From the NCBI RefSeq assembly GCF_003627795.1, contig NZ_CP032685.1, positions 868,001 through 932,000 on the forward strand: a stretch of DNA of 64,000 bases, written 5' to 3'. A program made the position numbers and the translations under genes. This document shows, in pieces, positions 1 through 64,000 of this stretch; positions within the stretch are counted from its first letter, which is position 1, and each line of letters opens with the position of its first letter. The notes beneath the pieces were generated by a model that made no database searches, had not been told where the DNA came from, and was given only the letters and a program-made list of their open reading frames with translations. The stretch comes from Rhizobium sp. CCGE531 (GTDB lineage Bacteria > Pseudomonadota > Alphaproteobacteria > Rhizobiales > Rhizobiaceae).

Positions 1-372
1 TGACGATAATGGCACAGGGCTGCCAGGAGAGCATGTCGCGAATGATGTCGCGCTCCTTTGCCATGTCATAGTCGGAGATGCCAAACACGGCCTGCATGCC
101 GGAACCGTCCAACCCGGCGGAAATGCCGGCAAGAATCTCCGGAAAGACGATGTTCGACATGCTGGGAACGACGACGGCCACCAGACTGGTACGCTGCGAG
201 GACAGCGAGAGCGCCAGCCTGTTGCCCACATAGTTCATCCGTGTTGCCGCCTCGATGACCCTGTCGCGCGTCTCGCTGGAGACGTCAGCCACGCCGCGCA
301 GGGCGCGCGAAGCCGTCATCTTGCTGACGCCCGCTTCGTTCGCGACTTCTTCCAGAGTGGGTTTGCGCATCC
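1..372 (-). CDS. LacI-family transcriptional repressor (N-terminal part, cut by window edge)
   Basis: Sugar-acid-responsive DNA-binding repressor. Only the first 124 codons are inside the window. The start reads MRKPTLEEVANEAGVSKMTA, a textbook LacI helix-turn-helix at about residues 4-25, followed by the hinge-region helix and the beginning of the periplasmic-binding-protein-like effector domain (SLVAVVVPSMSN). It is divergent from the erythronate/threonate operon that starts at 540, and a near-perfect palindrome at 486-513 lies between the two genes, so it probably controls that operon and perhaps itself. The resemblance to gluconate-type (GntR/IdnR-like) LacI proteins is an inference from the operator sequence and context. 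Confidence 0.9.
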
Positions 373-459
373 CCAAGCAACCCTCGATGAACCATAACGG
401 CTGGCACAATGCCGCTCTTCTTCATAGAATGTTTCTCCGAAAAGGCAAACATCGGCCTA

Positions 460-490
460 TTGACAATTCCCGGGAGAATAGGGCTATGTT
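460..490 (+). promoter_or_regulatory. Putative sigma-70-type promoter of the otn operon
   Basis: A perfect -35 hexamer TTGACA lies at 460-465. After a 17-base spacer comes GCTATG (483-488), or after 19 bases TATGTT (485-490), as the -10. The -10 overlaps the left arm of the palindromic operator, so a bound LacI protein would block RNA polymerase. The start codon is at 540, leaving a short leader. Confidence 0.55.
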
Positions 491-513
491 ACCGATACCG
501 GTACCGGTAACAT
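486..513. promoter_or_regulatory. 28-bp LacI-type palindromic operator
   Basis: The left arm is ATGTTACCGATACC and the right arm is GGTACCGGTAACAT. The arms are inverted copies with one mismatch in 14 positions. The outer ATGTTACC...GGTAACAT resembles the known gluconate-repressor operator of enterobacteria. The site sits between the divergent LacI gene and ltnD and overlaps the proposed -10. Confidence 0.75.
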
Positions 514-539
514 GAGCTGAAAATCGTAGAGGTAGCGCC

Positions 540-1448
540 ATGCAGAACACGAAGAAGGCCGCCGTCATCGGCCTGGGGTCCATGGGTTGGGGCGCTGCCC
601 TATCGCTTCTGAAAGCGGGCTTTACCGTGCGCGGCTGCGATGTTCGCAGCGAGGTCCTCGCCCGCCTTGCCGAGAACGGCGGCACACCCTGCACGACGCC
701 GGCGTCGGCGGCGGAAGACGCCGACGCGGTCCTCATCTATGTCGTCAACAGCAAGCAGACCGAGGACGTCCTTTTCGGGCAGAATGGAGCGTTGCAGACC
801 GCGCGGCCCTCGACGGTGTTTCTGCTCTGCACTACCATGGCTCCGAGCGCCACAACAGCCATCGCCGAAAGGCTGGAAGCATCCGGCATGCTCGTCATCG
901 ATGCCCCCGTCTCCGGTGGCCACATTCGCGCCCTTGCGGGCGAGATCACCGTCATGGCGTCCGGCGCGCCCGAGGCCTTCGATCGCGCATCCGGGGTACT
1001 CGACGCCATTTCAGCCAAGGTGTTCCGGCTGGGTGATCGCCCCGGCGCCGGCTCGCATGTCAAGATGATCAACCAGTTGCTGGCCGGCGTGCACATCGCC
1101 GCGACAGCCGAAGCGATGACCCTTGCCGCCAAGGCCGGCATTGACTTGAAAACGCTCTATGAGGTGATCCGCGTTTCCGCCGGCTCGTCCTGGATGTTCG
1201 AGAACCGGGGCGAGCACATCGTTTCAGGCGACTATACGCCGCGCTCGGCGGTCAACATCTTCGTCAAGGACCTCGGCATCGTCACATCGGAGGCCGGCAG
1301 AGCCGGAGCTGTCACGCCGCTCGCCGCAGCCGCGCTCGATCTCTTCATGGAAGCATCGGAAGCCGGTCTCGGCCTCGAGGACGACGCCGCGGTCGCTAAA
1401 ATCCTGGCGCGCAAGAGCGGCGCCAGCCTGCCGGGCGTAAAGGACTAG
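540..1448 (+). CDS. ltnD: L-threonate 2-dehydrogenase (beta-hydroxyacid dehydrogenase family)
   Basis: 302 aa cytoplasmic NAD-dependent oxidoreductase, expected to oxidise L-threonate at C2 to 2-oxo-tetronate. The N-terminal Rossmann motif is GLGSMGWG (about residues 12-19). The family signature DAPVSGG follows at about 121, and the catalytic lysine lies in GSHVKMINQLLAG at about 177. The length is normal for 3-hydroxyisobutyrate dehydrogenase relatives. The assignment to threonate rather than another beta-hydroxyacid rests on the adjacent otnK, otnC, otnI and denD genes. First gene of the operon; the ATG is preceded by AGAGG. The stop is 6 bases before otnK. Confidence 0.87.
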   Translation: MQNTKKAAVIGLGSMGWGAALSLLKAGFTVRGCDVRSEVLARLAENGGTPCTTPASAAEDADAVLIYVVNSKQTEDVLFGQNGALQTARPSTVFLLCTTMAPSATTAIAERLEASGMLVIDAPVSGGHIRALAGEITVMASGAPEAFDRASGVLDAISAKVFRLGDRPGAGSHVKMINQLLAGVHIAATAEAMTLAAKAGIDLKTLYEVIRVSAGSSWMFENRGEHIVSGDYTPRSAVNIFVKDLGIVTSEAGRAGAVTPLAAAALDLFMEASEAGLGLEDDAAVAKILARKSGASLPGVKD

Positions 1449-1454
1449 TAGACA

Positions 1455-2729
1455 ATGACGCTCCTACTTGGCTGCATTGCGGATGACTTTACCGGGGCAA
1501 CCGATCTTGCCGCACTGCTCGCCCGCAGCGGATTGCCGGTTTCGCTGCGGATCGGCGTACCGCAGGAGAAACGCGATCGGAGCGAGACCGCCGCCTTCGA
1601 GGTCATCGCCCTGAAATGCCGGACATCACCGATCGACATGTCAGTAAAACAGGCTCGACAAGCACTGGACTGGCTAAAGGAAGCCGGTGCAAGCCGCTTC
1701 TTTTGGAAATATTGCTCGACATTCGACAGCACGGCCGAAGGCAACATCGGTCCGGTCGCTGAAATGCTGATGGCGGAGACCGGCGCGGCCCAGACGATCT
1801 ACTGCCCGGCCTTCCCGGAGAACGGGCGTAGCGTCTTCATGGGTCATCTTTTCGTCGGCGAGCAGCTTCTGTCGGAAAGCCCGATGAAGGACCATCCGCT
1901 GACGCCGATGCGCGATTCAAGCCTTGTGCGGCTTCTGACGCCGCAAGTGGCCGGCGCAGTCGGCCTTGCCAACCGCAATGTCGTTGTGAAAGGTGCGGCA
2001 GCACTGAGAGTAAAGTTAGCGCAACTCGGCAGCGACGGTGTTCAACATGTGATCGTCGATGCCGTATGCGACGATGACCTCCGCACGATCGCCGCAGCAT
2101 CCTTCGACATGCCGCTGCTGACGGGCGGCAGTGCGATTGCCGGCCAGCTTCCGCAATTCTACATCGAACAGGGTCTCGCCAGCCTCTCCGAACATCGACT
2201 GGCGCTGCCCAAGGTCGCCGGCGGCTCGATCGTTCTATCGGGGAGCTGCTCCGCCATGACGCGCCGGCAGGTTGCCAATTATGCCGGACAGGTCGCCAGC
2301 CTGCGGCTCGATCCGATCGCGCTTGCAGAGGAAAGTGCCGATACCGCGCTGGAATGGCTGCGTCGGCAATCTGCCGATGCGCCGAAGCTCATCTACGCCA
2401 CCGCCGAGCCCGGCGAGGTGCGGCGGGCACAGGAGCAATTGGGCCGGCACAAGGCGGGTCAGGTGGTTGAGGACGCTCTTTCCGAAATCGCCCGCGCGGC
2501 CTTCGATTGCGGCACGCGCCGCTTCGTCGTCGCCGGCGGCGAGACCTCAGGCGCGATCACGCAGGCGCTCGGCGTCACCCATCTGGCGATCGGCCCGGAG
2601 ATAGCGCCGGGTGTCCCCTGGACATTCGCGACAGTCGAGGGAGAGGCGATCGCACTCGCCCTGAAATCGGGCAATTTCGGCGGCGAAGGCTTCTTCATGG
2701 ATGCTTTCGACCGGTTGGAGGCTGCATGA
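1455..2729 (+). CDS. otnK: 3-oxo-tetronate 4-kinase (DUF1537 four-carbon acid sugar kinase)
   Basis: 424 aa ATP-dependent kinase that phosphorylates 3-oxo-tetronate at O4. The N-terminal substrate domain opens with GCIADDFTGATDLA (about residues 5-18), the hallmark of the DUF1537 family. The C-terminal nucleotide-binding domain contains VAGGETSGAI at about 359. Length is as usual for the family. Its stop overlaps the start of otnC (ATGA), indicating translational coupling. DUF1537 kinases with an adjacent class II aldolase and Hyi-type isomerase have been assigned to acid-sugar catabolism, which is the basis for the specific name. Confidence 0.88.
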   Translation: MTLLLGCIADDFTGATDLAALLARSGLPVSLRIGVPQEKRDRSETAAFEVIALKCRTSPIDMSVKQARQALDWLKEAGASRFFWKYCSTFDSTAEGNIGPVAEMLMAETGAAQTIYCPAFPENGRSVFMGHLFVGEQLLSESPMKDHPLTPMRDSSLVRLLTPQVAGAVGLANRNVVVKGAAALRVKLAQLGSDGVQHVIVDAVCDDDLRTIAAASFDMPLLTGGSAIAGQLPQFYIEQGLASLSEHRLALPKVAGGSIVLSGSCSAMTRRQVANYAGQVASLRLDPIALAEESADTALEWLRRQSADAPKLIYATAEPGEVRRAQEQLGRHKAGQVVEDALSEIARAAFDCGTRRFVVAGGETSGAITQALGVTHLAIGPEIAPGVPWTFATVEGEAIALALKSGNFGGEGFFMDAFDRLEAA

Positions 2730-3376
2730 GCGAAGAAGCCGGACTGCGCGAACACATATGCATGATGGCGAAATCGCTTTACGATCGGGGCCTCACCGCC
2801 GGCTCCTCCGGCAATATTTCCGCGCGCCTCAGGGACGGTCGGCTGCTGGTGACGCCGACAGGCAGTTCCTTCGGGCGTCTCGATCCCGCGCGCCTCTCGC
2901 TCTTCGATGCAGAAGGGCGCCTGATCGGCGGGGACAAGCCGACGAAGGAAATGCCGCTGCATTCAGCCTTCTACGAGACGCGGCCGAAAAAGACCGGCGC
3001 CGTCGTCCATCTCCACTCCAGCCATTCGGTTGCGCTCTCGATCTTGCCCGACGTCGATGCCGACAACATGCTGCCGCCCTTGACAGCTTATTCGATCATG
3101 AAGCTCGGCAAGGTGAAGCTTCTGCCCTATTTCATGCCGGGCGATCCGGCCATGGGCGATGCCATTCGCGGCCTTGCCGGCAAGCGCAGCGCCGTGATGC
3201 TAGCGGCGCACGGACCTGTTGTCTCTGCCAAGGATCTGGAGGCGGCTGTCTATGCGATAGAGGAATTGGAGGAGACGGCAAAGCTTGCCATGTTGACGCG
3301 CGGGGCCAATCCTTCGCTGCTGACGGATGCGCAGATCGCCGATCTCGTTCGCACCTATGATGTGGAGTGGGACTGA
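2726..3376 (+). CDS. otnC: 3-oxo-tetronate 4-phosphate decarboxylase (class II aldolase/adducin family)
   Basis: 216 aa zinc enzyme expected to decarboxylate 3-oxo-tetronate 4-phosphate to dihydroxyacetone phosphate, feeding glycolysis. It shows the aldolase/adducin landmarks GSSGNISAR (about residue 26), TKEMPLHSAFYE with its catalytic Glu (about 72), HLHSSHS with metal-binding histidines (about 94), and a third His in AAHGPV. A start further upstream in the same frame would sit inside otnK. The ATG at 2726 is chosen because it overlaps the otnK stop and the MSEEAGLRE start suits the family. Confidence 0.87.
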   Translation: MSEEAGLREHICMMAKSLYDRGLTAGSSGNISARLRDGRLLVTPTGSSFGRLDPARLSLFDAEGRLIGGDKPTKEMPLHSAFYETRPKKTGAVVHLHSSHSVALSILPDVDADNMLPPLTAYSIMKLGKVKLLPYFMPGDPAMGDAIRGLAGKRSAVMLAAHGPVVSAKDLEAAVYAIEELEETAKLAMLTRGANPSLLTDAQIADLVRTYDVEWD

Positions 3377-3378
3377 AC

Positions 3379-4143
3379 ATGACGCGCTTTTCCGCCAATC
3401 TGGGATTCCTGTGGCAGGAGCTTTCCCTTCCCGATGCGATCCGCGCCGCCAAGGCTGCCGGTTTCGATGCCGTGGAATGCCACTACCCCTATGACACTTC
3501 CGCCGAAGCCGTGCGTCAGGCATTGGACGAAACCGGTCTTCCCATGCTTGGCCTCAATACCGCCCGCGGCAATGTCGCGGCTGGCGATAACGGGCTTGCC
3601 GCCATTCCGGGGCGCGAGGACGAAGCGCGTGGCGTCATCGATCAGGCGATGGACTATGCGGCCGCCATCGGCGCACGAAACGTGCATGTGATGGCCGGCA
3701 AGGCTGCCGGCGACGAGGCTCGAACCACCTTCATCGCCAATCTGCGCTATGCCTGCGAACGCGCCGGCAAAGTGGGAGCGACCGTGCTGATCGAGCCGCT
3801 CAACCATCGCGACGCGCCCGGCTACTTCCTGCAGACGGCGGATCAGGCGCTCGAGATCATTGCTGAAGTGGGCGCCGAGAACGTCAAACTGATGTTCGAC
3901 TGCTATCACATCCAGATCATGCAGGGCGACCTGACCCATAGGCTGCAAGCACATATGCCGGCCATCGGCCACATCCAGATCGCCGCCGTTCCGGACCGGC
4001 GCGAACCGGACCATGGGGAGATCGATTACCGTCACCTTCTGCAGTTCCTGGAAACGCTTGGCTATGACAAGCCGATCGGCGCGGAATATCGGCCGGCAAC
4101 CACGACGGACGCAGGGCTCGCCTGGCTGCAGGCATACAGATGA
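3379..4143 (+). CDS. otnI: 2-oxo-tetronate isomerase (hydroxypyruvate isomerase-like TIM barrel)
   Basis: 254 aa AP-endonuclease-2/xylose-isomerase-like TIM barrel. It is expected to convert 2-oxo-tetronate (from LtnD or DenD) into 3-oxo-tetronate, the substrate of OtnK. Metal ligands of the Hyi family are visible: the Glu in VLIEPLNHRD (about 140), the Asp in MFDCYHIQIMQGD (about 174), and the Glu in DHGEIDYRH near 215. The ATG at 3379 has a GGAGTGGGA ribosome-binding site. A GTG four codons earlier is possible. It lies 2 bases after otnC. Confidence 0.85.
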   Translation: MTRFSANLGFLWQELSLPDAIRAAKAAGFDAVECHYPYDTSAEAVRQALDETGLPMLGLNTARGNVAAGDNGLAAIPGREDEARGVIDQAMDYAAAIGARNVHVMAGKAAGDEARTTFIANLRYACERAGKVGATVLIEPLNHRDAPGYFLQTADQALEIIAEVGAENVKLMFDCYHIQIMQGDLTHRLQAHMPAIGHIQIAAVPDRREPDHGEIDYRHLLQFLETLGYDKPIGAEYRPATTTDAGLAWLQAYR

Positions 4144-4242
4144 AACAACGGCCGGCATCCCGGATGCCCGAAGGCCGCCAAAGACATTCACTCGGGAATG
4201 ATCCCGAAGACTGATACCAGCCTATTGGGAGGAAAAGCCGAT

Positions 4243-5229
4243 ATGCATGTTTTGATCTTGGGCGCTGCGGGCATGGTCGGCCGCAAGCTTGTCAACCGCA
4301 TCGCCGCTGAGCCGAAGGCTCTCGGACAGACCATCGAGCGCTTGACGCTGGTCGATGCCTTCCAGCCACCGGTGCCGGAAGCGCTTGCATCCGTATCGAA
4401 GGCCCTGACGATCGACCTTGCGACCGTTGGTGTTGCAGACAAGCTCATCGAAGACCGCCCGGATATGATCTTCCATCTCGCCGCCATCGTCTCCGGCGAA
4501 GCCGAAGCCGATTTCGACAAGGGCTATACCGTCAATCTCGACGGCACGCGGGCACTGTTCGAAGCCATTCGCCAACGAGGCCTGAAATCCGCCTATGCCC
4601 CGCGCGTCATCTTCGCCTCCTCTATTGCCGTGTTCGGAACCCCCTTCCCCAACGTCATCGGCGACGAATTCCTGACTGCGCCGCTGACGAGCTACGGCAC
4701 GCAGAAGGCGATCACGGAACTCCTGCTCGCCGATTATTCGCGTCGCGGCATTTTCGATGGCATCGGCATCAGATTGCCGACCATATGCGTGCGCCCCGGC
4801 GCTCCGAACAAGGCCGCTTCCGGCTTCTTCTCCAACATCCTGCGCGAACCGCTTGTCGGCAGGCAAGCCATTCTGCCGGTCAGCGATACCGTGCGGCACT
4901 GGTTCGCGAGCCCGCGCTCGGCGGTCGGCTTCTTCGTACACGCCGCAACGCTCGACACCGCGAAGGTCGGGCCGCGGCGCAATCTCACCATGCCCGGGCT
5001 TTCGGCGCTCGTTTCCGATGAGATCGACGCCCTGCGCCGCGTCGGCGGCGACAAGGCGGTTGCGCTCATCCGCCGGGAGCCCGATCCGGTGATCGAACGC
5101 ATCGTTTCCGGCTGGGCGACCCAATTCGACGCCAAGCGCGCGAGCAATCTCGGCTTCAAGGCAGAACAGAGCTTTGACGAGATCCTGCGGGCGCATATCG
5201 AAGACGAACTCGACGGGAGGGTCGCATGA
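4243..5229 (+). CDS. denD: D-erythronate 2-dehydrogenase (NAD-dependent epimerase/dehydratase fold)
   Basis: 328 aa extended SDR expected to oxidise D-erythronate at C2. The Rossmann glycine motif is [12 protein letters not shown] at the N-terminus, [12 protein letters not shown] follows at about 75, and the catalytic YxxxK is YGTQKAITE at about 150. The start at 4243 is preceded by GGGAGGAAAA, which is why it is preferred over an in-frame ATG at 4198. A 99-base gap after otnI contains small GC hairpins, so expression may be partly independent. Having both DenD and LtnD suggests growth on both stereoisomeric tetronates. Confidence 0.84.
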
Positions 5230-6002
5230 CGGAGGTGTCAGCGCACATGCAGAACGCAATCGCCTTGGTGACAGGCGGCGGCACGGGTATCGGCCGCGCC
5301 ATCGCCAAGGCACTCGGCTCGGCCGGCTTCAAGGTCGTCATCTCGGGCCGTCGGGCCGACGTTCTGGAAAAAGCCGCCCGCGAGCTCACCGAGGAAACCG
5401 GGGCGGAATTTCTTGCCGTTACGGCCGATGTCAGCGACCCCAACTCGGTCCGCAGCCTCTTCGATGCCATTGCCGGCCACTTTGGCCGCCTTGACCTTCT
5501 GATCAACAATGCCGGCATGGGCCTGCCGGCCGTGCCGATGGAAGAGCTGAGCTTCGAGCAATGGAGTGCCATTCTCGGCGCGAACCTGACCGGCGCATTC
5601 CTCTGCACGCAGCAGGCCTTCCGGCTGATGAAAGCTCAGGTGCCCCAAGGCGGCCGCATCATCAACAATGGCTCGATCTCGGCCACCACGCCACGGCCGC
5701 ATTCCGCGCCCTATACCGCGACGAAGCACGCGATCACCGGCCTGACAAAATCGACTGCCCTCGATGGCCGTCCTTTCGACATTGCCTGCGGCCAGATCGA
5801 TATCGGCAATGCCGCCACCGACATGACGGCGCGGATGAGCGCCGGCGTGCTGCAGGCAAATGGCGAGACCGCAGCCGAACCGACGATCTCGGCGGAGCAT
5901 ATCGCACGCGCCGTCGTCTACATGGCCACGCTGCCGCTGGATGCCAACGTTCTCTCCATGACCGTCATGGCAACGAAAATGCCGCTCGTCGGCAGAGGAT
6001 AA
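5226..6002 (+). CDS. SDR-family oxidoreductase of the erythronate/threonate operon
   Basis: 258 aa classical short-chain dehydrogenase. The cofactor motif [12 protein letters not shown] is at about 15, NNAG at about 95, and the active-site YTATKHA near 163 has an upstream Ser in NGSISATT. The substrate is unknown. Its start overlaps the denD stop (ATGA) and has GGGAGGG just upstream, so it belongs to the same operon and may act on another tetronate or a related polyol. It is the last gene before a strong hairpin at 6007-6042. Confidence 0.8.
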
Positions 6003-6006
6003 CAAG

Positions 6007-6042
6007 CAATCGGCAGTGTCGAGGGCACGACGCTGCCGATTG
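6007..6042. terminator. Stem-loop between convergent genes
   Basis: CAATCGGCAG (6007-6016) pairs perfectly with CTGCCGATTG (6033-6042), and an inner GTCG/CGAC pair extends the stem. There is no T tract. It lies 5 bases after the SDR stop and before the convergent protease stop, so it can serve both strands as a terminator or RNA end-protector. Confidence 0.6.
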
Positions 6043-6059
6043 TATGGATGGCGTACGCG

Positions 6060-7022
6060 CTAGATGGCCGGGCGCGCCGAAGGCTTGATTTGCCTTCGTT
6101 CGATCAGGCCACCGACACTGAAGATCAGCACCTCGATCTCCGTGTCGATCTTGTCTCCATCAAGCAGCCTGACGACATCGTCAATGCCGGATACCGCCTG
6201 GCCGTCGATGGCAAGCAGGTAGTCACCCTCCTGCAAGCCGCCCTTTTCGGCCGGACTATCCTTTTCGACACGGCGCAGACGGACAGCCGTCGAATGCGTG
6301 ATGCCGGCCTCCAGCGCGACGCGCCGATGCAATTCGACCGTATCGGCGGCAATGCCGATATAGGCACGCCTGACATGGCCGAAGCGCAGGATCTCGGACA
6401 CAACATGCTTGGCGGTGTTCGAGGCGACCGAAAACGCGATGCTCTGCGCACCCTGGATGACGGCGGTATTGACGCCGATCACCTCGCCGGCGGACGAAAC
6501 CAGCGGCCCGCCGGAATTGCCGGGGTTAAGAGCAGCATCCGTCTGGATGATGTCTTCCATCAGGCGGCCGCTCGCCGCGCGCATCGACCGGCCAAGCGCC
6601 GAGACGATGCCGGCGGTAACCGTCCATTCGAAGCCAAGAGGATTGCCGATGGCAATCGCAATATGCCCGCGCTTCAGCGATTTGGAATCGCCGAGTCTCG
6701 CCCAATTGCCCGGCCAGTCATTGGCGCGGATGAGCGCGAGGTCGGTATCCGGATCGCGCCCGAGCACCCTTCCCTCGACGGTTGCCCCTTCCGGGGTCTT
6801 GATGCGCACGGTCTTTGCGTCATCGACGACATGATTGTTCGTCACAACGAGGCCATCCGGCGAAATGGCGAAGCCGGAACCATGCCCGGCGCGGCCGCCC
6901 AACCGCTCGATCCGGCTGACGGCCGGCCCGACGACGTCGACGGCACTCGATACCGATTGAGAATAGGCATCCAGCAGCCCGGCATCGGATGACGGCTGGA
7001 TGTCGCGATCAATAAAGCCCAT
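6060..7022 (-). CDS. HtrA/DegP-like trypsin-type serine protease with PDZ domain
   Basis: 320 aa S1C peptidase. The catalytic triad is His64 in TNNHVVD, Asp94 in DPDTDLALI and Ser170 in NPGNSGGPL. One PDZ domain occupies roughly residues 225-310. The ATG at 7022 has GGAGGAG ahead of it, and an in-frame TTG ten codons upstream is less likely. Unusually for the family, the N-terminus is hydrophilic with no signal peptide or membrane anchor, and there is only one PDZ domain. A cytoplasmic quality-control role, or export by another route, is possible. It stands alone, 162 bases from the diguanylate cyclase. Confidence 0.87.
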   Translation of the reverse strand: MGFIDRDIQPSSDAGLLDAYSQSVSSAVDVVGPAVSRIERLGGRAGHGSGFAISPDGLVVTNNHVVDDAKTVRIKTPEGATVEGRVLGRDPDTDLALIRANDWPGNWARLGDSKSLKRGHIAIAIGNPLGFEWTVTAGIVSALGRSMRAASGRLMEDIIQTDAALNPGNSGGPLVSSAGEVIGVNTAVIQGAQSIAFSVASNTAKHVVSEILRFGHVRRAYIGIAADTVELHRRVALEAGITHSTAVRLRRVEKDSPAEKGGLQEGDYLLAIDGQAVSGIDDVVRLLDGDKIDTEIEVLIFSVGGLIERRQIKPSARPAI

Positions 7023-7184
7023 GAAAACTCCTCCGACGCGGACGCGTCGCAACGAGGACCGGCAGCAGCTGTGAAAAGCAGGAGGCTGTCAGTTCGACAG
7101 ATTGAAACAGTGGCTACTGAAATGAGGAGAGATCAGGCCAAGTTCAAGAGCCGCGCATGGCCGGTGCGTTTCCGAACCGCCCTC

Positions 7185-8768
7185 TTATCTCAAGCGCCCT
7201 GAAACAGTCTGTTGACGGCGGCCATCGCTCGCCGTCCGCCAGGTATTCCGGCCATTGGCTTTAGCCCGATAAAGGGCGCGATCCGCCTCCTGAACCAGAA
7301 CCTCTCCGTCCTCGCCATTCTCCGGCGCCGCCGAAACGCCGATGCTGATACCGATATCGACCGTCGCGCCCTCGACGCGAAACGAGGATTTGAAGGCAGC
7401 AATGCAACCCTTGGCCACATCGGCGATATCGCCCACTTCCCCGATCATCAGGATGGCAAATTCATCGCCGCCCAAGCGCGCAACCATATGGCCTCTGGCC
7501 GCACCGCGCAGCCGCTCGGCCACCATCTTGAGAACCTCATCGCCAGCCGCATGCCCGAAAGTGTCATTGACCGGCTTGAACCCATCTAGATCAAGGCAGA
7601 AAACAGCGATGCCCTTTCCACAGTTCATCTTCAAGGCTTCATCGAGGGCCTTGTAGAAGCACATCCGGTTCGGCAATCCGGTCAGCATGTCATGTCGTGC
7701 CAGTCGATTGGCTTCGGCCTCGGCGAGAATGCGGTCGCTGACATCGGCGATGGTCAGCAGGAGACGACGTTCCAGGCCTTCATGGAGTAGCCGAACGTAA
7801 ACGAGCACGTGGCGTTCCGTCCCATCGGCCACTCTCTGGCGCCAAACGGTTCTCGCCTCGCAATCGCCTTCGAGTTCGAGAAGCCCATCCGCAAAGCGAT
7901 CCGCCTCGCTCTCGACATGCATGTCGCACGCCCTCCAGGAGAGCAGTGTCGCTTTTGCGAAGCCATAGAAGTCGATTGCCGCCCGGTTGACCTGAAGGAT
8001 CTGCAGACTACTGCCATCGCATAGAAGCATCGGCATCGGATTGGCATCGAAAAGCTGGCGCAACCGCTCTTCGCGCTGTTTCAACTCGCTGATGTCTATC
8101 CGCATGCCGATGGCGCCGCCGTCGGGCGTGCGCCGATCATCATGTCGAAGCCATCGCCCGTCCTGGAGCTGCTGCTCCTCCTGCGAAACCGGCTGGCGAA
8201 ATTTTCGCATGCGCTGCTTCAGCCACATATCCTGGTCTTCGACGACCTCGGGCATGCGGCCGCTGGCAAGGCTGATCTTCAAGATCTCTTCGAAAGCGAT
8301 ACCCGGTTTGAGGTGATCGGCGATATCCGGATAGAGCTCGGCGTATTTCTCGTTCCACAGAACGTAGCGATCCCCCGCATCGAAGACGCAAACGGCTTCC
8401 GGCAGCATTTCGATCACATATCGAAGGCGCAGATTGGCCTCTCTCGCCGCCACCGCCGCATGGCGGTCTTCGCTCTCCGGCTCGATGAGAACCGCCGTCA
8501 GTATCCCATGCGCCGAAGGCCAGGTCATCACGCTCACCCGGCAATCCCGTCGATGGCCAGCGCCTGTGACGATCAATGGCTGCGACGCAGCGGCAGAGAG
8601 CGGCCAGTCCGGTATCAAATCCGAAACAGCCAAGTTGCGAGGCGGGCCTGAAAGGGCAAAGAGCTCCCGAGCTCCGGCATTGGCGAAGACGATCGTGCCG
8701 ACAGCGTCGAGCACGAGTGCCGCCATCGGACACGCTTCCAGGAATGCGACGATTTCCGCGTCCAGCAT
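7185..8768 (-). CDS. Diguanylate cyclase with three PAS domains
   Basis: About 527 aa sensor enzyme making cyclic di-GMP. There are three PAS-like modules, at about residues 8-90 (ending near the ALSG segment), 145-255 and 270-380, each opening with a pattern such as FDANPMPMLLCDG. A C-terminal GGDEF domain with the intact active site RLGGDEFAIL completes the protein. The RxxD inhibitory I-site expected five residues before GGDEF reads RGHM, so product feedback should be absent. No membrane segment is seen, which suggests a cytosolic sensor. The ATG at 8768 is chosen, though a TTG at 8789 with GGGGAT upstream is also plausible. No EAL domain. Confidence 0.88.
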   Translation of the reverse strand: MLDAEIVAFLEACPMAALVLDAVGTIVFANAGARELFALSGPPRNLAVSDLIPDWPLSAAASQPLIVTGAGHRRDCRVSVMTWPSAHGILTAVLIEPESEDRHAAVAAREANLRLRYVIEMLPEAVCVFDAGDRYVLWNEKYAELYPDIADHLKPGIAFEEILKISLASGRMPEVVEDQDMWLKQRMRKFRQPVSQEEQQLQDGRWLRHDDRRTPDGGAIGMRIDISELKQREERLRQLFDANPMPMLLCDGSSLQILQVNRAAIDFYGFAKATLLSWRACDMHVESEADRFADGLLELEGDCEARTVWRQRVADGTERHVLVYVRLLHEGLERRLLLTIADVSDRILAEAEANRLARHDMLTGLPNRMCFYKALDEALKMNCGKGIAVFCLDLDGFKPVNDTFGHAAGDEVLKMVAERLRGAARGHMVARLGGDEFAILMIGEVGDIADVAKGCIAAFKSSFRVEGATVDIGISIGVSAAPENGEDGEVLVQEADRALYRAKANGRNTWRTASDGRRQQTVSGRLR

Positions 8769-8789
8769 CTTCTCCCAGTAGGCCTTCAA

Positions 8790-9388
8790 ACTTATCCCCG
8801 GGCCTCGACTATAGCAGCCGATGGTAAAGGAATGCCGTAGATCATGGCAAGACGTACCGCGCGGATATACCGGATACGGATGGCATAATGCGCATGACAT
8901 TCGGAGAGAAGGCCTTCTTCGGTTACATCAAGACGGCATCCCATCCTGTCCACCGGTTCGATTCCTCCCCGCCGATGCCCCCGATGCGCTACGCGCATTG
9001 GAGCCCGAGGCGCTGGCTGCTCACGTTCGCCAGATGCATGGCGCAAATTGTTTGCGTATCGGGCCGATGTCGAGCCTTCAGGCTTGTGCGGCATGGAGAG
9101 GCCGGTCAAAAGTTCCGCGAGACGTTGCCTGAACGACCTACGCCAACATTTGTGACTGGGCTCATGAAGCAGTTTGCCAAGCTCTGTCACAGCAGGACAG
9201 GACAGTGCTCGTGCCGCCGTATAGTGTCGGCGACAGGACGCTTGCCGCATCCCGTCGCAAACTCGTTTTGAGATCGCCTTGGTCACTCGGCTAATTCGAG
9301 CCTGTGCACCAGCTGCCCTGGCTGTGGGAAATCTAACTCTAAACAATGCCGTTCCCGCACCGGACCTCGGCTTTATTTCCAATTGCAT
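8790..9388. other. Intergenic stretch without a recognised gene
   Basis: About 600 bases between the cyclase start and the end of the repeat protein gene. Open frames exist on both strands, but none has a ribosome-binding site with a family-like sequence. No hairpin terminator, tRNA or repeat family was recognised. It could hold a decayed gene. Confidence 0.4.
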
Positions 9389-10330
9389 TTATGCCGAAGG
9401 GAGCGATCCGCACCAAAGCCAACCATCATCGTGCCGGCCTTGATGAAAGCAATAGAGCTGGTTGTTGTATACGACCAGCGCCGGTGAGGCCGATATGCCG
9501 TATGCGTTGTCAGGGCTTGGAATGAGCCGGTCGTTCGTCCATGTGTTTCCGTCGAAGGTAGCGCCCCAGATCCAGCCGCTACCGCCGCGGCCCTGACGGA
9601 GGCAATAAAGTTTGTTCTGGAAGACGGCCAATGCCGGGGAATCGGATACGCCATAGGCATTGCCGGGAGTGGGAATGAGCTGGTCATTCGACCAGGTGCT
9701 GCCGTCAAAGGACGCACACCAGACCCAGCCGCTGTTCTCCCTGCCCTGACGGGCGCAATAGAGCTTGCCGTTGTACACGGCAAGCGCCGGTGAGCCCGAA
9801 AGGCCGTAGGCACTGTCGGCACTCGGAATCAGCTGATCCGCAGACCATGAGTTACCGTCGAAGGTGGCGCACCATAGCCATCCGCTGTCGCCGCGCCCTT
9901 GGTGAACGCAATAGAGCCTGTCATTGAAGACCGCGAGGGCAGGTGAGCCGGAGATTCCATAGGCATCGTCGTTGCTCGGAATGAGCCGGTCATCCGACCA
10001 TGAATTGCCATCGAACGTGGCACACCAAACCCAGCCGCTGCTGTCCCGGCCTTGACGCACGCAGTAAAGCTTGTCCCGGAAAACGGCCAGGGCCGGCGAT
10101 CCGGATATTCCGTAGGCGTTATCCTGGTCTTTGATGAGCTCGTCCGCCGACCACGAATTGCCATCGAAAGTGGCGCACCAGACCCAACCGCTGCCGCCTC
10201 TTCCCTGGCGTACGCAATACAACTTATTTCTGTAAACCGCCACGGCGGGCGTGTTCGAGAGACCGAAAGCATTGGATGAATCGGGAACCAGGGCATCGAT
10301 AGCCCAATTGTCTGAACCAATAGGCGCGTT
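9389..10330. repeat. 153-bp tandem coding repeat, six units
   Basis: The DNA of the propeller gene repeats with a period of 153 bases. Each unit carries recognisable minus-strand segments encoding LYCVRQGR and WCATFDGN. Units have diverged at many third positions, which points to old duplication and selection on the protein rather than a recent expansion. Confidence 0.8.
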
Positions 10331-10333
10331 CAT
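9389..10333 (-). CDS. Six-repeat beta-propeller-like protein, possible lectin
   Basis: 314 aa made almost entirely of six tandem units of about 51 residues. Each unit follows the pattern W-x2-D-x-LIP...NAYGISGSPALAV(Y/F)-x3-LYC-x2-QGR-x3-GW-x-WCATFDGN. The regular hydrophobic strands, GW motifs and six copies suggest a closed six-bladed propeller, as in several sugar-binding lectins. No catalytic residues, signal peptide or membrane segment can be seen. It has a good ribosome-binding site (AAAGGA before ATG) and stands alone behind an AT-rich leader. Function is unknown; glycan binding is an inference from fold type. Confidence 0.75.
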   Translation of the reverse strand: MNAPIGSDNWAIDALVPDSSNAFGLSNTPAVAVYRNKLYCVRQGRGGSGWVWCATFDGNSWSADELIKDQDNAYGISGSPALAVFRDKLYCVRQGRDSSGWVWCATFDGNSWSDDRLIPSNDDAYGISGSPALAVFNDRLYCVHQGRGDSGWLWCATFDGNSWSADQLIPSADSAYGLSGSPALAVYNGKLYCARQGRENSGWVWCASFDGSTWSNDQLIPTPGNAYGVSDSPALAVFQNKLYCLRQGRGGSGWIWGATFDGNTWTNDRLIPSPDNAYGISASPALVVYNNQLYCFHQGRHDDGWLWCGSLPSA

Positions 10334-10725
10334 GTTTGCATCCTTTCAGGTTTGTCGGATTGTTTCAAAATCTTCCTCGATGGCTCAAGCTGTGCTTGAG
10401 TCATAGTTCAATAACTTCAGATGCTTATGTTCAATCTCGTTGGAGTTCGAGATTGGCAATGCGCGATCATCGCGAAGTCGGGCGAGATGGAGACTAGAAA
10501 AATTTCCGCGCGCAGTCTGCGTCCATTTTTGATGATACTAAAATTCAATGAGGAAAAGAAAAATAAACGATAAGGTTGAATAATCTAAAAAGTGAAATCG
10601 TCCTGTCATGGCGACGCCGCGCGACTCGCGGGGAAAGAGATTCTCGGACGACCTTAAGGCATGTCAGCCCGGCAAACGGCATGGTTTGAGGACGGATGGA
10701 CGCCCCGCCAACGGTGCCGCAGGGA
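10334..10725. promoter_or_regulatory. AT-rich leader of the propeller gene with inverted repeats
   Basis: This 392-base gap is clearly richer in A and T than its surroundings, especially 10500-10600. It contains CTCAAG/CTTGAG (10384-10400) and AATCTCG/CGAGATT (10433-10454), both inverted repeats that could be operators. No gene is visible. It should hold the promoter of the minus-strand gene starting at 10333. Confidence 0.4.
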
Positions 10726-11232
10726 CTATCTGCGTGGCCAGGCCAGCCTGCTCCAATTCACGATATAGAACACCACCGCGATGAACATTCCGGATCCGAT
10801 CAGGTCGAGCCGATGGTGGCCGAAAAGGAAAAGCCCGAGAAGGGCTAGTCCGATCGCGGATGCGATGAGGAAAAGAGACGGGATCACGCTTATGATGCGG
10901 GTTCCCGCCTCGCCTTCGGCCTCGATGCCCCGACCAGTGATGTGACTGTTGGAGCCGGGCGATCTGCTGCCGAGCCTGACGGTGACCTGCCCTCTCCTTG
11001 CGCCGATCTTGCCTTTGGTTTTCTTCCCCGACGCCAGAAGCACGAGCATCATCGATATAACCATGCTGCCGAAGGCCCAGGAAAAGACCGGGCATGCCGC
11101 CATGGCGGTCGGGTTCGCATAGGTCTGGTAGAGGTGGACGGCGAAGGCGCCCATCCCGATGGTGATGGCAAGAAACAGGGAGCCGACAATCAGGAATGTA
11201 ATCCTGCCGGATAGTTGCGTTTCGCCCTCCAC
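10726..11232 (-). CDS. Four-helix membrane protein of unknown function
   Basis: 168 aa with four hydrophobic segments: about residues 8-32 (FLIVGSLFLAITIGMGAFAV), 46-65, 111-130 and 135-155. A basic, glycine-rich loop (KKTKGKIGARRG) lies between the second and third. The GTG at 11232 is chosen because it is preceded by GGGGAGG; a longer form from 11298 lacks such a site. No family recognised. The neighbours are divergent or unrelated, so it appears monocistronic. Confidence 0.6.
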   Translation of the reverse strand: MEGETQLSGRITFLIVGSLFLAITIGMGAFAVHLYQTYANPTAMAACPVFSWAFGSMVISMMLVLLASGKKTKGKIGARRGQVTVRLGSRSPGSNSHITGRGIEAEGEAGTRIISVIPSLFLIASAIGLALLGLFLFGHHRLDLIGSGMFIAVVFYIVNWSRLAWPRR

Positions 11233-11401
11233 GTGACCTCCCCATCGATCTTCATCTGCTGAGACCGTCAAAACTAGGGAAGTTCCGGCGATCTTCAAAT
11301 GCCGAGGCGGTATTTGTCGAGTTTGCCTCAGACGTAGGCAAGACCTTTACGAAGCCACGCCGAGGCATAGTTAGCTGACGTATCGGAGAATGGAGGTATC
11401 C

Positions 11402-12034
11402 ATGAGGATTTCGAGATCCGCCTCGGCGATGGTCATCGTCACTCTGTTTGCAGTACCCGTCAAAGCGGCCGGCATTGATTGCGCCAAGCCTAGCTCGACA
11501 AGCGATCAGATGATTTGCCAGGACAAATCGCTGCTTGCGCGGGATGAGATAATGGGGGCTCTGTATGCCTCCGCCCTGAAGCACGACGACGCGGACAAGA
11601 TCCGGGAACGGCAACGGCGCTGGATTACGAAGGTGCAATCCTGCAGCGATGCGGCTTGCATCCGGCAGACCTATGATGACCAGATCGTCCTTCTCCAGGC
11701 GACACAGGGCGGGCAAAGCCTGTCGGCGGATTTCGCTTCGAAAAGCGCCGACGGCAATGAGGGCAACCTTGCGATCTTCGGACCCGTCGACGGCCTCGTC
11801 GCGGTTTTTCTCACCTCGACCTATGTCGGCCCGGGCGGCGCTGAAGCCGGGGACGTCAATGCCGATGGTATGAACGGTGTCGTTCCGCTAACGAAGGAAC
11901 ACGCCGAGCTTTCCAGAGACAGGTGCAAGGTCGGCCTTGATCGCCTCAACGCAAAGACCTGGCATGTGTCACAGACGGGTGTCTGCAATCTTGCCGACGG
12001 CGTGACCTTGCAGGGGACCTACCGCAAACAATGA
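11402..12034 (+). CDS. Secreted LprI-like (DUF1311-type) protein
   Basis: 210 aa with a clear Sec signal peptide (MRISRSASAMVIVTLFAVPV, cleavage near KAAG). An LprI-like module follows: CAKPSSTSDQMICQD, LLARDEIMGALY, RQRRWITKVQSC and a Cys in DAACIRQTYD, with paired cysteines typical of the family. Some LprI proteins inhibit host lysozyme; whether this one does is unknown. The C-terminal half (about 100-210) is not recognised and has two more cysteines. The start is fixed by GGAGG five bases ahead of the ATG. Confidence 0.7.
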   Translation: MRISRSASAMVIVTLFAVPVKAAGIDCAKPSSTSDQMICQDKSLLARDEIMGALYASALKHDDADKIRERQRRWITKVQSCSDAACIRQTYDDQIVLLQATQGGQSLSADFASKSADGNEGNLAIFGPVDGLVAVFLTSTYVGPGGAEAGDVNADGMNGVVPLTKEHAELSRDRCKVGLDRLNAKTWHVSQTGVCNLADGVTLQGTYRKQ

Positions 12035-12325
12035 GGTGATCTGCTTCGCAAGCAGGCATTGCTATCCCTGCCACGGTAATGTGCGGCGGCACGAGGCATC
12101 CGTAACAGTTCGCCGCCGGCGAAAGGCTGCCCGCCCCGCTTCGTGCGACAGGCGGCACAGTCGCCAGGCAGAAACGCGCGGCCACTTGAAGAGCTCGACA
12201 AAAGGATGGAAAATACCCGCTGGGGCAAACGCCGGCGAATGCGGCCATTTCCCCGTCACGCCACGGCGGCTCGTGACAAGCAACAACGCCAACCGAACGC
12301 CGACATAGAAAATCCCCATCCTCTC

Positions 12326-13546
12326 ATGAAGACAATTTCAGGCACGAATCTCGAACAGGCCAAATCGCATAACCGGCGTGTCGTGATCGAGGCCATCCGC
12401 ACCAACGGGCCGATGTCACGCGCGGCGATCGCCCGCATGACGGCGCTGACCACGCAGACGGTTTCGAACATCGTGGAGGAACTGGCGCGCTCGCACCTGC
12501 TGATCCCCATGGAAGCGCAGAGGATCGCCCGCGGCCAGCCGATCATTCCCTATACCATCAATCCAAGCGGCGCCTATTCCATCGGCCTCGAGCTTGGCCG
12601 CCAGCGTGCCGCCGGGGTGCTGACGGATCTATCGGGCACGGTCTGCGCCCGCATCGAGCGCCATGTCGACAGGCCGGGGCCGACCGAGGCGATGCCGGTC
12701 CTCGCCGGTATCGTTCAAGATCTGCATGAGGCCTTTTCCTTCCCCCGCGACCGGCTGCTTGGCGTGGGCATCGCCCTGCCGGGACGCTATGCCGATGGCG
12801 GCGTGACATCGCTCAGTCCGCTCAACCTGCCCGGCTGGCAGGATTTTCCGGTTGCCCGCGAACTGGAACGGCTTATCGATCTGCCCGTGCTCGTCGAAAA
12901 CGATGCGACGGCCGCGGCGATCGGCGAGCGGCTCTATGGCGTTGCCCGCGGCCTTGGGAGTTTCGTCTATCTCTTCCTGGCGGGTGACGGCGGTATCGGC
13001 GCCGGCATGTTCCTCGACGGCCACCTCTACAAGGGCAGCCGCGCCAATGCCGGCGAAATCGGCCACATCATCGTCGAGCCGCATGGCAGGCTCTGCACAT
13101 GCGGCAAGCGCGGCTGTCTCGATCGCTATATCTCGCCATCCGTCGCCTATGAATGTCTCGGCATAGACGATGCGCAGGAACTGGCGCCCGATGATCTCGA
13201 TGCGATGATCGCAGCCAATAGTCATGGTCTGGAGATCTGGCTGGAACAGGCCGTGCAGCCGCTTCGCCAGACGATCGATTTTCTCGAGCTTGCCTTCGAT
13301 CCGCAGACGATCGTGCTTGGCGGCAGCGCGCCGACGTCGCTGATGACGCGGCTTGCCGAGCGCGTGGAGCCGCTGCATGTTCCAGTGAACCCGACGGAGA
13401 AGCGGACCATTCCCCGCCTGATGATCGGCGCAACAGGGAAGGATACCGCTATCCTCGGCGCGGCCGCCCTGCCCATCTTCTCGGAAACAAACCCGCAATT
13501 CGACGTGCTGCAAAAGCCGCTGACGCATCGCGCCATGATGGGCTGA
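12326..13546 (+). CDS. ROK-family transcriptional regulator (NagC/XylR type)
   Basis: 406 aa repressor with an N-terminal winged helix (SRAAIARMTALTTQTVSNIV, about 32-51) and a C-terminal ROK sugar-binding domain. The domain contains VENDATAAAIGERLYG and the zinc site CTCGKRGCLD following a GEIGHI motif. The ATG at 12326 gives a protein of normal length but has no obvious Shine-Dalgarno sequence. It converges on the GH20/ABC operon, and NagC-type proteins sense amino-sugar phosphates or amino sugars, so it likely regulates that operon. Direct binding sites were not identified. Confidence 0.87.
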   Translation: MKTISGTNLEQAKSHNRRVVIEAIRTNGPMSRAAIARMTALTTQTVSNIVEELARSHLLIPMEAQRIARGQPIIPYTINPSGAYSIGLELGRQRAAGVLTDLSGTVCARIERHVDRPGPTEAMPVLAGIVQDLHEAFSFPRDRLLGVGIALPGRYADGGVTSLSPLNLPGWQDFPVARELERLIDLPVLVENDATAAAIGERLYGVARGLGSFVYLFLAGDGGIGAGMFLDGHLYKGSRANAGEIGHIIVEPHGRLCTCGKRGCLDRYISPSVAYECLGIDDAQELAPDDLDAMIAANSHGLEIWLEQAVQPLRQTIDFLELAFDPQTIVLGGSAPTSLMTRLAERVEPLHVPVNPTEKRTIPRLMIGATGKDTAILGAAALPIFSETNPQFDVLQKPLTHRAMMG

Positions 13547-13553
13547 TCAAGCC

Positions 13554-13579
13554 AGCCGATTTAGCCGCTATCGGCTTTT
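13554..13579 (+). terminator. Rho-independent terminator of the ROK gene
   Basis: AGCCGAT (13554-13560) pairs with ATCGGCT (13570-13576), followed by a TTTT run. It lies 8 bases after the ROK stop codon. Confidence 0.75.
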
Positions 13580-13613
13580 CTGCAGGCGCGGCCTATATAG
13601 GCCGCGCCTGCAG
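13580..13613. terminator. Perfect 34-bp palindrome between convergent genes
   Basis: CTGCAGGCGCGGCCTAT followed directly by its exact reverse complement, with no loop bases. Sited between the ROK terminator and the GH20 stop at 13632, it can form a 17-bp cruciform arm on either strand. A bidirectional terminator is the simplest reading. Confidence 0.6.
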
Positions 13614-13631
13614 GATTCACGTATCAAATCG

Positions 13632-15653
13632 TCAGAATTGATAGAAGCCGTAGAGCAGCGGCATGGTTCCGGCCAGCGCCTTGAACCGCTCCCAGGATTT
13701 GGCAGAGGGCTTCGTCCAGCCGGTTTCCGCCAGTGCAGAAAGCCGCGGGAAGACCAGACGGTCGAAGACCGCGCGGTCGGTCATCGGCTCCGACCAGATG
13801 CAAGCCTGGATGCCGCGAAGCTTTTCCTTCTGTGCGTCCGTCCAGCCGCCGACCGGATCGAAGGTGTAGATCTTCTCCGCGTCGGAATATCCGGCCCAGC
13901 TGCCGCCCGGCTCGTCCCAATCGGGGCGCATCGCCATATCGAGATAATAGACCTGGCCCGGGCAGACGACGATTTCATATCCGCGTCCCGCAAGCTCGGC
14001 CGCCACTTCGACATTGCGCCAGCTGCAGAGATAGCTCTTGTCCTTGTCGATCCTGTCACCGTGAGCCGCCTCCTCCCAGCCGCCGGTGACGCAGCCCTTC
14101 GAGGCGAGAAATGCCTGGATGCGTTCCAGGAATTCGGCCTGCAGGACGGCAGCACCGGAGCCGTGAATATCGTCGGCCCCATGCGTGTTGGTGATGACGT
14201 TCAGGCGCTTGGCATGCGCATCCGCAATCTGGTCGCCAGCCAGCTCGCGTAGCTGTGCCAAAGCTTCCGGCGAGCCGGACCAGGCGCCGAGCGGCACTTC
14301 GTCGGCACCGATATGGATCGTCTTGAACGGGAAGAGCTCGATCAGTTCGGAGAGGATGGTCTCGGCCACCTCATAGGTCTTCTCGCGGGCCGGATTGATG
14401 CAGTTATCCGGAAAACCCTGAACCGAATAATAGCTGCCGATCTCGTCGGGATCACGAAGCTCAGGGATCGCCTGCTGCATGGCATAGCAATGGCCGGGCA
14501 TGTCGATCTCGGGCAGGATCTCGATGCCGAAGCCTTTGGCGTGAGCGACGATCTCGCGCACGGCCGCCTTGGTGTAGTAACCGCCGGTGCGAGCCGGGCT
14601 GGAGCCCAGAAGCGGCGGCAAGGGCAGGCCGTGGCCGCGCCATGCGCCGATCTCCGTCAACGCCGGATAGGCGTCGATCTCGACGCGCCAGGATTCGTCG
14701 TCCGACAGGTGCCAGTGGAAGCGGTTGAGCTTGTTCCAGGCAAGCACCGCCATCAGCTTCTTGATTTCGGCCGAGCCGTAGAACTGGCGGGAGACATCGA
14801 GATGCAGACCGCGCCAGCCCATCGAGGGCTCGTCGACGATCTCGCCGACGGCCGGGAAATGGAAGGACTGCGGATGCAGGCGCGCGCCGCGCCAGATCTG
14901 GCCGATGGTCACAAGGCCATAGACGAAGCCGGTCTGGGCACTTGCCTCGACTATTATCGCCTGCGGCGAGAACGTCAGCTTATAGGCTTCCGGGCCAAGG
15001 CCCTCGACGGCCCGCAGCTCGACCGGCACGGCGCCTTCGGCTTCGGAACGTACGAGACCCTCGGCTGCGAAGAGATGTTCGACGAGAGCGGTGAAGCTTG
15101 CAGCCGCAGCCTGTGCCTCCGGCGCACTCGCCTTCAGCACAAAGCCTGCCGGCAGCGGTCGCCGCGAAGAGACCGCGACATGGTTCGGCCATGGGATGAT
15201 CGACAGGGGCACCGGTGGATTGGCCGGCACGGGATAGATCTCGGCCCCGCGCTTCAATGGCGCATTGCTCGACGATGTGCGTGTCGGTTCAGCGGCAAGC
15301 GACACGGCGGCTCCATCTGGCAGCGCGAGATAGGCGCTGGTGGCACCGTCGGTCCAGTGGCGGAACGGCCAGCTCAAGGCATGGACCGTGATGGTCCATG
15401 TCTCGCCACCAGCCAGCACGAAGCCTTCCGGCGGCTGGAATTCGGTGAAGTTGGAAAGCCGCTTGGTGACCGTCGCACCGTCGACGACGCCGGCCGGATC
15501 GACGCGGCCGGGGCCGCTGACGCAAAGCGAGAAGCCGGAAAGCGGCTCCGACGACAGGTTCTTCAGCCGCAGGACATAGGAAAATTCCTTGTCGTCGGTC
15601 GGCGGGTTCCAGGTTGTTTCAAGCCGCAGAGCCAGGGATCGCGGTGTGGACAT
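13632..15653 (-). CDS. Beta-N-acetylhexosaminidase, glycoside hydrolase family 20
   Basis: 673 aa hydrolase releasing terminal GlcNAc or GalNAc from oligosaccharides. The N-terminal 130 residues form a beta-rich carbohydrate-binding-like region, followed by the GH20 accessory domain and the TIM barrel. Visible barrel motifs are WRGLHLDVSRQFY, HWHLSDDESWR and the catalytic Asp-Glu pair in HIGADEVP at about 447-452. No signal peptide is seen, so it should act in the cytoplasm on imported oligomers. The ATG at 15653 has AGGAAGAGAG upstream. It is the last gene of the ABC operon. The cytosolic location and operon order resemble chitobiose-utilisation loci. Confidence 0.9.
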   Translation of the reverse strand: MSTPRSLALRLETTWNPPTDDKEFSYVLRLKNLSSEPLSGFSLCVSGPGRVDPAGVVDGATVTKRLSNFTEFQPPEGFVLAGGETWTITVHALSWPFRHWTDGATSAYLALPDGAAVSLAAEPTRTSSSNAPLKRGAEIYPVPANPPVPLSIIPWPNHVAVSSRRPLPAGFVLKASAPEAQAAAASFTALVEHLFAAEGLVRSEAEGAVPVELRAVEGLGPEAYKLTFSPQAIIVEASAQTGFVYGLVTIGQIWRGARLHPQSFHFPAVGEIVDEPSMGWRGLHLDVSRQFYGSAEIKKLMAVLAWNKLNRFHWHLSDDESWRVEIDAYPALTEIGAWRGHGLPLPPLLGSSPARTGGYYTKAAVREIVAHAKGFGIEILPEIDMPGHCYAMQQAIPELRDPDEIGSYYSVQGFPDNCINPAREKTYEVAETILSELIELFPFKTIHIGADEVPLGAWSGSPEALAQLRELAGDQIADAHAKRLNVITNTHGADDIHGSGAAVLQAEFLERIQAFLASKGCVTGGWEEAAHGDRIDKDKSYLCSWRNVEVAAELAGRGYEIVVCPGQVYYLDMAMRPDWDEPGGSWAGYSDAEKIYTFDPVGGWTDAQKEKLRGIQACIWSEPMTDRAVFDRLVFPRLSALAETGWTKPSAKSWERFKALAGTMPLLYGFYQF

Positions 15654-15681
15654 GAGCACTCTCTCTTCCTGAAGGGATCGT

Positions 15682-16152
15682 TCAAAGCTTGAGCATGCCG
15701 GCATAGATGCCGGGTGCGGAATTGGGGATCTGTATCGCGCCGACCGTCTTCTCATAGAATTCCGATGGGCCGACATCGCCGATGACGGTGTACGCATAGC
15801 CCATGGCCTTCTGGTCGTTGAGGCAGGCAAAGAGCAGCGCGCGGCCGATGCCGAGGCCGCGAACGCTTTCATCAACGCCGGTCGGGCCGAAGAAACCGCG
15901 TGCCGTCGCCTCGTGGCAGGCAAAGCCGACAAGCTCCTGATTGCGCGTGGCGATGAAGCATGTCGGCGGCTGGCGCGTCATCGCCGCCGTCGTCTCGCTT
16001 GCCCACCCCTCGCTGAAATGCTTGCCGACCCAGCTCGTGATCAGCCGCAGCTCCGGCGGCAGCGCGCGCCGGATGGTGACGCCCGCTTTCGCCATGCGCT
16101 CGGACGATTGCGTGTCGACCGGCAGGGTCGATAGATTGGCCAGGTAATCCAA
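15682..16152 (-). CDS. GNAT-family N-acetyltransferase
   Basis: 156 aa acetyl-CoA-dependent acetyltransferase. The acetyl-CoA loop is GVDESVRGLGIGRALLFA, near residue 95, preceded by a beta strand GFACHEATARGFFGP. The substrate is unknown. It sits between an ABC ATPase gene (13 bases) and the hexosaminidase (28 bases), so an amino-sugar substrate is a reasonable guess. The TTG at 16152 with an AAGGA site fits best. A longer form would overlap the ATPase gene. Confidence 0.78.
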   Translation of the reverse strand: MDYLANLSTLPVDTQSSERMAKAGVTIRRALPPELRLITSWVGKHFSEGWASETTAAMTRQPPTCFIATRNQELVGFACHEATARGFFGPTGVDESVRGLGIGRALLFACLNDQKAMGYAYTVIGDVGPSEFYEKTVGAIQIPNSAPGIYAGMLKL

Positions 16153-16165
16153 GGGCAAAATCCTT

Positions 16166-17092
16166 CTAGTTCGATGCGACGAGCGCACGCATGAAATGAT
16201 TGGGACCTATCTGCTCGACCACGGTCGAGACCGGCCGGCTGAGCGCGCGGATCTTCTCGGCCTGCTCGAGGAAGCGGGCACTGCCGCCGGTCACGAACCG
16301 GCGGCCGCCATCCGGCACCGCCGAAAGCAGAAGCTGAGTGTAGGGGTGCTTCGGATTAGCAAGGACGGCATTGGTCTCGCCCCACTCCACCATCTGGCCG
16401 GCAAACATCACCACGATCTCTTCGGCAACGTGGGCTGCCGTTGCGATATCATGGGTGATGTAAAGCATGGCGAGATCATTTTCCCGCTTTACCCGCGCCA
16501 GCAGATCCAGAATGTCCTTGCGGATCGACACGTCGAGCATCGAGGTCGGCTCGTCCGCCACCAGCACGCTCGGCGCGACCGCCAGTGCGCGGGCGATATT
16601 GACGCGCTGGCGCTGACCGCCTGACAGTTCGTGCGGGAATTTCTGGCGCGTCACCGAGGGATCGAGCCCAACGCTCTCGAGCAGCTTCGATATGTCGTCG
16701 TCGCGTTCCGCCTTCGGCTTGTCCTGGCCGTGCAGCTGCAGCGGTCTTGCGATGTGATGATTGATCGTAAAGGCCGGGTTGAGCGACGAGAACGGGTCCT
16801 GGAAGACCATCTGGACCTCCTTGCGGTACATCCGCTCGTCCTTGCCCGAACCCCACGCCGTGCGGTCCTGCCCACGGAAGAGGAGCCGTCCGGCCGTCGG
16901 CTTGTCGAGCCGGGCGATGATGCGGGCACATGTGGTCTTGCCGCAACCGGATTCGCCGACGAGCGCCAGCGCCTTTCCTGCGAAAAGCGAGAAGGAAACG
17001 CCCTTCAACGCATGCACGGAGCCGAAATGGCGCTGGATATCATCCAGCTGGATAACGGGTTCTGCAGTCATAGCCTGTATCTGCGGTTTCAT
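16166..17092 (-). CDS. ABC transporter ATP-binding protein (DppF/OppF type)
   Basis: 308 aa ATPase of a peptide/opine/nickel-type importer. It carries Walker [10 protein letters not shown] (about 50-58), signature [15 protein letters not shown], Walker B VLVADEPTS and the switch His in YITHD. The C-terminal oligopeptide extension contains HPYTQLLLSAVPDGG. The start overlaps the stop of the partner ATPase (ATGA at 17089-17092). It pairs with the next ATPase to energise import by the two permeases upstream. Confidence 0.9.
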   Translation of the reverse strand: MKPQIQAMTAEPVIQLDDIQRHFGSVHALKGVSFSLFAGKALALVGESGCGKTTCARIIARLDKPTAGRLLFRGQDRTAWGSGKDERMYRKEVQMVFQDPFSSLNPAFTINHHIARPLQLHGQDKPKAERDDDISKLLESVGLDPSVTRQKFPHELSGGQRQRVNIARALAVAPSVLVADEPTSMLDVSIRKDILDLLARVKRENDLAMLYITHDIATAAHVAEEIVVMFAGQMVEWGETNAVLANPKHPYTQLLLSAVPDGGRRFVTGGSARFLEQAEKIRALSRPVSTVVEQIGPNHFMRALVASN

Positions 17093-17904
17093 GCGAAAAC
17101 TCCGGAAGGGTCGGCGCTAGCCGGAAGCTGCGGGATGGCGTTCCAGAGCTTGCGCGTATACTCATGAATGGGCGACCGGCTGACCTGCGCGACATCGCCG
17201 ACCTCGACCAGCTCGCCCTTCAGCATGACGCCCATGCGGTGGCAAAGCTGCGCCATCAGATGCAGGTCATGGGTGATGAACAGCACCGAGAAACCATAGG
17301 TCTGCTGCAGGTCGAGAACCTGTTCCAGTATCTCGCGCTGCACGACGACATCGAGCGCCGTCGTCGGTTCGTCCATGATGATGAGTTCGGGACGCAGCGC
17401 CAGGCAGATGGCGATGACGATGCGCTGGCGCATGCCGCCGGAAAACTGGTGCGGGTAATCGCTGACGCGGTGCGGGGGAATGCCCACCAGCTTGAACATC
17501 TCTTCGGCACGAACGCGCGATTCCTGGCGCGAGCATCCGGTATGGCGATGCAGGACGTCGTGGAACTGCGCCTCCACCCGCATCAGCGGATTGAGCGAAT
17601 TCATGGCGCTCTGGAACACCATGCCGATCCGCTTCCAGCGGATCCTCTGCAGCTCACCTTCCGGCATCCTCAGAAGATCCTGCCCATCCAGCCGGATGCT
17701 TCCGCCGCTGATCCAAGCAGGCGCCTTCGAGAGCCGCGTGATCGCATAGGCGATCGTGCTCTTGCCGCAGCCGGATTCGCCGGCAAGACCGAAGATCTCG
17801 CCGCGGCCGATATTGAAGGATACATCCTTCACGGCCCGGAAGTCGCCCTTGTCGAGCAGATAGTCGATGTCGAGATGTTCGATCTCAAGCAGATTGCCGC
17901 TCAT
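17089..17904 (-). CDS. ABC transporter ATP-binding protein (DppD/OppD type)
   Basis: 271 aa ATPase with Walker [10 protein letters not shown] (about 40), signature [17 protein letters not shown], Walker [13 protein letters not shown] and switch His in FITHDLH. The start at 17904 is preferred because its ATG overlaps the permease stop at 17901 (ATGA). A longer in-frame reading would run into the permease gene. Shorter than typical OppD proteins (about 330 aa), because the C-terminal extension is abbreviated after the segment [16 protein letters not shown]. Confidence 0.9.
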
Positions 17905-18803
17905 TGCTCGGCCCTCATCATGCGATTGCGGGCGCGCGTCAGGCGGAACCAGCGGGTCAAGGCCGGGCCGGAGCGCAATTGCGGATTGGCGATTTCGTCG
18001 AAGGTGAAGTTGATCAGCGCGAGACCAAGCCCGGTCAGCGCGATGCCGATGGCCGGCATGCCGATATCCCACCAGGCGCCGACCATGACGGCCGAGGCAT
18101 TCTGGGCATTGTAGAGCATGGTGCCCCAGGTGACCTTCAGCGGATCGCCGAAGCCGAGATATTCGAGTGTGGTCTGGGCGACGATCGCGTAGATGATGCT
18201 GCCGACGAGGTTGATGCCGATGAGCGGCGTCAGGTTCGGCAGGATCTCGACAAAGATGATGCGCCAGGCCGGTTCACCGATCATCTTGGCGGCGGTGACG
18301 AAATCGCGGTTGCGCAGCGCCATCGTCTGCGAACGCGTCATGCGCGCACCCCATGGCCAGGACGTCAACGCGATGATGGTCATGATCGTCATCGGGCCGA
18401 CCGTGCCCGCAAAGGAGGCGAGCAGGATGAGGAGCGGCATGTTGGGTATGACCAGCACGGCGTTGGTCGCAAGATCGAGCGCGGCGTCCGTCTTGCCGCC
18501 GGTATAACCGGCGACGAGGCCGATGGCCGTGCCCAGCACCGTAATGGCGATGCCCGTCGCAAAGCCGACGGACAGCGAGCTTCTCGCTCCCCAGACGAAT
18601 TGCCTATAGACGTCACGGCCCATCTTTGTGGTGCCGAAGACATGCTCGACGGATGGCGGCTGATGCGAGCGGCCGACGCGTGCGCCGGGTTCGCCCGGAG
18701 CGATGACCGGGGCGAAGATCGCCATCAGGCACAGAACGGCAACGATGACGAAACCGACAAGCGCCTTTTTCTGACTGAAAATGGATCGCAGCGAAAAGCT
18801 CAT
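17901..18803 (-). CDS. ABC transporter permease (DppC/OppC type)
   Basis: 300 aa inner-membrane subunit. It has an N-terminal helix (ALVGFVIVAVLCLMAIFAPV) and a periplasmic stretch with the DppC-type FGTTKMGRDVYRQFVWGARS, followed by about five more helices. The coupling-helix region TSWPWGARMTRSQTMALRNR contacts the ATPases. It overlaps the previous permease gene by 4 bases. Confidence 0.9.
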   Translation of the reverse strand: MSFSLRSIFSQKKALVGFVIVAVLCLMAIFAPVIAPGEPGARVGRSHQPPSVEHVFGTTKMGRDVYRQFVWGARSSLSVGFATGIAITVLGTAIGLVAGYTGGKTDAALDLATNAVLVIPNMPLLILLASFAGTVGPMTIMTIIALTSWPWGARMTRSQTMALRNRDFVTAAKMIGEPAWRIIFVEILPNLTPLIGINLVGSIIYAIVAQTTLEYLGFGDPLKVTWGTMLYNAQNASAVMVGAWWDIGMPAIGIALTGLGLALINFTFDEIANPQLRSGPALTRWFRLTRARNRMMRAEQ

Positions 18804-19783
18804 CGGCCTGCCTCCCTCAATCTTGGATCGACGAGGCCATAGATGATGTCGACAAGGAAATTGGCGCCGAGGGTTGCGAGCGTCATCAGCAGCAATTGCC
18901 CCTGGATGACAGGATAGTCGCGCGCCACGCTGGCGGTAAACAGTGTCAGGCCAAGGCCCGGATAGTTGAAGACGATCTCGGTGACGATCGAGCCGCCAAA
19001 GACCGCGCCGAGCATCAGCGCCAGGTTGGTCAGGACCGGCAACAGCGCATTGCGCGCGCCATAGCCGAACATGACGGCGAGGTTGCTCAGCCCCTTGGCC
19101 CGCCCCATCGTCACGTAATCCTCTCCGAGCACGACGATCATCGACGAGCGCATGGTCGTCTGGAATTCGCCGACCAGGAACGGAGACAGCGTCAGCACCG
19201 GCAGGATCGCGTGCATGAACACGCTCCCGAAGAAGGTGAAGTTGAAGCCCGGATCGAGGTTGGGATCATAGGCATATCCCACAGGGAACCAGCGCAGCGA
19301 CACGGCAAAAGCGAACAGGGTGGTGAGCGCTATGATAACGGGCGGTATCGAGAACAGGATGACGGCAAAGGGCGATACGATCGTATCGAACCGCCCGCCG
19401 CGCCTCCAGGCCGCGATGGCGCCGAGCACGACGCCGACGCACAACGAAAAGATGATCGCCGTTACCACAAGGAAGAGGGTCCACAGCGTCGCCCGGCTCA
19501 GCACCTGAACCACTGTCTGCGGATAATATTTGACCGAAACGCCAAGATCGAAGGTGGCGAGCCCTTTGAGATAGTCGAGAAACTGCATGATGATCGGCTG
19601 ATCGATCTCGCCGAAGCGGGCCTTGATCGCCTCGACAGCCGCAGGCGTGGCCCGCGGCCCGAGCTGGGCGATCATGGCGTCGACGGGACTCCCCGGCATA
19701 AGCCGGGGAAGAATGAAGTTCACGACGATCGCGAAGGCCAACGCCACCGCATAGACGCCGAGGCGCCGGCTTGAAACACGCAT
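18800..19783 (-). CDS. ABC transporter permease (DppB/OppB type)
   Basis: 327 aa permease with six predicted helices and the family N-terminus VNFILPRLMPGSPVDAMI. The coupling motif is EDYVTMGRAKGLSN, and the C-terminus is GLVDPRLREAGR. It lies 22 bases after the binding-protein gene and overlaps the DppC-type permease gene. Confidence 0.9.
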   Translation of the reverse strand: MRVSSRRLGVYAVALAFAIVVNFILPRLMPGSPVDAMIAQLGPRATPAAVEAIKARFGEIDQPIIMQFLDYLKGLATFDLGVSVKYYPQTVVQVLSRATLWTLFLVVTAIIFSLCVGVVLGAIAAWRRGGRFDTIVSPFAVILFSIPPVIIALTTLFAFAVSLRWFPVGYAYDPNLDPGFNFTFFGSVFMHAILPVLTLSPFLVGEFQTTMRSSMIVVLGEDYVTMGRAKGLSNLAVMFGYGARNALLPVLTNLALMLGAVFGGSIVTEIVFNYPGLGLTLFTASVARDYPVIQGQLLLMTLATLGANFLVDIIYGLVDPRLREAGR

Positions 19784-19805
19784 CTCTGCTTCCTTCGCTT
19801 TGGCC

Positions 19806-21497
19806 TTATTGGACCGGCTTCAGACGCAGCAGATGCACGAGACGCATGCGGTTGTTGTCGTGGTTTTCCGGGTTCATCACCGGATCCTTGTCCGTGACCC
19901 AACCGGTGAAACGCTTGCTCGAATACTGATACCAGGTCGGGCCGTTGAAGACGGGAACGACCGGGAATTCGTCGGCGATGACAAGCTGAATGTCGTTGAA
20001 GATCTTCTTGTGATCGCCATCGGAAGACGACTTCAGATACTGATCGAACAGCGCATCGAGCTTCGGATTGGAGTAACGGGCCGCAGCGACAGTCAGCTTG
20101 CCGGCATAGGCCGTCGACAGGCTCTGATAGTAGCCCTGGAACGGGGTAGCGCTATCGGCACGCGAGTTCATGACGACATCGAAGCTGCCATCGAGAAGCT
20201 GCTTGCGCCACTGCTCGTATTCGGGCGTGGCGACGGAAGCATTGATACCCACGGCGCGCAGCCCTTCGACGGCGATCTGCACTGCGTCGATCCAGTCGGT
20301 CCAGCCATTCGGCACGATGATCGGGAAGGTGATCGGCTTGCCGCTCGGCGTCGTGCGGAAACCGTCGGCACCCTTCTTGTAGCCGGCATCATCGAGGATC
20401 TTGTTCGCCTTGTCGGTATCGAAGCCCATGAAGGCGTCCTTATCGCCTTCGGCGGCCTTATCGCGCCAGGATTCGAAACGCGGCGGCAGGCCGCTGGCAT
20501 GCAGATTGACGACCGGATAGCCGAAACCGGCAATATCGACCATCGATTTGCGGTCCATCGCCAAGCTGAAGGCATGCCGGAAGTTGAGGTCCTTGAAAGC
20601 CTCGAGATTGCCTGTATTCGTCGATTTGAAGTTCATCTCGTAGGCAACGGTTTCCGCCGGCGGCTGCCAGTAGCCATTGTGCTTGGGATCGAGCGCAACG
20701 AAGGTCTTGTCGATCTGTGGCAGGAACGAGCCGATCCAATCCACAGTGCCCTCAGGCAGCAGCGCCAGCATCTGGTCGTTGCCCGAGATCTGCGGCAAGC
20801 GCAGGCAATCGACATGCAGCGAAGCGGCATCCCAATAATTCGGATTGCGGCACTGCTCGTAGATCTGCGGCGTGAAGCGGCGGACCTCGGTCATGGGACC
20901 GGATCCGACCGGCTTGTCGTTCTTGAAGGCGACCGGATCGGCAACATCCTTCCAGATATGCTCCGGCACGACGGCAAGGTCGGCCAGGGATTCGGGGAAT
21001 TGGGAATTCACGGCCTTGAGGTTGATCTTCACCTGCGTCGGCGAAGGTGCCTCGACGGAAGCAACCGTTTGGCCAACGCCCACGATATCTACGGCCGGGT
21101 TCTTCAGCATCAGGTCGAGGGTGTATTTCACGTCGGCCGGGGTCAGCGGCTGGCCGTCCGACCACTTCACGCCGGGACGGAGATCATAGGTGATCGACAT
21201 CAGATCATCCGAGAACTTGTAGCTTGTCGCCAAACGCCAGACGGGCTTGCCGCCGTCATTGGCGTTGAAGATGACCAGCGGCTCATAGATGAAATCCATC
21301 GTGCTCTGGCGGCGTCCGGCCAGATCGAACGGATTGAAGTTGCTGACCCAGCTGGTCTGTTCCTCGATGTGCATCGTCAGCACGGATTCAGCTGCCGAGG
21401 CGATGCCGGAACCGAAAGCCAGCGAGGCGCCAAGTGCCGCCACTGCCCAAGACGTCCGGCAGAAGAGATTGCGCAGTGTCCTTTTCCTCATTCCCAT
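19806..21497 (-). CDS. ABC transporter substrate-binding protein (SBP family 5)
   Basis: 563 aa periplasmic binding protein. It has a signal peptide (basic MGMRKRTLRN, then AVAALGASLAFGSGIASA) and a family 5 peptide/nickel/oligosaccharide fold with YDLRPGVKWSDGQPLTPADV near 100. Family 5 proteins bind peptides, but some bind cello- or chito-oligosaccharides. The linked GH20 enzyme and ROK regulator favour amino-sugar oligosaccharides here. First gene of the operon, with GAGGGA 7 bases before the ATG. Confidence 0.88.
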   Translation of the reverse strand: MGMRKRTLRNLFCRTSWAVAALGASLAFGSGIASAAESVLTMHIEEQTSWVSNFNPFDLAGRRQSTMDFIYEPLVIFNANDGGKPVWRLATSYKFSDDLMSITYDLRPGVKWSDGQPLTPADVKYTLDLMLKNPAVDIVGVGQTVASVEAPSPTQVKINLKAVNSQFPESLADLAVVPEHIWKDVADPVAFKNDKPVGSGPMTEVRRFTPQIYEQCRNPNYWDAASLHVDCLRLPQISGNDQMLALLPEGTVDWIGSFLPQIDKTFVALDPKHNGYWQPPAETVAYEMNFKSTNTGNLEAFKDLNFRHAFSLAMDRKSMVDIAGFGYPVVNLHASGLPPRFESWRDKAAEGDKDAFMGFDTDKANKILDDAGYKKGADGFRTTPSGKPITFPIIVPNGWTDWIDAVQIAVEGLRAVGINASVATPEYEQWRKQLLDGSFDVVMNSRADSATPFQGYYQSLSTAYAGKLTVAAARYSNPKLDALFDQYLKSSSDGDHKKIFNDIQLVIADEFPVVPVFNGPTWYQYSSKRFTGWVTDKDPVMNPENHDNNRMRLVHLLRLKPVQ

Positions 21498-21842
21498 TTG
21501 TCGTTCCCTCTTATTGTTTTCGAGTAGTCAATCAAATTGATTTAATATTGAGTTTTGAGACTCGTCAATCGCTGATTGGAAATCAACAGGGATGGATTGG
21601 ACGTGATGGGAGACTGCCGCCGATGGGACGGCGATCTCAAACAATGGGGTTTGGGGAAATCGGCGAAGCTTCGCCATCTCATGCCGGCACATGCAGAACC
21701 GGCATCACAAGCGCGAAAATCAGGCGCGTTGGAAATCAGTTATCGAGCGACCCCTACCGCAAAGCGGATGGAACAGCCGGATACGCCGATCGGGATGCAA
21801 GCGCAGAGCTCACTGCGATCGAAACCGTCAAGCAATTTCCGC
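21498..21842. promoter_or_regulatory. Upstream region of the SBP operon
   Basis: 345 bases between ridA (ends at 21843) and the SBP start. An AT-rich block at 21528-21560 holds the near-palindrome AATCAAATTGATT, a candidate regulator site for the operon read on the minus strand. No gene is recognised in the rest. Confidence 0.35.
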
Positions 21843-22238
21843 TCAGTCGAGCGGCTTGTAAGCCACGACGTCCATCTCAACCTTGACATCGACCATCATC
21901 GGCGACTGCACGGTCGAGCGCGCTGGCGGATGGTCGATGAAATGCTTCTCGAATACCGCATTGAAGCTCGAGAAATCGCGGGCATCGTCCAGCCAGACAT
22001 TGACCTTCACGACATGTTCGAGCGTGCAATCGGCAAGTGCAAGAACATCCTTGATATTGGCGATGACCTGCTCCGTCTGCGTCACGACATTGCCGGTGAC
22101 GATTTCACCGTTGATGGTCGGCACCTGGCCCGAGACATAAACAAAGTCGCCGGCGCGAACTGCCTTGGCAAAGGGACGGCGCTGGCCACCAGCCTGATTG
22201 TCGGCAACATCGAAACGGATCAGCTTGTTCTTGCTCAT
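21843..22238 (-). CDS. RidA/YjgF-family protein
   Basis: 131 aa Rid-family protein. RidA hydrolyses reactive enamine/imine intermediates to keto acids. The conserved arginine lies in PPARSTVQ (near 108), with FVYVSGQVP near 33 and VVKVNVWLDD near 82, all at family positions. Length matches the family. It stands alone on the minus strand between two unrelated operons. Rid subfamily members differ in substrate, so a degradative-pathway role is also possible. Confidence 0.85.
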   Translation of the reverse strand: MSKNKLIRFDVADNQAGGQRRPFAKAVRAGDFVYVSGQVPTINGEIVTGNVVTQTEQVIANIKDVLALADCTLEHVVKVNVWLDDARDFSSFNAVFEKHFIDHPPARSTVQSPMMVDVKVEMDVVAYKPLD

Positions 22239-22630
22239 GATATGTTCGGTCTCTCTTTGTTGCCGGCCGCCATCGCCTCATCATCGTGAGGAGCGACCAG
22301 CTTCTTTGGCATCTTCATTATCCACCACGGCGCTTCCACGCCAGATCGTTTTCGTGTCGTTCAGTGGGCATTCTCGGATATTCCGGATTTTTCTCAATTA
22401 GAACGTGAAGTTCGAGATTTCAATAACTTATAGTTAAATCAATATGTTATATAAGAATCCGCAAGTACGATTCAGCTCCAACGATGAAAGCTGGCAGACC
22501 AGACATCCGATCCAAAGAGCATATCGCGTCCTTTTGTCAGTCCCTGCCCCGATTGCCTTTCCGCCTCTGCGCCTGATAAGACAGGCGCATATTTCGTCAT
22601 ATGATTCACTGACATTCAGGAGGAGTTATC
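22239..22630. promoter_or_regulatory. Intergenic region, divergent ridA and SDR promoters
   Basis: 392 bases. The middle part (22380-22460) is markedly AT-rich, with TATAGTTAAATCAATATGTTATAT, and probably holds promoters for both flanking genes. GGAGGAG lies just ahead of the SDR start. No gene or hairpin terminator is apparent. Confidence 0.35.
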
Positions 22631-23425
22631 ATGGCAGAACTCGCGCAATTGCTTGCGTCTATCCGCATCCCCGATCTGGCTGGAAAACGGGTGTTGATCA
22701 CCGGTGCTTCGACAGGCATCGGCGCTGCCGTCGCGCTGGCCTTTGCCGCACAGGGCATGAAGGTCGGCCTTCATTTCAATGCGAGCCGCGAACCGGCGGA
22801 AAAGCTGGCGGCCGAGATCAAGGCCAGTGGCGGGATAGTCCATCTAATCCAGGGTGATATCTCGCAAGATGGCGAGACCGAACGCGTCGTCAGGGATGCG
22901 GCCGAAGCGCTGGGTGGCCTCGATGGGCTGGTCAACAATGCCGGTGGCATGCTGGGGCGGCTTCCCACCACCGACATGACGGATGAGCATTACGACCGGG
23001 TGATGAACCTCAACGCCCGCTCCGTGCTCGCGGCAACCCGCGCGGCCCACCCCTATCTCAAGCGACAGGGCGGCTTCATTATTAACACGACCTCGATCGC
23101 CGCGCGTAATGGCGGCGGCAACGGCGCGATCCTCTATGCGGCCTCCAAGGGGTTCGTCTCGACGATCACCCACGGCCACGCCAAGGAATTTGTCAACGAC
23201 AAGATCCGCGTCAATGCGGTCGCACCTGGCGTCATCGCAACGCCCTTCCACGAGCGCTATACCAACGACGAACAGATGGAAATTCAGCGCAAGACGATCC
23301 CCATGGGCTTCGTCGGCACGCCGGAGGATTGCGTCGGCGCCTATCTGTTCCTCGCCTCCGCAACGCTCTCCGGCTACATCACCGGCCAGGTCGTCGAGGT
23401 CAATGGTGGCCAGCTCATGCCGTGA
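22631..23425 (+). CDS. SDR-family oxidoreductase
   Basis: 264 aa classical short-chain dehydrogenase. The cofactor motif TGASTGIGAAVALAF is at about 24, NNAGG near 100, the active-site Ser in NTTSIAARNG, and YAASKGFVSTI near 172. It ends with the usual GQVVEVNGGQLMP tail. Substrate unknown. The ATG has AGGAGG upstream. It is followed 91 bases later by the polymerase gene, with no obvious functional link. Confidence 0.83.
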   Translation: MAELAQLLASIRIPDLAGKRVLITGASTGIGAAVALAFAAQGMKVGLHFNASREPAEKLAAEIKASGGIVHLIQGDISQDGETERVVRDAAEALGGLDGLVNNAGGMLGRLPTTDMTDEHYDRVMNLNARSVLAATRAAHPYLKRQGGFIINTTSIAARNGGGNGAILYAASKGFVSTITHGHAKEFVNDKIRVNAVAPGVIATPFHERYTNDEQMEIQRKTIPMGFVGTPEDCVGAYLFLASATLSGYITGQVVEVNGGQLMP

Positions 23426-23516
23426 CAATGGCAGCTGATCGACTTTATGCGCCGGACAATGCTAATCTTGCCCGGCGCGGCGGCTCTCTCGTCGCAGAGA
23501 ATGGAGCGCATGCGAG

Positions 23517-24404
23517 ATGGCAAAGACGCCTCTTCAGGACGGTATGAAGACGTCGGTCGAACTGACGCATCCGGAGCGGGTCTATTGGCCCGATGACGGG
23601 GTCAGCAAGCAGGATCTTCTCGATTACTATGCGCGGGCCTGGCGGCGCATGGCCCCTTTCGTCGTCGATCGCCCGCTGGCGTTGCTGCGCTGCCCTGATG
23701 GTATCGACGGGCCGCGATTCTTCCAGAAACACGCCTGGAAAGGCATCAATCCGCATATCGCGGAAATTGCCGATCCCGAAGATAAGGATGCCGCAAAGCT
23801 TCTGAAGATCGAGGACTTCGATGGCCTGGCTGCTCTCGTTCAATCCGCGGCGCTGGAAATACATCCCTGGGGCACGACCACCGATCACTGGGAAAAACCC
23901 GATATGATCATCATGGATCTCGATCCAGGCGAGGATGTCGCCTGGGGCAAGGTCACCGCCGCGGCGAAGGAAATAAAGGAGCGCTTTTCCGCCCAGGGAT
24001 TGACTTCATTCCTCAAGACCTCGGGCGGCAAGGGCCTGCATGTCGTCGTATCCCTCAAGCCGCAGGCAAACTGGCAGCAGGTCAAGGAGGCTGCCGAGAC
24101 GATGGCGCATGCGATGAGCGCCGATAGCCCTGAGGCGTATTTGTCGGTCGCCAGCAAGGCGAAGCGGACAGGCCACATCTTTATCGATTACCTGCGCAAC
24201 GGCCGTGGCAATACCGCCGTTGCCCCTTATTCGACGCGCGCAAGAAAGGGTGCCGCGGTTTCCATGCCGATCAGCTGGGAGGAATTGGACGGCAAGATCG
24301 GTCCGGCTTCCTTCACCATCGGAAACGCAGCCTCACGTTTGAACCAATCGAGCACCGATCCCTGGGCCGACTTTTTCGCGGCAGCATCGCCGCTCAAAGT
24401 CTGA
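23517..24404 (+). CDS. Stand-alone LigD-type DNA polymerase/primase domain
   Basis: 295 aa archaeo-eukaryotic-primase-like polymerase (PolDom) of the non-homologous end-joining family. It has the phosphate-binding opening LTHPERVYWPDDGVSKQDLL and a catalytic metal pair in MIIMDLDPG (about 133-139). The histidine motif is TSGGKGLHVVV (about 173), and RTGHIFIDYLRNGRG follows. LigD proteins usually fuse this to ligase and phosphoesterase domains; here it is alone, with no Ku or ligase gene nearby. It probably fills or primes broken ends together with proteins encoded elsewhere. The stop is 2 bases from the convergent methyltransferase stop. Confidence 0.88.
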   Translation: MAKTPLQDGMKTSVELTHPERVYWPDDGVSKQDLLDYYARAWRRMAPFVVDRPLALLRCPDGIDGPRFFQKHAWKGINPHIAEIADPEDKDAAKLLKIEDFDGLAALVQSAALEIHPWGTTTDHWEKPDMIIMDLDPGEDVAWGKVTAAAKEIKERFSAQGLTSFLKTSGGKGLHVVVSLKPQANWQQVKEAAETMAHAMSADSPEAYLSVASKAKRTGHIFIDYLRNGRGNTAVAPYSTRARKGAAVSMPISWEELDGKIGPASFTIGNAASRLNQSSTDPWADFFAAASPLKV

Positions 24405-24406
24405 CG

Positions 24407-24973
24407 CTATAGAAGAAACGGGACCAGTGCCGGCGTGCTGGCCTTGTAATCGGCGTAGGTCGAACCGAAAGTCTCGCTCATCCAACTTTCCTCGATGGAT
24501 ACGCGACGCAATACGGCATAAAGCACCGCGACGATCGCAAGGACGGCGGCAATATCGCCGCGAGCAATTGCCGAGCCGACAATGGCGAGCATCAGACCGG
24601 AATAGATCGGATGGCGGACAAGCGCATAGGGGCCGGAACGGATCAGCGCGTGATCTTCCTTGAGGGTGATTACGCCGCTCCAGTTGCGGCCGATGTGGTA
24701 GCGAGCCCATACGGCGAAAAGCAGTCCGATGACGGTCAAAGCCGCGCCGATCGTATAGAACGCCAGATCATGCGGGATGATGCGAAACCGCAAGGCCCCC
24801 AGCCACGAAGGATTGGCGGCCAGAAGGAAGGCGCCGATCCAGATCGGCGCGGTATTGCCGAGCCGCGACAGCGAGTCTTCCTGCCGCACGGTTTTCTTGG
24901 CCCCGAAGGACGCAAAGAGCCAGATCAGCAGCCAGATGATCCAGCACGCGGGAATGAATTGATAGAGGAGCAT
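24407..24973 (-). CDS. Isoprenylcysteine carboxyl methyltransferase-family membrane protein
   Basis: 188 aa with about five membrane helices and the ICMT/PEMT C-terminal motif RSGPYALVRHPIYSGLM. An EE pair and the tail YADYKASTPALVPFLL follow. These bacterial proteins are SAM-dependent methyltransferases whose substrates are mostly unknown; bacteria lack the CAAX prenyl substrate. The start is 3 bases after the stop of the GST gene, so the two are co-transcribed. Confidence 0.75.
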   Translation of the reverse strand: MLLYQFIPACWIIWLLIWLFASFGAKKTVRQEDSLSRLGNTAPIWIGAFLLAANPSWLGALRFRIIPHDLAFYTIGAALTVIGLLFAVWARYHIGRNWSGVITLKEDHALIRSGPYALVRHPIYSGLMLAIVGSAIARGDIAAVLAIVAVLYAVLRRVSIEESWMSETFGSTYADYKASTPALVPFLL

Positions 24974-24976
24974 CGC

Positions 24977-25714
24977 TCACGCCATATCTTTATCCAGCTC
25001 CGAATAGTGCCGGAAAATGCCGTCCTCATTGAAGGGGATGCGGCGATCGGATTGAAGATAGCGAGCAATATTGGGCAGTTTCATGACAGCATCATGCAGC
25101 GCCGTCAAAAGCGGATAGTGCTGGCCGAGACAGGCGGTTGCGCGTGGAAAAGCATAGCGCAATCCTTCATGGATCTGGAAGAGCGAGAGATCGACATAGG
25201 TCAGGCTCTTGCCGAAAATATGGCTCGGTCCATCCGGGTTCTGCTGCAGCACGCGCTCGAAATATCCGAGGAATTTCGGAATACGATTGTCGATGAATTC
25301 GGCGGTGCGAGCCTTGGCCTCTTGCTTCTGGTCTTCGTAATATTTCGAAATGGCGATCGGATGATGCGTATCGTGTACCTCGGCGACGAGATCGGTGATC
25401 GTCAATTGTAGGCCATTCAACACATGGCGCTGTCCTTCGTCCTTTGGCGCAACACCAAGTTTCAGGCCGAGATACATCAGGATATTCGCCACATGCGGAA
25501 TAAGGAGGTCGCCATCCTTGAGAAACGGCGGAGCAAACGGGATGCCGGATTCCACACCATTTTCCATGATCGCCAGCATGGCCGGCATTCCCTGCCCTTC
25601 GCTGGCCTGGCCACGGCAGATATCGACATAGTCGGCACCGGCATGCTCCAGCGCCAGCCGGACGAATTCGCCACGTCCCTGGATGTCATCCCAATAATAG
25701 AGTTCATAACGCAT
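24977..25714 (-). CDS. Glutathione S-transferase-like protein
   Basis: 245 aa with a thioredoxin-like N-terminal half (YELYYWDDIQGRGEFVRLAL) resembling sigma/mu-class GSTs. A helical C-terminal half contains SLTYVDLSLFQIHEGL. The N-terminal active-site Tyr is likely one of the YYW tyrosines. The ATG at 25714 is chosen because GGGAGGG lies upstream; a longer form begins at a poor site. Co-transcribed with the ICMT-like gene. Confidence 0.8.
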   Translation of the reverse strand: MRYELYYWDDIQGRGEFVRLALEHAGADYVDICRGQASEGQGMPAMLAIMENGVESGIPFAPPFLKDGDLLIPHVANILMYLGLKLGVAPKDEGQRHVLNGLQLTITDLVAEVHDTHHPIAISKYYEDQKQEAKARTAEFIDNRIPKFLGYFERVLQQNPDGPSHIFGKSLTYVDLSLFQIHEGLRYAFPRATACLGQHYPLLTALHDAVMKLPNIARYLQSDRRIPFNEDGIFRHYSELDKDMA

Positions 25715-25905
25715 TCGGCTTTCCCTCCCGAGAATTGAAGACAACCACCAGCGACGATCGGCGTAAGGCACTGGTTGGCCTCGCGCGGAAATCTAGCGCC
25801 GGTATCGCGGAACGGAAGGGGCGTTGACGATCGCAACCGGCCGAAATGACATCACATCACCGGCCGGAAGCAGGCCAACCACAGAATTCGCGCCTCACAC
25901 ACAGC

Positions 25906-26220
25906 CTATGAATGCGTGCGATGTTCGTGACGTTTACGCGTCGCGGCCGCCTTCTTTGCGGAGGCGGAGCGCTCGGACGCTGGCCGTTTTGCCGCGGCGC
26001 GTCCGCCGATCTTGCCGCCTTTCTCGGAAGATTCATGACTTTCCGGATGACCGCGGCCCGAGCCGGACTTTTTGCCGCCGCCGCTTTCCTTGTTGACGGT
26101 CGCCCAAGCGCGTCGCTCCGCTTCTCCGTGAGAAACGCCGCGGTCCTCATAGCCTTCCTCGATATGCTCGGCCTTGCGCTTCTGCTTGCCGCTATAGGCG
26201 GATTTGTCTCCTCGTGGCAT
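25906..26220 (-). CDS. Small basic KGG-type protein, often labelled plasmid stabilization protein
   Basis: 104 aa, highly charged. The N-terminus MPRGDKSAYSGKQKRKAEHI and the segment ERRAWATVNKESGGGKKSG are conserved in rhizobial relatives. The C-terminal half is Lys/Ala/Ser-rich like a histone tail (KIGGRAAAKRPASERSASAK). The family label comes from old annotation and is not evidence of a plasmid role. The start has GGAGAAAG just upstream. A stress-type promoter at 26251-26275 suggests EcfG control. Confidence 0.7.
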   Translation of the reverse strand: MPRGDKSAYSGKQKRKAEHIEEGYEDRGVSHGEAERRAWATVNKESGGGKKSGSGRGHPESHESSEKGGKIGGRAAAKRPASERSASAKKAAATRKRHEHRTHS

Positions 26221-26250
26221 GGTCTTTCTCCTCACTATGGAAGAAAGACC

Positions 26251-26275
26251 AACACGTCGTCATGGAAAAGGTTCC
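26251..26275 (-). promoter_or_regulatory. Candidate EcfG general-stress promoter
   Basis: On the minus strand, GGAAC (26271-26275) is followed by exactly 16 bases and then TGTT (26251-26254). This fits the alphaproteobacterial EcfG pattern GGAAC-N16/17-cGTT, with the first -10 base different. It lies about 30 bases upstream of the KGG-type gene start. Confidence 0.6.
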
Positions 26276-26451
26276 GATACACGGCCAGGAGAATTGCGAT
26301 TGGCCGATAATGGCCACAAGCGCCGCTCATGTCGCGGCGTCCGGCGCTTGGCTGAAGCCGGGAAAAACACGCCGACGGAACGGTCGATGATCAGGATGAG
26401 GATCAGTGCCGCCAGAAGATAGATCGCCGCAAGCACGAGAAGGGACGTCAC
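26260..26451 (-). CDS. Small single-helix membrane protein, hypothetical
   Basis: 63 aa from a GTG at 26451 that follows a near-ideal GGAGGTGAT ribosome-binding site. One strongly hydrophobic helix (LLVLAAIYLLAALILILIID) is followed by a basic tail rich in Arg and Pro. The coding region overlaps the proposed promoter of the next minus-strand gene. No family recognised. The ribosome-binding site is the main support. Confidence 0.45.
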   Translation of the reverse strand: MTSLLVLAAIYLLAALILILIIDRSVGVFFPASAKRRTPRHERRLWPLSANRNSPGRVSEPFP

Positions 26452-26651
26452 CTCATCACCTCCGCGCTGCCAGCGAAACGCAAAAGACAGCACGCTGCGA
26501 CGATCGTCGTAACAATCATTTCCGGATCATCTTTACGGCTGCGGCTCATTGCGTGGCTCCCTTCTCACTCAGTAGCACCGATGTGTGACAACTATTTCGC
26601 GATTGGGACCCAAATTACCGAAATTATTGAGAATATTTCGCCAACGGCAGT

Positions 26652-26692
26652 TCAAAAAAGAGAGGCGGCTCGATGTCTGCCATCGAACCGCC
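26652..26692 (-). terminator. Rho-independent terminator of the DUF2934-type gene
   Basis: On the minus strand, GGCGGTTCGATG pairs with CATCGAGCCGCC (one mismatch) around a 5-base loop, then TCTCTTTTTTG. It lies 34 bases after the stop at 26726 and has a good U tract. Confidence 0.82.
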
Positions 26693-26725
26693 CCGTCTCC
26701 GCCACACCTCTAAAACCGGCGCGCC

Positions 26726-26998
26726 CTACGCCTTTGCGGTTGCGGCTTTCTTCGATGCCTTCTTGGAAGCTGGTTTGGCGACCACCTCATCGGCGGCTGC
26801 CGCCGCGGCAACCGCCTGCTTGCGTTTGATCTTGAGTTTGGCCTCGCCTCCACCGGCGGTCGTGACACTTTCGTCGAGCGCGGTTCGCTCACCGCTCGCC
26901 CGTTCCCAGTGTTCGACATCGCACCCGAAGGGATGACCCTCCTCTTCCCAGATGGCATATGCGCGCTTCTTGATCCATTCGTCCCGAGGTTCCAACAT
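26726..26998 (-). CDS. DUF2934-type small protein
   Basis: 90 aa. The N-terminal half carries the DUF2934 pattern RAYAIWEEEGHPFGCDVEHW, seen in many short rhizobial proteins of unknown function. The C-terminal half is a low-complexity Lys/Ala tail (KPASKKASKKAATAKA). The ATG at 26998 is chosen for its GGAGAAC site; the longer form from 27043 has none. Single-gene unit ending at a strong terminator. Such genes are often stress-induced, but no promoter motif was found here. Confidence 0.7.
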   Translation of the reverse strand: MLEPRDEWIKKRAYAIWEEEGHPFGCDVEHWERASGERTALDESVTTAGGGEAKLKIKRKQAVAAAAAADEVVAKPASKKASKKAATAKA

Positions 26999-27348
26999 CT
27001 GCTGTTCTCCGTTCGCATCATTGAACATGGTTTTGATGAACAATGCCCGTTCTTGAAATGCGGGCTTTCATGCCTCCCCCGAGCAGCCAAGACGCCATGA
27101 CTTTAAAATGCCATGGCTCGTTTTCTATGGGTCTCGGCTCTCGAACCGCAGTGGCGCCTCAAACAAGAAACAAGGTTACCGTAGGGGACAGTAGCGAAGC
27201 AGCCGAAGCACCCTAAGTATGAAGGCGGCAACAATGGTCTTCAATTAAAATTATCTAATAGGATGAGTTTTAGCACCATAATCGACCAAAGATCTTTGAT
27301 CGCAAGCCCGCTTATTGCAGCTTTTGCGGGCAAAGATATACTCGCGCC
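26999..27348. other. Intergenic region upstream of cls
   Basis: 350 bases holding the leaders of the DUF2934-type gene (minus) and the cardiolipin synthase gene (plus). The part 27236-27300 is AT-rich. No gene, repeat or terminator was recognised. Confidence 0.35.
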
Positions 27349-28812
27349 ATGATCGACCTGGTGGATGCCCATTGGGGCCAAATTCTCGCTGTCCTGTCCA
27401 TTACGCTGGGGGCAGCCGCCGCGATCCACGCGGCAATGACCAAAGAGGATGTTCGCGCGGCGATCGGCTGGGTCGGTGTCGTCATCCTGTCGCCCATCAT
27501 CGGTGCCGTGCTCTATGCTTTCGCGGGTATCAATCGCATCCGCCGGGCCTCGCTCAGTTCACAGAGAGACGCACTCTTTCGCAAGGATGCGAATGGAGAA
27601 CTCTCCAGCTTCGATGCCGATGACGACCAGGTGCGGCGGCTTTTCGGCGAGCGTTTCCGCTCGATGAAAACGCTCGGCGACCGCGTCGTCCGCTATACGA
27701 TGAGCACCGGCAACACGATCGAAATGCTGAGCAGCGGCGATGCTGCCTATGCGGCAATGAAAGCCGCCATAGACGGCGCCGAACGCAGCATCCTGATGGA
27801 AACCTATATCTTCGATCGCGACCCGATCGGCCTGCGCATCGCCGACGCCCTGATCGCCGCCGCCAAGCGTGGCGTCGGCGTGCGCGTGCTGATCGACGCC
27901 GTCGGTGCCCGCTACTCCGTGCCGAGTATCATGGGTTATCTCAGCCAGGGCGGAGTGGACGTCAACGTATTCAATGGCAATGTCATCATCGGCCTCAGAC
28001 TGCCCTACGCCAATCTGCGCACCCACCGCAAGATTCTGAGCATCGACGGGCGGATCGCCTTTACCGGCGGCATGAATATCCGCCAGGGATTCACGCGGGA
28101 ATTCGCCCACGACCATTACGCCCGCGACATGCATTTCTGCGTGACGGGCCCGGCGATAGCCGATCTCTTCAACACCGCCGCCGAGGACTGGCGCTTTACG
28201 ACCGGCGAGGTCCTCAGTGGTCCGGAATGGCGGATTGCGGCGCCCTCCAACGAGCCGGGAGCGCCGGTCTTCATGCGGGTGGTCGCTTCCGGTCCCGACC
28301 GCAGCGTCGAGACCAATCACAAGATGCTCATCGGCGCCTTGTCGGTGGCGCATAAATCGATCCGCATCATGTCGCCCTATTTCCTGCCGGACCGCGAACT
28401 GATCAGCGCGCTGGTCACGGCTGCCCGGCGCGGCGTCGAGGTCGACATCGTCGTGCCGACCGCCAACAATCTCGTGCTTGTCGACCGCGCCATGACGGCG
28501 CAGTTCGACCAGATGCTGAAAAATTATTGCCGCATCTGGCGCGCCGAGGGGCCGTTCAATCATTCCAAACTGCTGGCGATCGACGGAATCTGGGCTTATG
28601 TCGGCTCCTCCAATCTCGATCCCCGTTCCCTACGCCTGAATTTCGAGGTGGATCTGGAAGTGCTCGATCGCGGTTTTGCCGACACCATCGATGCCCATAT
28701 CGGCACAATCCTGGAAACGGCGCATCCGGTCGAACTCGAAAAACTGCGGGCACGGCCCTTTGCCATCAAGCTCATCGAGAAGGTTCTCTGGCTCGGTTCA
28801 CCCTATCTCTGA
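27349..28812 (+). CDS. cls: Cardiolipin synthase (phospholipase D family)
   Basis: 487 aa membrane-associated enzyme making cardiolipin from phosphatidylglycerol. It has two N-terminal helices (about 9-28 and 39-60) and two PLD active-site motifs: THRKILSIDG (about 225) and NHSKLLAIDG (about 404), each an HxKx4D signature, with GGMNIR and GSSNLDPRS following. Length is normal for ClsA-type enzymes. The start has only a weak upstream site. An EEP-family gene follows at 124 bases, the same pairing as clsB and ybhP in E. coli. Confidence 0.9.
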   Translation: MIDLVDAHWGQILAVLSITLGAAAAIHAAMTKEDVRAAIGWVGVVILSPIIGAVLYAFAGINRIRRASLSSQRDALFRKDANGELSSFDADDDQVRRLFGERFRSMKTLGDRVVRYTMSTGNTIEMLSSGDAAYAAMKAAIDGAERSILMETYIFDRDPIGLRIADALIAAAKRGVGVRVLIDAVGARYSVPSIMGYLSQGGVDVNVFNGNVIIGLRLPYANLRTHRKILSIDGRIAFTGGMNIRQGFTREFAHDHYARDMHFCVTGPAIADLFNTAAEDWRFTTGEVLSGPEWRIAAPSNEPGAPVFMRVVASGPDRSVETNHKMLIGALSVAHKSIRIMSPYFLPDRELISALVTAARRGVEVDIVVPTANNLVLVDRAMTAQFDQMLKNYCRIWRAEGPFNHSKLLAIDGIWAYVGSSNLDPRSLRLNFEVDLEVLDRGFADTIDAHIGTILETAHPVELEKLRARPFAIKLIEKVLWLGSPYL

Positions 28813-28935
28813 CGGTCGAGCCCCATGGACAATCTGTCCCTGTCGCAGCCTTTTTACATGACAAGGCCGATTGTCGCTTCTTATACTCCCTTGAATGTGC
28901 CCGACAGGTCTGATCAAGGAACGGTCGACGGATAG

Positions 28936-29775
28936 ATGAAAAAGAACAAAGAAAGTCTCCGTGCGAGCATTCTGGAAAGCCTGAAGAGCCGAAACAAATC
29001 GCGCCCCAAGCCGGCCGGCAAGCCGGATCGTATCGAGGGCACGTTGATCGCCTCCTACAATGTCCATAAATGCGTCGGCGCCGACCGGCGGTTCGATCCG
29101 GAAAGAACCAGCAGGGTCATTCATGAGATCGATGCAGACGTCATCGGCCTGCAGGAAGCCGATACGCGTTTCGGGGAACGCACGGGCATTCTCGATCTGC
29201 GCCGGCTCGAGCGCGAGACTGGGCTTATCCCCGTGCCCGTCGCCGGCGTTGCCAAGGCACATGGCTGGCATGGCAATGTCGTTCTTTTCAAGCAGGGCAC
29301 GGTGCGCGAGGTGCATCAGATAAGCCTGCCGGGACTGGAGCCGCGCGGTGCCCTGATCGCCGAACTGGAATTGGCGCGCGGCGGAAACCTCAGGATCATT
29401 GCCGCGCATCTCGGCCTGCTCCACCGATCGCGGGCCCAGCAGACACGCCTGATCGTCGACCTGATGAGCGACGGCGGCGAGATCCCGACCATCCTGCTCG
29501 GCGACCTCAACGAGTGGCGGCTGGGCGACCGCTCATCGCTCAACACCTTCCAGGCCGCCTTCGGCCCGCTTCCTCCCGCTGTTCCGAGCTTTCCCTCGAC
29601 GCTGCCGCTGCTGGCGCTCGATCGTATCATGGCAAACCGCCGCGGCATGATCTCGGCGGTCGAGGTGCATGACTCGCCGCTGGCCCGCGTTGCTTCCGAC
29701 CATCTGCCCATCAAGGCCGTGGTCAGCCTGGAAACACTGGACAGTGACGCAGAGGCACGGTCGCAGACCGCCTAA
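28936..29775 (+). CDS. Endonuclease/exonuclease/phosphatase-family protein
   Basis: 279 aa metal-dependent phosphoesterase of the DNase I/EEP fold. Visible motifs are SYNVHKCVGAD (metal Asn), IGLQEADTRFG (metal Glu), LLGDLNEWRLGD (Asp-x-Asn) and the terminal SDHLPIKAV (Asp-His). The basic N-terminal 35 residues are not part of the domain. EEP proteins next to cardiolipin synthase genes, such as E. coli YbhP, suggest a lipid-related phosphodiesterase role rather than DNA repair. Confidence 0.82.
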   Translation: MKKNKESLRASILESLKSRNKSRPKPAGKPDRIEGTLIASYNVHKCVGADRRFDPERTSRVIHEIDADVIGLQEADTRFGERTGILDLRRLERETGLIPVPVAGVAKAHGWHGNVVLFKQGTVREVHQISLPGLEPRGALIAELELARGGNLRIIAAHLGLLHRSRAQQTRLIVDLMSDGGEIPTILLGDLNEWRLGDRSSLNTFQAAFGPLPPAVPSFPSTLPLLALDRIMANRRGMISAVEVHDSPLARVASDHLPIKAVVSLETLDSDAEARSQTA

Positions 29776-29777
29776 GG

Positions 29778-29870
29778 CGCGCAAAAGTGTGCAGCGGTTT
29801 CGCGCGACATGCGAAAAATCAAGAACTTAAAGCGCCCGGAGCGAATCTGAAAGATCGCGATGCGCTTTGG
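29778..29870 (+). repeat. RIME1-like rhizobial intergenic repeat
   Basis: Starts GCGCAAAAGTGTGCAGCGG, then has GACATGCGAAAAATCAAGAA. It ends in a stem AAAGCGC (29829-29835) with GCGCTTT (29862-29868). The same word order is familiar from RIME1-type elements in Rhizobium and Sinorhizobium intergenic DNA. It lies just after the EEP gene. Confidence 0.6.
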
Positions 29871-29973
29871 ACATCATCGATACGCTTCATGTTAACTTCG
29901 CATATATAGGTGATGACTGCCGAAAAATCATCTTATAACCTGCTCGCCGAAGAGACCGATCCCGGAGACAATC

Positions 29974-30771
29974 ATGCTGAAAACTCTATTGCTGACTGGC
30001 GCCGCCGGCGGCGTCGGCCAGGCAATCAGGCCGCTTCTGTCGCAAATCGCCGAGAGCGTCGTATTGTCCGATCTGGCGCCGATAACCGATCTGCGTCCGA
30101 ACGAGCGTTTCGTTGCCTGCGACCTTTCCGATCGTGGCGGCGTCGACGCCATGGTTAGGGGTGTCGATGGCATCATCCATCTGGGCGGCATCTCGGTGGA
30201 GAAGCCCTTCGACCTGATCCTGCCGGGCAATATCGTCGGTCTCTATAATCTCTACGAGGCGGCGCGCGCCGCCGGCAAGCCGCGCATCGTCTTTGCAAGC
30301 TCCAACCATACGATCGGCTTCTATCGCCGGGACGAGCGGATCGACAATAAGGTACCAACGCGGCCGGATTCGCTTTACGGCGTTTCGAAGGTATTCGGCG
30401 AAGCGGTCGCCAGCCTCTACTTCGACAAGTTCGGCCAGGAAACGCTTTCGGTGCGCATAGGCTCCTGCTTCCCCGAGCCGCGCAATACGCGCATGCTCGC
30501 CACCTGGTTCAGCGTCAGGGATTTTCTCTCCCTTTGCGGCTGCGCTTTCGACGCCCCCAGGCTCGGGCACACGATCGTCTACGGCGCCTCCGACAATGAC
30601 GAACAATGGTGGGACAACAGCAACGCTGCCTTCCTCGGCTGGAGGCCGCGCGATAGCGCAGCACCTTGGCGGGCCGAAATCCTGTCGAAAGCGCCTCCGG
30701 AGGATCCGAATGATCCGACCGTCATCTACCAGGGCGGCGGCTTTGCCTCAGCCGCCCATCCGGAGGACTGA
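29974..30771 (+). CDS. udh: Uronate dehydrogenase
   Basis: 265 aa NAD-dependent extended SDR oxidising galacturonate or glucuronate to the aldarolactone, the first step of oxidative uronate catabolism. It closely matches my memory of the characterised Agrobacterium enzyme, with identical stretches such as HLGGISVEKPF, GLYNLYEAAR and RIVFASSNHTIG. Catalytic Tyr136 is in YGVSK and Ser111 in SSN. The glycine motif is TGAAGGVG. No other uronate gene is adjacent, so later steps must be encoded elsewhere. It converges on cysA, with a dispersed repeat between. Confidence 0.88.
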   Translation: MLKTLLLTGAAGGVGQAIRPLLSQIAESVVLSDLAPITDLRPNERFVACDLSDRGGVDAMVRGVDGIIHLGGISVEKPFDLILPGNIVGLYNLYEAARAAGKPRIVFASSNHTIGFYRRDERIDNKVPTRPDSLYGVSKVFGEAVASLYFDKFGQETLSVRIGSCFPEPRNTRMLATWFSVRDFLSLCGCAFDAPRLGHTIVYGASDNDEQWWDNSNAAFLGWRPRDSAAPWRAEILSKAPPEDPNDPTVIYQGGGFASAAHPED

Positions 30772-30775
30772 TCCT

Positions 30776-30874
30776 CAGGCAATTCCAGGAAAAGTGCGCT
30801 GCGGCCTTCCTGGAATTGCTGGAAAACAACGACGTGGAGCGGCCCGGAGATTCCGAGAAAAGCTGAACCGCCTT
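30776..30874 (+). repeat. Two-hairpin dispersed repeat, copy A
   Basis: First arm: CAATTCCAGGAA pairs with TTCCTGGAATTG across AAGTGCGCTGCGGCC. Second arm: GAGCGGCCCGGAGATT and GCTGAACCGCCTT. The same element occurs in reverse orientation at 55471-55570, alignable over its whole length. It lies between udh and cysA and abuts the cysA stop, so it may also terminate both transcripts. Confidence 0.78.
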
Positions 30875-31919
30875 AGTTGCCGTTGCGAAACAGCTTCCAG
30901 CGTGTCGGCCTGAAGGCGATGCGGTTGCGATCCAAGGCATCCGCCTTGTTCGGCGGCAGTTCGATTTCGATAGGATCGTGCTGGGCGCCGATGTTGATCT
31001 CGAGATGGCGGGTGCCTGCCACACGCCTGCTGGCAACGAGCAGGCCCGCGATCGCGCCGCCGTCGCCATCACGGAGCTCGATGTCATGGGGGCGGAAATA
31101 GAGGTAGGCTTCGCCATCGGGCTCATGCGGCGTGCTAAGCCCTAGCGGCTTGTCATCGAACCAGATCTCGCCGCTGGTGATGCGGACCTTGAGGCGATTG
31201 GACTGACCGATGAAACCATAGACGAAAGGAGAATTCGGCGTGTCGTAGATCTCGTCCGGCGTTCCGACCTGCTCGATAGCACCCTTGTTGAGCACGACGA
31301 CGCGGTCGGCGAGCTCCAGCGCCTCTTCCTGGTCATGGGTCACGAAGACGGTGGTATGGCCGGTCCGGTCATGGATTTCCCGCAGCCATTTACGCAGGTC
31401 CTTGCGGACCTGTGCATCGAGAGCGCCGAAGGGCTCGTCCAGCAGCAGCACGTTCGGCTCGACCGCCATGGCGCGCGCCAGCGCCACACGCTGGCGCTGG
31501 CCGCCGGAAAGCTGGGCCGGATAGCGCTTCTCCAGCCCGTTCAGCTGCACAAGTTCCAACAGCTCCACGGCACGCCGGCGAATTTCATCGCGTGGCGGAC
31601 GGCGCGATGCCGAGCGGACTTTCAGGCCGAAAGAGATATTATCAAGCACGGTCATGTGCCGAAACAGCGCGTAGTGCTGAAACACGAAGCCGATATTGCG
31701 CTGCTGCACCGTCTTTCGCGACGCATCCTCGTCACCGAAGAAGATCTGTCCCTCCGTCGGCGTCTCCAATCCGGCAATCAGGCGCAGCAGCGTCGTCTTG
31801 CCGGAGCCCGATGGACCAAGAAGCGCAATCAATTCGCTCGAGCGGATATCCAGGGACACATCATGCAATGCGGGAAAGCGACCGAATTCCTTGCGCAGTT
31901 TTTGAACGCGAACTTCCAT
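30873..31919 (-). CDS. cysA: Sulfate/thiosulfate ABC transporter ATP-binding protein
   Basis: 348 aa ATPase. Walker A is GPSGSGKTT (about 34-42), the signature [16 protein letters not shown], Walker [13 protein letters not shown] and the switch His in FVTHDQEEA. The C-terminal TOBE-like regulatory domain (about 240-348) is typical of CysA. The ATG at 31919 follows AAGGAATTC. It is last in the sbp-cysT-cysW-cysA operon, 11 bases after cysW. Confidence 0.92.
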
Positions 31920-31930
31920 CAAGAATTCCT

Positions 31931-32803
31931 TCAGTGACGCCGGCTGGCTGCGATCTCTTCGCTATAGCGCATTTCCAGCAACGTCTTCAGTATAAGTGTG
32001 ACAAGGGCGAGCAGGGCCAGGAGCGTGGCAACTGCGAAGGCCCCCGAGAAATTATATTCGTTATAAAGAATCTCGACCTGCAGGGGCATGGTGTTGGTTT
32101 CGCCACGGATATGGCCCGAAACGACCGAAACGGCTCCGAACTCCCCCATGGCGCGGGCATTGCAGAGCAATACGCCGTAAAGCAGGCCCCATTTGATATT
32201 CGGCAGCGTGACATACCAGAAGGTCTGCCAGCCATTGGCCCCAAGCGAAAGGGCCGCCTCCTCGTCCGCGCTGCCTTGCTCCTGCATCAGCGGGATCAGC
32301 TCGCGCGCGACGAAGGGAAAGGTGACGAACATCGTTGCCAGGACAAGCCCCGGAACCGCAAACAGGATCTGTATGCCATGGCTCTGTAAGTAAGGGCCGA
32401 GCACGCTGTTCGAACTGAAGAGCAGCACGAAGACTAGGCCGGAAATAACAGGAGAAACGGAAAACGGCAGATCGATCAGCGTCGTCAGGAAGGCTTTGCC
32501 CTTGAATTCGAACTTGGCGATCGCCCATGCGGCGGCAACACCGCAGACGAGATTCAGCGGCACACTGATGCCCGCAACGATCAATGTGAGCCGGATCGCC
32601 GCGAAGGTCTCTTCATCGACCAGGGCCTCAAAGAAAGTCTCGATCCCCTTGCGGAAAGCCTCGACGAAGACGGCGGCCAGAGGCAGGAGCACCATCAGCG
32701 TCAGAAAGACGAGCGAAATCAATATGAAAATGATGCGGGCCGCCCGGCTTTCGGTGATGACGGAATGACCCGTTTCAGCAGCGGCAGAAAGATCATGCGC
32801 CAT
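31931..32803 (-). CDS. cysW: Sulfate ABC transporter permease CysW
   Basis: 290 aa inner-membrane subunit with about six helices. The CysW-type segment [15 protein letters not shown] lies in the middle, and the coupling region [16 protein letters not shown] contacts CysA. The second of two closely spaced ATGs (32803) is used because AAGGAG lies 8 bases ahead of it. The gene overlaps cysT by 11 bases. Confidence 0.9.
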
Positions 32804-33650
32804 AGCCATATCTCCTTCTGCTCCACGACTGGATGAGATTGATGATCAAAAGCATGGTGAAGGAAATGAACAGCATCACCGTCGCGATCGACGTCGCCGC
32901 GGCGTAATTGTATTCCTCCAGACGAATGACGATGAGCAGCGGAGCGATTTCCGAGACATAGGGCCTGTTTCCGGCGATGAAGATGACCGATCCGTATTCG
33001 CCGGCCGCACGCGCGAATGCGAGCGCAAAGCCCGTCAGCGCCGCAGGCGCCAATCCCGGCAGCAGCACGCGCGTGATCGTCTGAAAGCGGTTCGCTCCAA
33101 GGGTTGCCGCCGCCTCTTCGACCTCACGGTCGATCTCCTCCATGACCGGCTGCGCCGTGCGAACCACGAAGGGCAAGCCGACGAAAATCAGCGCGATGAC
33201 GATACCGACCGGGGTGAAGGCGATCTTGATGCCGAGCGGCGCCAGGAACTGGCCGATCCATCCATTCGGCGCATAAAGCGTCGTCAAGGCAATGCCGGCA
33301 ACCGCCGTCGGCAGCGCGAACGGCAGATCGACCATGGCATCGAGGATGCGCTTGCCTGGAAAGCGATAACGCACCAGCACCCAGGCAAGGATAAGCCCAA
33401 GCACGGCGTTGACGAGCGCGGCAATGAAGGCGCCGCCGAAGCTCATGCGCAGCGCATAGAGCGTGCGCACATCAAGAGCCAAAGCCCAAAATTTTTCCCA
33501 GCCGAGAGAGCTGCTCTTCCACAGCAAGCCCGACAGCGGAATGAGAACAATGAAGATGAGCCAAGCCAAGGTAACGCCGAGCGCCAATCCGAAGCCCGGA
33601 ATGACGCTCGGCTGCCGTAACCGCCACCGTTTGCGGATTATAGAATGCAT
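32793..33650 (-). CDS. cysT: Sulfate ABC transporter permease CysT
   Basis: 285 aa inner-membrane subunit. It has six predicted helices, the CysT motif [20 protein letters not shown], and the coupling segment [16 protein letters not shown]. It starts 6 bases after the sbp stop. Length matches the family. Confidence 0.9.
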
Positions 33651-33656
33651 TCAGTC

Positions 33657-34685
33657 TTATTGTCCCGGCTTGTAGATCTGATCGAAGACGCCCCCGTCAG
33701 CGAAGAATTTCGGCTGAGCTTGAGACCATCCGCCGAAATCGTCAATGGTCGCCAGCTTCAAGGCCGGGAAACGGGCGACATCCTTGGGATCTGCCGCTTC
33801 CGGCTTGATCGGCCGGTAATAGTGCTTGGCGGCGATCTTCTGACCTTCATCCGAGTACAGATAGTTCAGATAGGCTTCCGCGACCTTGCGCGTGCCCTTG
33901 GTGTCGACATTGCCATCGACGACGGCAACCGGCGGATCGGCGCGGATCGAGACGGACGGGGTCACGATCTCGAATTTGTCCGGGCCGAGCTCATCGAGCG
34001 AGAGATAGGCTTCGTTTTCCCAAGCAAGCAGAACATCGCCGAGGCCACGCTGAACGAAGGTCGTCGTCGCGCCGCGCGCGCCGGTATCGAGAACCGGGAC
34101 ATGCTTCAGGAGTTGGGCGACATATTCCTGCGCCTTGGCATCGTCGCCGCCATTGGCCTGCTTGGCCCAGGCCCAGGCCGCAAGGATATTCCAGCGGGCA
34201 CCGCCCGATGTTTTCGGGTTCGGCGTGATGACTTCGACGCCGTCCTTGACCAGGTCCGCCCAGTCCTTGATGCCCTTGGGATTGCCCTTGCGCACCAGGA
34301 AGACGATTGTCGAGGTATAGGGAACCGAATTGTTCGGGAACTTGGTCTTCCAGTCGGCGGGGATCTTGTGCGTCGCCTTGGCGATCGCGTCGATATCGCC
34401 TTCAAGCGCCAGCGTCACGACATCGGCGTCGAGACCATCGATGACCGAGCGGGCCTGCGCGCCGGAACCGCCATGCGAAGCCTTGATGTTGATGGTTTCG
34501 CCCGTATCCTTCTTCCACTTGGCAGCAAAAGCGGCGTTGAAATCCTTATACAATTCACGCGTCGGATCGTAGGAAACATTGAGAAACGTCTTGTCCGCCG
34601 CCCAGGTCGGCGCAACGGCCGCGACTGAAAAACCGCCGATCAGAACCGCGGTGGCGAGAAGCCGGGAAAGCTTTATCGTCTGCAT
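33657..34685 (-). CDS. sbp: Sulfate-binding periplasmic protein
   Basis: 342 aa with a signal peptide ([20 protein letters not shown], cleavage after TWA). The mature start is [16 protein letters not shown], the family signature. The middle motif is [20 protein letters not shown], and the end is [12 protein letters not shown]. It captures sulfate (or thiosulfate) for CysTWA. The start at 34685 has AAGGGG upstream; longer readings extend into non-coding DNA. First gene of the operon. Confidence 0.92.
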
Positions 34686-34846
34686 GGATGCACCCCTTCG
34701 TTTGTCCCTAAACCCTATCAACTTGGTCGTATAAAGTAACGAAGACCGTTCCCGTTTTGGGCAACTCCAGAGAACAGCATCCCATAGAATCCCGAAAAGT
34801 GAAATCACATTCCAGAATAGCGGGCAGCCGCTTGATCCGAGCGCCC

Positions 34847-35302
34847 TCAGACGACGGAGTCGGACATAAAAACCGAATAGAGCTCGTCGGCGCTCCTGGC
34901 CTGCCGCATCGCCGTCAAGACGCCCTCTGTGCGCAGCCGCCTGGCGATCGCGGCAAGCACATTCAGATAGTCGCTGCGGCCGCCTTCCCCGAAAAGCAGC
35001 ACGAATGCCCATTCCGTCGGAACGTCGTCTATAGCCTCGAAATCGACGGCATGGGCAAAGCGCACCATCAATCCGCGCGGTCTGGTCATGCCGGCGATAG
35101 CGGCATGCGGAACGGCAACGCCATTGCCGATGCCGGTGGTGCCCAGCCTCTCGCGAGCCTCCAGCACCCGCAGGACCATGGCCTCATCCAGGCCGAAGCA
35201 ACTGGCCGCCTTCGATGACAGCATCTGCAGCGCCCGCCATTTGGTCGGCACCGACAGGCCGATGAAGGCATGTTCGGGAAGAATGATCGTGGAAAGGTCC
35301 AT
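34847..35302 (-). CDS. EIIA-Ntr-like PTS phosphocarrier linked to kdpDE
   Basis: 151 aa PTS EIIA type-2 (PtsN-like) protein. The phosphorylatable His lies in [10 protein letters not shown] (near residue 68), after the opening [20 protein letters not shown]. PtsN binds KdpD and modulates kdp expression in E. coli, and its placement directly after kdpE points to the same job here. It is probably not the main rpoN-linked ptsN. The ATG at 35302 is used; an upstream TTG is possible. It is 102 bases from kdpE with a small hairpin at 35361-35378 between. Confidence 0.82.
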
Positions 35303-35404
35303 GGTCGCACTCAAGGTCGAGCAATCGGTCGTTCTGAAATGATTTTCATCGTTGCGAGATCGAGGTGGAAATACCTCGACAACGGATTAGAGGTACTGAC
35401 GACA

Positions 35405-36097
35405 TCAATCCGGCTCGCGCAGGCGATAGCCGACGCCCGTCTCGGTCGTGATATAATGCGGCTGATCGGGAATCTCCTCGATCTTCTGCCGGAGCTGGCG
35501 AACATAGACGCGCAGGTACTGCACGTCGGCCGCCGGCCCCCAGATCTGCTTCAACAGGAACTGATGCGTCAGCACCTTGCCGGCGTGCTGGGCAAGCACG
35601 CGCAGGATGTCGTATTCCTTCGGCGAAAGCTTGATCTCCTTGCCGTCGACCTTGACGATGCGCTTGACGAGATCGATGGAAAGGCCGCCGGTCTGGAAGA
35701 TCGCCTTCTCGCCCTGCTGCTGCAGCCGATGGCGCAGCGCCACGCGAATGCGGGCCGCAAGTTCGTTGACGCCGAAGGGCTTGGTCACATAGTCGTCGGC
35801 GCCGCTTTCGAGCGCCTTGACGATACCGGCCTCGTCCGTGCGGCTGGATAGAATGACGACCGGGATCTGCACCCCATCCTCGCGCCATTCCAAGAGCAGA
35901 TCCTGGCCCGATTTGTCGGGGAGGCCGAGATCGAGCACGATCAGGTCGGGCTGGTCCTCGTCCACCGAGGCTCGAGCAGACGCTGCATTCTGCGCCTCGT
36001 TGACGACGTAGCCCTGGGCACCGAGACCGACGCGCAGCAATTTGCGGATCGGCGGCTCGTCATCGACGACGAGAATCTTGACGGCGGTGGTGTTCAT
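35405..36097 (-). CDS. kdpE: KdpE response regulator
   Basis: 230 aa OmpR-type regulator. The receiver domain (about 8-122) has the acidic pair near the start (VVDDEPP), the phospho-Asp in VLDLGLPDKSG, and the conserved Lys in YVTKPFG. The C-terminal winged helix contains SPKEYDILRVLAQHAG and RVYVRQLRQKIE. Activated by KdpD, it turns on kdpFABC at low potassium. Its ATG overlaps the kdpD stop (ATGA). Confidence 0.94.
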   Translation of the reverse strand: MNTTAVKILVVDDEPPIRKLLRVGLGAQGYVVNEAQNAASARASVDEDQPDLIVLDLGLPDKSGQDLLLEWREDGVQIPVVILSSRTDEAGIVKALESGADDYVTKPFGVNELAARIRVALRHRLQQQGEKAIFQTGGLSIDLVKRIVKVDGKEIKLSPKEYDILRVLAQHAGKVLTHQFLLKQIWGPAADVQYLRVYVRQLRQKIEEIPDQPHYITTETGVGYRLREPD

Positions 36098-38805
36098 TTC
36101 AGTTCATCCAGCTTCGGGACATCTGTTGGTTTTGGCAGGCGAATGGTGAAGACAGCCCCTTGCCGATCCGTTCTGTTGCCGGCGGCGATCGTGCCGCCCA
36201 TCGCCTCGATGAAACCGCGGCAGATGGAAAGGCCAAGGCCGGTGCCGGCGCGCACCTGATCGCCCTTGCGCACGCGGTAGAACGTATCGAAGACGCGTTC
36301 GAGGTCGGCGGGCGGAATGCCCTGCCCCTCATCCATGACCCTGAAGACGATATTGTCGATATCGGCCCAGGCTTCGAGGCGGATGGCCGATCCTTCCGGC
36401 GCGTATTTGGCGGCGTTGTCGAGCAGGTTGAACAGCACCTGCTCGAACAGCACCGGATCGACCTTCACCATCGGCAGATCGACGGGCATCTGCACGTCGA
36501 CGCGGTGATGGGCCAGGATTTTTTTCGCCCTCCGCAACGCGCTGCCGACGATATCGCCGGCATAATGCAGGGCATAATTCGGCTCCATGGCGCCGGATTC
36601 GATCTTGGTCATATCAAGCAGATTGGCGATGAAGCGGTTGAGCCGTTCGGACTCATCGATAACGGTGGAAAGAAGGTCGACCCGGTCTTCGTTCGGCAAC
36701 GTCTCCAGATAATCGCGCAAGGTTCCGGCCGCACCGAGGATGGCGGCAAGCGGCGTCTTCAGGTCATGGGAAATGGATGTCAGCAGCGCGGAGCGCAGCC
36801 GATCCGCTTCCACGGCCAGCTTCGCGCGGTCGACATCGGCCACCAGTTGCACGCGCTCGATGGCGAGTGCCGCCTGGTCGGCGAGAGCATCGAGCAGCCG
36901 CTGCTGCTCAGGCGTCAGGAGCGGGCCGTCGCGACGATCGCTATCGAGGCCGATGACGCCGACGGCGGTTCGGCCTGTGCGGAGCGGAACGTAAAGGCGC
37001 TTGGCGCCGGGCAACGTATCGGCGCCGCGACCGGCCGCATGATTGTGCTCCCAGGCCCAGCGCGCCGCCGCGATATCGGCGTCATCAAGCGTATCGTCAG
37101 GCGGATAGCCGGCCCTGACGGCGATGGTGCCATGCTCGGGAAGAAGCAGCACGACCCGCAGCTTCAGCATCGAGGCCAGCTGAAAGGCCGTTGCCCAGAG
37201 AACGTCGTCGAGCGTGCCGGTGCCGGCGAGCTTCTTGGAGAAGAGATAGAGATCCTCGGTCGTCCGAGCGCGCTGTCGCGCCGCCACCGCCTGCCGTTGC
37301 ACCGTCGCCGTCAGATTGCTGGCGATCACCGCGACGCCTAGGAAGAAGAAGAAGGCGAGCACGCTTTCCGGATCGCTGATCGTTAGCGTATAGCGCGGCG
37401 GCAGGAAGAAGAAATTGAAGGCGAGCGCGCCGAGAAAACAGGAATAGAGCGCCGGACGCAGCCCTTGCGTGACAGCGCTGGCAAGAACCGCCATCAGGAA
37501 GACGAGCGCTAGGTTGCGCACATCCAGCACCTGATCGAGGATGACGCAGAAACCGAGCGCAATGGCCACATAGAGCGTTGCCAGAATATAGCCGCGCAAC
37601 TGGAAAGGCGGTGGCGAAGGCGCGACCTTGACGCCGCGGTTCGTCGCCTGGCCATCCGCATCGCTGCCGGAAATGACGTGGACGCTGATGTCTCCGGCCT
37701 TGCGGATGAGATCATAAGAAACCGAACGGCGGGACCAATCGCGCCAGGAGCCGATTTTCGGCGAACCGATGACGATGTGGGTCACATTGTTGCTGGCCGA
37801 ATGGCGAAGCAGTTCCTCCGCCACCTCGCGGCCCGGAAGGGTAATAGCCTCGCCGCCGAGCTGTTCGGCAAGCCTGAGCGTTGCGGCAATCGTGTCACGC
37901 TGCGCCTCCGTCAAGCCGATCGAGCGGTTGGTTTCGACATAGACGGCCGCCCAGGGCGCGCGCAGGCGCGACGCCATGCGCGCGGCATAGCGCACCAAGG
38001 ATGCCGAGCGCGGATGATGATCGATGGAGACGAGCACGCGCTCGCCGGCAGCCCAGGGACCTGGGATCGCATGCGCCTGCATATGGGTCAGGAGCTGGTC
38101 GTCGACGCGCTGGGCGGTGCGCCGCAGCGCCAGCTCGCGCAGCGCCGTCAGGTTGCCGGGCGTGAAATAATTGGTCAGCGCCCGCTCGGCCGTCTTCGAC
38201 ACATAGACCTTGCCGTCATGCAGCCGCTTGATGAGATCGTCCGGCGTCAGGTCGATGATCTCGACATCGTCGGCAAGATCGATGATGGAATCGGGCACGG
38301 TCTCGCGCACGCGGATGCGGGTGATCTGCGAGACGACGTCGTTCAGGCTTTCGACATGCTGGATATTCAGCGTCGTGTAAACGTCGATCCCGCGTTCGAG
38401 AAGCTCCTTCACATCGAGGTAGCGCTTCGGATGCCGGCTGCCATGCGCGTTGGTGTGGGCGAGTTCGTCGACCAGCACCAGTTCGGGACGGCGCTCCAGG
38501 ATCGCGTCGAGATCCATCTCCTCGAGCGCGCGCCCCTTGTAATCGACATTGATGCGCGGAATGATCTCGAACCCGTCGAGCAAGGCCTGCGTCTCGCGAC
38601 GGCCGTGAGTCTCGACGACGCCGACGACGACATCGACGCCGTCCGCGATCTTCGCCCTGCCGGACATCAGCATCTCGTAGGTCTTGCCGACGCCGGGGGC
38701 CGCACCCAGGAAAACCTTCAATCGCCCGCGTGTCTCGGCCCGCGCCTTTTCGAGAAGCGCATCGGGGGAAGGCCTGCTCAACATGTCGCGGCTTTCATCT
38801 GCCAT
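36094..38805 (-). CDS. kdpD: KdpD potassium/osmotic sensor histidine kinase
   Basis: 903 aa membrane kinase. It has an N-terminal KdpD domain with Walker A GAAPGVGKT (34-42), a universal-stress-like region (about 255-370) and four transmembrane helices (about 400-500). A GAF-like region (about 525-650), the HisKA His in SISHDLKTPLAAI (about 679) and a HATPase with GTGLGLSICRG follow. All expected domains are present at normal length. A perfect hairpin precedes it (38829-38856), so its level may differ from that of kdpFABC. It controls KdpE. Confidence 0.94.
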   Translation of the reverse strand: MADESRDMLSRPSPDALLEKARAETRGRLKVFLGAAPGVGKTYEMLMSGRAKIADGVDVVVGVVETHGRRETQALLDGFEIIPRINVDYKGRALEEMDLDAILERRPELVLVDELAHTNAHGSRHPKRYLDVKELLERGIDVYTTLNIQHVESLNDVVSQITRIRVRETVPDSIIDLADDVEIIDLTPDDLIKRLHDGKVYVSKTAERALTNYFTPGNLTALRELALRRTAQRVDDQLLTHMQAHAIPGPWAAGERVLVSIDHHPRSASLVRYAARMASRLRAPWAAVYVETNRSIGLTEAQRDTIAATLRLAEQLGGEAITLPGREVAEELLRHSASNNVTHIVIGSPKIGSWRDWSRRSVSYDLIRKAGDISVHVISGSDADGQATNRGVKVAPSPPPFQLRGYILATLYVAIALGFCVILDQVLDVRNLALVFLMAVLASAVTQGLRPALYSCFLGALAFNFFFLPPRYTLTISDPESVLAFFFFLGVAVIASNLTATVQRQAVAARQRARTTEDLYLFSKKLAGTGTLDDVLWATAFQLASMLKLRVVLLLPEHGTIAVRAGYPPDDTLDDADIAAARWAWEHNHAAGRGADTLPGAKRLYVPLRTGRTAVGVIGLDSDRRDGPLLTPEQQRLLDALADQAALAIERVQLVADVDRAKLAVEADRLRSALLTSISHDLKTPLAAILGAAGTLRDYLETLPNEDRVDLLSTVIDESERLNRFIANLLDMTKIESGAMEPNYALHYAGDIVGSALRRAKKILAHHRVDVQMPVDLPMVKVDPVLFEQVLFNLLDNAAKYAPEGSAIRLEAWADIDNIVFRVMDEGQGIPPADLERVFDTFYRVRKGDQVRAGTGLGLSICRGFIEAMGGTIAAGNRTDRQGAVFTIRLPKPTDVPKLDELK

Positions 38806-38828
38806 TCGCGGGTCGTCTTTCCTGATAA

Positions 38829-38856
38829 GGTTGAGACGGCACTAACCGTCTCAACC
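38829..38856 (-). terminator. Perfect 11-bp hairpin between kdpC and kdpD
   Basis: GGTTGAGACGG pairs perfectly with CCGTCTCAACC around a 6-base loop. There is no U tract. It lies 8 bases after the kdpC stop and 24 before the kdpD start, so it can act as a partial terminator or protect the kdpFABC RNA from decay. Confidence 0.6.
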
Positions 38857-38864
38857 CCTTCAAC

Positions 38865-39470
38865 TTATTGAGTCATAGAAGCATCGAGCGCCTGGTTCAA
38901 TGCCAGCACATTGACCACCGGCTCGCCGAGAACGCCGAGCTCTCGCGGCTCGATGGCAGCCTCGACGAGTGACTTGACCTTGGCCTCATCGATGTTGCGC
39001 GCCTTGGCCACGCGCGGGATTTGGAAATAGGCATCTTCAGCCGAGATGTCAGGATCGAGGCCGCTGCCCGATGTGGTCACCATATCGATCGGAACCGGCA
39101 CATTCGGGTTCTGCGCCTGCAACGTCGCGGCGTCGCTCTTGATACGGGTGATCAGGCTCGAATTGGTCGGACCGAGATTGGAGCCGCCGGAATTGGCGGC
39201 ATTATAGGGTGCGGAAACCGATTTGGTCGGGTCATTCGGGTCGGCGCCTGTCGTGGCCGACGGGCGGCCATGGAAATAGCGGTCGGTCGTGAAACTCTGG
39301 CCGATGAGGCTGGAGCCGATCACCTTGCCGTCCTTCTCCACCAGGCTGCCATTCGCCTGATGGGGGAAGAGGGCCTGGGCGACGCCTGTCATGGCGAGCG
39401 GATAGGCAAGGCCGGTCAAAACGGTCGTGGCGACGATCATAACGATGGCGGGTCTGATTTGTTTCAGCAT
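38865..39470 (-). CDS. kdpC: Potassium-transporting ATPase subunit KdpC
   Basis: 201 aa single-pass membrane protein. It has an N-terminal helix ([20 protein letters not shown]) and the family motifs [17 protein letters not shown] and [16 protein letters not shown]. It ends with [11 protein letters not shown]. It assists the KdpB catalytic cycle in the complex. The start has GGAGATTTCCC upstream, 11 bases after kdpB. Confidence 0.94.
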
Positions 39471-39481
39471 GGGAAATCTCC

Positions 39482-41569
39482 TTAGACCAGGCCGATGGCG
39501 GTAATCGCCATGTCGATGGCTTTGATGCCGATAAAGGGTACGATGATACCGCCAAGGCCGTAGATCAGCAGGTTGCGGCTGAGCAGCGCGCCGGCACCGA
39601 TCGGGCGATAGCGAACGCCCTTCAGCGACAGCGGGATCAGCGCGACGATGATCAGCGCATTGAAGATGATCGCCGAGAGGATGGCGCTTTGCGGCGTCGC
39701 CAGCCCCATGATGTTCAGCATCTTCAGCTGCGGATAGAAGGCAATGAACATGGCCGGGATGATAGCGAAGTACTTCGCGATGTCGTTGGCGATCGAGAAG
39801 GTCGTCAGCGCGCCACGGGTCATCAGCAGCTGCTTGCCAATCTCGACGATCTCGATGAGCTTCGTCGGGTCGCTGTCGAGATCGACCATGTTGCCGGCTT
39901 CGCGGGCGGCGACCGTACCGGTGTTCATGGCAACGCCGACATCGGCCTGGGCAAGTGCGGGCGCATCGTTCGTGCCGTCGCCGCACATGGCGACGAGCTT
40001 GCCCTGCGCCTGCTCCTGGCGCATCAGCGCCAGCTTCATTTCCGGGGTCGCCTGGGCGAGGAAGTCGTCGACGCCGGCTTCGGCGGCAATGGCGGCTGCC
40101 GTCAGCGGGTTGTCGCCCGTGATCATCACGGTGCGGATACCCATGCGGCGCAGTTCCGCAAAGCGTTCGCGGATCCCGCCCTTGACGATGTCCTTGAGGT
40201 GGATGACGCCGAGAAGGCGGCCATCACGGGCAACGGCAAGCGGTGTGCCGCCGGCCTTGGCGATCTCGTCGGCGATCACCTGCAGCTCGCGCAGCGTTTC
40301 GCTTGATGTGCGGGACATGACGGCGGCGCCTTCATGGCTACCGTTGGCAGCACCTTGCACATAGGCGACCACGGCATCGACGGCGCCTTTTCGGATCGAG
40401 GAGCCTTCGAGGTCGACGCCGCTCATGCGGGTCTGCGCGGTAAAGGGAACGAAGGTCGCCTTCAGGCTCGTCATGTCGCGGCCGCGGATCGCATATTTCT
40501 CCTTGGCAAGCACGACGATCGAGCGCCCTTCCGGCGTCTCGTCGGCAAGCGAGGCAAGCTGTGCGGCATCGGCGAGATCCTGCTCGCTGATACCCCGGAC
40601 CGGGCGGAAAGCGGTCGCCTGGCGGTTGCCGAGCGTGATCGTACCGGTCTTGTCGAGGAGCAGTGTGTCGACGTCGCCTGCGGCTTCGACGGCGCGGCCC
40701 GACATGGCGAGCACGTTGAAGCGCACCAGGCGATCCATGCCGGCAATACCGATCGCCGAAAGCAATGCACCGATGGTGGTCGGGATCAGCGTCACGAAGA
40801 GCGCGACGAGCACGACCGTCTGGATCGAACCGCCGGCATAGGCGGCAAAGCTCGGGATGGTGACGGTCGCCAAAACGAAGATCAGCGTCATGCCGGCCAG
40901 CAGGATGTTGAGCGCGATTTCGTTCGGCGTCTTCTGCCGTTCGGCACCTTCGACCAGCGCGATCATGCGGTCGATGAAGGTCGAGCCGGCGGCAGCGGTG
41001 ATGCGCACGCGGATTTCATCCGACAGAACCTGCGTACCGCCGGTGACCGCCGAGCGGTCGCCGCCCGATTCACGGATCACAGGCGCGGATTCACCGGTGA
41101 TCGCGGCTTCGTTGACAGAAGCGACGCCTTCGATGACTTCGCCATCAGACGGGATGATATCGCCGGCTTCGACCAGAACGACGTCACCGACCTTCAGGCT
41201 GGTACCAGGCACCATCTTGTAGTCGGTGCGGCTGTTGCCGGTCAGAAGTTTGGCTTGCGTTTCGGTGCGCGACTTGCGCAGCGAATCCGCCTGTGCCTTG
41301 CCGCGGCCTTCGGCGACGGCCTCGGCGAAATTGGCAAACAGCACCGTGAACCACAGCCAGATATTGATCTGCAGCGAGAAGCCGAGATTGCCGCCGCCGG
41401 TGATGAGATCGCGCAGGAAGAGGACAGTCGTCAGTGCCGAAACGACGGCGACCACGAACATGACGGGGTTTTTGGCAAGCGTACGCGGGTTCAACTTCGT
41501 GAACGAAGCGCCGATCGCCGGAACGAGAATGCGAGAATCCAGAATACTCGCTGATTTTAACTGGCTCAT
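39482..41569 (-). CDS. kdpB: Potassium-transporting P-type ATPase subunit KdpB
   Basis: 695 aa P-type ATPase that powers K+ import. Visible motifs are the actuator TGES (about 160), the phosphorylation site DKTGT (about 306) and the hinge [20 protein letters not shown] (about 525). About seven membrane helices are present, as expected. The N-terminus [17 protein letters not shown] is typical of alphaproteobacterial KdpB. It has good gene spacing to kdpC. Confidence 0.95.
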
Positions 41570-41617
41570 AAGAGGCTCCAGCGTGAAGAGGAAAACGTCA
41601 GATCGGAACGCAGCCGA

Positions 41618-41779
41618 TCAGCCGATCAAAAATCCGAAGACGACAAGGCCGAGGAACAGGGCAACCATCGCCAGCAAAATGGCGTCGGACGCACAGGTTA
41701 TTCCGGCCGGGCCACGCCCCCTGTCGAAGGGGCGTGGATCGATGACTTTTCTAAGCTTGCCTAGAAGCGGTTGGCTCAT
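41618..41779 (-). CDS. 53-aa single-helix membrane peptide between kdpA and kdpB
   Basis: Short frame from an ATG at 41779, 12 bases after the kdpA stop. The soluble N-terminus is basic (MSQPLLGKLRKVIDPRPFDR), and a hydrophobic helix follows (AILLAMVALFLGLVVFGFLI). It begins with the same Met-Ser-Gln as KdpB. Placement within the operon, a stop 48 bases ahead of kdpB and the clean helix make it a likely real small protein. It could be a Kdp-complex accessory. No known family name. Direct expression evidence is not available. Confidence 0.6.
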   Translation of the reverse strand: MSQPLLGKLRKVIDPRPFDRGRGPAGITCASDAILLAMVALFLGLVVFGFLIG

Positions 41780-41791
41780 GGCCGTCATTCC

Positions 41792-43495
41792 TTAAAAGGT
41801 CTGGCCCGCGATCATCGCCAGATGCTCGACGATCGGTCCGAGCGCCAGCGCCGGGAAGAAGGTCAGGCCGCCGACGATGAGGATGGTGCCGACCAGCAGG
41901 CCGACGAAAAGCGGGCCATCCGTCGGGAAGGTGCCGGCCGAAGCGGGAACCGTCTTCTTGCTGATCAGCGAGCCGGCGATCGCAAGGGCCGGAACGATGA
42001 CCAGGAAGCGGCCGATCAGCATGGCGATACCAAGCGTAATATTGTACCAAGGCGTGTTGCCGGAGAGGCCGCCGAAGGCCGAGCCGTTGTTTGCCGCCGC
42101 CGAACTGTAGGCATAGAGGATCTCCGAGAAGCCGTGCGGGCCGGCATTGCTGACCGACGCAACGGCGGACGGCAATACCACGGAGATTGCCGTGAAGATC
42201 AGCATGCCGGCGGGCAGGCAAAGCACGGCGAGCATTGCCATCTTCACTTCCTTGGCCTCGATCTTCTTGCCGAGATATTCCGGCGTGCGCCCGACCATCA
42301 GGCCGGCAACGAAGATGGCGATGACGACGAACATCAGAATGCCGTAGAAACCGGCGCCGACGCCGCCGACAATGACTTCGCCGAGCTGCAGGTTGATGAG
42401 GGGGATCAGGCCGCCGATCGCCGTGAAGCTGTCGAGCATGCCGTTGACCGCGCCGCAGGATGCCGCGGTAGTGATGACGGCGAAGAGCGAGGAGGCAGCA
42501 ATCCCGAAGCGGACTTCCTTGCCTTCCATATTGCCGCCCTGGATTCCGAGCGCGTGAACAAGCGGATTGCCGGCCGCTTCAGCCCAATAGGTGACGATCA
42601 CGCCGGCGATGAACAGCGTGCCCATCGCGGCCAGGATCGCCCAGCCCTGCCGCTGGCTGCCGACCATGCGGCCGAAGACGTTGGTGAGCGCCGCGCCGAC
42701 GGCGAAGATCGACAGCATCTGCAGGAGATTGGAGATCGCGTCCGGGTTTTCGAAGGGATGCGCCGAGTTGGCATTGAAGAAGCCACCGCCGTTCGTGCCG
42801 AGCATCTTGATGGCAAGCTGCGAGGCAACGGGTCCGACGGCAATCGTCTGCTGCGCCCCTTCGAGCGTCGTCGCATTGACATAGGGTCCAAGCGTCTGCG
42901 GGACGCCGAGATAGACGAATACAATCGTCAAGACGATGCAGATCGGCAGCAGGACGTAGAGCGTGGCTCTTGTCATGTCGACCCAGAAATTGCCGATAGC
43001 CTTGCCCGAAGCACGCGCAAATGCGCGGATCAGCGCAATGGCGATGGCAATGCCGGTTGCGGCAGACACGAAGTTCTGCACGGTCAGGCCGGCCATCTGC
43101 ACGAGATAGGACATCGTGCTTTCGCCGCCGTAGTTCTGCCAATTGGTATTGGTGACGAAGCTGGTCGCCGTATTGAAGGACAGTTCCGGCCCGACCGCGG
43201 TCATGCCAGCCGGATTATACGGCAGGCCGGCCTGCAGTCGCTGCAGCGCGTAGAGGACGAGAAAGCCGGCAAGGCTGAACAGCAGCATGGAGACCGAATA
43301 GGTCGTCCAGTGCTGCTCTTCGCGCTCGTTCGTGCCGGCCAAACGATAAAGCCCCCGCTCCACAGGACGGAGGACGAAGGAGAGGAAGGTGCGCTCGCCG
43401 GTAAAGACACGCGTCATGTAACCGCCGAGCGGTTTGACGAGCAGGAGTAGGATCCCGATGTAAAGGAGGATCTGAAGCCATCCGTTGAAGGTCAT
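41792..43495 (-). CDS. kdpA: Potassium-transporting ATPase subunit KdpA
   Basis: 567 aa multi-pass channel-like subunit with K+ selectivity-filter motifs such as [34 protein letters not shown] and [17 protein letters not shown]. About ten membrane helices. The ATG at 43495 has GGAGG upstream. KdpA receives K+ from the periplasm and passes it to KdpB. It follows kdpF by 27 bases. Confidence 0.95.
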
Positions 43496-43522
43496 GGAGG
43501 TAACTTTCCCTATCCAGCGCTG

Positions 43523-43612
43523 TCAGAAGCGCTCGGGGCGAATAAGAGCATAGACCAGGTAGACAGTGAGAAAGATCGTCACGCCGCCACCAAGAATGTA
43601 ATCGAGAAGCAT
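43523..43612 (-). CDS. kdpF: KdpF small membrane subunit
   Basis: 29 aa single-pass peptide. The helix TIFLTVYLVYALIRPERF ends in the (L/I)xxPE(R/K)F motif diagnostic of KdpF. It starts at 43612 and lies just before kdpA. KdpF stabilises the KdpABC complex in E. coli. The length matches exactly. Confidence 0.9.
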   Translation of the reverse strand: MLLDYILGGGVTIFLTVYLVYALIRPERF

Positions 43613-43626
43613 TGCCGTCTCTCCGA

Positions 43627-43710
43627 CTAGAGGCTGTCGCAGGCCTTGGTATAAGCGACGCAAAGGAGGAAGAATAAAACGCCGATCCCGACAAGAATGA
43701 TGTCCATCAT
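43627..43710 (-). CDS. 27-aa membrane peptide preceding kdpF
   Basis: Short frame starting with two Met codons, with hydrophobic core ILVGIGVLFFLLCVAYTKA and a C-terminal CDSL. A CDxL-ended peptide of this kind precedes kdpF in various proteobacteria, in my recollection, but has no assigned function. It ends 14 bases before kdpF. Probably first gene of the kdp transcript. Confidence 0.65.
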   Translation of the reverse strand: MMDIILVGIGVLFFLLCVAYTKACDSL

Positions 43711-44109
43711 CGATCGCGAGTCCTTGATTGTTATTGTTGAATGCAGAAATAATGGAGGGCGCTTCACACGAAAGCGCCTCTTTTCATTCTGCCTGGGGAA
43801 GAGCACTTCAGGTGTATCTTCGCCATGCAATATGCGACCGAACCGCATTAAGGTTCGAGACGGACGGAAAGGGAAAGATATAAAAATCTTATAAATGCCG
43901 ATGGGGTTGCCGAGATGAGCGGGGATGGCCCTATGTCCAGCCTGGACCGCTCGCCTGAGGCAGTCGACAAGGATATAGCGAGATACGAATGCTGAGCCGG
44001 CATCGCGCTTGATGCCGCTTCCCACCAGTGATTTAGTCGACGGATACGGATCGAGTTTTTACAACCCGGTCCCACGATATGCGACCGCCAGAAAAAGAAA
44101 TGCGAGCCA
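43711..44109. promoter_or_regulatory. Divergent region, kdp leader and LacI-gene leader
   Basis: 399 bases. A hairpin GGCGCTT/AAGCGCC at 43758-43778 is followed on the plus strand by TCTTTT. Read on the minus strand it lies in the kdp leader. An AT-rich block at 43850-43900 could hold promoters. KdpE should bind here, but no certain site was identified. No further gene is seen. Confidence 0.4.
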
Positions 44110-45129
44110 GTGACAACCAGCATCAGACATATCGCCAAACTCGCGGGAACATCGGTCTCATCGGTCTCGCGTGTGCTGAACAATAGCGGCTATGCCTCTC
44201 CGGAACTGCGGGAGCGCGTGGAGGCTGCCATCCGCGCACTCAACTACACGCCGAGCAAGGGCGCGCGCATGCTTCGCGGCGCCCCGAGCCGGATGATCGG
44301 ACTGATGCTGCCGTCGATCGACGTGCCTTTCTTCGGCATCCTTGCCCATGCCATCGAACAGGACCTGTTCCGGCGCGGCTATCAGACCCTGATCTGCAGC
44401 ACGGCCGAAAACATGGATCACGAGGCGCGCTACATTTCCATGCTGCTGTCCCAGCGCGTCGACGGCGTCATCGTGGCAAGCGCCTTCGGCAGCACCGAGC
44501 ATTTCGAAGCGCTGCGCGACGCACATATCCCGATCGTCGCCATCGACCGTGAGCTCACGGGAATTGCCGACGATGCCGTCATGGCCGATCATGAGGAGGG
44601 CGGGCGCTTGATGGCCCGCCATCTGATCGGCCTCGGCCATCGTTTGATCGGCATTGTCGGCGCACCTGCACACAGCCAGCCCGTCCAGCTCCGCCTTCGC
44701 GGCATCACGGCGGAAATGGCCGAGAGCGGCATAGCACCAGCGATCGTGACCATGGCCGAGGAGCACAGCTTCGCGGCGACCTATCCGCTCGCAAGGGAAT
44801 TGGTGGCCTCCCGCCCCGAGGTGACGGCCATCATCGGCACAACGGATATTTCAGCGATTGCCGCAATCCATGCCGTTCAGGATCACGGCTTTTCCGTACC
44901 GCGCGACTATTCGGTCATCGGCTTCGACGATCTGCCGGAGGCGGCCTATGTCTTCCCCCGGCTGACGACCGTCGCCCAGCCGATCCGCAGTGTCGGCGAA
45001 CAGGCGGTCCGGCGATTGGAGACGCTGATCGAAGAGCACGAGGCGGATCGGGAGCCCGGAAAAGACACCATCGTCAAGGTTCCCGTCACCTTGATCGAGC
45101 GCGATTCCACCGGGCCTGTCCGCAAATGA
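44110..45129 (+). CDS. LacI-family transcriptional regulator
   Basis: 339 aa repressor. The HTH motif IRHIAKLAGTSVSSVSRVLN is at about 5-24, the hinge near 50, and a ligand-binding domain follows with GLMLPSIDVPFFGILAHAIE and VIGFDDLPEAAYVFPRLTT. GTG start at 44110. It converges on the sugar operon at 45154-49995 and is the likely binder of the operator at 50009-50028. The inducer is unknown. Confidence 0.88.
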   Translation: MTTSIRHIAKLAGTSVSSVSRVLNNSGYASPELRERVEAAIRALNYTPSKGARMLRGAPSRMIGLMLPSIDVPFFGILAHAIEQDLFRRGYQTLICSTAENMDHEARYISMLLSQRVDGVIVASAFGSTEHFEALRDAHIPIVAIDRELTGIADDAVMADHEEGGRLMARHLIGLGHRLIGIVGAPAHSQPVQLRLRGITAEMAESGIAPAIVTMAEEHSFAATYPLARELVASRPEVTAIIGTTDISAIAAIHAVQDHGFSVPRDYSVIGFDDLPEAAYVFPRLTTVAQPIRSVGEQAVRRLETLIEEHEADREPGKDTIVKVPVTLIERDSTGPVRK

Positions 45130-45156
45130 ATGCATGTCGCCTGGAGGCGGCATTCA
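45127..45156. terminator. Stem-loop overlapping two convergent stop codons
   Basis: TGAATGC (45127-45133) pairs with GCATTCA (45150-45156), and an inner CGCC/GGCG extends the stem. It spans the LacI-gene stop and the end of the convergent alcohol dehydrogenase gene, so both transcripts end in it. Confidence 0.55.
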
Positions 45157-46164
45157 GGGCCGGACGATGACCTTGATCTCGCCGGCCAGTGGCGCGCTGC
45201 CGACTACTTCGGCAACATCTTCGAGACCTATGGTCTTGGTGACAAGCGAATCCAGCTCCAGAATGCCGCCCGCGACCATGGCCGCAGCCCGGGAATGGGT
45301 GAAGGGATTGAGATAGGCCGGCCTGATTTCGACTTCGTTGACAAGCAGATCGAACGGCAGAACGGGTACTTCGAGGCCCGCCGGCGTCACTCCGAACAGC
45401 ACGAAGGCACCCCCGCGCCGCACCATCCGCACGCCGGTCTGCAGCGTCTCTGGGACTCCAGCGCATTCTATGACGACATCCACGCCGCCATCGGTCGCGT
45501 CCTTGACGGCGGCAACCGCATCCGCCGCCGTCGGGTCGAGGGCCAGCGTCGCCCCGAGCCGCAATGCCGCCTCGCGCCGCGACAGCTGGCGGGTGATCAG
45601 GATGATCTGGTCGGCACCCGCAAGACGGGCCAGCTGCACCATCAGCAGGCCGATCACGCCGCCGCCCAATATGGCGACGCTGTCGCCAGGGCGGATCTTC
45701 GCCTTGTCGATGGCATGGATGCAGCAGGCGAGCGGCTCGCAAAAAGCGCCGTGGACGGGATCGAGATCGGGAGGCAGTGTGAACGCCTGGCCGCAGGGAA
45801 CCGCGACATATTCGGCAAAGCCGCCGTCCCGCGTCACCCCGATGGCTTTCAGATTGGCGCAGAGATTAGGCCGCCCGCGTCGGCAGGCGGGGCAAGTGCC
45901 GCAAGCGATATTCGGATCCACGGTCACGAGCTCACCGCCTATGAAGGACGAAACGCCCTCGCCCACCTCCTCCACGAGACCACAGAATTCATGGCCCAAT
46001 GCCACCGGCATGGCCGTCGGATATTCACCCTTGTACATGTGCCGGTCGGACCCGCAGATGCCGGCCGCCAGAACCCTGACGATGATATCTCCTGGTCCGG
46101 CGCTCGGCTTTTCCACAGTGCGCATGGCCATGGATCCGATCGATTCCAAACGGACTGCCCTCAT
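45154..46164 (-). CDS. Zinc-dependent alcohol dehydrogenase (sorbitol/threonine dehydrogenase type)
   Basis: 336 aa MDR-family NAD(P) oxidoreductase. The catalytic zinc ligands are in GICGSD and GHEFCGLVEEVGEG, and the structural zinc cysteines in CGTCPACRRGRPNLC. The cofactor motif is LGGGVIGLL. The polyol or sugar substrate is unknown. It is the last gene of the sugar operon, 101 bases after the kinase. It has GGAGGAGGAGA right ahead of the ATG, so it may also have its own expression control. Confidence 0.85.
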   Translation of the reverse strand: MRAVRLESIGSMAMRTVEKPSAGPGDIIVRVLAAGICGSDRHMYKGEYPTAMPVALGHEFCGLVEEVGEGVSSFIGGELVTVDPNIACGTCPACRRGRPNLCANLKAIGVTRDGGFAEYVAVPCGQAFTLPPDLDPVHGAFCEPLACCIHAIDKAKIRPGDSVAILGGGVIGLLMVQLARLAGADQIILITRQLSRREAALRLGATLALDPTAADAVAAVKDATDGGVDVVIECAGVPETLQTGVRMVRRGGAFVLFGVTPAGLEVPVLPFDLLVNEVEIRPAYLNPFTHSRAAAMVAGGILELDSLVTKTIGLEDVAEVVGSAPLAGEIKVIVRP

Positions 46165-46265
46165 TCTCCTCCTCCGAGCATAAGGTTCAATGTCTTGATC
46201 CTATCGCGCCACTCCCGTCGGCACCATAGCATCAAATGATACACTGCCGCTCTGCAGCCGGCACA

Positions 46266-47324
46266 TCAAGCACATGCATGCTGCATCGCCTTCACATCCT
46301 TGAGAAGCGTTGCCATGTCTGGGATGCCGTCCGTCGCTGTCACGCCTCCGAGGCAACGGGCGGCGGCGGCATGGGCGGCGGCGCAGATGCGCTCGACGGG
46401 CCAATCCTCATGCAGGCCGTAAAGTACGGCGGCGCAGAAGGCATCGCCGGCACCGACGGTACTGACGATTTCAGCCGGATCGACCGGTCGCGAACGGCAA
46501 ACGATTGGCGGGCGGCCCGGCGCAAACCAGAAGCAGACCTCCGGGGCATGGATGATAGCGCCCCTGGCGACGCCCGCCGCCAGCAGCCGCTCACCGGCCG
46601 TCAGAAGTGCGGATTCGATCAACTCGCCTTTCACGTCACGCACGCTCACGCCGGTTGCACGCCCCGCCTCGATTTCATTGATGACGAGGAAATCACAATA
46701 GGGCAGAGCCGCGCCGACCTTTGCCGCAAACTCGGGATCTTCGCTGGAGACGAAATCGACACAGGTGGTCAGGCCGGCGTCGCGTGCGGCTTTCAGCAGA
46801 CGCGATGCCCCGGATCGGCCGTCCGCATCAATCATGTCGAGACCGGGCAATAGCATCAAATAGCCGAGATAAAACAGCCGGTAACCGGCGTCCGCAAAGA
46901 CTGCAGGCGAGACCAGCGCATCCGTCACCGCATCACTGGCGCCGCCATGATAGAAGAAGGTGCGGTTCTGCCCCGGTACATTCATGACATGCGTGTGCGC
47001 CGTCGCGCGGTCGGGGAGTTCGCGCAGACCGCTTGCATCGATGCCGGCGCTCTGAAGCCGTGCCCTGACGATCTCCCCATCGATATCCGCACCGATGCAG
47101 CCGGCCGCGGCGAGCTTGCCGGGAAAACCGAGCGAGGCGAGGTCTGTGACGACATTGGCCGCCCCTCCTCCAACGCCGATGTCCTGATGCAGGATATGGG
47201 CGAGATTACCCTGCTCGGGCCAATAGGACAGCGTATGCACGCGATCGACGATGAAATTTCCCGCGCAGACAATGCCTCCCTTGTCCTTCTTCTCGCCGCC
47301 TCGAACCTCCTCCCCGGTCCGCAT
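46266..47324 (-). CDS. PfkB-family sugar kinase
   Basis: 352 aa ribokinase/fructokinase-type ATP-dependent kinase. The N-terminal GGGAANVVTDLASLG and the C-terminal active-site motif VSTVGAGDAFCAAVLYGL (catalytic Asp) are clear. A hydrophilic 20-residue N-terminal extension precedes the domain. The ATG overlaps the stop of the isomerase gene (TGATG), indicating coupling. Its substrate should be the product of the isomerase or dehydrogenase in the operon. Confidence 0.86.
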   Translation of the reverse strand: MRTGEEVRGGEKKDKGGIVCAGNFIVDRVHTLSYWPEQGNLAHILHQDIGVGGGAANVVTDLASLGFPGKLAAAGCIGADIDGEIVRARLQSAGIDASGLRELPDRATAHTHVMNVPGQNRTFFYHGGASDAVTDALVSPAVFADAGYRLFYLGYLMLLPGLDMIDADGRSGASRLLKAARDAGLTTCVDFVSSEDPEFAAKVGAALPYCDFLVINEIEAGRATGVSVRDVKGELIESALLTAGERLLAAGVARGAIIHAPEVCFWFAPGRPPIVCRSRPVDPAEIVSTVGAGDAFCAAVLYGLHEDWPVERICAAAHAAAARCLGGVTATDGIPDMATLLKDVKAMQHACA

Positions 47325-47995
47325 CAGCCACCCGCCTCGTTCCATAAGGGTATGAGAGGCGGCTCATCCTCCTCGATTACGGCAAAGCGGCCGATCGGCT
47401 CCAGAAAGTAGTTATCTCTGTTATCGTCATTGACCTGGCTGACTTCGCCGACGAACACAGGCCCGCCGCCCTTTCGGCCATAGAAGCGATGATAGAGGCC
47501 GGTATGGATCGTCACGCTCTGGCCGGGGGACAGAATGAGCGGCTCCCATGCGGCAAGCTTTCTCGGCAAGCCATCGACCGGAACAGTCACATCATCCTGC
47601 AGCGCATTGCCTTCGGCGTCGACGGCAGTAAATTCGATGACGAGGTCGCCGCCGGCCCTGTTGATGATGTCTTCCATCTTGGCTTGATGGCGATGGGTCG
47701 GCGTCACCTGCCCCTCCTCGACGAAAAGCAGCTTCTCGGCATAGGTGCGCTCGCCCTCGACACCGACGATGCCGTTGCGCAGGCAAAACAGCACGAGGCC
47801 GCATTCGGCGAACCGGCCTGAGCCGAAATCGGTGACGTCCCATCCCAATTGATGGCTACGCAGATAGCGCGCCGCCTCCGGATTGGCGGCGAAATCCGCC
47901 GCCGTCCAATATCCCCATCTCGGCAAGGACCATCGCCAATGGTCTAGGGTTTTGCTTGCGCGCCGTAGCGCTTGATTGATCTCGGAGCGCTTCAT
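47324..47995 (-). CDS. D-lyxose/D-mannose isomerase-like cupin
   Basis: 223 aa cupin-fold aldose-ketose isomerase of the D-lyxose isomerase family (E. coli Z5688, B. subtilis YdaE). The metal site THRHQAKMEDIINRAGGDL is near 104, with a further His in VTIHTGLYHRFYG near 170. Characterised relatives act on D-lyxose and D-mannose; the true substrate here is unproven. The start overlaps the dehydrogenase gene stop (ATGA). Confidence 0.8.
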   Translation of the reverse strand: MKRSEINQALRRASKTLDHWRWSLPRWGYWTAADFAANPEAARYLRSHQLGWDVTDFGSGRFAECGLVLFCLRNGIVGVEGERTYAEKLLFVEEGQVTPTHRHQAKMEDIINRAGGDLVIEFTAVDAEGNALQDDVTVPVDGLPRKLAAWEPLILSPGQSVTIHTGLYHRFYGRKGGGPVFVGEVSQVNDDNRDNYFLEPIGRFAVIEEDEPPLIPLWNEAGG

Positions 47996-49149
47996 CGGGC
48001 GGGCGCTCCTTCATAGCCGACCGGCACGACGATATTCTCGCGACCGGATTTCAGTGCCGCCGTCAGCACAGCGTGGTGCGCCTGCGCTTCTTCCGACGTC
48101 GCACAGGCAAAGCCATTGGCATTCCCGCCTGCCAGCTCGTCGACGAAGGCGGCCCACATCTGCTGGATAGCATCGGCGAAGCCGAACTCGAAAATCTTGC
48201 CAGTAATTGCGGGGAAGAGCGAGCCATAGCCGAGGTCCTCGGTGCTCCAGGCCTGCGCGCCACCGGTATAATCCATCCACTGCCATTGCCGTGGCGACTT
48301 GGTGGTGAAGAAGGCGCTCTTCTTCATGCCGAGGATGCGAATGTACCAGGTATTGGCTTCGCCCGGCGCGATGCGCCAGGTCTTCAGCACCATCGGGAAA
48401 TCCTGATCTTTTGTCTGCACGCGGCTGCTGATCGTTGCATTGTCCCAGGTCGTGCATGGCACCGTGCCGCCCTTGCCGTCCGGGCGCTCGGTGATTTTCT
48501 TCACCAATTGCGCATGCAGCGTTTGCGGGCGCCAGCCGAGCCGCAGGGGCACGTGTAGGACATGCATGCCGAGATCGCCCATGCAGCCATATTCGCCGTT
48601 GATATCGGCCATGCGCTTCCAGTTGATCGGCTTCTGCCTGTCTATGTCGGAGGAATGCAGGAAGCCGGCTTCGACTTCGAGGATATCGCCCATCTCGCCG
48701 CTTTCGGCGAGCGCGATAACTTTCTGCGCACCGGGAAAGAATGGCATTTCCGACGAGCAGCGAACCAGAAGCCCAGGGTTTTCGGCCAAAACCGCCATGA
48801 TCTCGCGGTTCTGCGCCGCATCCATGCCGAACGGCTTTTCGCCGAGCAAATGCTTTCCGGCCTTCAGGATATCGATATAAAACTGCTGGTGAAGCACGTG
48901 CGGCACAGCGCAATAGACAGCATCGACATCCGGATTGGCGAGCAGCTCCTTGTAGTCGCCGGTGCACTGACGGACCGACGGCACATTGTCCTTGAACCAG
49001 TCGAGAAGTGTGGCATTGGTGTCGCAGACGGCAACGATTTCCGGCCGCGCCCTGGTATCGGCAAGATGCAGCCAGCGGGCGGCGGCACTTGCGAATTCGC
49101 GTCCCATCAGGCCGCAGCCGATGACGCCGAAGCGGAATACTCTTTTCAT
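47992..49149 (-). CDS. Gfo/Idh/MocA-family oxidoreductase
   Basis: 385 aa NAD(P)-dependent sugar or polyol dehydrogenase. N-terminal Rossmann motif is GVIGCGLMGREFA (about 8-20), the catalytic Lys lies in GEKPFGMDAAQN (about 105), and AGFLHSSDIDRQK follows. Many relatives oxidise inositols or sugars at C2/C3. Here it probably provides or uses a keto sugar for the kinase-aldolase route. It starts 21 bases after the aldolase gene. Confidence 0.86.
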   Translation of the reverse strand: MKRVFRFGVIGCGLMGREFASAAARWLHLADTRARPEIVAVCDTNATLLDWFKDNVPSVRQCTGDYKELLANPDVDAVYCAVPHVLHQQFYIDILKAGKHLLGEKPFGMDAAQNREIMAVLAENPGLLVRCSSEMPFFPGAQKVIALAESGEMGDILEVEAGFLHSSDIDRQKPINWKRMADINGEYGCMGDLGMHVLHVPLRLGWRPQTLHAQLVKKITERPDGKGGTVPCTTWDNATISSRVQTKDQDFPMVLKTWRIAPGEANTWYIRILGMKKSAFFTTKSPRQWQWMDYTGGAQAWSTEDLGYGSLFPAITGKIFEFGFADAIQQMWAAFVDELAGGNANGFACATSEEAQAHHAVLTAALKSGRENIVVPVGYEGAPAR

Positions 49150-49170
49150 GTTTCCTCCTCCCAGGATGCG

Positions 49171-49995
49171 TCAGGCGAGATGCCGCGAGGCATCTTCGAC
49201 GGAAGCCTCCTCATGGACGATCGCCATCAGGGCGCGAGTCATGCCCGCGGGATTGTTGTGCTGGATGACGTTGCGGCCATAGACGATGCCGCGGGCGCCC
49301 TGCTCCATCAGTTGCTTGGTGCGTGAAAGGATTTCCCGATCCGACACGCGGCCGCCGCCGCGCACCAGCACGGGCAACCCTTGGGCGATCTCGATGACGC
49401 GGTGGTATTCCTGCACATTGTCGCAGGGGTCCGCCTTGATGATGTCGGCACCGAGCTCGGCGGCCTGACGTACCAGCGGCAGGATCTTGTCGATCGCGCC
49501 ATCGACCATATAGGCGCCCTTGGAATTGTCCTGCATGACCAGCGGCTCGACCATCAGCGGCATGCGGTAGATCTCGCATTCGCGCTTCAGGCTGTTCACG
49601 TTGCGCACGCAAGCGCGGTAGACCTCGGGCTGGTTCGGTAGCATCAGGAGATTGACGACGACGCAGGCGGCATCCAGCGCGACCGCCTGCTCCACGCCCC
49701 GATCGATCATCTCGGAAAACAGCGCCGAGGGCAGCGGATTTCCGTAGATATTGGCGATGTCAGTCCGCAGGACCAGGGCCGGGCGATGCTTGCCGCGGAT
49801 TGCCTGCAGAATGGGCGCAGTCCCCGGCGGAAGCTGGATGGCATCGGGCGCGGCATCGGCAATGACCCTGATCGCCGTCCGCATATCCTCGATGCCGGAA
49901 AGAAAAGTCCGCTCATTGAACATGCCGTGATCGATGGCGACGTCGAAGCAATTTCCGGACACGCCGAACAGGCGGTTGAGCCGCGCGGATTTCAT
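49171..49995 (-). CDS. Class I aldolase of the DhnA/LsrF-like family
   Basis: 274 aa TIM-barrel Schiff-base aldolase. The lysine expected to form the Schiff base is in ADIIKADPCD (near 184), with FDVAIDHGMF at the N-terminus and VLVRGGGRVSD near 220 for phosphate binding. The ATG at 49995 has GGGAGGAAA, preferred over a longer reading through the operator. First gene of the operon. It should split a phosphorylated keto sugar into two fragments. Confidence 0.82.
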   Translation of the reverse strand: MKSARLNRLFGVSGNCFDVAIDHGMFNERTFLSGIEDMRTAIRVIADAAPDAIQLPPGTAPILQAIRGKHRPALVLRTDIANIYGNPLPSALFSEMIDRGVEQAVALDAACVVVNLLMLPNQPEVYRACVRNVNSLKRECEIYRMPLMVEPLVMQDNSKGAYMVDGAIDKILPLVRQAAELGADIIKADPCDNVQEYHRVIEIAQGLPVLVRGGGRVSDREILSRTKQLMEQGARGIVYGRNVIQHNNPAGMTRALMAIVHEEASVEDASRHLA

Positions 49996-50008
49996 CCATT
50001 TCCTCCCA

Positions 50009-50028
50009 ATGTGGTAACGTTTCCACAT
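50009..50028. promoter_or_regulatory. LacI-type operator upstream of the sugar operon
   Basis: ATGTGGTAACGTTTCCACAT is a 20-bp inverted repeat with 18 of 20 matching positions and the central AACGTT common in LacI-family operators. It lies 14 bases before the aldolase start codon, where binding would block initiation or elongation. Likely ligand: the LacI protein encoded at 44110-45129. Confidence 0.75.
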
Positions 50029-50188
50029 GGGCACATTAGAGGACAGGCTTGGCGAGTCAAGGCGGCTGCCGCATCGTTTCGACACCGCTCGACTTCTTCA
50101 GGTTTTAAAGAATAGGGATTATCAGTTTCCGGATATGACCAGCCGCCCCCGATCCCTCGCGGGGCGGCCCTCTACGGAAGCCGCGTGA

Positions 50189-51187
50189 TTAGTGCAGCTC
50201 CGTCCCCTGAATGGCGGAAAGCGTCCAATCCGAACCCGGCTTGCGCACGAAGGTCCAGAGTTCGGTCGTCTCGGAGTGATTGCGATCGTCACCGTCGACG
50301 AGCTTTCCTGTCTTGCGGTCGACCAGGGCATCGATGCTCGAATAGTGCATCGCAAGCGTTGCATATTCGGCATTGTCCTCGCGCCAGGCCTCGGCAACAT
50401 CCCCCTGCAGCAGGCGGACGTCGGAAACGCTGTTGCGCACGCCATTCGTGGCGTTTTCCCCGAGCTCTTCGGCCAGGTAGGACATCGCCTCCGGCGTGGT
50501 CAGCCGGCGTAGCGTGGCATAGTCCTCTTTGCCGTAGGCCGACTGGATTTCGGTGAGGAGACGCTCGAAGCGATCGAGGTCAGCCTGCTGCAACCCGATC
50601 TCGTCCTGAGCCTGCCGCGCTTTCTGTGCGGACGCCGCTCCACCGCCGATGGACGGAATGGAGAACGAAGGCCGCGACGATGCGCTCGCATCGTTCATCG
50701 GATTCATATTGTAGGGGGCGCCCGAGCCGGGTGCTGCATATGGCGTGCGCTGACGGTTTGCGAAGAACCGCATGGCAAAGCTGATCAGCAGCACGATCAG
50801 AGCGATCTGCAGCAGCATGCCGAGGAAGCCGATTCCGCCGCCGAAACCATGGCCGAGCAGCATGCCGAGAAGGCCGCCGGCGATCAGGCCGCCGATCATC
50901 GATCCGCCGAAACCACCGAAGAGTCCCGGACGCTGGGGCGCGCTAAGCGGCGGCTGGGTCGTTGTCTGCTGCTGCGGCCGCTGCGTCATGGTCCGATCAA
51001 TAGGAGCTGCCTGTGTCGGAGCAGTCCTCGTGATGGCCGGCGTATCGAAGGTCCGCGTCCCGCGGCTTCCGAATCCGCTCGATCCGGCCCGACGCGCATC
51101 GGCAGCGTCAAAGGTCGCTACGGACGAAGCGGCGGCAAGGATGACGATGGCTGCGATCTTGGCAAAACGCGGAACGGCACTCGGCAT
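50189..51187 (-). CDS. Tim44-like domain membrane protein
   Basis: 332 aa. An N-terminal signal or anchor (FAKIAAIVILAAASSVAT) and a Gln/Pro-rich linker are followed by a Gly-rich hydrophobic stretch (about 95-145). A Tim44-like domain (about 195-332) ends TELWTFVRKPGSDWTLSAIQ. Bacterial Tim44-like proteins are inner-membrane or periplasmic proteins of uncertain role. The ATG at 51187 has AGGAGAGCC upstream. Single gene on the minus strand. Confidence 0.8.
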   Translation of the reverse strand: MPSAVPRFAKIAAIVILAAASSVATFDAADARRAGSSGFGSRGTRTFDTPAITRTAPTQAAPIDRTMTQRPQQQTTTQPPLSAPQRPGLFGGFGGSMIGGLIAGGLLGMLLGHGFGGGIGFLGMLLQIALIVLLISFAMRFFANRQRTPYAAPGSGAPYNMNPMNDASASSRPSFSIPSIGGGAASAQKARQAQDEIGLQQADLDRFERLLTEIQSAYGKEDYATLRRLTTPEAMSYLAEELGENATNGVRNSVSDVRLLQGDVAEAWREDNAEYATLAMHYSSIDALVDRKTGKLVDGDDRNHSETTELWTFVRKPGSDWTLSAIQGTELH

Positions 51188-51388
51188 TGGCTCTCCTGTC
51201 ATCGGGCAGAAAATCACTTTTGCACCCATATGGGAACGTCAGGCTGCGATTGTAAGTTGGCACCCCGTTAAATCTCAATCCAGGGCACGGGAAGACGGGC
51301 CACCGATCGGCCGGTTTCGTCTTCGGACGCGCCGAAGACCATGACCTTCCCAATGTTTCGGAAGTGACCGGCTGCCGGCGCGACGCGC

Positions 51389-51610
51389 TTAATTTTCGTC
51401 AACGCCTTCGAACAAACCGTCATAAACCTCCATCAGCGCATTGGTGATCGCCTGGCCGAGCGCGTTGCCGGCTTCGCGGACATCGTCGTCCGTCCCATCC
51501 CGCGCCGCCTTGGCCAGTTCAAAGCCCTGCTCGCTGATGATCTGCTTTGCGACCTCGATGGCCCAGAGACCGAAGTCGCCGCGATTGTCTATGTTGATCG
51601 CGCCGTCCAT
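51389..51610 (-). CDS. Conserved-looking 73-aa hypothetical protein
   Basis: Soluble, acidic protein with a likely helical body (IEVAKQIISEQGFELAKAAR and LGQAITNALMEVYDGLFEG). Codon use fits its neighbours and no frame competes. No family recognised. It stands alone between the Tim44-like gene and the HU gene. Confidence 0.55.
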   Translation of the reverse strand: MDGAINIDNRGDFGLWAIEVAKQIISEQGFELAKAARDGTDDDVREAGNALGQAITNALMEVYDGLFEGVDEN

Positions 51611-51957
51611 TGCTTGTCCTAATCATTCGCCGTGACCAGTCTCTATACCCCCATCCGGCAAAAAGGCCAGCCTTGATTATACCACCTCATTGTATGGCCA
51701 TCGGCAGAATTTAAAGGCGACTCGCAGCCGATCGCGGGCAGATTCGCAGTGAATCAGCCTTGGGCGCGCCTTCATCCCAATAGGCGACGCCTAGCGCAGC
51801 TCTCATGAAATCGCCCGCGGACGGCTTACGAAATGGCTTCAATATGACGGAAATTGTGGAAATGCAGGCTTTCTCGGCCTTTCATGTCAGGACTCCTCGT
51901 GACAATGAACATCTCCAATGGAAATGATTCCGCTGTTAACAATACGGGGGAAGCCTC
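51611..51957. other. Intergenic region upstream of the HU gene
   Basis: 347 bases with no recognised gene. The last 60 bases should hold the HU gene promoter and a leader ending in GGGGGAAG just before the ATG. Confidence 0.35.
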
Positions 51958-52236
51958 ATGACCACTACCAATGAAATTGCAGACAAGATTGCCGCTGACC
52001 ATAAGCTGACCAAGGCTCAGGGCAAGACGATCGTCGAAGCCGTCTTTGCCGCCATCGCCGGAGCCGCAACCTCCGGCGCCGAAACCTCCATTCCGGGTTT
52101 TGGCAAGTTCAAGGTCAAGGACACGCCGGAAAGGGAAGCACGCAATCCCGGAACCGGCGCGACCATCAAGGTTGCGGCATCGAAGAAGCTTACCTTCGCG
52201 CCCGCAAAGGCGCTGAAGGATACGCTCAACAAGTAA
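51958..52236 (+). CDS. HU-family DNA-binding protein (paralogue)
   Basis: 92 aa histone-like protein with the family motif GFGKFKVKDTPEREARNPGTG near 43-63. The N-terminus MTTTNEIADKIAADHKLT differs from the main rhizobial HU, suggesting an accessory paralogue. It bends DNA and helps compact the nucleoid. GGGGGAAG lies just ahead of the ATG. Confidence 0.9.
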   Translation: MTTTNEIADKIAADHKLTKAQGKTIVEAVFAAIAGAATSGAETSIPGFGKFKVKDTPEREARNPGTGATIKVAASKKLTFAPAKALKDTLNK

Positions 52237-52268
52237 TCGCGATCCAAGCCGTCAAGGTTCGATGCATT

Positions 52269-52303
52269 GAACGGCCGGCCGTACCGAGTAAGGCCGGCCG
52301 TTC
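52269..52303. terminator. Perfect 12-bp hairpin between HU and GDPD genes
   Basis: GAACGGCCGGCC (52269-52280) pairs perfectly with GGCCGGCCGTTC (52292-52303). It lies 33 bases after the HU stop and before the convergent GDPD gene, so it can end both transcripts. No T tract. Confidence 0.6.
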
Positions 52304-52362
52304 ACTATAGTTACCGAATGCTTGGCAGACATCCGGGCTCAATCGGAAGGGACCCGGTGTTA

Positions 52363-53226
52363 TCAGCCTTGAAAGCGTGACATCGAAAACGGCGGCGGCG
52401 CTCGACGGGCGTCGAGATAAGTTCTCAATGCCTCTGCTTCGTCGGTCTGAATGGCGGAGACGCCGGCGTCGATCAAGCGGCCCCAGACTGTTTCCGGATT
52501 GTTCAGCGCGGCGGAATCCGTGAAGCCTGCGCAGGAAACCGAATTGAGCGTATTGACCCACAGGCTGATGCCCGCCTGCCGGAAGAGCGCCTTTCGTTCG
52601 GCAACCTGCTCCAATCGGTCGAAATAGATCTCGCACAGGAATGGGTTCAGCTGAAACAGGACGTCGAGCTGGCTTTCCGCATCCAAAGCCTCAAGCCGGG
52701 TCTTGGCCATGAACGGAACCGCTTGCGACGATATATTGTCCCGGATCCAGGCGAGATCTTCCCGGGTCTTCAGAGCGCCCCAGAAATCGACTTGCTGATC
52801 AACGCGCATGGCGCGGGCACAGGCAATCACCTCCGGGATTATGGCCCTGTGCTTGACATCGAGATGCACGAAAATGCGGTCCCGTGTCAGATCAAAAACA
52901 TCCTTCAGGCTCGGCAGCTTCTCTCCCGTCATCGGGTTTGTTTCGCCCCCGTCGCGGTCGCGCAGACCAAGGCTCGACAATTGCTGCAATGTCAGCCGCT
53001 CCGGCTCCTGGTCGACGCCGGCCATGCGCTCGAGCGTATCGTCATGCAGAAGGAAAAGCTCGCCGTCGCTGCTGCGCCGCACGTCGATCTCGACCACGTC
53101 GTAACCGGCGGAAATTGCCCGCTCGATCGAGAGCAGGCTATTTTCCGGCGCAGCTTGCCAGATACCGCGATGGACGACGACCGCGCAGTCTCGCGTCGGA
53201 TCGGCGATATAATCGATATAATTCAT
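52363..53226 (-). CDS. Glycerophosphodiester phosphodiesterase-family protein
   Basis: 287 aa TIM-barrel enzyme hydrolysing glycerophosphodiesters. The active-site pattern VHRGIWQAAPENSL carries the first His, EIDVRRSSDGELFLLHDD carries Glu-x-Asp and the second His, and FVHLDVKH follows. No signal peptide, so probably cytoplasmic. The ATG at 53226 is preferred over a longer form. It converges on HU. Confidence 0.86.
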   Translation of the reverse strand: MNYIDYIADPTRDCAVVVHRGIWQAAPENSLLSIERAISAGYDVVEIDVRRSSDGELFLLHDDTLERMAGVDQEPERLTLQQLSSLGLRDRDGGETNPMTGEKLPSLKDVFDLTRDRIFVHLDVKHRAIIPEVIACARAMRVDQQVDFWGALKTREDLAWIRDNISSQAVPFMAKTRLEALDAESQLDVLFQLNPFLCEIYFDRLEQVAERKALFRQAGISLWVNTLNSVSCAGFTDSAALNNPETVWGRLIDAGVSAIQTDEAEALRTYLDARRAPPPFSMSRFQG

Positions 53227-53227
53227 G

Positions 53228-53464
53228 TTATGTCCCGATCGAATCGCCCGTAATTGGACATTTCGATCGGGGCGTATCATGGGACTTTGACAGATCTGCA
53301 AAGCGCAATGCCTGTTGCAACCGATGACATACGCCTTCCGCGCCTCGAACCTGCTTGCAGGCGATCATCACCCGCAGCGCCTGCACCGCTGCGCGCTGGG
53401 TTTGAATGAGGGACGCTTTGGGTTTTGACGGAGGCTGGCTTTGACGAGATGCGGGCTCGGTCAT
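53228..53464 (-). CDS. Possible small hypothetical protein upstream of GDPD
   Basis: 78-aa frame ending 1 base before the GDPD start. Its sequence has a helical central part (QTQRAAVQALRVMIACKQVR) and no known motif. No strong ribosome-binding site. It may be a real coupled gene or chance. Confidence 0.3.
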   Translation of the reverse strand: MTEPASRQSQPPSKPKASLIQTQRAAVQALRVMIACKQVRGAEGVCHRLQQALRFADLSKSHDTPRSKCPITGDSIGT

Positions 53465-53687
53465 CGCGCAACTTTTCGTCCGGAAACGTATGCTGACAAT
53501 GGCCGTTTGGGTCTTGCCCCTCCCCTTACTGCAATGCCGCTGAGCGCCGGATGAACCCGCCCTCAGAATGGCAGCATTCGGCATAATATGGAAAGAGCGC
53601 GTCCAACGGCAACCAGCTGATTGCACCGCCTTCTGCCGTGCTTCTTGTTCCGAAGCACGGCCGTTGGCTGCGGCTCAGACCCCGCGC

Positions 53688-54230
53688 TCAAACCGTGGCG
53701 GGAGCCGCGGATGTCGGCGTGGTCTCGTCAACGAGGACCTGTCGCAGTCGCGTTTCCTGATCGGGCGATAGCGAGGTGCGCAACAGCCTTGCATGCTCGC
53801 CCTTGAACTCGGCAAGCACCTTCTCCGGCTGAACCTTGCGGATCAGCAGGAAGAGCGCGGAACTGTTCGTGGGGATGGTTTCAGCAAGCTTCTTGATGAG
53901 ATCGTCGTCGATCCCGTAATCGGCCATCGATCCGGCAAGAGCGCCGGAACCGGCGCCGATTGCCCCACCGACCACAAGTCCGGCAAGAGGATTGAGGAAC
54001 AGCAGGCCTACGAGCGATCCCCACAGGGCGCCCGAAAGTCCGCCGCTGGCGGCGCCTGCCGCAGTCAGATTGACGCTCTGCTTGAGACGGACCTTGCCGG
54101 ACTCGTCGCGAACGGCAATCACCGCGTCTTCCAGGTCGATCAGATATTCCTTCTCGAGCTGGACGAGGCGATTGAGGACGGCATCCGCCTCATCGGCACT
54201 ATCGAAACCAAGCACTATGAGTTCTGACAT
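53688..54230 (-). CDS. DUF1269-family protein
   Basis: 180 aa with a ferredoxin-like N-terminal part (MSELIVLGFDSADEADAVLN). A central glycine-zipper membrane-like segment (about 55-100, including LVGLLFLNPLAGLVVGGAI) and a C-terminal helical part follow. DUF1269 proteins are membrane-associated and often stress-induced; function unknown. It follows the 96-aa gene by 44 bases and may share its stress promoter. Confidence 0.75.
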   Translation of the reverse strand: MSELIVLGFDSADEADAVLNRLVQLEKEYLIDLEDAVIAVRDESGKVRLKQSVNLTAAGAASGGLSGALWGSLVGLLFLNPLAGLVVGGAIGAGSGALAGSMADYGIDDDLIKKLAETIPTNSSALFLLIRKVQPEKVLAEFKGEHARLLRTSLSPDQETRLRQVLVDETTPTSAAPATV

Positions 54231-54274
54231 CGAAATCCTCCGGGTCGTGTTGTCGGAACAGGAACTAGGGCCGA

Positions 54275-54565
54275 TTAGTGAACAGCCATGCTGATCAACC
54301 GGTAAGGATGAGTAGCATTGAACTGCGAGATCATTGCGACAGCCTGCTGCAGCAATTCTTCGGCTTGTTCGGGATCATCTCGCGCTAGTTCGTCGGCATT
54401 GACGCGGATCGCTTCCGCCATGTCGGTTGAAAGCGCGGCAAACTGCTTGTTGCCCTCGACAAGGGCCTCAAGCGCCGTGCCTTCCAGCGTCCTGGCGACA
54501 TCGATGAGAATTTCCTCGCGCTCTTCGATGCTGAGATCTTCGATCGTTTTGGTTTTATCTTCCAT
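54275..54565 (-). CDS. 96-aa helical hypothetical protein
   Basis: Acidic, almost entirely helical protein (EEREEILIDVARTLEGTALE, then a long helix around DDPEQAEELLQQAVAMI). No signal peptide or membrane segment. No family recognised. It probably forms an operon with the DUF1269 gene, behind a candidate EcfG promoter at 54638-54662. Confidence 0.6.
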   Translation of the reverse strand: MEDKTKTIEDLSIEEREEILIDVARTLEGTALEALVEGNKQFAALSTDMAEAIRVNADELARDDPEQAEELLQQAVAMISQFNATHPYRLISMAVH

Positions 54566-54637
54566 TTTGGTTACTCACTCTTCATAGACGTGATGACAAC
54601 CGAGCTCATGAAGCCTCGGCTACTCCTCACGTAGGAA

Positions 54638-54662
54638 GACGCAATTTCGGGTTCAAGGTTCC
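54638..54662 (-). promoter_or_regulatory. Candidate EcfG promoter for the 96-aa/DUF1269 operon
   Basis: On the minus strand, GGAAC (54658-54662), 16 bases, then CGTC (54638-54641). The -10 differs from cGTT at the last base. It lies about 75 bases before the 96-aa gene. Confidence 0.45.
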
Positions 54663-54793
54663 CTTGCTTGACCCGGCATCTGCTAAATCATGATGCCGTC
54701 GACCGGAGAAGGACCTTCGCCGGGAGCCACCAAGCGCAACCTTGTACCAGCATCTCCATGCAAGGCGCCCAACCGTATCGTCCTCGCCAATGC

Positions 54794-54818
54794 GGAACAA
54801 TGCCACCGCCGCACGGTT
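54794..54818 (+). promoter_or_regulatory. Candidate EcfG promoter for the PPOX-like gene
   Basis: GGAAC (54794-54798), exactly 16 bases, then GGTT (54815-54818), close to the GGAAC-N16-cGTT pattern. It lies about 100 bases before the ATG at 54922. Confidence 0.6.
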
Positions 54819-54921
54819 TGATTGACGTAGCCGGTCGCCTCTTCGTTCGGAAAAGGCTTTCGGCTGCGCTGCCTTCGAAATGACGCGAGATTTCGCGGAT
54901 CAGACGAACGGGATAATCGAC

Positions 54922-55401
54922 ATGACGAACACCGACGAGAATACCCACGTTTGGGAACTGGTCGACAAGATCGGTTTTTGTATGCTCACCACTCAAATAT
55001 CCGGCAGCCTGCGCGCCCGGCCGATGGCCGCGCACCCGGAGCCGATTGAAAATGCAATCTATTTCCTGACGGATATTGCCGGCCACAAGGATGAAGAGAT
55101 CGCCCGCTGGCCGAATGTCTGCCTTTCTTTCGCAGATACCAAGGGCCAGAAATATGTCTCGATATCCGGCACGGCGGAAGTCAGCAACGACCGCGAACGC
55201 GTGGAAGACCTCTGGACGACCGGTGCCAGGGCCTGGTGGCGCAGTGCCGACGATCCATCCATTCGCGTCTTGAAAGTGACGCCTTCTTTCGCCGAATACT
55301 GGGACAGTCCCGGGACCATCATCAGCTACATCAAGATGGCCGCCGCCGCCGTTTCGAATTCAAAGCCAGACATGGGCGAGAACGTGAAGGTCGAGCTTTA
55401 G
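54922..55401 (+). CDS. Pyridoxamine 5'-phosphate oxidase-like flavoprotein (general stress protein 26 type)
   Basis: 159 aa FMN-binding split-barrel protein. The segments LVDKIGFCMLTTQ, SLRARPMAAHPEP and IYFLTDIAGHKDEEI fit the stress-protein 26 subfamily, whose members bind FMN. Exact reaction unknown. The ATG at 54922 is chosen over one at 54880 because the domain starts soon after and GGGA lies upstream. It has a candidate EcfG promoter, in line with a stress role. Confidence 0.8.
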   Translation: MTNTDENTHVWELVDKIGFCMLTTQISGSLRARPMAAHPEPIENAIYFLTDIAGHKDEEIARWPNVCLSFADTKGQKYVSISGTAEVSNDRERVEDLWTTGARAWWRSADDPSIRVLKVTPSFAEYWDSPGTIISYIKMAAAAVSNSKPDMGENVKVEL

Positions 55402-55470
55402 AGGCGACAGATCACCCGCTAGCCATGCCGCGCCAACCAGGGCCGCGTGGTTTGCGCAGCGCCCAGGCCA

Positions 55471-55570
55471 GAGCGGTTCAGCCTTTAATGGAATCTCTGA
55501 ACCGCTCTATCTCTTTGTTTCCTAGCAATTCCGGACGGAAAACCGCTGCGCACTTTTCCCGGAATTGCTG
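55471..55570 (-). repeat. Two-hairpin dispersed repeat, copy B
   Basis: Reverse-orientation relative of 30776-30874. On the minus strand, CAATTCCGGGAAAAGTGCGC and a pairing CCGGAATTG form the first arm, and GAGCGGTTCAG with CTGAACCGCTC forms the second. The two copies align end to end with few gaps. It lies between the PPOX-like and 74-aa genes. Confidence 0.78.
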
Positions 55571-55585
55571 TAGGTGCATGAATTC

Positions 55586-55810
55586 CTATTCTTCCCATTC
55601 CTCTTCGTCGGCGGAAAGCAGATCCACCAAGGCTGCCACGTTGCCGGCAGGCAAATGGTGGCCCTCGCCGATCAAAGCCTCATCGCTGTTTACCCAGGCC
55701 CAAGCCTCGGACAATTCCGTCGGCGTTGCGCCTGTTGCAACAATTTCGGCGATAAGGGTCTCGTCTACAGAGCCGAGTACGGAGGTGACGTCTTGCGAGG
55801 TCAATGTCAT
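55586..55810 (-). CDS. 74-aa acidic hypothetical protein
   Basis: Starts MTLTSQDVTSVLGSVDETLI and has TELSEAWAWVNSDEALIGEG, a pattern I recall in many short rhizobial proteins. It ends in an acidic tail. The ATG at 55810 has AGAGGAGCAGG upstream, so the longer reading is rejected. Function unknown. Soluble. Confidence 0.65.
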   Translation of the reverse strand: MTLTSQDVTSVLGSVDETLIAEIVATGATPTELSEAWAWVNSDEALIGEGHHLPAGNVAALVDLLSADEEEWEE

Positions 55811-56121
55811 GTCCTGCTCCTCTTCCTGTTTGCCAGACCATGAACATCCCTGGGATATAGAAACTTGAGGATAAACTTCCACCCGTGACCACGCCGCGCT
55901 TGCACGAGATATCATCCTTAACGAACTGAAATAGCTTGATAAATACCCAATGATCGGCCGCGGAAAATCCCGCCAGTCGCCGCGCAGCGTTTACTCCGCA
56001 ACTACGGCGGCGGCTTCCCGAGACTCATCGAACGCATGCACCAGCTATACGACGTGCTTACCGAAATACCCTGATCAGGCGATCAGGAGATCGGTTCAGG
56101 ATCGCATCAATCGCAAACTCA
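55811..56121. other. Intergenic region between two small genes
   Basis: 311 bases between the start of the 74-aa gene and the end of the 55-aa gene. A short plus-strand frame at 55950-56159 shows no recognisable features. Nothing else is seen. Confidence 0.3.
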
Positions 56122-56289
56122 TCAGAAAGTCGGGCCGGCCGCGCCGCTTTTCAGCGTGAAATAAGCAAAGGCTGCTACGAAAAACGCGATGACGGCCAGG
56201 ATCGACAACAAACGCTTGAGCCAAGGAGGCGTTTGCCTCGGCGGCTTTGGCTTAGGACGACGTTCAAATTTGATGACATTATCGGACAT
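56122..56289 (-). CDS. 55-aa single-helix membrane protein
   Basis: Very short gene starting at 56289. The N-terminus is positively charged and Pro-rich (MSDNVIKFERRPKPKPPR). One helix follows (LLSILAVIAFFVAAFAYF), then a short tail. This architecture is common among rhizobial small proteins. The topology rule (basic side in the cytoplasm) is obeyed. No family name. Confidence 0.6.
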   Translation of the reverse strand: MSDNVIKFERRPKPKPPRQTPPWLKRLLSILAVIAFFVAAFAYFTLKSGAAGPTF

Positions 56290-56465
56290 GACAATCGATT
56301 AGCGAAGATCAAACAGTTTGCCAATCCGGTATGGACGTCAGGGCGACGTTTCCAAAAGGCGGCCGGACTAGGCGCTCAATTCATCCCAACTTTTAATCTT
56401 GTCCGCAACGCCTCGGGAGCGGTGGCGGATATTCGACTGAAATCCACTAACTCTGAAGGTGCCTC

Positions 56466-57230
56466 TTGAATATCCTGAATAAAATTCGCCCCTGGACGGC
56501 GCAGCAGCGTGCATTGATTGTCCCATTCCCGGCAGAACAAGATCTGGCCGAGCGCAAATCCACGGCAACGACCGCCGACGGCCCGATCGTCGCCTTCTTC
56601 ACCGAAGGCAGTTTCTACGAAGACGAGAAGGATCGCATGTGCCGCTCGGCCGAGCGCATCGGACTGAGCGTTCGGGCGACGGCGCTGCCCAGCGCCGGCA
56701 GCTGGGTACTGAATGCCGGGCTGAAACCCGGCTTCCTGCTACAGGAAAGGGCGAGGCTGCGCGGGCCTATGCTTTACGTCGACGTCGATGCGGTCTTTCA
56801 CCGCAATCCCTGGCCGGAACTTCGCAAGCTCGATTGCGACCTTGCGGCCTATTACGAAGCCGATGGACGCCTCGTCAGCGCGACAATTCTCATCAACGAC
56901 ACGCCAGAGGCCGCGCGCCTCATCGAATGCTGGCGCGAAGGATGCCTTGCCAAGCCCGACATGTGGGATCAGCTCGTTCTCGAGCAGATCATCGCCGAGG
57001 ACGCCGCGCGTGCGCAACCGCGGTTCCGCATCGCCCAACTGCCCGTCTCCTTCTGCTGGATCTTCGATCGCATCGAAAACGAGCCCGTCGGCGAAGTCTT
57101 CATCGAGCAGCTCCAGGCAAGCCGCGAGGCGACCAAGCGCAAGCGCTGGTTCGGCCGCATCGGCAAACGCCTGAAGCGTCGCCGCGATCGGGTCGAGGAA
57201 ATCGAACGCATTCTCGGCAGTCACGATTGA
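56466..57230 (+). CDS. Small DxD glycosyltransferase-like protein
   Basis: 254 aa with the nucleotide-sugar transferase look: a beta strand then MLYVDVDAVFHRNPWPEL (DxD-type motif near 102). An acceptor region follows with SATILINDTPEAARLIECWR and DMWDQLVLEQII. The last 40 residues are strongly basic (KRKRWFGRIGKRLKRRRDRV). No signal peptide or membrane helix. It starts from TTG at 56466. The donor and acceptor are unknown. No polysaccharide operon is nearby. Confidence 0.65.
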   Translation: MNILNKIRPWTAQQRALIVPFPAEQDLAERKSTATTADGPIVAFFTEGSFYEDEKDRMCRSAERIGLSVRATALPSAGSWVLNAGLKPGFLLQERARLRGPMLYVDVDAVFHRNPWPELRKLDCDLAAYYEADGRLVSATILINDTPEAARLIECWREGCLAKPDMWDQLVLEQIIAEDAARAQPRFRIAQLPVSFCWIFDRIENEPVGEVFIEQLQASREATKRKRWFGRIGKRLKRRRDRVEEIERILGSHD

Positions 57231-57291
57231 GGTAAGCCACCCAGTTCGTGCTTTGACTTCGGCAAGCAACGGCAAGCCGCCGGCGGCATGA

Positions 57292-58221
57292 TCACAGCAT
57301 GTCGCCGAGCGTCCAATGGTTGTTCCACCTGATATCGATCTCGTCCTCGACGTTCTGATACCGGATGTCGGTCGAGAGGCGCAGTCGTTGCTGCCGGTCC
57401 TGGTTGGTGGTCGAGGCGTGAATCATGAAGGGCGAATGGAGCATGACGTCGCCCGCCTCGTACTCGGCGACCAGCCAGCGTGTATCGAAGCGCTCCGCCA
57501 TATCGGGCAGATCCTTTGAAACCCAGCCGCCTTCCGTCATGTTGCGGTTATAGGCACTCACGCGCTCCTCGGGACCGAGATCCTTGTTCTGCTCGCTGAA
57601 CTCGCGCTCCATCCTGGCGCCGATGGCATGCGATCCCTCCAGATAGGTGAGGCCGCCCATTTCGACGGGGATATCGCCGATCGGTATCCATGACGTCACG
57701 ATCCGGCTGGTTCCGCCGCGAAGATAGACCAGGTCGTAATGGGCCGGCGTCGCCGTTGTCGTTCCCGGCCGGACATGACGCATGATCTTGCGCTTGTGCA
57801 GGTAGGAAATGCCCGACAGGAATTCGTCCATGAAGCGGGACATGCGGGGCTGCGCGCAGAAGCCCTCATAGGCGACCGAACGGACGAGCGACATCAGGCA
57901 ACGATCGACATCCCTGCCTTCGGGTGCCGCGGCAGACGCGATGCCGTCCCTCGGATCCGTTCCCTTCTCGATCAGCCCCGTCGCCGCCATATGGCCGAAA
58001 ACCCAGCCGCGGAAGTCGATGACGTCCTGGCGCGGCAAATAACCCTTGAGCCACACATAGCCATTCTCTTCATAGAGGCGACGGATGGCCTTAACGCCGA
58101 TGCCCGGATCGGTCGGCGTCAGATAACCGAGCCGATCGGGTGCTGCGGAAAGAACCTTCCCGTTGGCGACCAGATTGAGCTCGCGCTCGCCGGATTGCGT
58201 GACTTGCATGGAAATCGACAT
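57292..58221 (-). CDS. Phytanoyl-CoA dioxygenase-family Fe(II)/2-oxoglutarate oxygenase
   Basis: 309 aa PhyH-type oxygenase. The iron ligands are His and Asp in HYDLVY (about 160) and a distal His in FMIHAST (about 267), with the oxoglutarate-binding Arg in RQQRLRLSTDIRY. The substrate is unknown. It is divergent from an AraC regulator 97 bases away, an arrangement that suggests a catabolic or stress switch for its substrate. Confidence 0.82.
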   Translation of the reverse strand: MSISMQVTQSGERELNLVANGKVLSAAPDRLGYLTPTDPGIGVKAIRRLYEENGYVWLKGYLPRQDVIDFRGWVFGHMAATGLIEKGTDPRDGIASAAAPEGRDVDRCLMSLVRSVAYEGFCAQPRMSRFMDEFLSGISYLHKRKIMRHVRPGTTTATPAHYDLVYLRGGTSRIVTSWIPIGDIPVEMGGLTYLEGSHAIGARMEREFSEQNKDLGPEERVSAYNRNMTEGGWVSKDLPDMAERFDTRWLVAEYEAGDVMLHSPFMIHASTTNQDRQQRLRLSTDIRYQNVEDEIDIRWNNHWTLGDML

Positions 58222-58318
58222 TTCACTCGCCTATGGTTCGATGTGATTGCCCATTGAATCTAGCAGTGAGCGATGTTTCACTACATGGACGAAAATCATA
58301 CTGGACTTTTCGCTCATC

Positions 58319-59143
58319 ATGAGACCGACAGAAGCCGTCTACCGATCACCACTCGTAGCCGCCGGCGGATTAGCCATCACCGGCAGCGGAAGGCAGCATG
58401 CCATGCACGCCGTCAAGGCGCGGAAGCTGCCGAGCTATGCGGTGGTTCTTGTCGAGAATGGCCAGGGTTTTCTCGAGACCGACGCTTGCGGTCGCCTAGA
58501 TGTGAAAGGCCCGGCCCTCTTCTGGCTCTTTCCAAACCGCCAGCACTCATACGGCCCGGATGCGGATGGCTGGAACGAGCGATGGGCTCTTTTCGAGGGC
58601 TCCCTGCTGCGGGACTTTCTGAGGCTGCGCCTCATCAGCGAACAGGATCCGCTCGTCAATCTGCGCAATCTCGATCGCATCCAGCGCCTTTTCGGCGGCA
58701 TTCATGCCGATCTGCTCGAAGATTCGAATCTTGCGAGAGCTTCGGCCGCCGCCTCGCTCCACCAGATCGTCATCCTGGCGGCGCAACAGGCCAGCCAGGC
58801 CACGCCTTCCCTTCAGGAAGGAGCCGATATGGCCGAAATCGTCGAGGCGCTTCGGCACAGGGCGACGCAACCCCTCGATATCGCGGCTCTCGCCGCCGAA
58901 TACGGAATGTCGCCCGCGACATTCCGCAGAAAGATCGCAAGGGAAGTCGGCCTGCCGCCGAAAGGCTTTCAGCTTAGGGTGCGCATGGATCATGCCAAGG
59001 AACTCCTGGCAACGACGGACGACAAGATCGAGATCATCGCCGCCAAGGTCGGGATCGACGATGCATTCTACTTCTCGCGGCTGTTCCATGAGCGGGAAAA
59101 CTGCACGCCGCGTGAATTTCGCTCGCGGTTCAGGAGGAGTTGA
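58319..59143 (+). CDS. AraC-family transcriptional regulator
   Basis: 274 aa with an N-terminal cupin-like sensing region (KLPSYAVVLVENGQGF, LFWLFPNRQHSYGP) and a C-terminal double HTH (PLDIAALAAEYGMSPATFRR and IEIIAAKVGIDDAFYFSRLF). The ATG at 58319 fits the family; a start further upstream would read into the promoter. It probably regulates the divergent PhyH gene. Confidence 0.85.
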   Translation: MRPTEAVYRSPLVAAGGLAITGSGRQHAMHAVKARKLPSYAVVLVENGQGFLETDACGRLDVKGPALFWLFPNRQHSYGPDADGWNERWALFEGSLLRDFLRLRLISEQDPLVNLRNLDRIQRLFGGIHADLLEDSNLARASAAASLHQIVILAAQQASQATPSLQEGADMAEIVEALRHRATQPLDIAALAAEYGMSPATFRRKIAREVGLPPKGFQLRVRMDHAKELLATTDDKIEIIAAKVGIDDAFYFSRLFHERENCTPREFRSRFRRS

Positions 59144-59341
59144 ACGGTCAGCACCACGACCGTCAGGCCGCTGGAGTATCTACTCCCAAATCCGGGTTCG
59201 AACATGGTAGCCTGTTTACCGGTGCGGAAGTGGCGGAGCCTCGATTAAAGGCACAGCCGATTATCGCGCCTTAAACGTTACCCTTGAGAGCGGGTGAAAA
59301 CGCCCGCTTCTCATCAACGTTCGCGAGGCGAGGAGGCAGTC

Positions 59342-60796
59342 ATGAATTTGAAAGACGCAACATTGTTCCGGCAGGCCACATTGATCGGCGGCGACTGGAT
59401 CGAGGCCGATCCATCCAACGCGATCAAGGTCGACAGTCCGGCGACGGGCGAGATCATCGGCCTTGTTCCCAATCTGGGCGCTACGGAGACCAAGAAGGCG
59501 ATTGCAGCGGCCGAAGTCACACAGAAGGAATGGGCTGCCCGCACCGCCAAGGAACGCTCCGGCATCCTGCGCCGCTGGTTCGAGCTGATGATGGAAAACC
59601 AGGATGATCTTGGGCGCATCCTGACGGCCGAACAGGGCAAGCCGCTGCCCGAGGCCAAGGGCGAGATCGCCTATGGCGCAAGCTTCATCGAATGGTTTGC
59701 CGAAGAGGCGCGCCGCGTCTATGGCGACATCATCCCCGGCCACCAGAAGGACAAGCGTATTCTGGTCATGAAGCAGCCGATCGGCGTCGTGGCGGCGATC
59801 ACGCCCTGGAATTTCCCGAATGCCATGATCACACGCAAGGCCGGTCCTGCCTTTGCCGCCGGCTGCGCCATGGTCTTGAAGCCGGCCTCGCAGACGCCGT
59901 TTTCGGCGATCGCGATTGCGATCCTTGCCGAACGCGCAGGGCTTCCGAAGGGTCTCTTCAGCGTGATCACAGGTTCTGCGCGCGCCATTGGCGCCGAGAT
60001 GACGGCAAGCCCGGTCGTGCGCAAGCTCACCTTTACCGGCTCGACCGAAGTCGGCGCCGAGCTCTACAAACAGAGCGCGCCGACCATCAAGAAGCTCGGG
60101 CTGGAGCTCGGCGGCAACGCGCCCTTCATCGTGTTTGACGATGCCGATCTCGATGCCGCCGTGGAAGGCGCGCTGATCGCCAAATTCCGCAACAACGGCC
60201 AGACCTGCGTCTGCGCCAACCGTCTCTATGTGCAGGACGGCGTCTATGACGCCTTTGCCGAGAAGCTCGCAAGAGCCGTCGGCACGCTCAAGACCGGCAA
60301 CGGCTTCGACGAAGGCATCAATCTCGGCCCGCTGATCGATGAGGCAGCCCTTGCCAAGGTCGAGGAACATGTTGCCGACGCGCTCTCCAAGGGTGGCCGC
60401 ATCGTTGCCGGCGGTCATCGCCATCAGCTCGGCGGACGTTTCTATGAGGCAACCGTGCTGGCCAATGTCACGCCGACGATGGCTGTCGCGAAGGAAGAGA
60501 CCTTCGGTCCCGTGGCTCCCCTCTTCCGCTTCAAGGACGAGGCCGATGTCATCGCGCAGGCCAACGACACCGAGTTCGGTCTTGCCTCCTATTTCTATGC
60601 CAAGGATCTCGCCCGTGTCTTCAGGGTCGCCGAAGCGCTGGAATATGGCATGGTCGGCGTCAATACCGGCCTGATCTCGACGGCCGAAGCGCCCTTCGGC
60701 GGCGTCAAGCTCTCCGGCCTCGGCCGCGAGGGATCGCGCTACGGCATCGAGGAATTCACCGAAATCAAATATGTCTGCCTCGGCGGTATCGTTTGA
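59342..60796 (+). CDS. gabD: Succinate-semialdehyde dehydrogenase (NAD(P)+)
   Basis: 484 aa aldehyde dehydrogenase converting succinate semialdehyde to succinate, the end of 4-aminobutyrate breakdown. The catalytic Cys is in GQTCVCANR (about 288), the general base Glu in LELGGNAPFIV (about 254), and the cofactor motif FTGSTEVGAEL near 227. The second Cys after the catalytic one, CVC, is typical of GabD. The start at 59342 has GAGGAGG ahead. No gabT nearby. Confidence 0.9.
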   Translation: MNLKDATLFRQATLIGGDWIEADPSNAIKVDSPATGEIIGLVPNLGATETKKAIAAAEVTQKEWAARTAKERSGILRRWFELMMENQDDLGRILTAEQGKPLPEAKGEIAYGASFIEWFAEEARRVYGDIIPGHQKDKRILVMKQPIGVVAAITPWNFPNAMITRKAGPAFAAGCAMVLKPASQTPFSAIAIAILAERAGLPKGLFSVITGSARAIGAEMTASPVVRKLTFTGSTEVGAELYKQSAPTIKKLGLELGGNAPFIVFDDADLDAAVEGALIAKFRNNGQTCVCANRLYVQDGVYDAFAEKLARAVGTLKTGNGFDEGINLGPLIDEAALAKVEEHVADALSKGGRIVAGGHRHQLGGRFYEATVLANVTPTMAVAKEETFGPVAPLFRFKDEADVIAQANDTEFGLASYFYAKDLARVFRVAEALEYGMVGVNTGLISTAEAPFGGVKLSGLGREGSRYGIEEFTEIKYVCLGGIV

Positions 60797-60823
60797 GTTC
60801 AAGAAAGGGCCATCCGGCCAGGT

Positions 60824-61531
60824 TTACGGCACCTGCACGAGGCGGCCGCTGCCCCTGATTTCGGAATGCCGCAGGACCGGGTGCCCATACAGCTCGATGT
60901 TGCCGCTTCCGCTGATCGATATATCCGCATCGGTGGCGGCGGCAACCTGAGCGTCGCCGCTACCGCGGATTCTAATCTTCACGGATTGAGCAGCCAAATC
61001 CTTGAGACGAGCAGCGCCTGAACCGGAAACCTCCAGATCGACGGAGTGTGCGCTGCCCACGGCGGTGACACTGCCGCTTCCCGATATGCTCAAGCGCAGG
61101 TCGGCCTGGTCGAGCTGAGACAAGGCGAGATCGCCGCTACCACGCACCTTCCAATTAGTGACGCGCGGCCCCGACAGGCTGACATCGAATTTGGATGTGG
61201 ACCAGCCCGGATTGCAATCCAGGCTCAGTCTGCCTCCCTCCAGCCGCACATGATCGAGAAGCGCTGGATCGCCGCTGACGACCGCTTCTGCCTTCCCGCC
61301 GGGCTGATACTGAACGGAAGCCGGTATATCGATCGCAAGACTGCCATTGGAGCTGAAAGGCAACGTGATCTGCCGTTTGCCGGAGGTCGCAGACCCGCAA
61401 GAGGATTGCATGCCACCCCACCAATGCCCCGCATTGGCCCAGTCCGGCCCGGAAAGCCCGATTCCCAAAGCAAGAAAGACGAATGCACAAATCAGTCCGG
61501 TCGTCGCGACAGTCGCTAATTTCCCGTTCAT
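60824..61531 (-). CDS. GIN-domain (DUF2807) adhesin-like protein
   Basis: 235 aa with a signal or anchor helix (VATTGLICAFVFLALGIGLS), then a right-handed beta-helix-type DUF2807/GIN domain with alternating strands such as GSGDLALSQLDQADLRLSIS and VDLEVSGSGAARLKDL. Such proteins are usually paired with PadR and DUF1700 genes, as here. Probably a periplasmic or envelope sensor output. Third gene of that operon, 34 bases after the DUF1700 gene. Confidence 0.78.
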   Translation of the reverse strand: MNGKLATVATTGLICAFVFLALGIGLSGPDWANAGHWWGGMQSSCGSATSGKRQITLPFSSNGSLAIDIPASVQYQPGGKAEAVVSGDPALLDHVRLEGGRLSLDCNPGWSTSKFDVSLSGPRVTNWKVRGSGDLALSQLDQADLRLSISGSGSVTAVGSAHSVDLEVSGSGAARLKDLAAQSVKIRIRGSGDAQVAAATDADISISGSGNIELYGHPVLRHSEIRGSGRLVQVP

Positions 61532-61565
61532 TGTCCATTTCCTCCAACGATGTACGGTCCGGCGC

Positions 61566-62138
61566 TCAAGCTCGATGGTCATCTGCCTGCGCCAAGCGGA
61601 AATGCAAGCGGGCATATTGCCCAAGCATGCGTATGCCCAAGCTCAATCCCATCAGCAGCAAGGCGCCCCCGCCCACGAAGCAGCTCACTAATCCCGCACC
61701 GATCAGCAGGCGGGCCAGCATGCCGACGGAGGGCAAACCGATGTGGAACAGCACGGTCGTGACGACGATCTTCAGGCCAACGACACCAACTGCCACTAGT
61801 GCGATCGTAAGGCCGAGCGTGACGAACATCGCCACAAACAACAGAGGCAACAGGAAGAAGATATCGACGATGGCAAGGCCGGCCAGCGCCATCATGGCAG
61901 CCAGCAGATTCGGCACGCTCCAATGGGCCTCAAAGCGGCGCAGCCCCACATCCGCGCGCAACTCCCTTGCGATCCTGGCGGGATCGCCCAGCGCGGCTGA
62001 AACCTCATCCTCGCTTCGGCCCGAGGCCTCGGATTCGGCAAAATGGGCAGCATAATCGGCCACGACATCGTCGACCTCGTGAGGAGGAAGGCCTGCAAGT
62101 CCCAGTTTCAATGTGCGCAAAAAGGCTTCCCTGGTCAT
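61566..62138 (-). CDS. DUF1700-family membrane protein
   Basis: 190 aa with an N-terminal helical domain (about 1-65, EVDDVVADYAAHFAESEASG and AALGDPARIARELRAD) and about four membrane helices. DUF1700 proteins work with PadR regulators in envelope-stress-type modules. Its ATG overlaps the PadR gene stop (ATGA). Confidence 0.8.
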   Translation of the reverse strand: MTREAFLRTLKLGLAGLPPHEVDDVVADYAAHFAESEASGRSEDEVSAALGDPARIARELRADVGLRRFEAHWSVPNLLAAMMALAGLAIVDIFFLLPLLFVAMFVTLGLTIALVAVGVVGLKIVVTTVLFHIGLPSVGMLARLLIGAGLVSCFVGGGALLLMGLSLGIRMLGQYARLHFRLAQADDHRA

Positions 62139-62461
62139 GGCAAATCCTCGAGTAGCTTGTCGACGGAGCTTGCTAGCGAGCGCCAGTCGCGGCGATGGGC
62201 TTCGAAAATCGAACGGCCGAGCGGCGTGAGCCGATAATATTTGCGCGGCGGACCATTGCTCGACTCGACGATGCGGGTTGCGACCAGGCCGTCATTCTGC
62301 ATTCGGCGCATCAGCGGGTAGATCGTTCCCTCTCCCATGCCGACGGCCGCGACCAGCGTGCTGGCGATCTCGTAGCCGTAGCTTTCGCCCCGCGACAGCA
62401 CGGCCAGGACGCATAGATCGAGAACGCCCTTCCGCAATTGAACTTGGATCGAGTCAGCCAT
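62135..62461 (-). CDS. PadR-family transcriptional regulator
   Basis: 108 aa winged-helix repressor of the short PadR type. It has the opening LRKGVLDLCVLAVLSRGESY, then GEGTIYPLMRRMQNDGLV and the RKYYRLTPLGR end motif. First gene of the PadR-DUF1700-GIN operon, likely autoregulated. The inducer is unknown. Confidence 0.88.
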   Translation of the reverse strand: MADSIQVQLRKGVLDLCVLAVLSRGESYGYEIASTLVAAVGMGEGTIYPLMRRMQNDGLVATRIVESSNGPPRKYYRLTPLGRSIFEAHRRDWRSLASSVDKLLEDLP

Positions 62462-62634
62462 GAACGCCTCTGTTTACAAGACGAATATAACAAGCTATCT
62501 GTTTATGCAAGATAGCTCGATGGTTTTCACGATCGACATACGCGGCCTTCGCGTCATGGGATTTACAGACCGGCTCGCTTTTCCATCGCAGCCCATCGCG
62601 CAGCGTATATCTCTGGTTAAATGGAGCAGTTTTA

Positions 62635-63618
62635 ATGATCCGCTTTGGCCTTGCCCTCGTGGCCGCACTCTCTCTTGTCGCGCCATCGGGATATGCGGCA
62701 GGTTTGAAATTCATTCAGATCTCAGGTGATGCGGATAACCCGGCGATCGACGCCGCCATCTGGTCTCCTTGCGCAACCCCTCCCACACAAATGAGGATCG
62801 GAGCCCTGGCAGTACCAGCAACGCCGGATTGCCCGATTTTGGGCGAGGGGTTACCACTCATCATCATCTCGCACGGCTATGGCGGCTGGTATCTAGGCCA
62901 TCACGATACCGCAGAAGCGCTTGCCGACGCTGGCTTCATTGTCGTTGCCATCAATCATCCGCACGCCAATCATGCAGACATGAGCAAGGCAAACGGTCTT
63001 GGCGTATTGATCGAGCGTCCTGCCGACATCAAGCGCACCGTCGATTTCATGCTTGACGCCTCCCCCGATGCTGCAAAGATCGATCCTCGGCGGGTCGGCT
63101 TCTACGGATTTTCCCAGGGCGGGTATACGGGCCTCGTCGTTGCGGGAGCCAATCCGGATTTCACCAAGCTGCCGCCACGCTGTGCAGATCCGAAAGCAGC
63201 CGGCTGTCCGCCAGCCGGTCAAGCCCAGCCTTCCCGGCGACAACCGCCACCGCAGTCATTGACCCACGACCCTCGCATCAAGGCGGTCGTTGTCGCCGAC
63301 CCATTGAGCATCATATTCCCGACCGCCGACAGTGTGAAAGATGTCAAAATTCCACTTCAGCTTTGGGGCTCAGAACTGGGAGGGGGCGGTGGAGCATCTC
63401 CCGAAAATGTCGCAACGCTTGCACGGCTATTGCCAGAAAAGCCTGATTTTCGGATCGTCCCCAATGCCGTACATTTGTCGTTTCTGACGCCTTGTCCGGA
63501 AAAAAGCCCATCGTCCGATGCCTGCACCGATGCGCCGGGCTTCGATCGCGCTGCGTTTCATAAGCAATTCAACGCCACAGTCGTTGCATTTTTCCGCCAG
63601 CATCTGACGCAGCAGTAA
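62635..63618 (+). CDS. Secreted alpha/beta hydrolase (dienelactone hydrolase-like)
   Basis: 327 aa with a signal peptide (IRFGLALVAALSLVAPSG, cleavage near YAA). The nucleophile Ser is in GFYGFSQGGYTG (about 161), the oxyanion region SHGYGGWYLG near 78, and a C-terminal His near NAVHLSFLTP. A Pro/Gln-rich insert (near 200) is unusual. It resembles PAF-acetylhydrolase or dienelactone hydrolase types. Substrate unknown. Stands alone. Confidence 0.8.
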   Translation: MIRFGLALVAALSLVAPSGYAAGLKFIQISGDADNPAIDAAIWSPCATPPTQMRIGALAVPATPDCPILGEGLPLIIISHGYGGWYLGHHDTAEALADAGFIVVAINHPHANHADMSKANGLGVLIERPADIKRTVDFMLDASPDAAKIDPRRVGFYGFSQGGYTGLVVAGANPDFTKLPPRCADPKAAGCPPAGQAQPSRRQPPPQSLTHDPRIKAVVVADPLSIIFPTADSVKDVKIPLQLWGSELGGGGGASPENVATLARLLPEKPDFRIVPNAVHLSFLTPCPEKSPSSDACTDAPGFDRAAFHKQFNATVVAFFRQHLTQQ

Positions 63619-63716
63619 CGGCAAACACATCGGAGCGCGAAGCGGCATATGGCGCGGAACTATTCGCAGACGTTATGAGCGTTGAAACTCGCCCGCGAAT
63701 CCGATCAGATCAGATC

Positions 63717-64000
63717 ATGGCAAACACGATACGCATAGCGGCGGCCCTGATGCTGCGCCCGGATGGGAAGACATTGCTCGTGCGCAAGCGCGGCACTATT
63801 GCCTTCATGCAACCCGGCGGCAAGGTGGAACCGCAGGAGACGGAGGAATCGGCGCTGGTCAGGGAACTCTTCGAAGAGCTGGGCCTTGCGGCAGAGACGA
63901 AGGATCTGACTTTCCTCGGCCGCTTCCAAGCACCGGCCGCCGACGAACCGGACCATATCGTCGTTGCGGACATATTCCGGCTGCATGTGGGCGATGCGGC
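63717..64000 (+). CDS. NUDIX hydrolase (C-terminus beyond window)
   Basis: First 94 codons of a pyrophosphohydrolase. The NUDIX box is complete: GGKVEPQE, then REL-x-EELGL (about residues 38-60). The start ATG at 63717 follows CAGATC without a strong Shine-Dalgarno. NUDIX enzymes hydrolyse nucleoside diphosphates linked to another moiety; the exact substrate cannot be told. The end is cut by the window boundary. Confidence 0.85.
   Translation, partial: MANTIRIAAALMLRPDGKTLLVRKRGTIAFMQPGGKVEPQETEESALVRELFEELGLAAETKDLTFLGRFQAPAADEPDHIVVADIFRLHVGDA

Follow-up and report, generated by a model that had tools for sequence, protein, structure and literature searches.

The kdp operon of Rhizobium sp. 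CCGE531 carries, besides kdpF, two further genes for membrane-type microproteins, pep27 and ORFX, whose reading frames are conserved and under purifying selection in related kdp loci. KdpFABC is described as a heterotetramer of KdpA, KdpB, KdpC and KdpF (excerpt of PMC10654040). The explanation that we regard as most likely is that both peptides act on this complex, where the 27-mer would be an extra small subunit or assembly factor and the 53-mer a lineage-specific regulator, with two mRNA hairpins tuning the output of ORFX itself or of KdpB. For the full version, in which both peptides are made and associated with the pump and the ORFX hairpins set the output, we estimate a probability of roughly 0.55.

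Gene order and frame selection

The window, i.e., the whole stretch of 64,000 nucleotides analyzed here, holds on its minus strand the order pep27, kdpF, kdpA, ORFX, kdpB, kdpC and kdpD according to the ORF coordinates (Table 1); kdpC (from its position) and kdpD (from its length and position) carry presumptive names. The original prediction had announced two extra membrane micro-protein ORFs besides KdpF, whose coordinates and peptide lengths (27 and 53 aa) were right, and the 12 bases that it gave between kdpA and ORFX are exact when measured from the kdpA stop. It overlooked the hairpins in and just after ORFX, and also that some relatives, R. etli CFN 42 among them, have lost ORFX. The pep27 ORF has the sequence MMDIILVGIGVLFFLLCVAYTKACDSL and ORFX reads MSQPLLGK..FLIG, which an alternative in-frame ATG at 41788 would extend to 56 aa. 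Ribosome-binding-type sites similar to that of ORFX lie in most of 100 loci, where the start codons were chosen partly by the site itself. Each peptide shows one hydrophobic stretch, as judged by hydropathy only. Plasmid NZ_CP032690.1 of Rhizobium sp. CCGE532 is identical (100%) to the window over a segment of 2,401 bases.

Table 1. Features of the kdp locus, in positions of the window
Feature	Position	Strand	Basis
pep27, 27-aa membrane microprotein gene, directly before kdpF	43627..43710	-	conservation, dN/dS, conserved residues
AAGGA, ribosome-binding-type sequence of pep27, 10 nt before ATG	43721..43725	-	sequence
kdpF, 29 aa	43523..43612	-	PF09604 E=1e-8, TIGR02115 E=5e-9
kdpA, 567 aa	41792..43495	-	ORF and kdpA search
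AAGGA, ribosome-binding-type sequence of ORFX, 9 nt before ATG, overlaps kdpA stop codon	41789..41793	-	sequence
ORFX, 53-aa membrane microprotein gene between kdpA and kdpB	41618..41779	-	same-place homologues, purifying selection, charge
mRNA hairpin H1 inside ORFX, 11-bp stem, 4-nt loop, codons 15-23	41712..41737	-	covariation, synonymous-codon null
mRNA hairpin H2, overlaps and follows ORFX stop codon, 6-bp stem	41601..41619	-	covariation
kdpB, 695 aa, contains TGES	39482..41569	-	ORF
kdpC	38865..39470	-	ORF position
kdpD sensor kinase gene, start of regulatory genes, directly after kdpC	36094..38805	-	ORF length, position

Conservation of the frames in related kdp loci had been named beforehand as a test, and both ORFs are conserved there. 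Mean pairwise dN/dS lies well below 1, at 0.12-0.20 for the 27-mer (0.12 within the tropici-type group, 0.20 among the remaining relatives, 0.19 for the two combined) and at 0.26-0.39 for the 53-mer (0.26 over 37 distinct tropici-type sequences, 0.39 over 31 distinct 51-aa sequences). When replacement and silent changes were counted on trees, pep27 gave z = -7.1 and -12.8 in two groups and ORFX z = -10.7 and -8.2. Among the control frames of both ORFs, the other two forward frames gave +1.7 to +6.1, and a reverse frame with the wobble position in common gave a negative but smaller signal (-3.4 to -6.9). The spacer holds 12 changes only (frame 0 z -2.2) and is too small as a control, so the shifted frames serve instead. 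From such comparisons the coding status of pep27 and ORFX is well supported. Both also show two marks of a subunit, a conserved position inside the kdp unit and selection as protein, and together with the hydropathy this bears out the proposal of selected, membrane-type microproteins within that unit. Against Pfam and NCBIfam neither peptide matched above a curated cut-off, the matches being at chance level (E 0.15 and 0.46).

A peptide widespread beside kdpF

Across 217 distinct peptides from 272 loci, pep27 keeps the residue pattern D-FF-Y-C[DE]-L, with D near the N-terminus in 97% (of the 175 reaching that column), F in 89%, Y in 85%, C in 83%, D or E in 81% and L in 78%; some start codons in this count were set too far downstream and lengths are approximate. 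The mean number of K/R in these peptides is 0.005 in the first six residues vs 1.37 in the last six, a concentration that by the positive-inside rule means a predicted N-out, C-in topology. KdpF (PF09604/TIGR02115) resembles pep27 in being a single-helix peptide of about 29 aa from the same operon and of the same size class, with C-terminal positive charge; however, pep27 and ORFX give no KdpF match, and the charge topology of ORFX is opposite to that of KdpF. Origin of pep27 as a KdpF paralogue was rejected (hhalign probability 1%), and it has no match among PDB sequences.

Relatives of the 27-mer before kdpF had been suggested for other proteobacteria, and a profile search finds them there and spread well beyond. 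The profile was built from 32 peptides of named loci by a length and residue filter on ORFs before kdpA (L276 is a doubtful member), and the scan covered all forward-frame segments upstream of kdpA; the best of 5,245 reverse-strand and shuffled control segments scored 6.9 bits, and the threshold was set at 7.9. All 91 genus loci scanned gave a match above all controls (of the 93 retrieved, L061 and L062 were omitted, and both show the peptide on reading). In the rest of the family 55 of 60 loci matched, and in the class and phylum surveys of Pseudomonadota 48 of 74, or 44 of 70 when only loci distinct from the earlier ones are counted, some of which again fall in this family. Of the named loci held out of training, 46 of 55 matched. 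The held-out matches include Deinococcus radiodurans (L263) and bins of Chloroflexi (L294), Coriobacteriia (L306), Gemmatimonadetes (L310), Acidobacteriaceae (L321) and Melainabacteria (L344), while further Acidobacteria, Ktedonospora and Myxococcus peptides were already contained in the training set.

Of the 70 distinct loci from the Pseudomonadota surveys, 26 remained below the threshold, although a look-alike occupies the position in some of them. By eye, a similar peptide stands at the position in the sub-threshold L165-L167 and in several Paenibacillus/Cohnella and other loci (e.g., L247, L253), and three of the misses (L182, L322, L340) have little or no upstream sequence. No pep27-like peptide was seen upstream of kdpA in Tsukamurella, Halobacterium or the putatively enteric-like and Pseudomonas-like loci, and upstream of kdpF in E. 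coli K-12 no such segment is present (best profile score 0.3 bits).

In the loci read, pep27 stays beside kdpF. This holds even in two loci (L256, L257) where the two genes are swapped, pep27 coming after kdpF and before kdpA, and the second kdp locus of one genome (L214 of G443) has a 38-aa pep27-like ORF directly before kdpA with no kdpF-like ORF listed between. A further single-helix ORF of 28-45 aa lies between kdpF and kdpA in L232, L233, L235 and L241 (family f140) and in the Bradyrhizobium loci L298, L308, L309, L313, L325, L330, L331, L336 and L342, with MLLLAELLLADAALVAGLLALLLPLLRRTQSLKG as one example of these ORFs, and is not among the ORFs listed for Bradyrhizobium sp. ARR65 (L302). 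Two genomes of the genus, G340 (contig C46) and G384 (contig C88), hold a second, distant kdpA of 52% and 50% identity besides the main one.

Twenty-seven codons are below the usual length limit of gene callers, and because of this small size pep27 is likely invisible in annotation. Five of six annotated plasmid records that carry the peptide list no gene there, the plasmid gene table being incomplete, and among these is the R. johnstonii 3841 pRL11 record as listed. The sixth record, from Mycetohabitans rhizoxinica, has a 34-aa peptide of pep27 type at the same place before kdpF (WP_338861741.1), whose automatic name "potassium ABC transporter ATPase" is misleading for 34 residues; our literature search found no paper on it. 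A search of the open-access literature, to which this statement is confined, found no description of either peptide among the papers listed, and excerpts of Kdp papers on Sinorhizobium fredii and R. leguminosarum mention neither. Work on Caulobacter regards the roughly 100 nt before kdpF as a 5′ UTR with structure.

We propose that translation of both ORFs would yield inner-membrane peptides with a single helix, produced along with the Kdp pump, and that pep27 may be an old and widespread extra small subunit, or an assembly or stability factor, of KdpFABC beside KdpF, which E. coli and some other lineages would lack. A structural subunit or assembly factor would fit because the gene adjoins kdpF and the strongly conserved residues lie at both membrane borders. 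Conservation beside kdpF from Rhizobium to Deinococcus, with absence in E. coli K-12, suggests a reduced complex in E. coli and a further helix in many Kdp pumps. Since the PDB search matched a single KdpF sequence (6hra chain D, 14 entries, E 0.31), presumably that of E. coli, no complex bearing pep27 has been solved as far as this search shows.

A fast-evolving peptide between kdpA and kdpB

ORFX is a constrained but fast-evolving protein, since its dN/dS compares with 0.04-0.12 for the kdpA and kdpB stretches of the same loci. It consists of a tail of about 30 residues, rich in Arg, Pro and Gly, and a C-terminal helix; the hairpin accounts for part of its N-terminal composition. The mean number of K/R is 6.7 before the helix vs 0.2 after, with more before in 99 of 99 members, and the topology predicted from charge only, with the helix taken from hydropathy only, is N-in, C-out. 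As other identities, KdpF (no profile match; highest comparison probability 14%) and a duplicated KdpB N-terminus (residues 1-90; 0.2%, no better than the 0.2-4.0% of nine KdpA control stretches) were rejected, and the best PDB match, RutD with E 0.26, was taken as chance.

Phospholamban and sarcolipin are micropeptide regulators of P2A ATPases, the animal Ca2+ pumps, and phospholamban is built as a tail plus a helix. ORFX resembles them in size and, putatively, in having a P-type ATPase as partner, and its layout of a basic N-tail followed by one C-terminal helix, present throughout the 99 members by charge and hydropathy, is that of phospholamban with its cytoplasmic tail; they differ in domain of life and pump class, and the likeness is architectural, with no sequence relation claimed. 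Single-helix subunits of P2A pumps are also mentioned in the excerpt of PMC10654040. Because a tail-plus-helix peptide is encoded here beside a P-type ATPase gene, we suggest that ORFX, with an N-in cytoplasmic tail and C-terminal helix, would be a lineage-restricted accessory peptide of the same Kdp pump that probably modulates KdpB in a phospholamban-like manner. E. coli KdpB is switched off via phosphorylation of Ser162 in the TGES motif (excerpt of PMC7535926); the KdpB of the window keeps TGES, so that control by ORFX would add to this control and not replace it.

The position of ORFX is nearly constant. Searching 148 genus genomes gave 60 matches at E<=0.01, and 59 of them follow the kdpA match on its strand at a distance of 8-59 nt from its end; the sole exception (in G414) is the second weakest match, with E 0.00999. 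This bears on an alternative in which the peptides are real membrane proteins acting on KdpD or another partner, the operon giving co-expression only. Small membrane peptides on sensor kinases are known, such as MgrB, an inhibitor of the PhoQ kinase (excerpt of PMC10903887), and kdpD follows kdpC directly here, but the two genes are interleaved with those of the pump, ORFX beside kdpA and pep27 beside kdpF, and we hold an action away from the pump to be quite improbable.

Within the genus, 93 of 145 main kdpA loci were read, chosen partly by closeness and not as a random sample. An ORF of at least 44 aa stands at the ORFX place in 79 of them (L098 with an altered C-terminus) and is missing or broken in 14, ten of which have gaps of 62-65 nt and one a gap of 82 nt; ORFX is shifted or truncated in L079, L095 and L103. 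Several short kdpA-kdpB scars keep the first ORFX codons; in some of these GTG has replaced ATG, R. etli CFN 42 (L117) being an example. Among 60 further family loci, 21 have ORFX, one has it displaced (L129) and one broken (L138), and the rest have none besides L152 and L153, which hold helix-only forms of 25-28 aa related by position only. Nineteen of 87 named loci, three of which hold no kdpB in the stretch, have an ORFX-type ORF; all belong to the Hyphomicrobiales (Rhizobium, Sinorhizobium, Mesorhizobium, Agrobacterium, Methylobacterium, one unnamed Rhizobiales bacterium, and, assigned by position and type only, Microvirga and Bosea), and no named locus outside this order has one. Kdp thus has no need of ORFX, given these 14 genus loci and its absence beyond the Hyphomicrobiales, and the peptide forms a natural presence/absence series in close rhizobia, being present in 3841 and lost in CFN 42.

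A single 53-aa query in a family-wide search found itself only, because the relatives have about 35-45% identity, and position relative to kdpA was used instead. Profile comparison shows the subfamilies to be homologous (E 3e-18, 5e-9 and 2e-11). The Methylobacterium-type ORFX matches the 51-aa group with E 3e-6, an outer group with 2e-5 and the window's own group with 1e-3; the match probability is weak for the last (22%) vs 88% and 78% for the two other groups. The original prediction called the 53-aa peptide not known; this needs correcting, as its 51-aa homologue between kdpA and kdpB on pRL11 of R. johnstonii 3841 is annotated (RL_RS40320/WP_165447751.1), as a "hypothetical protein" without function or family.

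Fast evolution, the eleven genus loci with 62-82-nt gaps and the deletions, frameshifts and truncations in L079, L095, L098, L103 and L138 (single-locus lesions of this kind may be assembly errors) would be expected if ORFX were a transient coding sequence of little use and without a specific role, which survives by chance in some clades while it decays in others. We think this very unlikely in view of frame selection across dozens of species, the constant position, and homologues in several genera and Methylobacterium. In five Mesorhizobium loci ORFX overlaps kdpB by 4 nt, which is expected to couple their translation. Two loci have long kdpA-kdpB gaps of 343 and 426 nt (L120 and L154, respectively) with extra sequence after ORFX, and in L154 a longer second ORF overlaps ORFX.

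Hairpins within and after ORFX

From 33 folded kdpA-kdpB junctions, the 26 of the genus were aligned, seven from other genera being omitted. For these 26, H1 within ORFX and H2 at the ORFX stop are the only helices that RNAalifold predicts. In this structure 94.6% of the cells pair vs 37-51% after sliding the partners. For covariation the score is 0.334 vs 0.150 (sd 0.015) in shuffled alignments, none of 500 shuffles reaching it, and eight of 17 pairs have changes on both sides; relatedness of the sequences inflates such figures. Compensatory changes occur in six of 11 pairs of H1 (95.8% of cells paired) and two of six pairs of H2 are changed on both sides (92.3% of cells paired), one of them being C-G in 14 and U-A in 10 of the 26 sequences. 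Sinorhizobium and Mesorhizobium nevertheless have a hairpin of the H1 kind, differing in sequence, at about the same location. Tested against 100 synonymous recodings per ORF, H1 has a median z of 2.5 over 98 ORFs, with 875 of 9,800 recodings equal to or better than the real sequence; a number of ORFs, most of them from other genera, do not exceed the null, and the best stem of L147 and L290 falls within the helix region. H1 was rejected as a dispersed palindromic repeat (a single place in the 7.1 Mb genome with up to 3 mismatches allowed) and as a known Rfam element (matches far below gathering scores only), and a simple scan finds no intrinsic terminator at H1 or H2.

ORFX might be mainly cis-acting, in which case the hairpin pair would tune RNA stability, pausing or translation and the peptide would be an intra-operon leader whose translation opens H1. 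The two hairpins covary and are independently predicted, H1 exceeds the synonymous-codon null, and the R. etli type has lost the ORF along with the hairpin. H1 also changes more slowly than the rest of ORFX in the tropici group (1.00 vs 2.69 changes per site), but in the 51-aa group it is hardly slower (2.14 vs 2.41). Frame selection, moreover, stays strong outside the hairpin (codons 24-53, z -8.7; codons 22-51 of the other group, z -5.2), and the selection signal therefore does not come from it; Methylobacterium-type relatives have no hairpin at the H1 place, and the helix-only ORFs of L152 and L153, tied to ORFX by position only, lack the hairpin domain. A mainly cis-acting ORFX is on this evidence unlikely.

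We prefer a membrane peptide at the pump and read the hairpins as a second, RNA-level function on top of it, in an unusual overlap of coding and RNA-structure constraint within an intra-operon microgene. H1 and H2 probably act on the kdpA-kdpB mRNA and would set the amounts of ORFX and KdpB per KdpA. More tentatively, and with odds somewhat below even, the sequence comparisons may be taken to suggest that in many bacteria outside the enterics KdpFABC is a five-component machine with a further conserved 26-35-aa subunit beside KdpF. Such a subunit would have escaped notice through being shorter than gene callers accept and through its absence from E. coli, the model for structural work. In the Hyphomicrobiales a phospholamban-like peptide would come on top as the sixth component, and its gene in rhizobia would serve at the same time as a structured RNA element that sets how much of the downstream ATPase is made.

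The 48-nt spacer between ORFX and kdpB (41570-41617) is highly conserved in the tropici group, with 12 changes in 21 taxa vs 384 changes in 38 taxa over 159 nt of ORFX. H2 and the kdpB ribosome-binding site would explain only part of this conservation.
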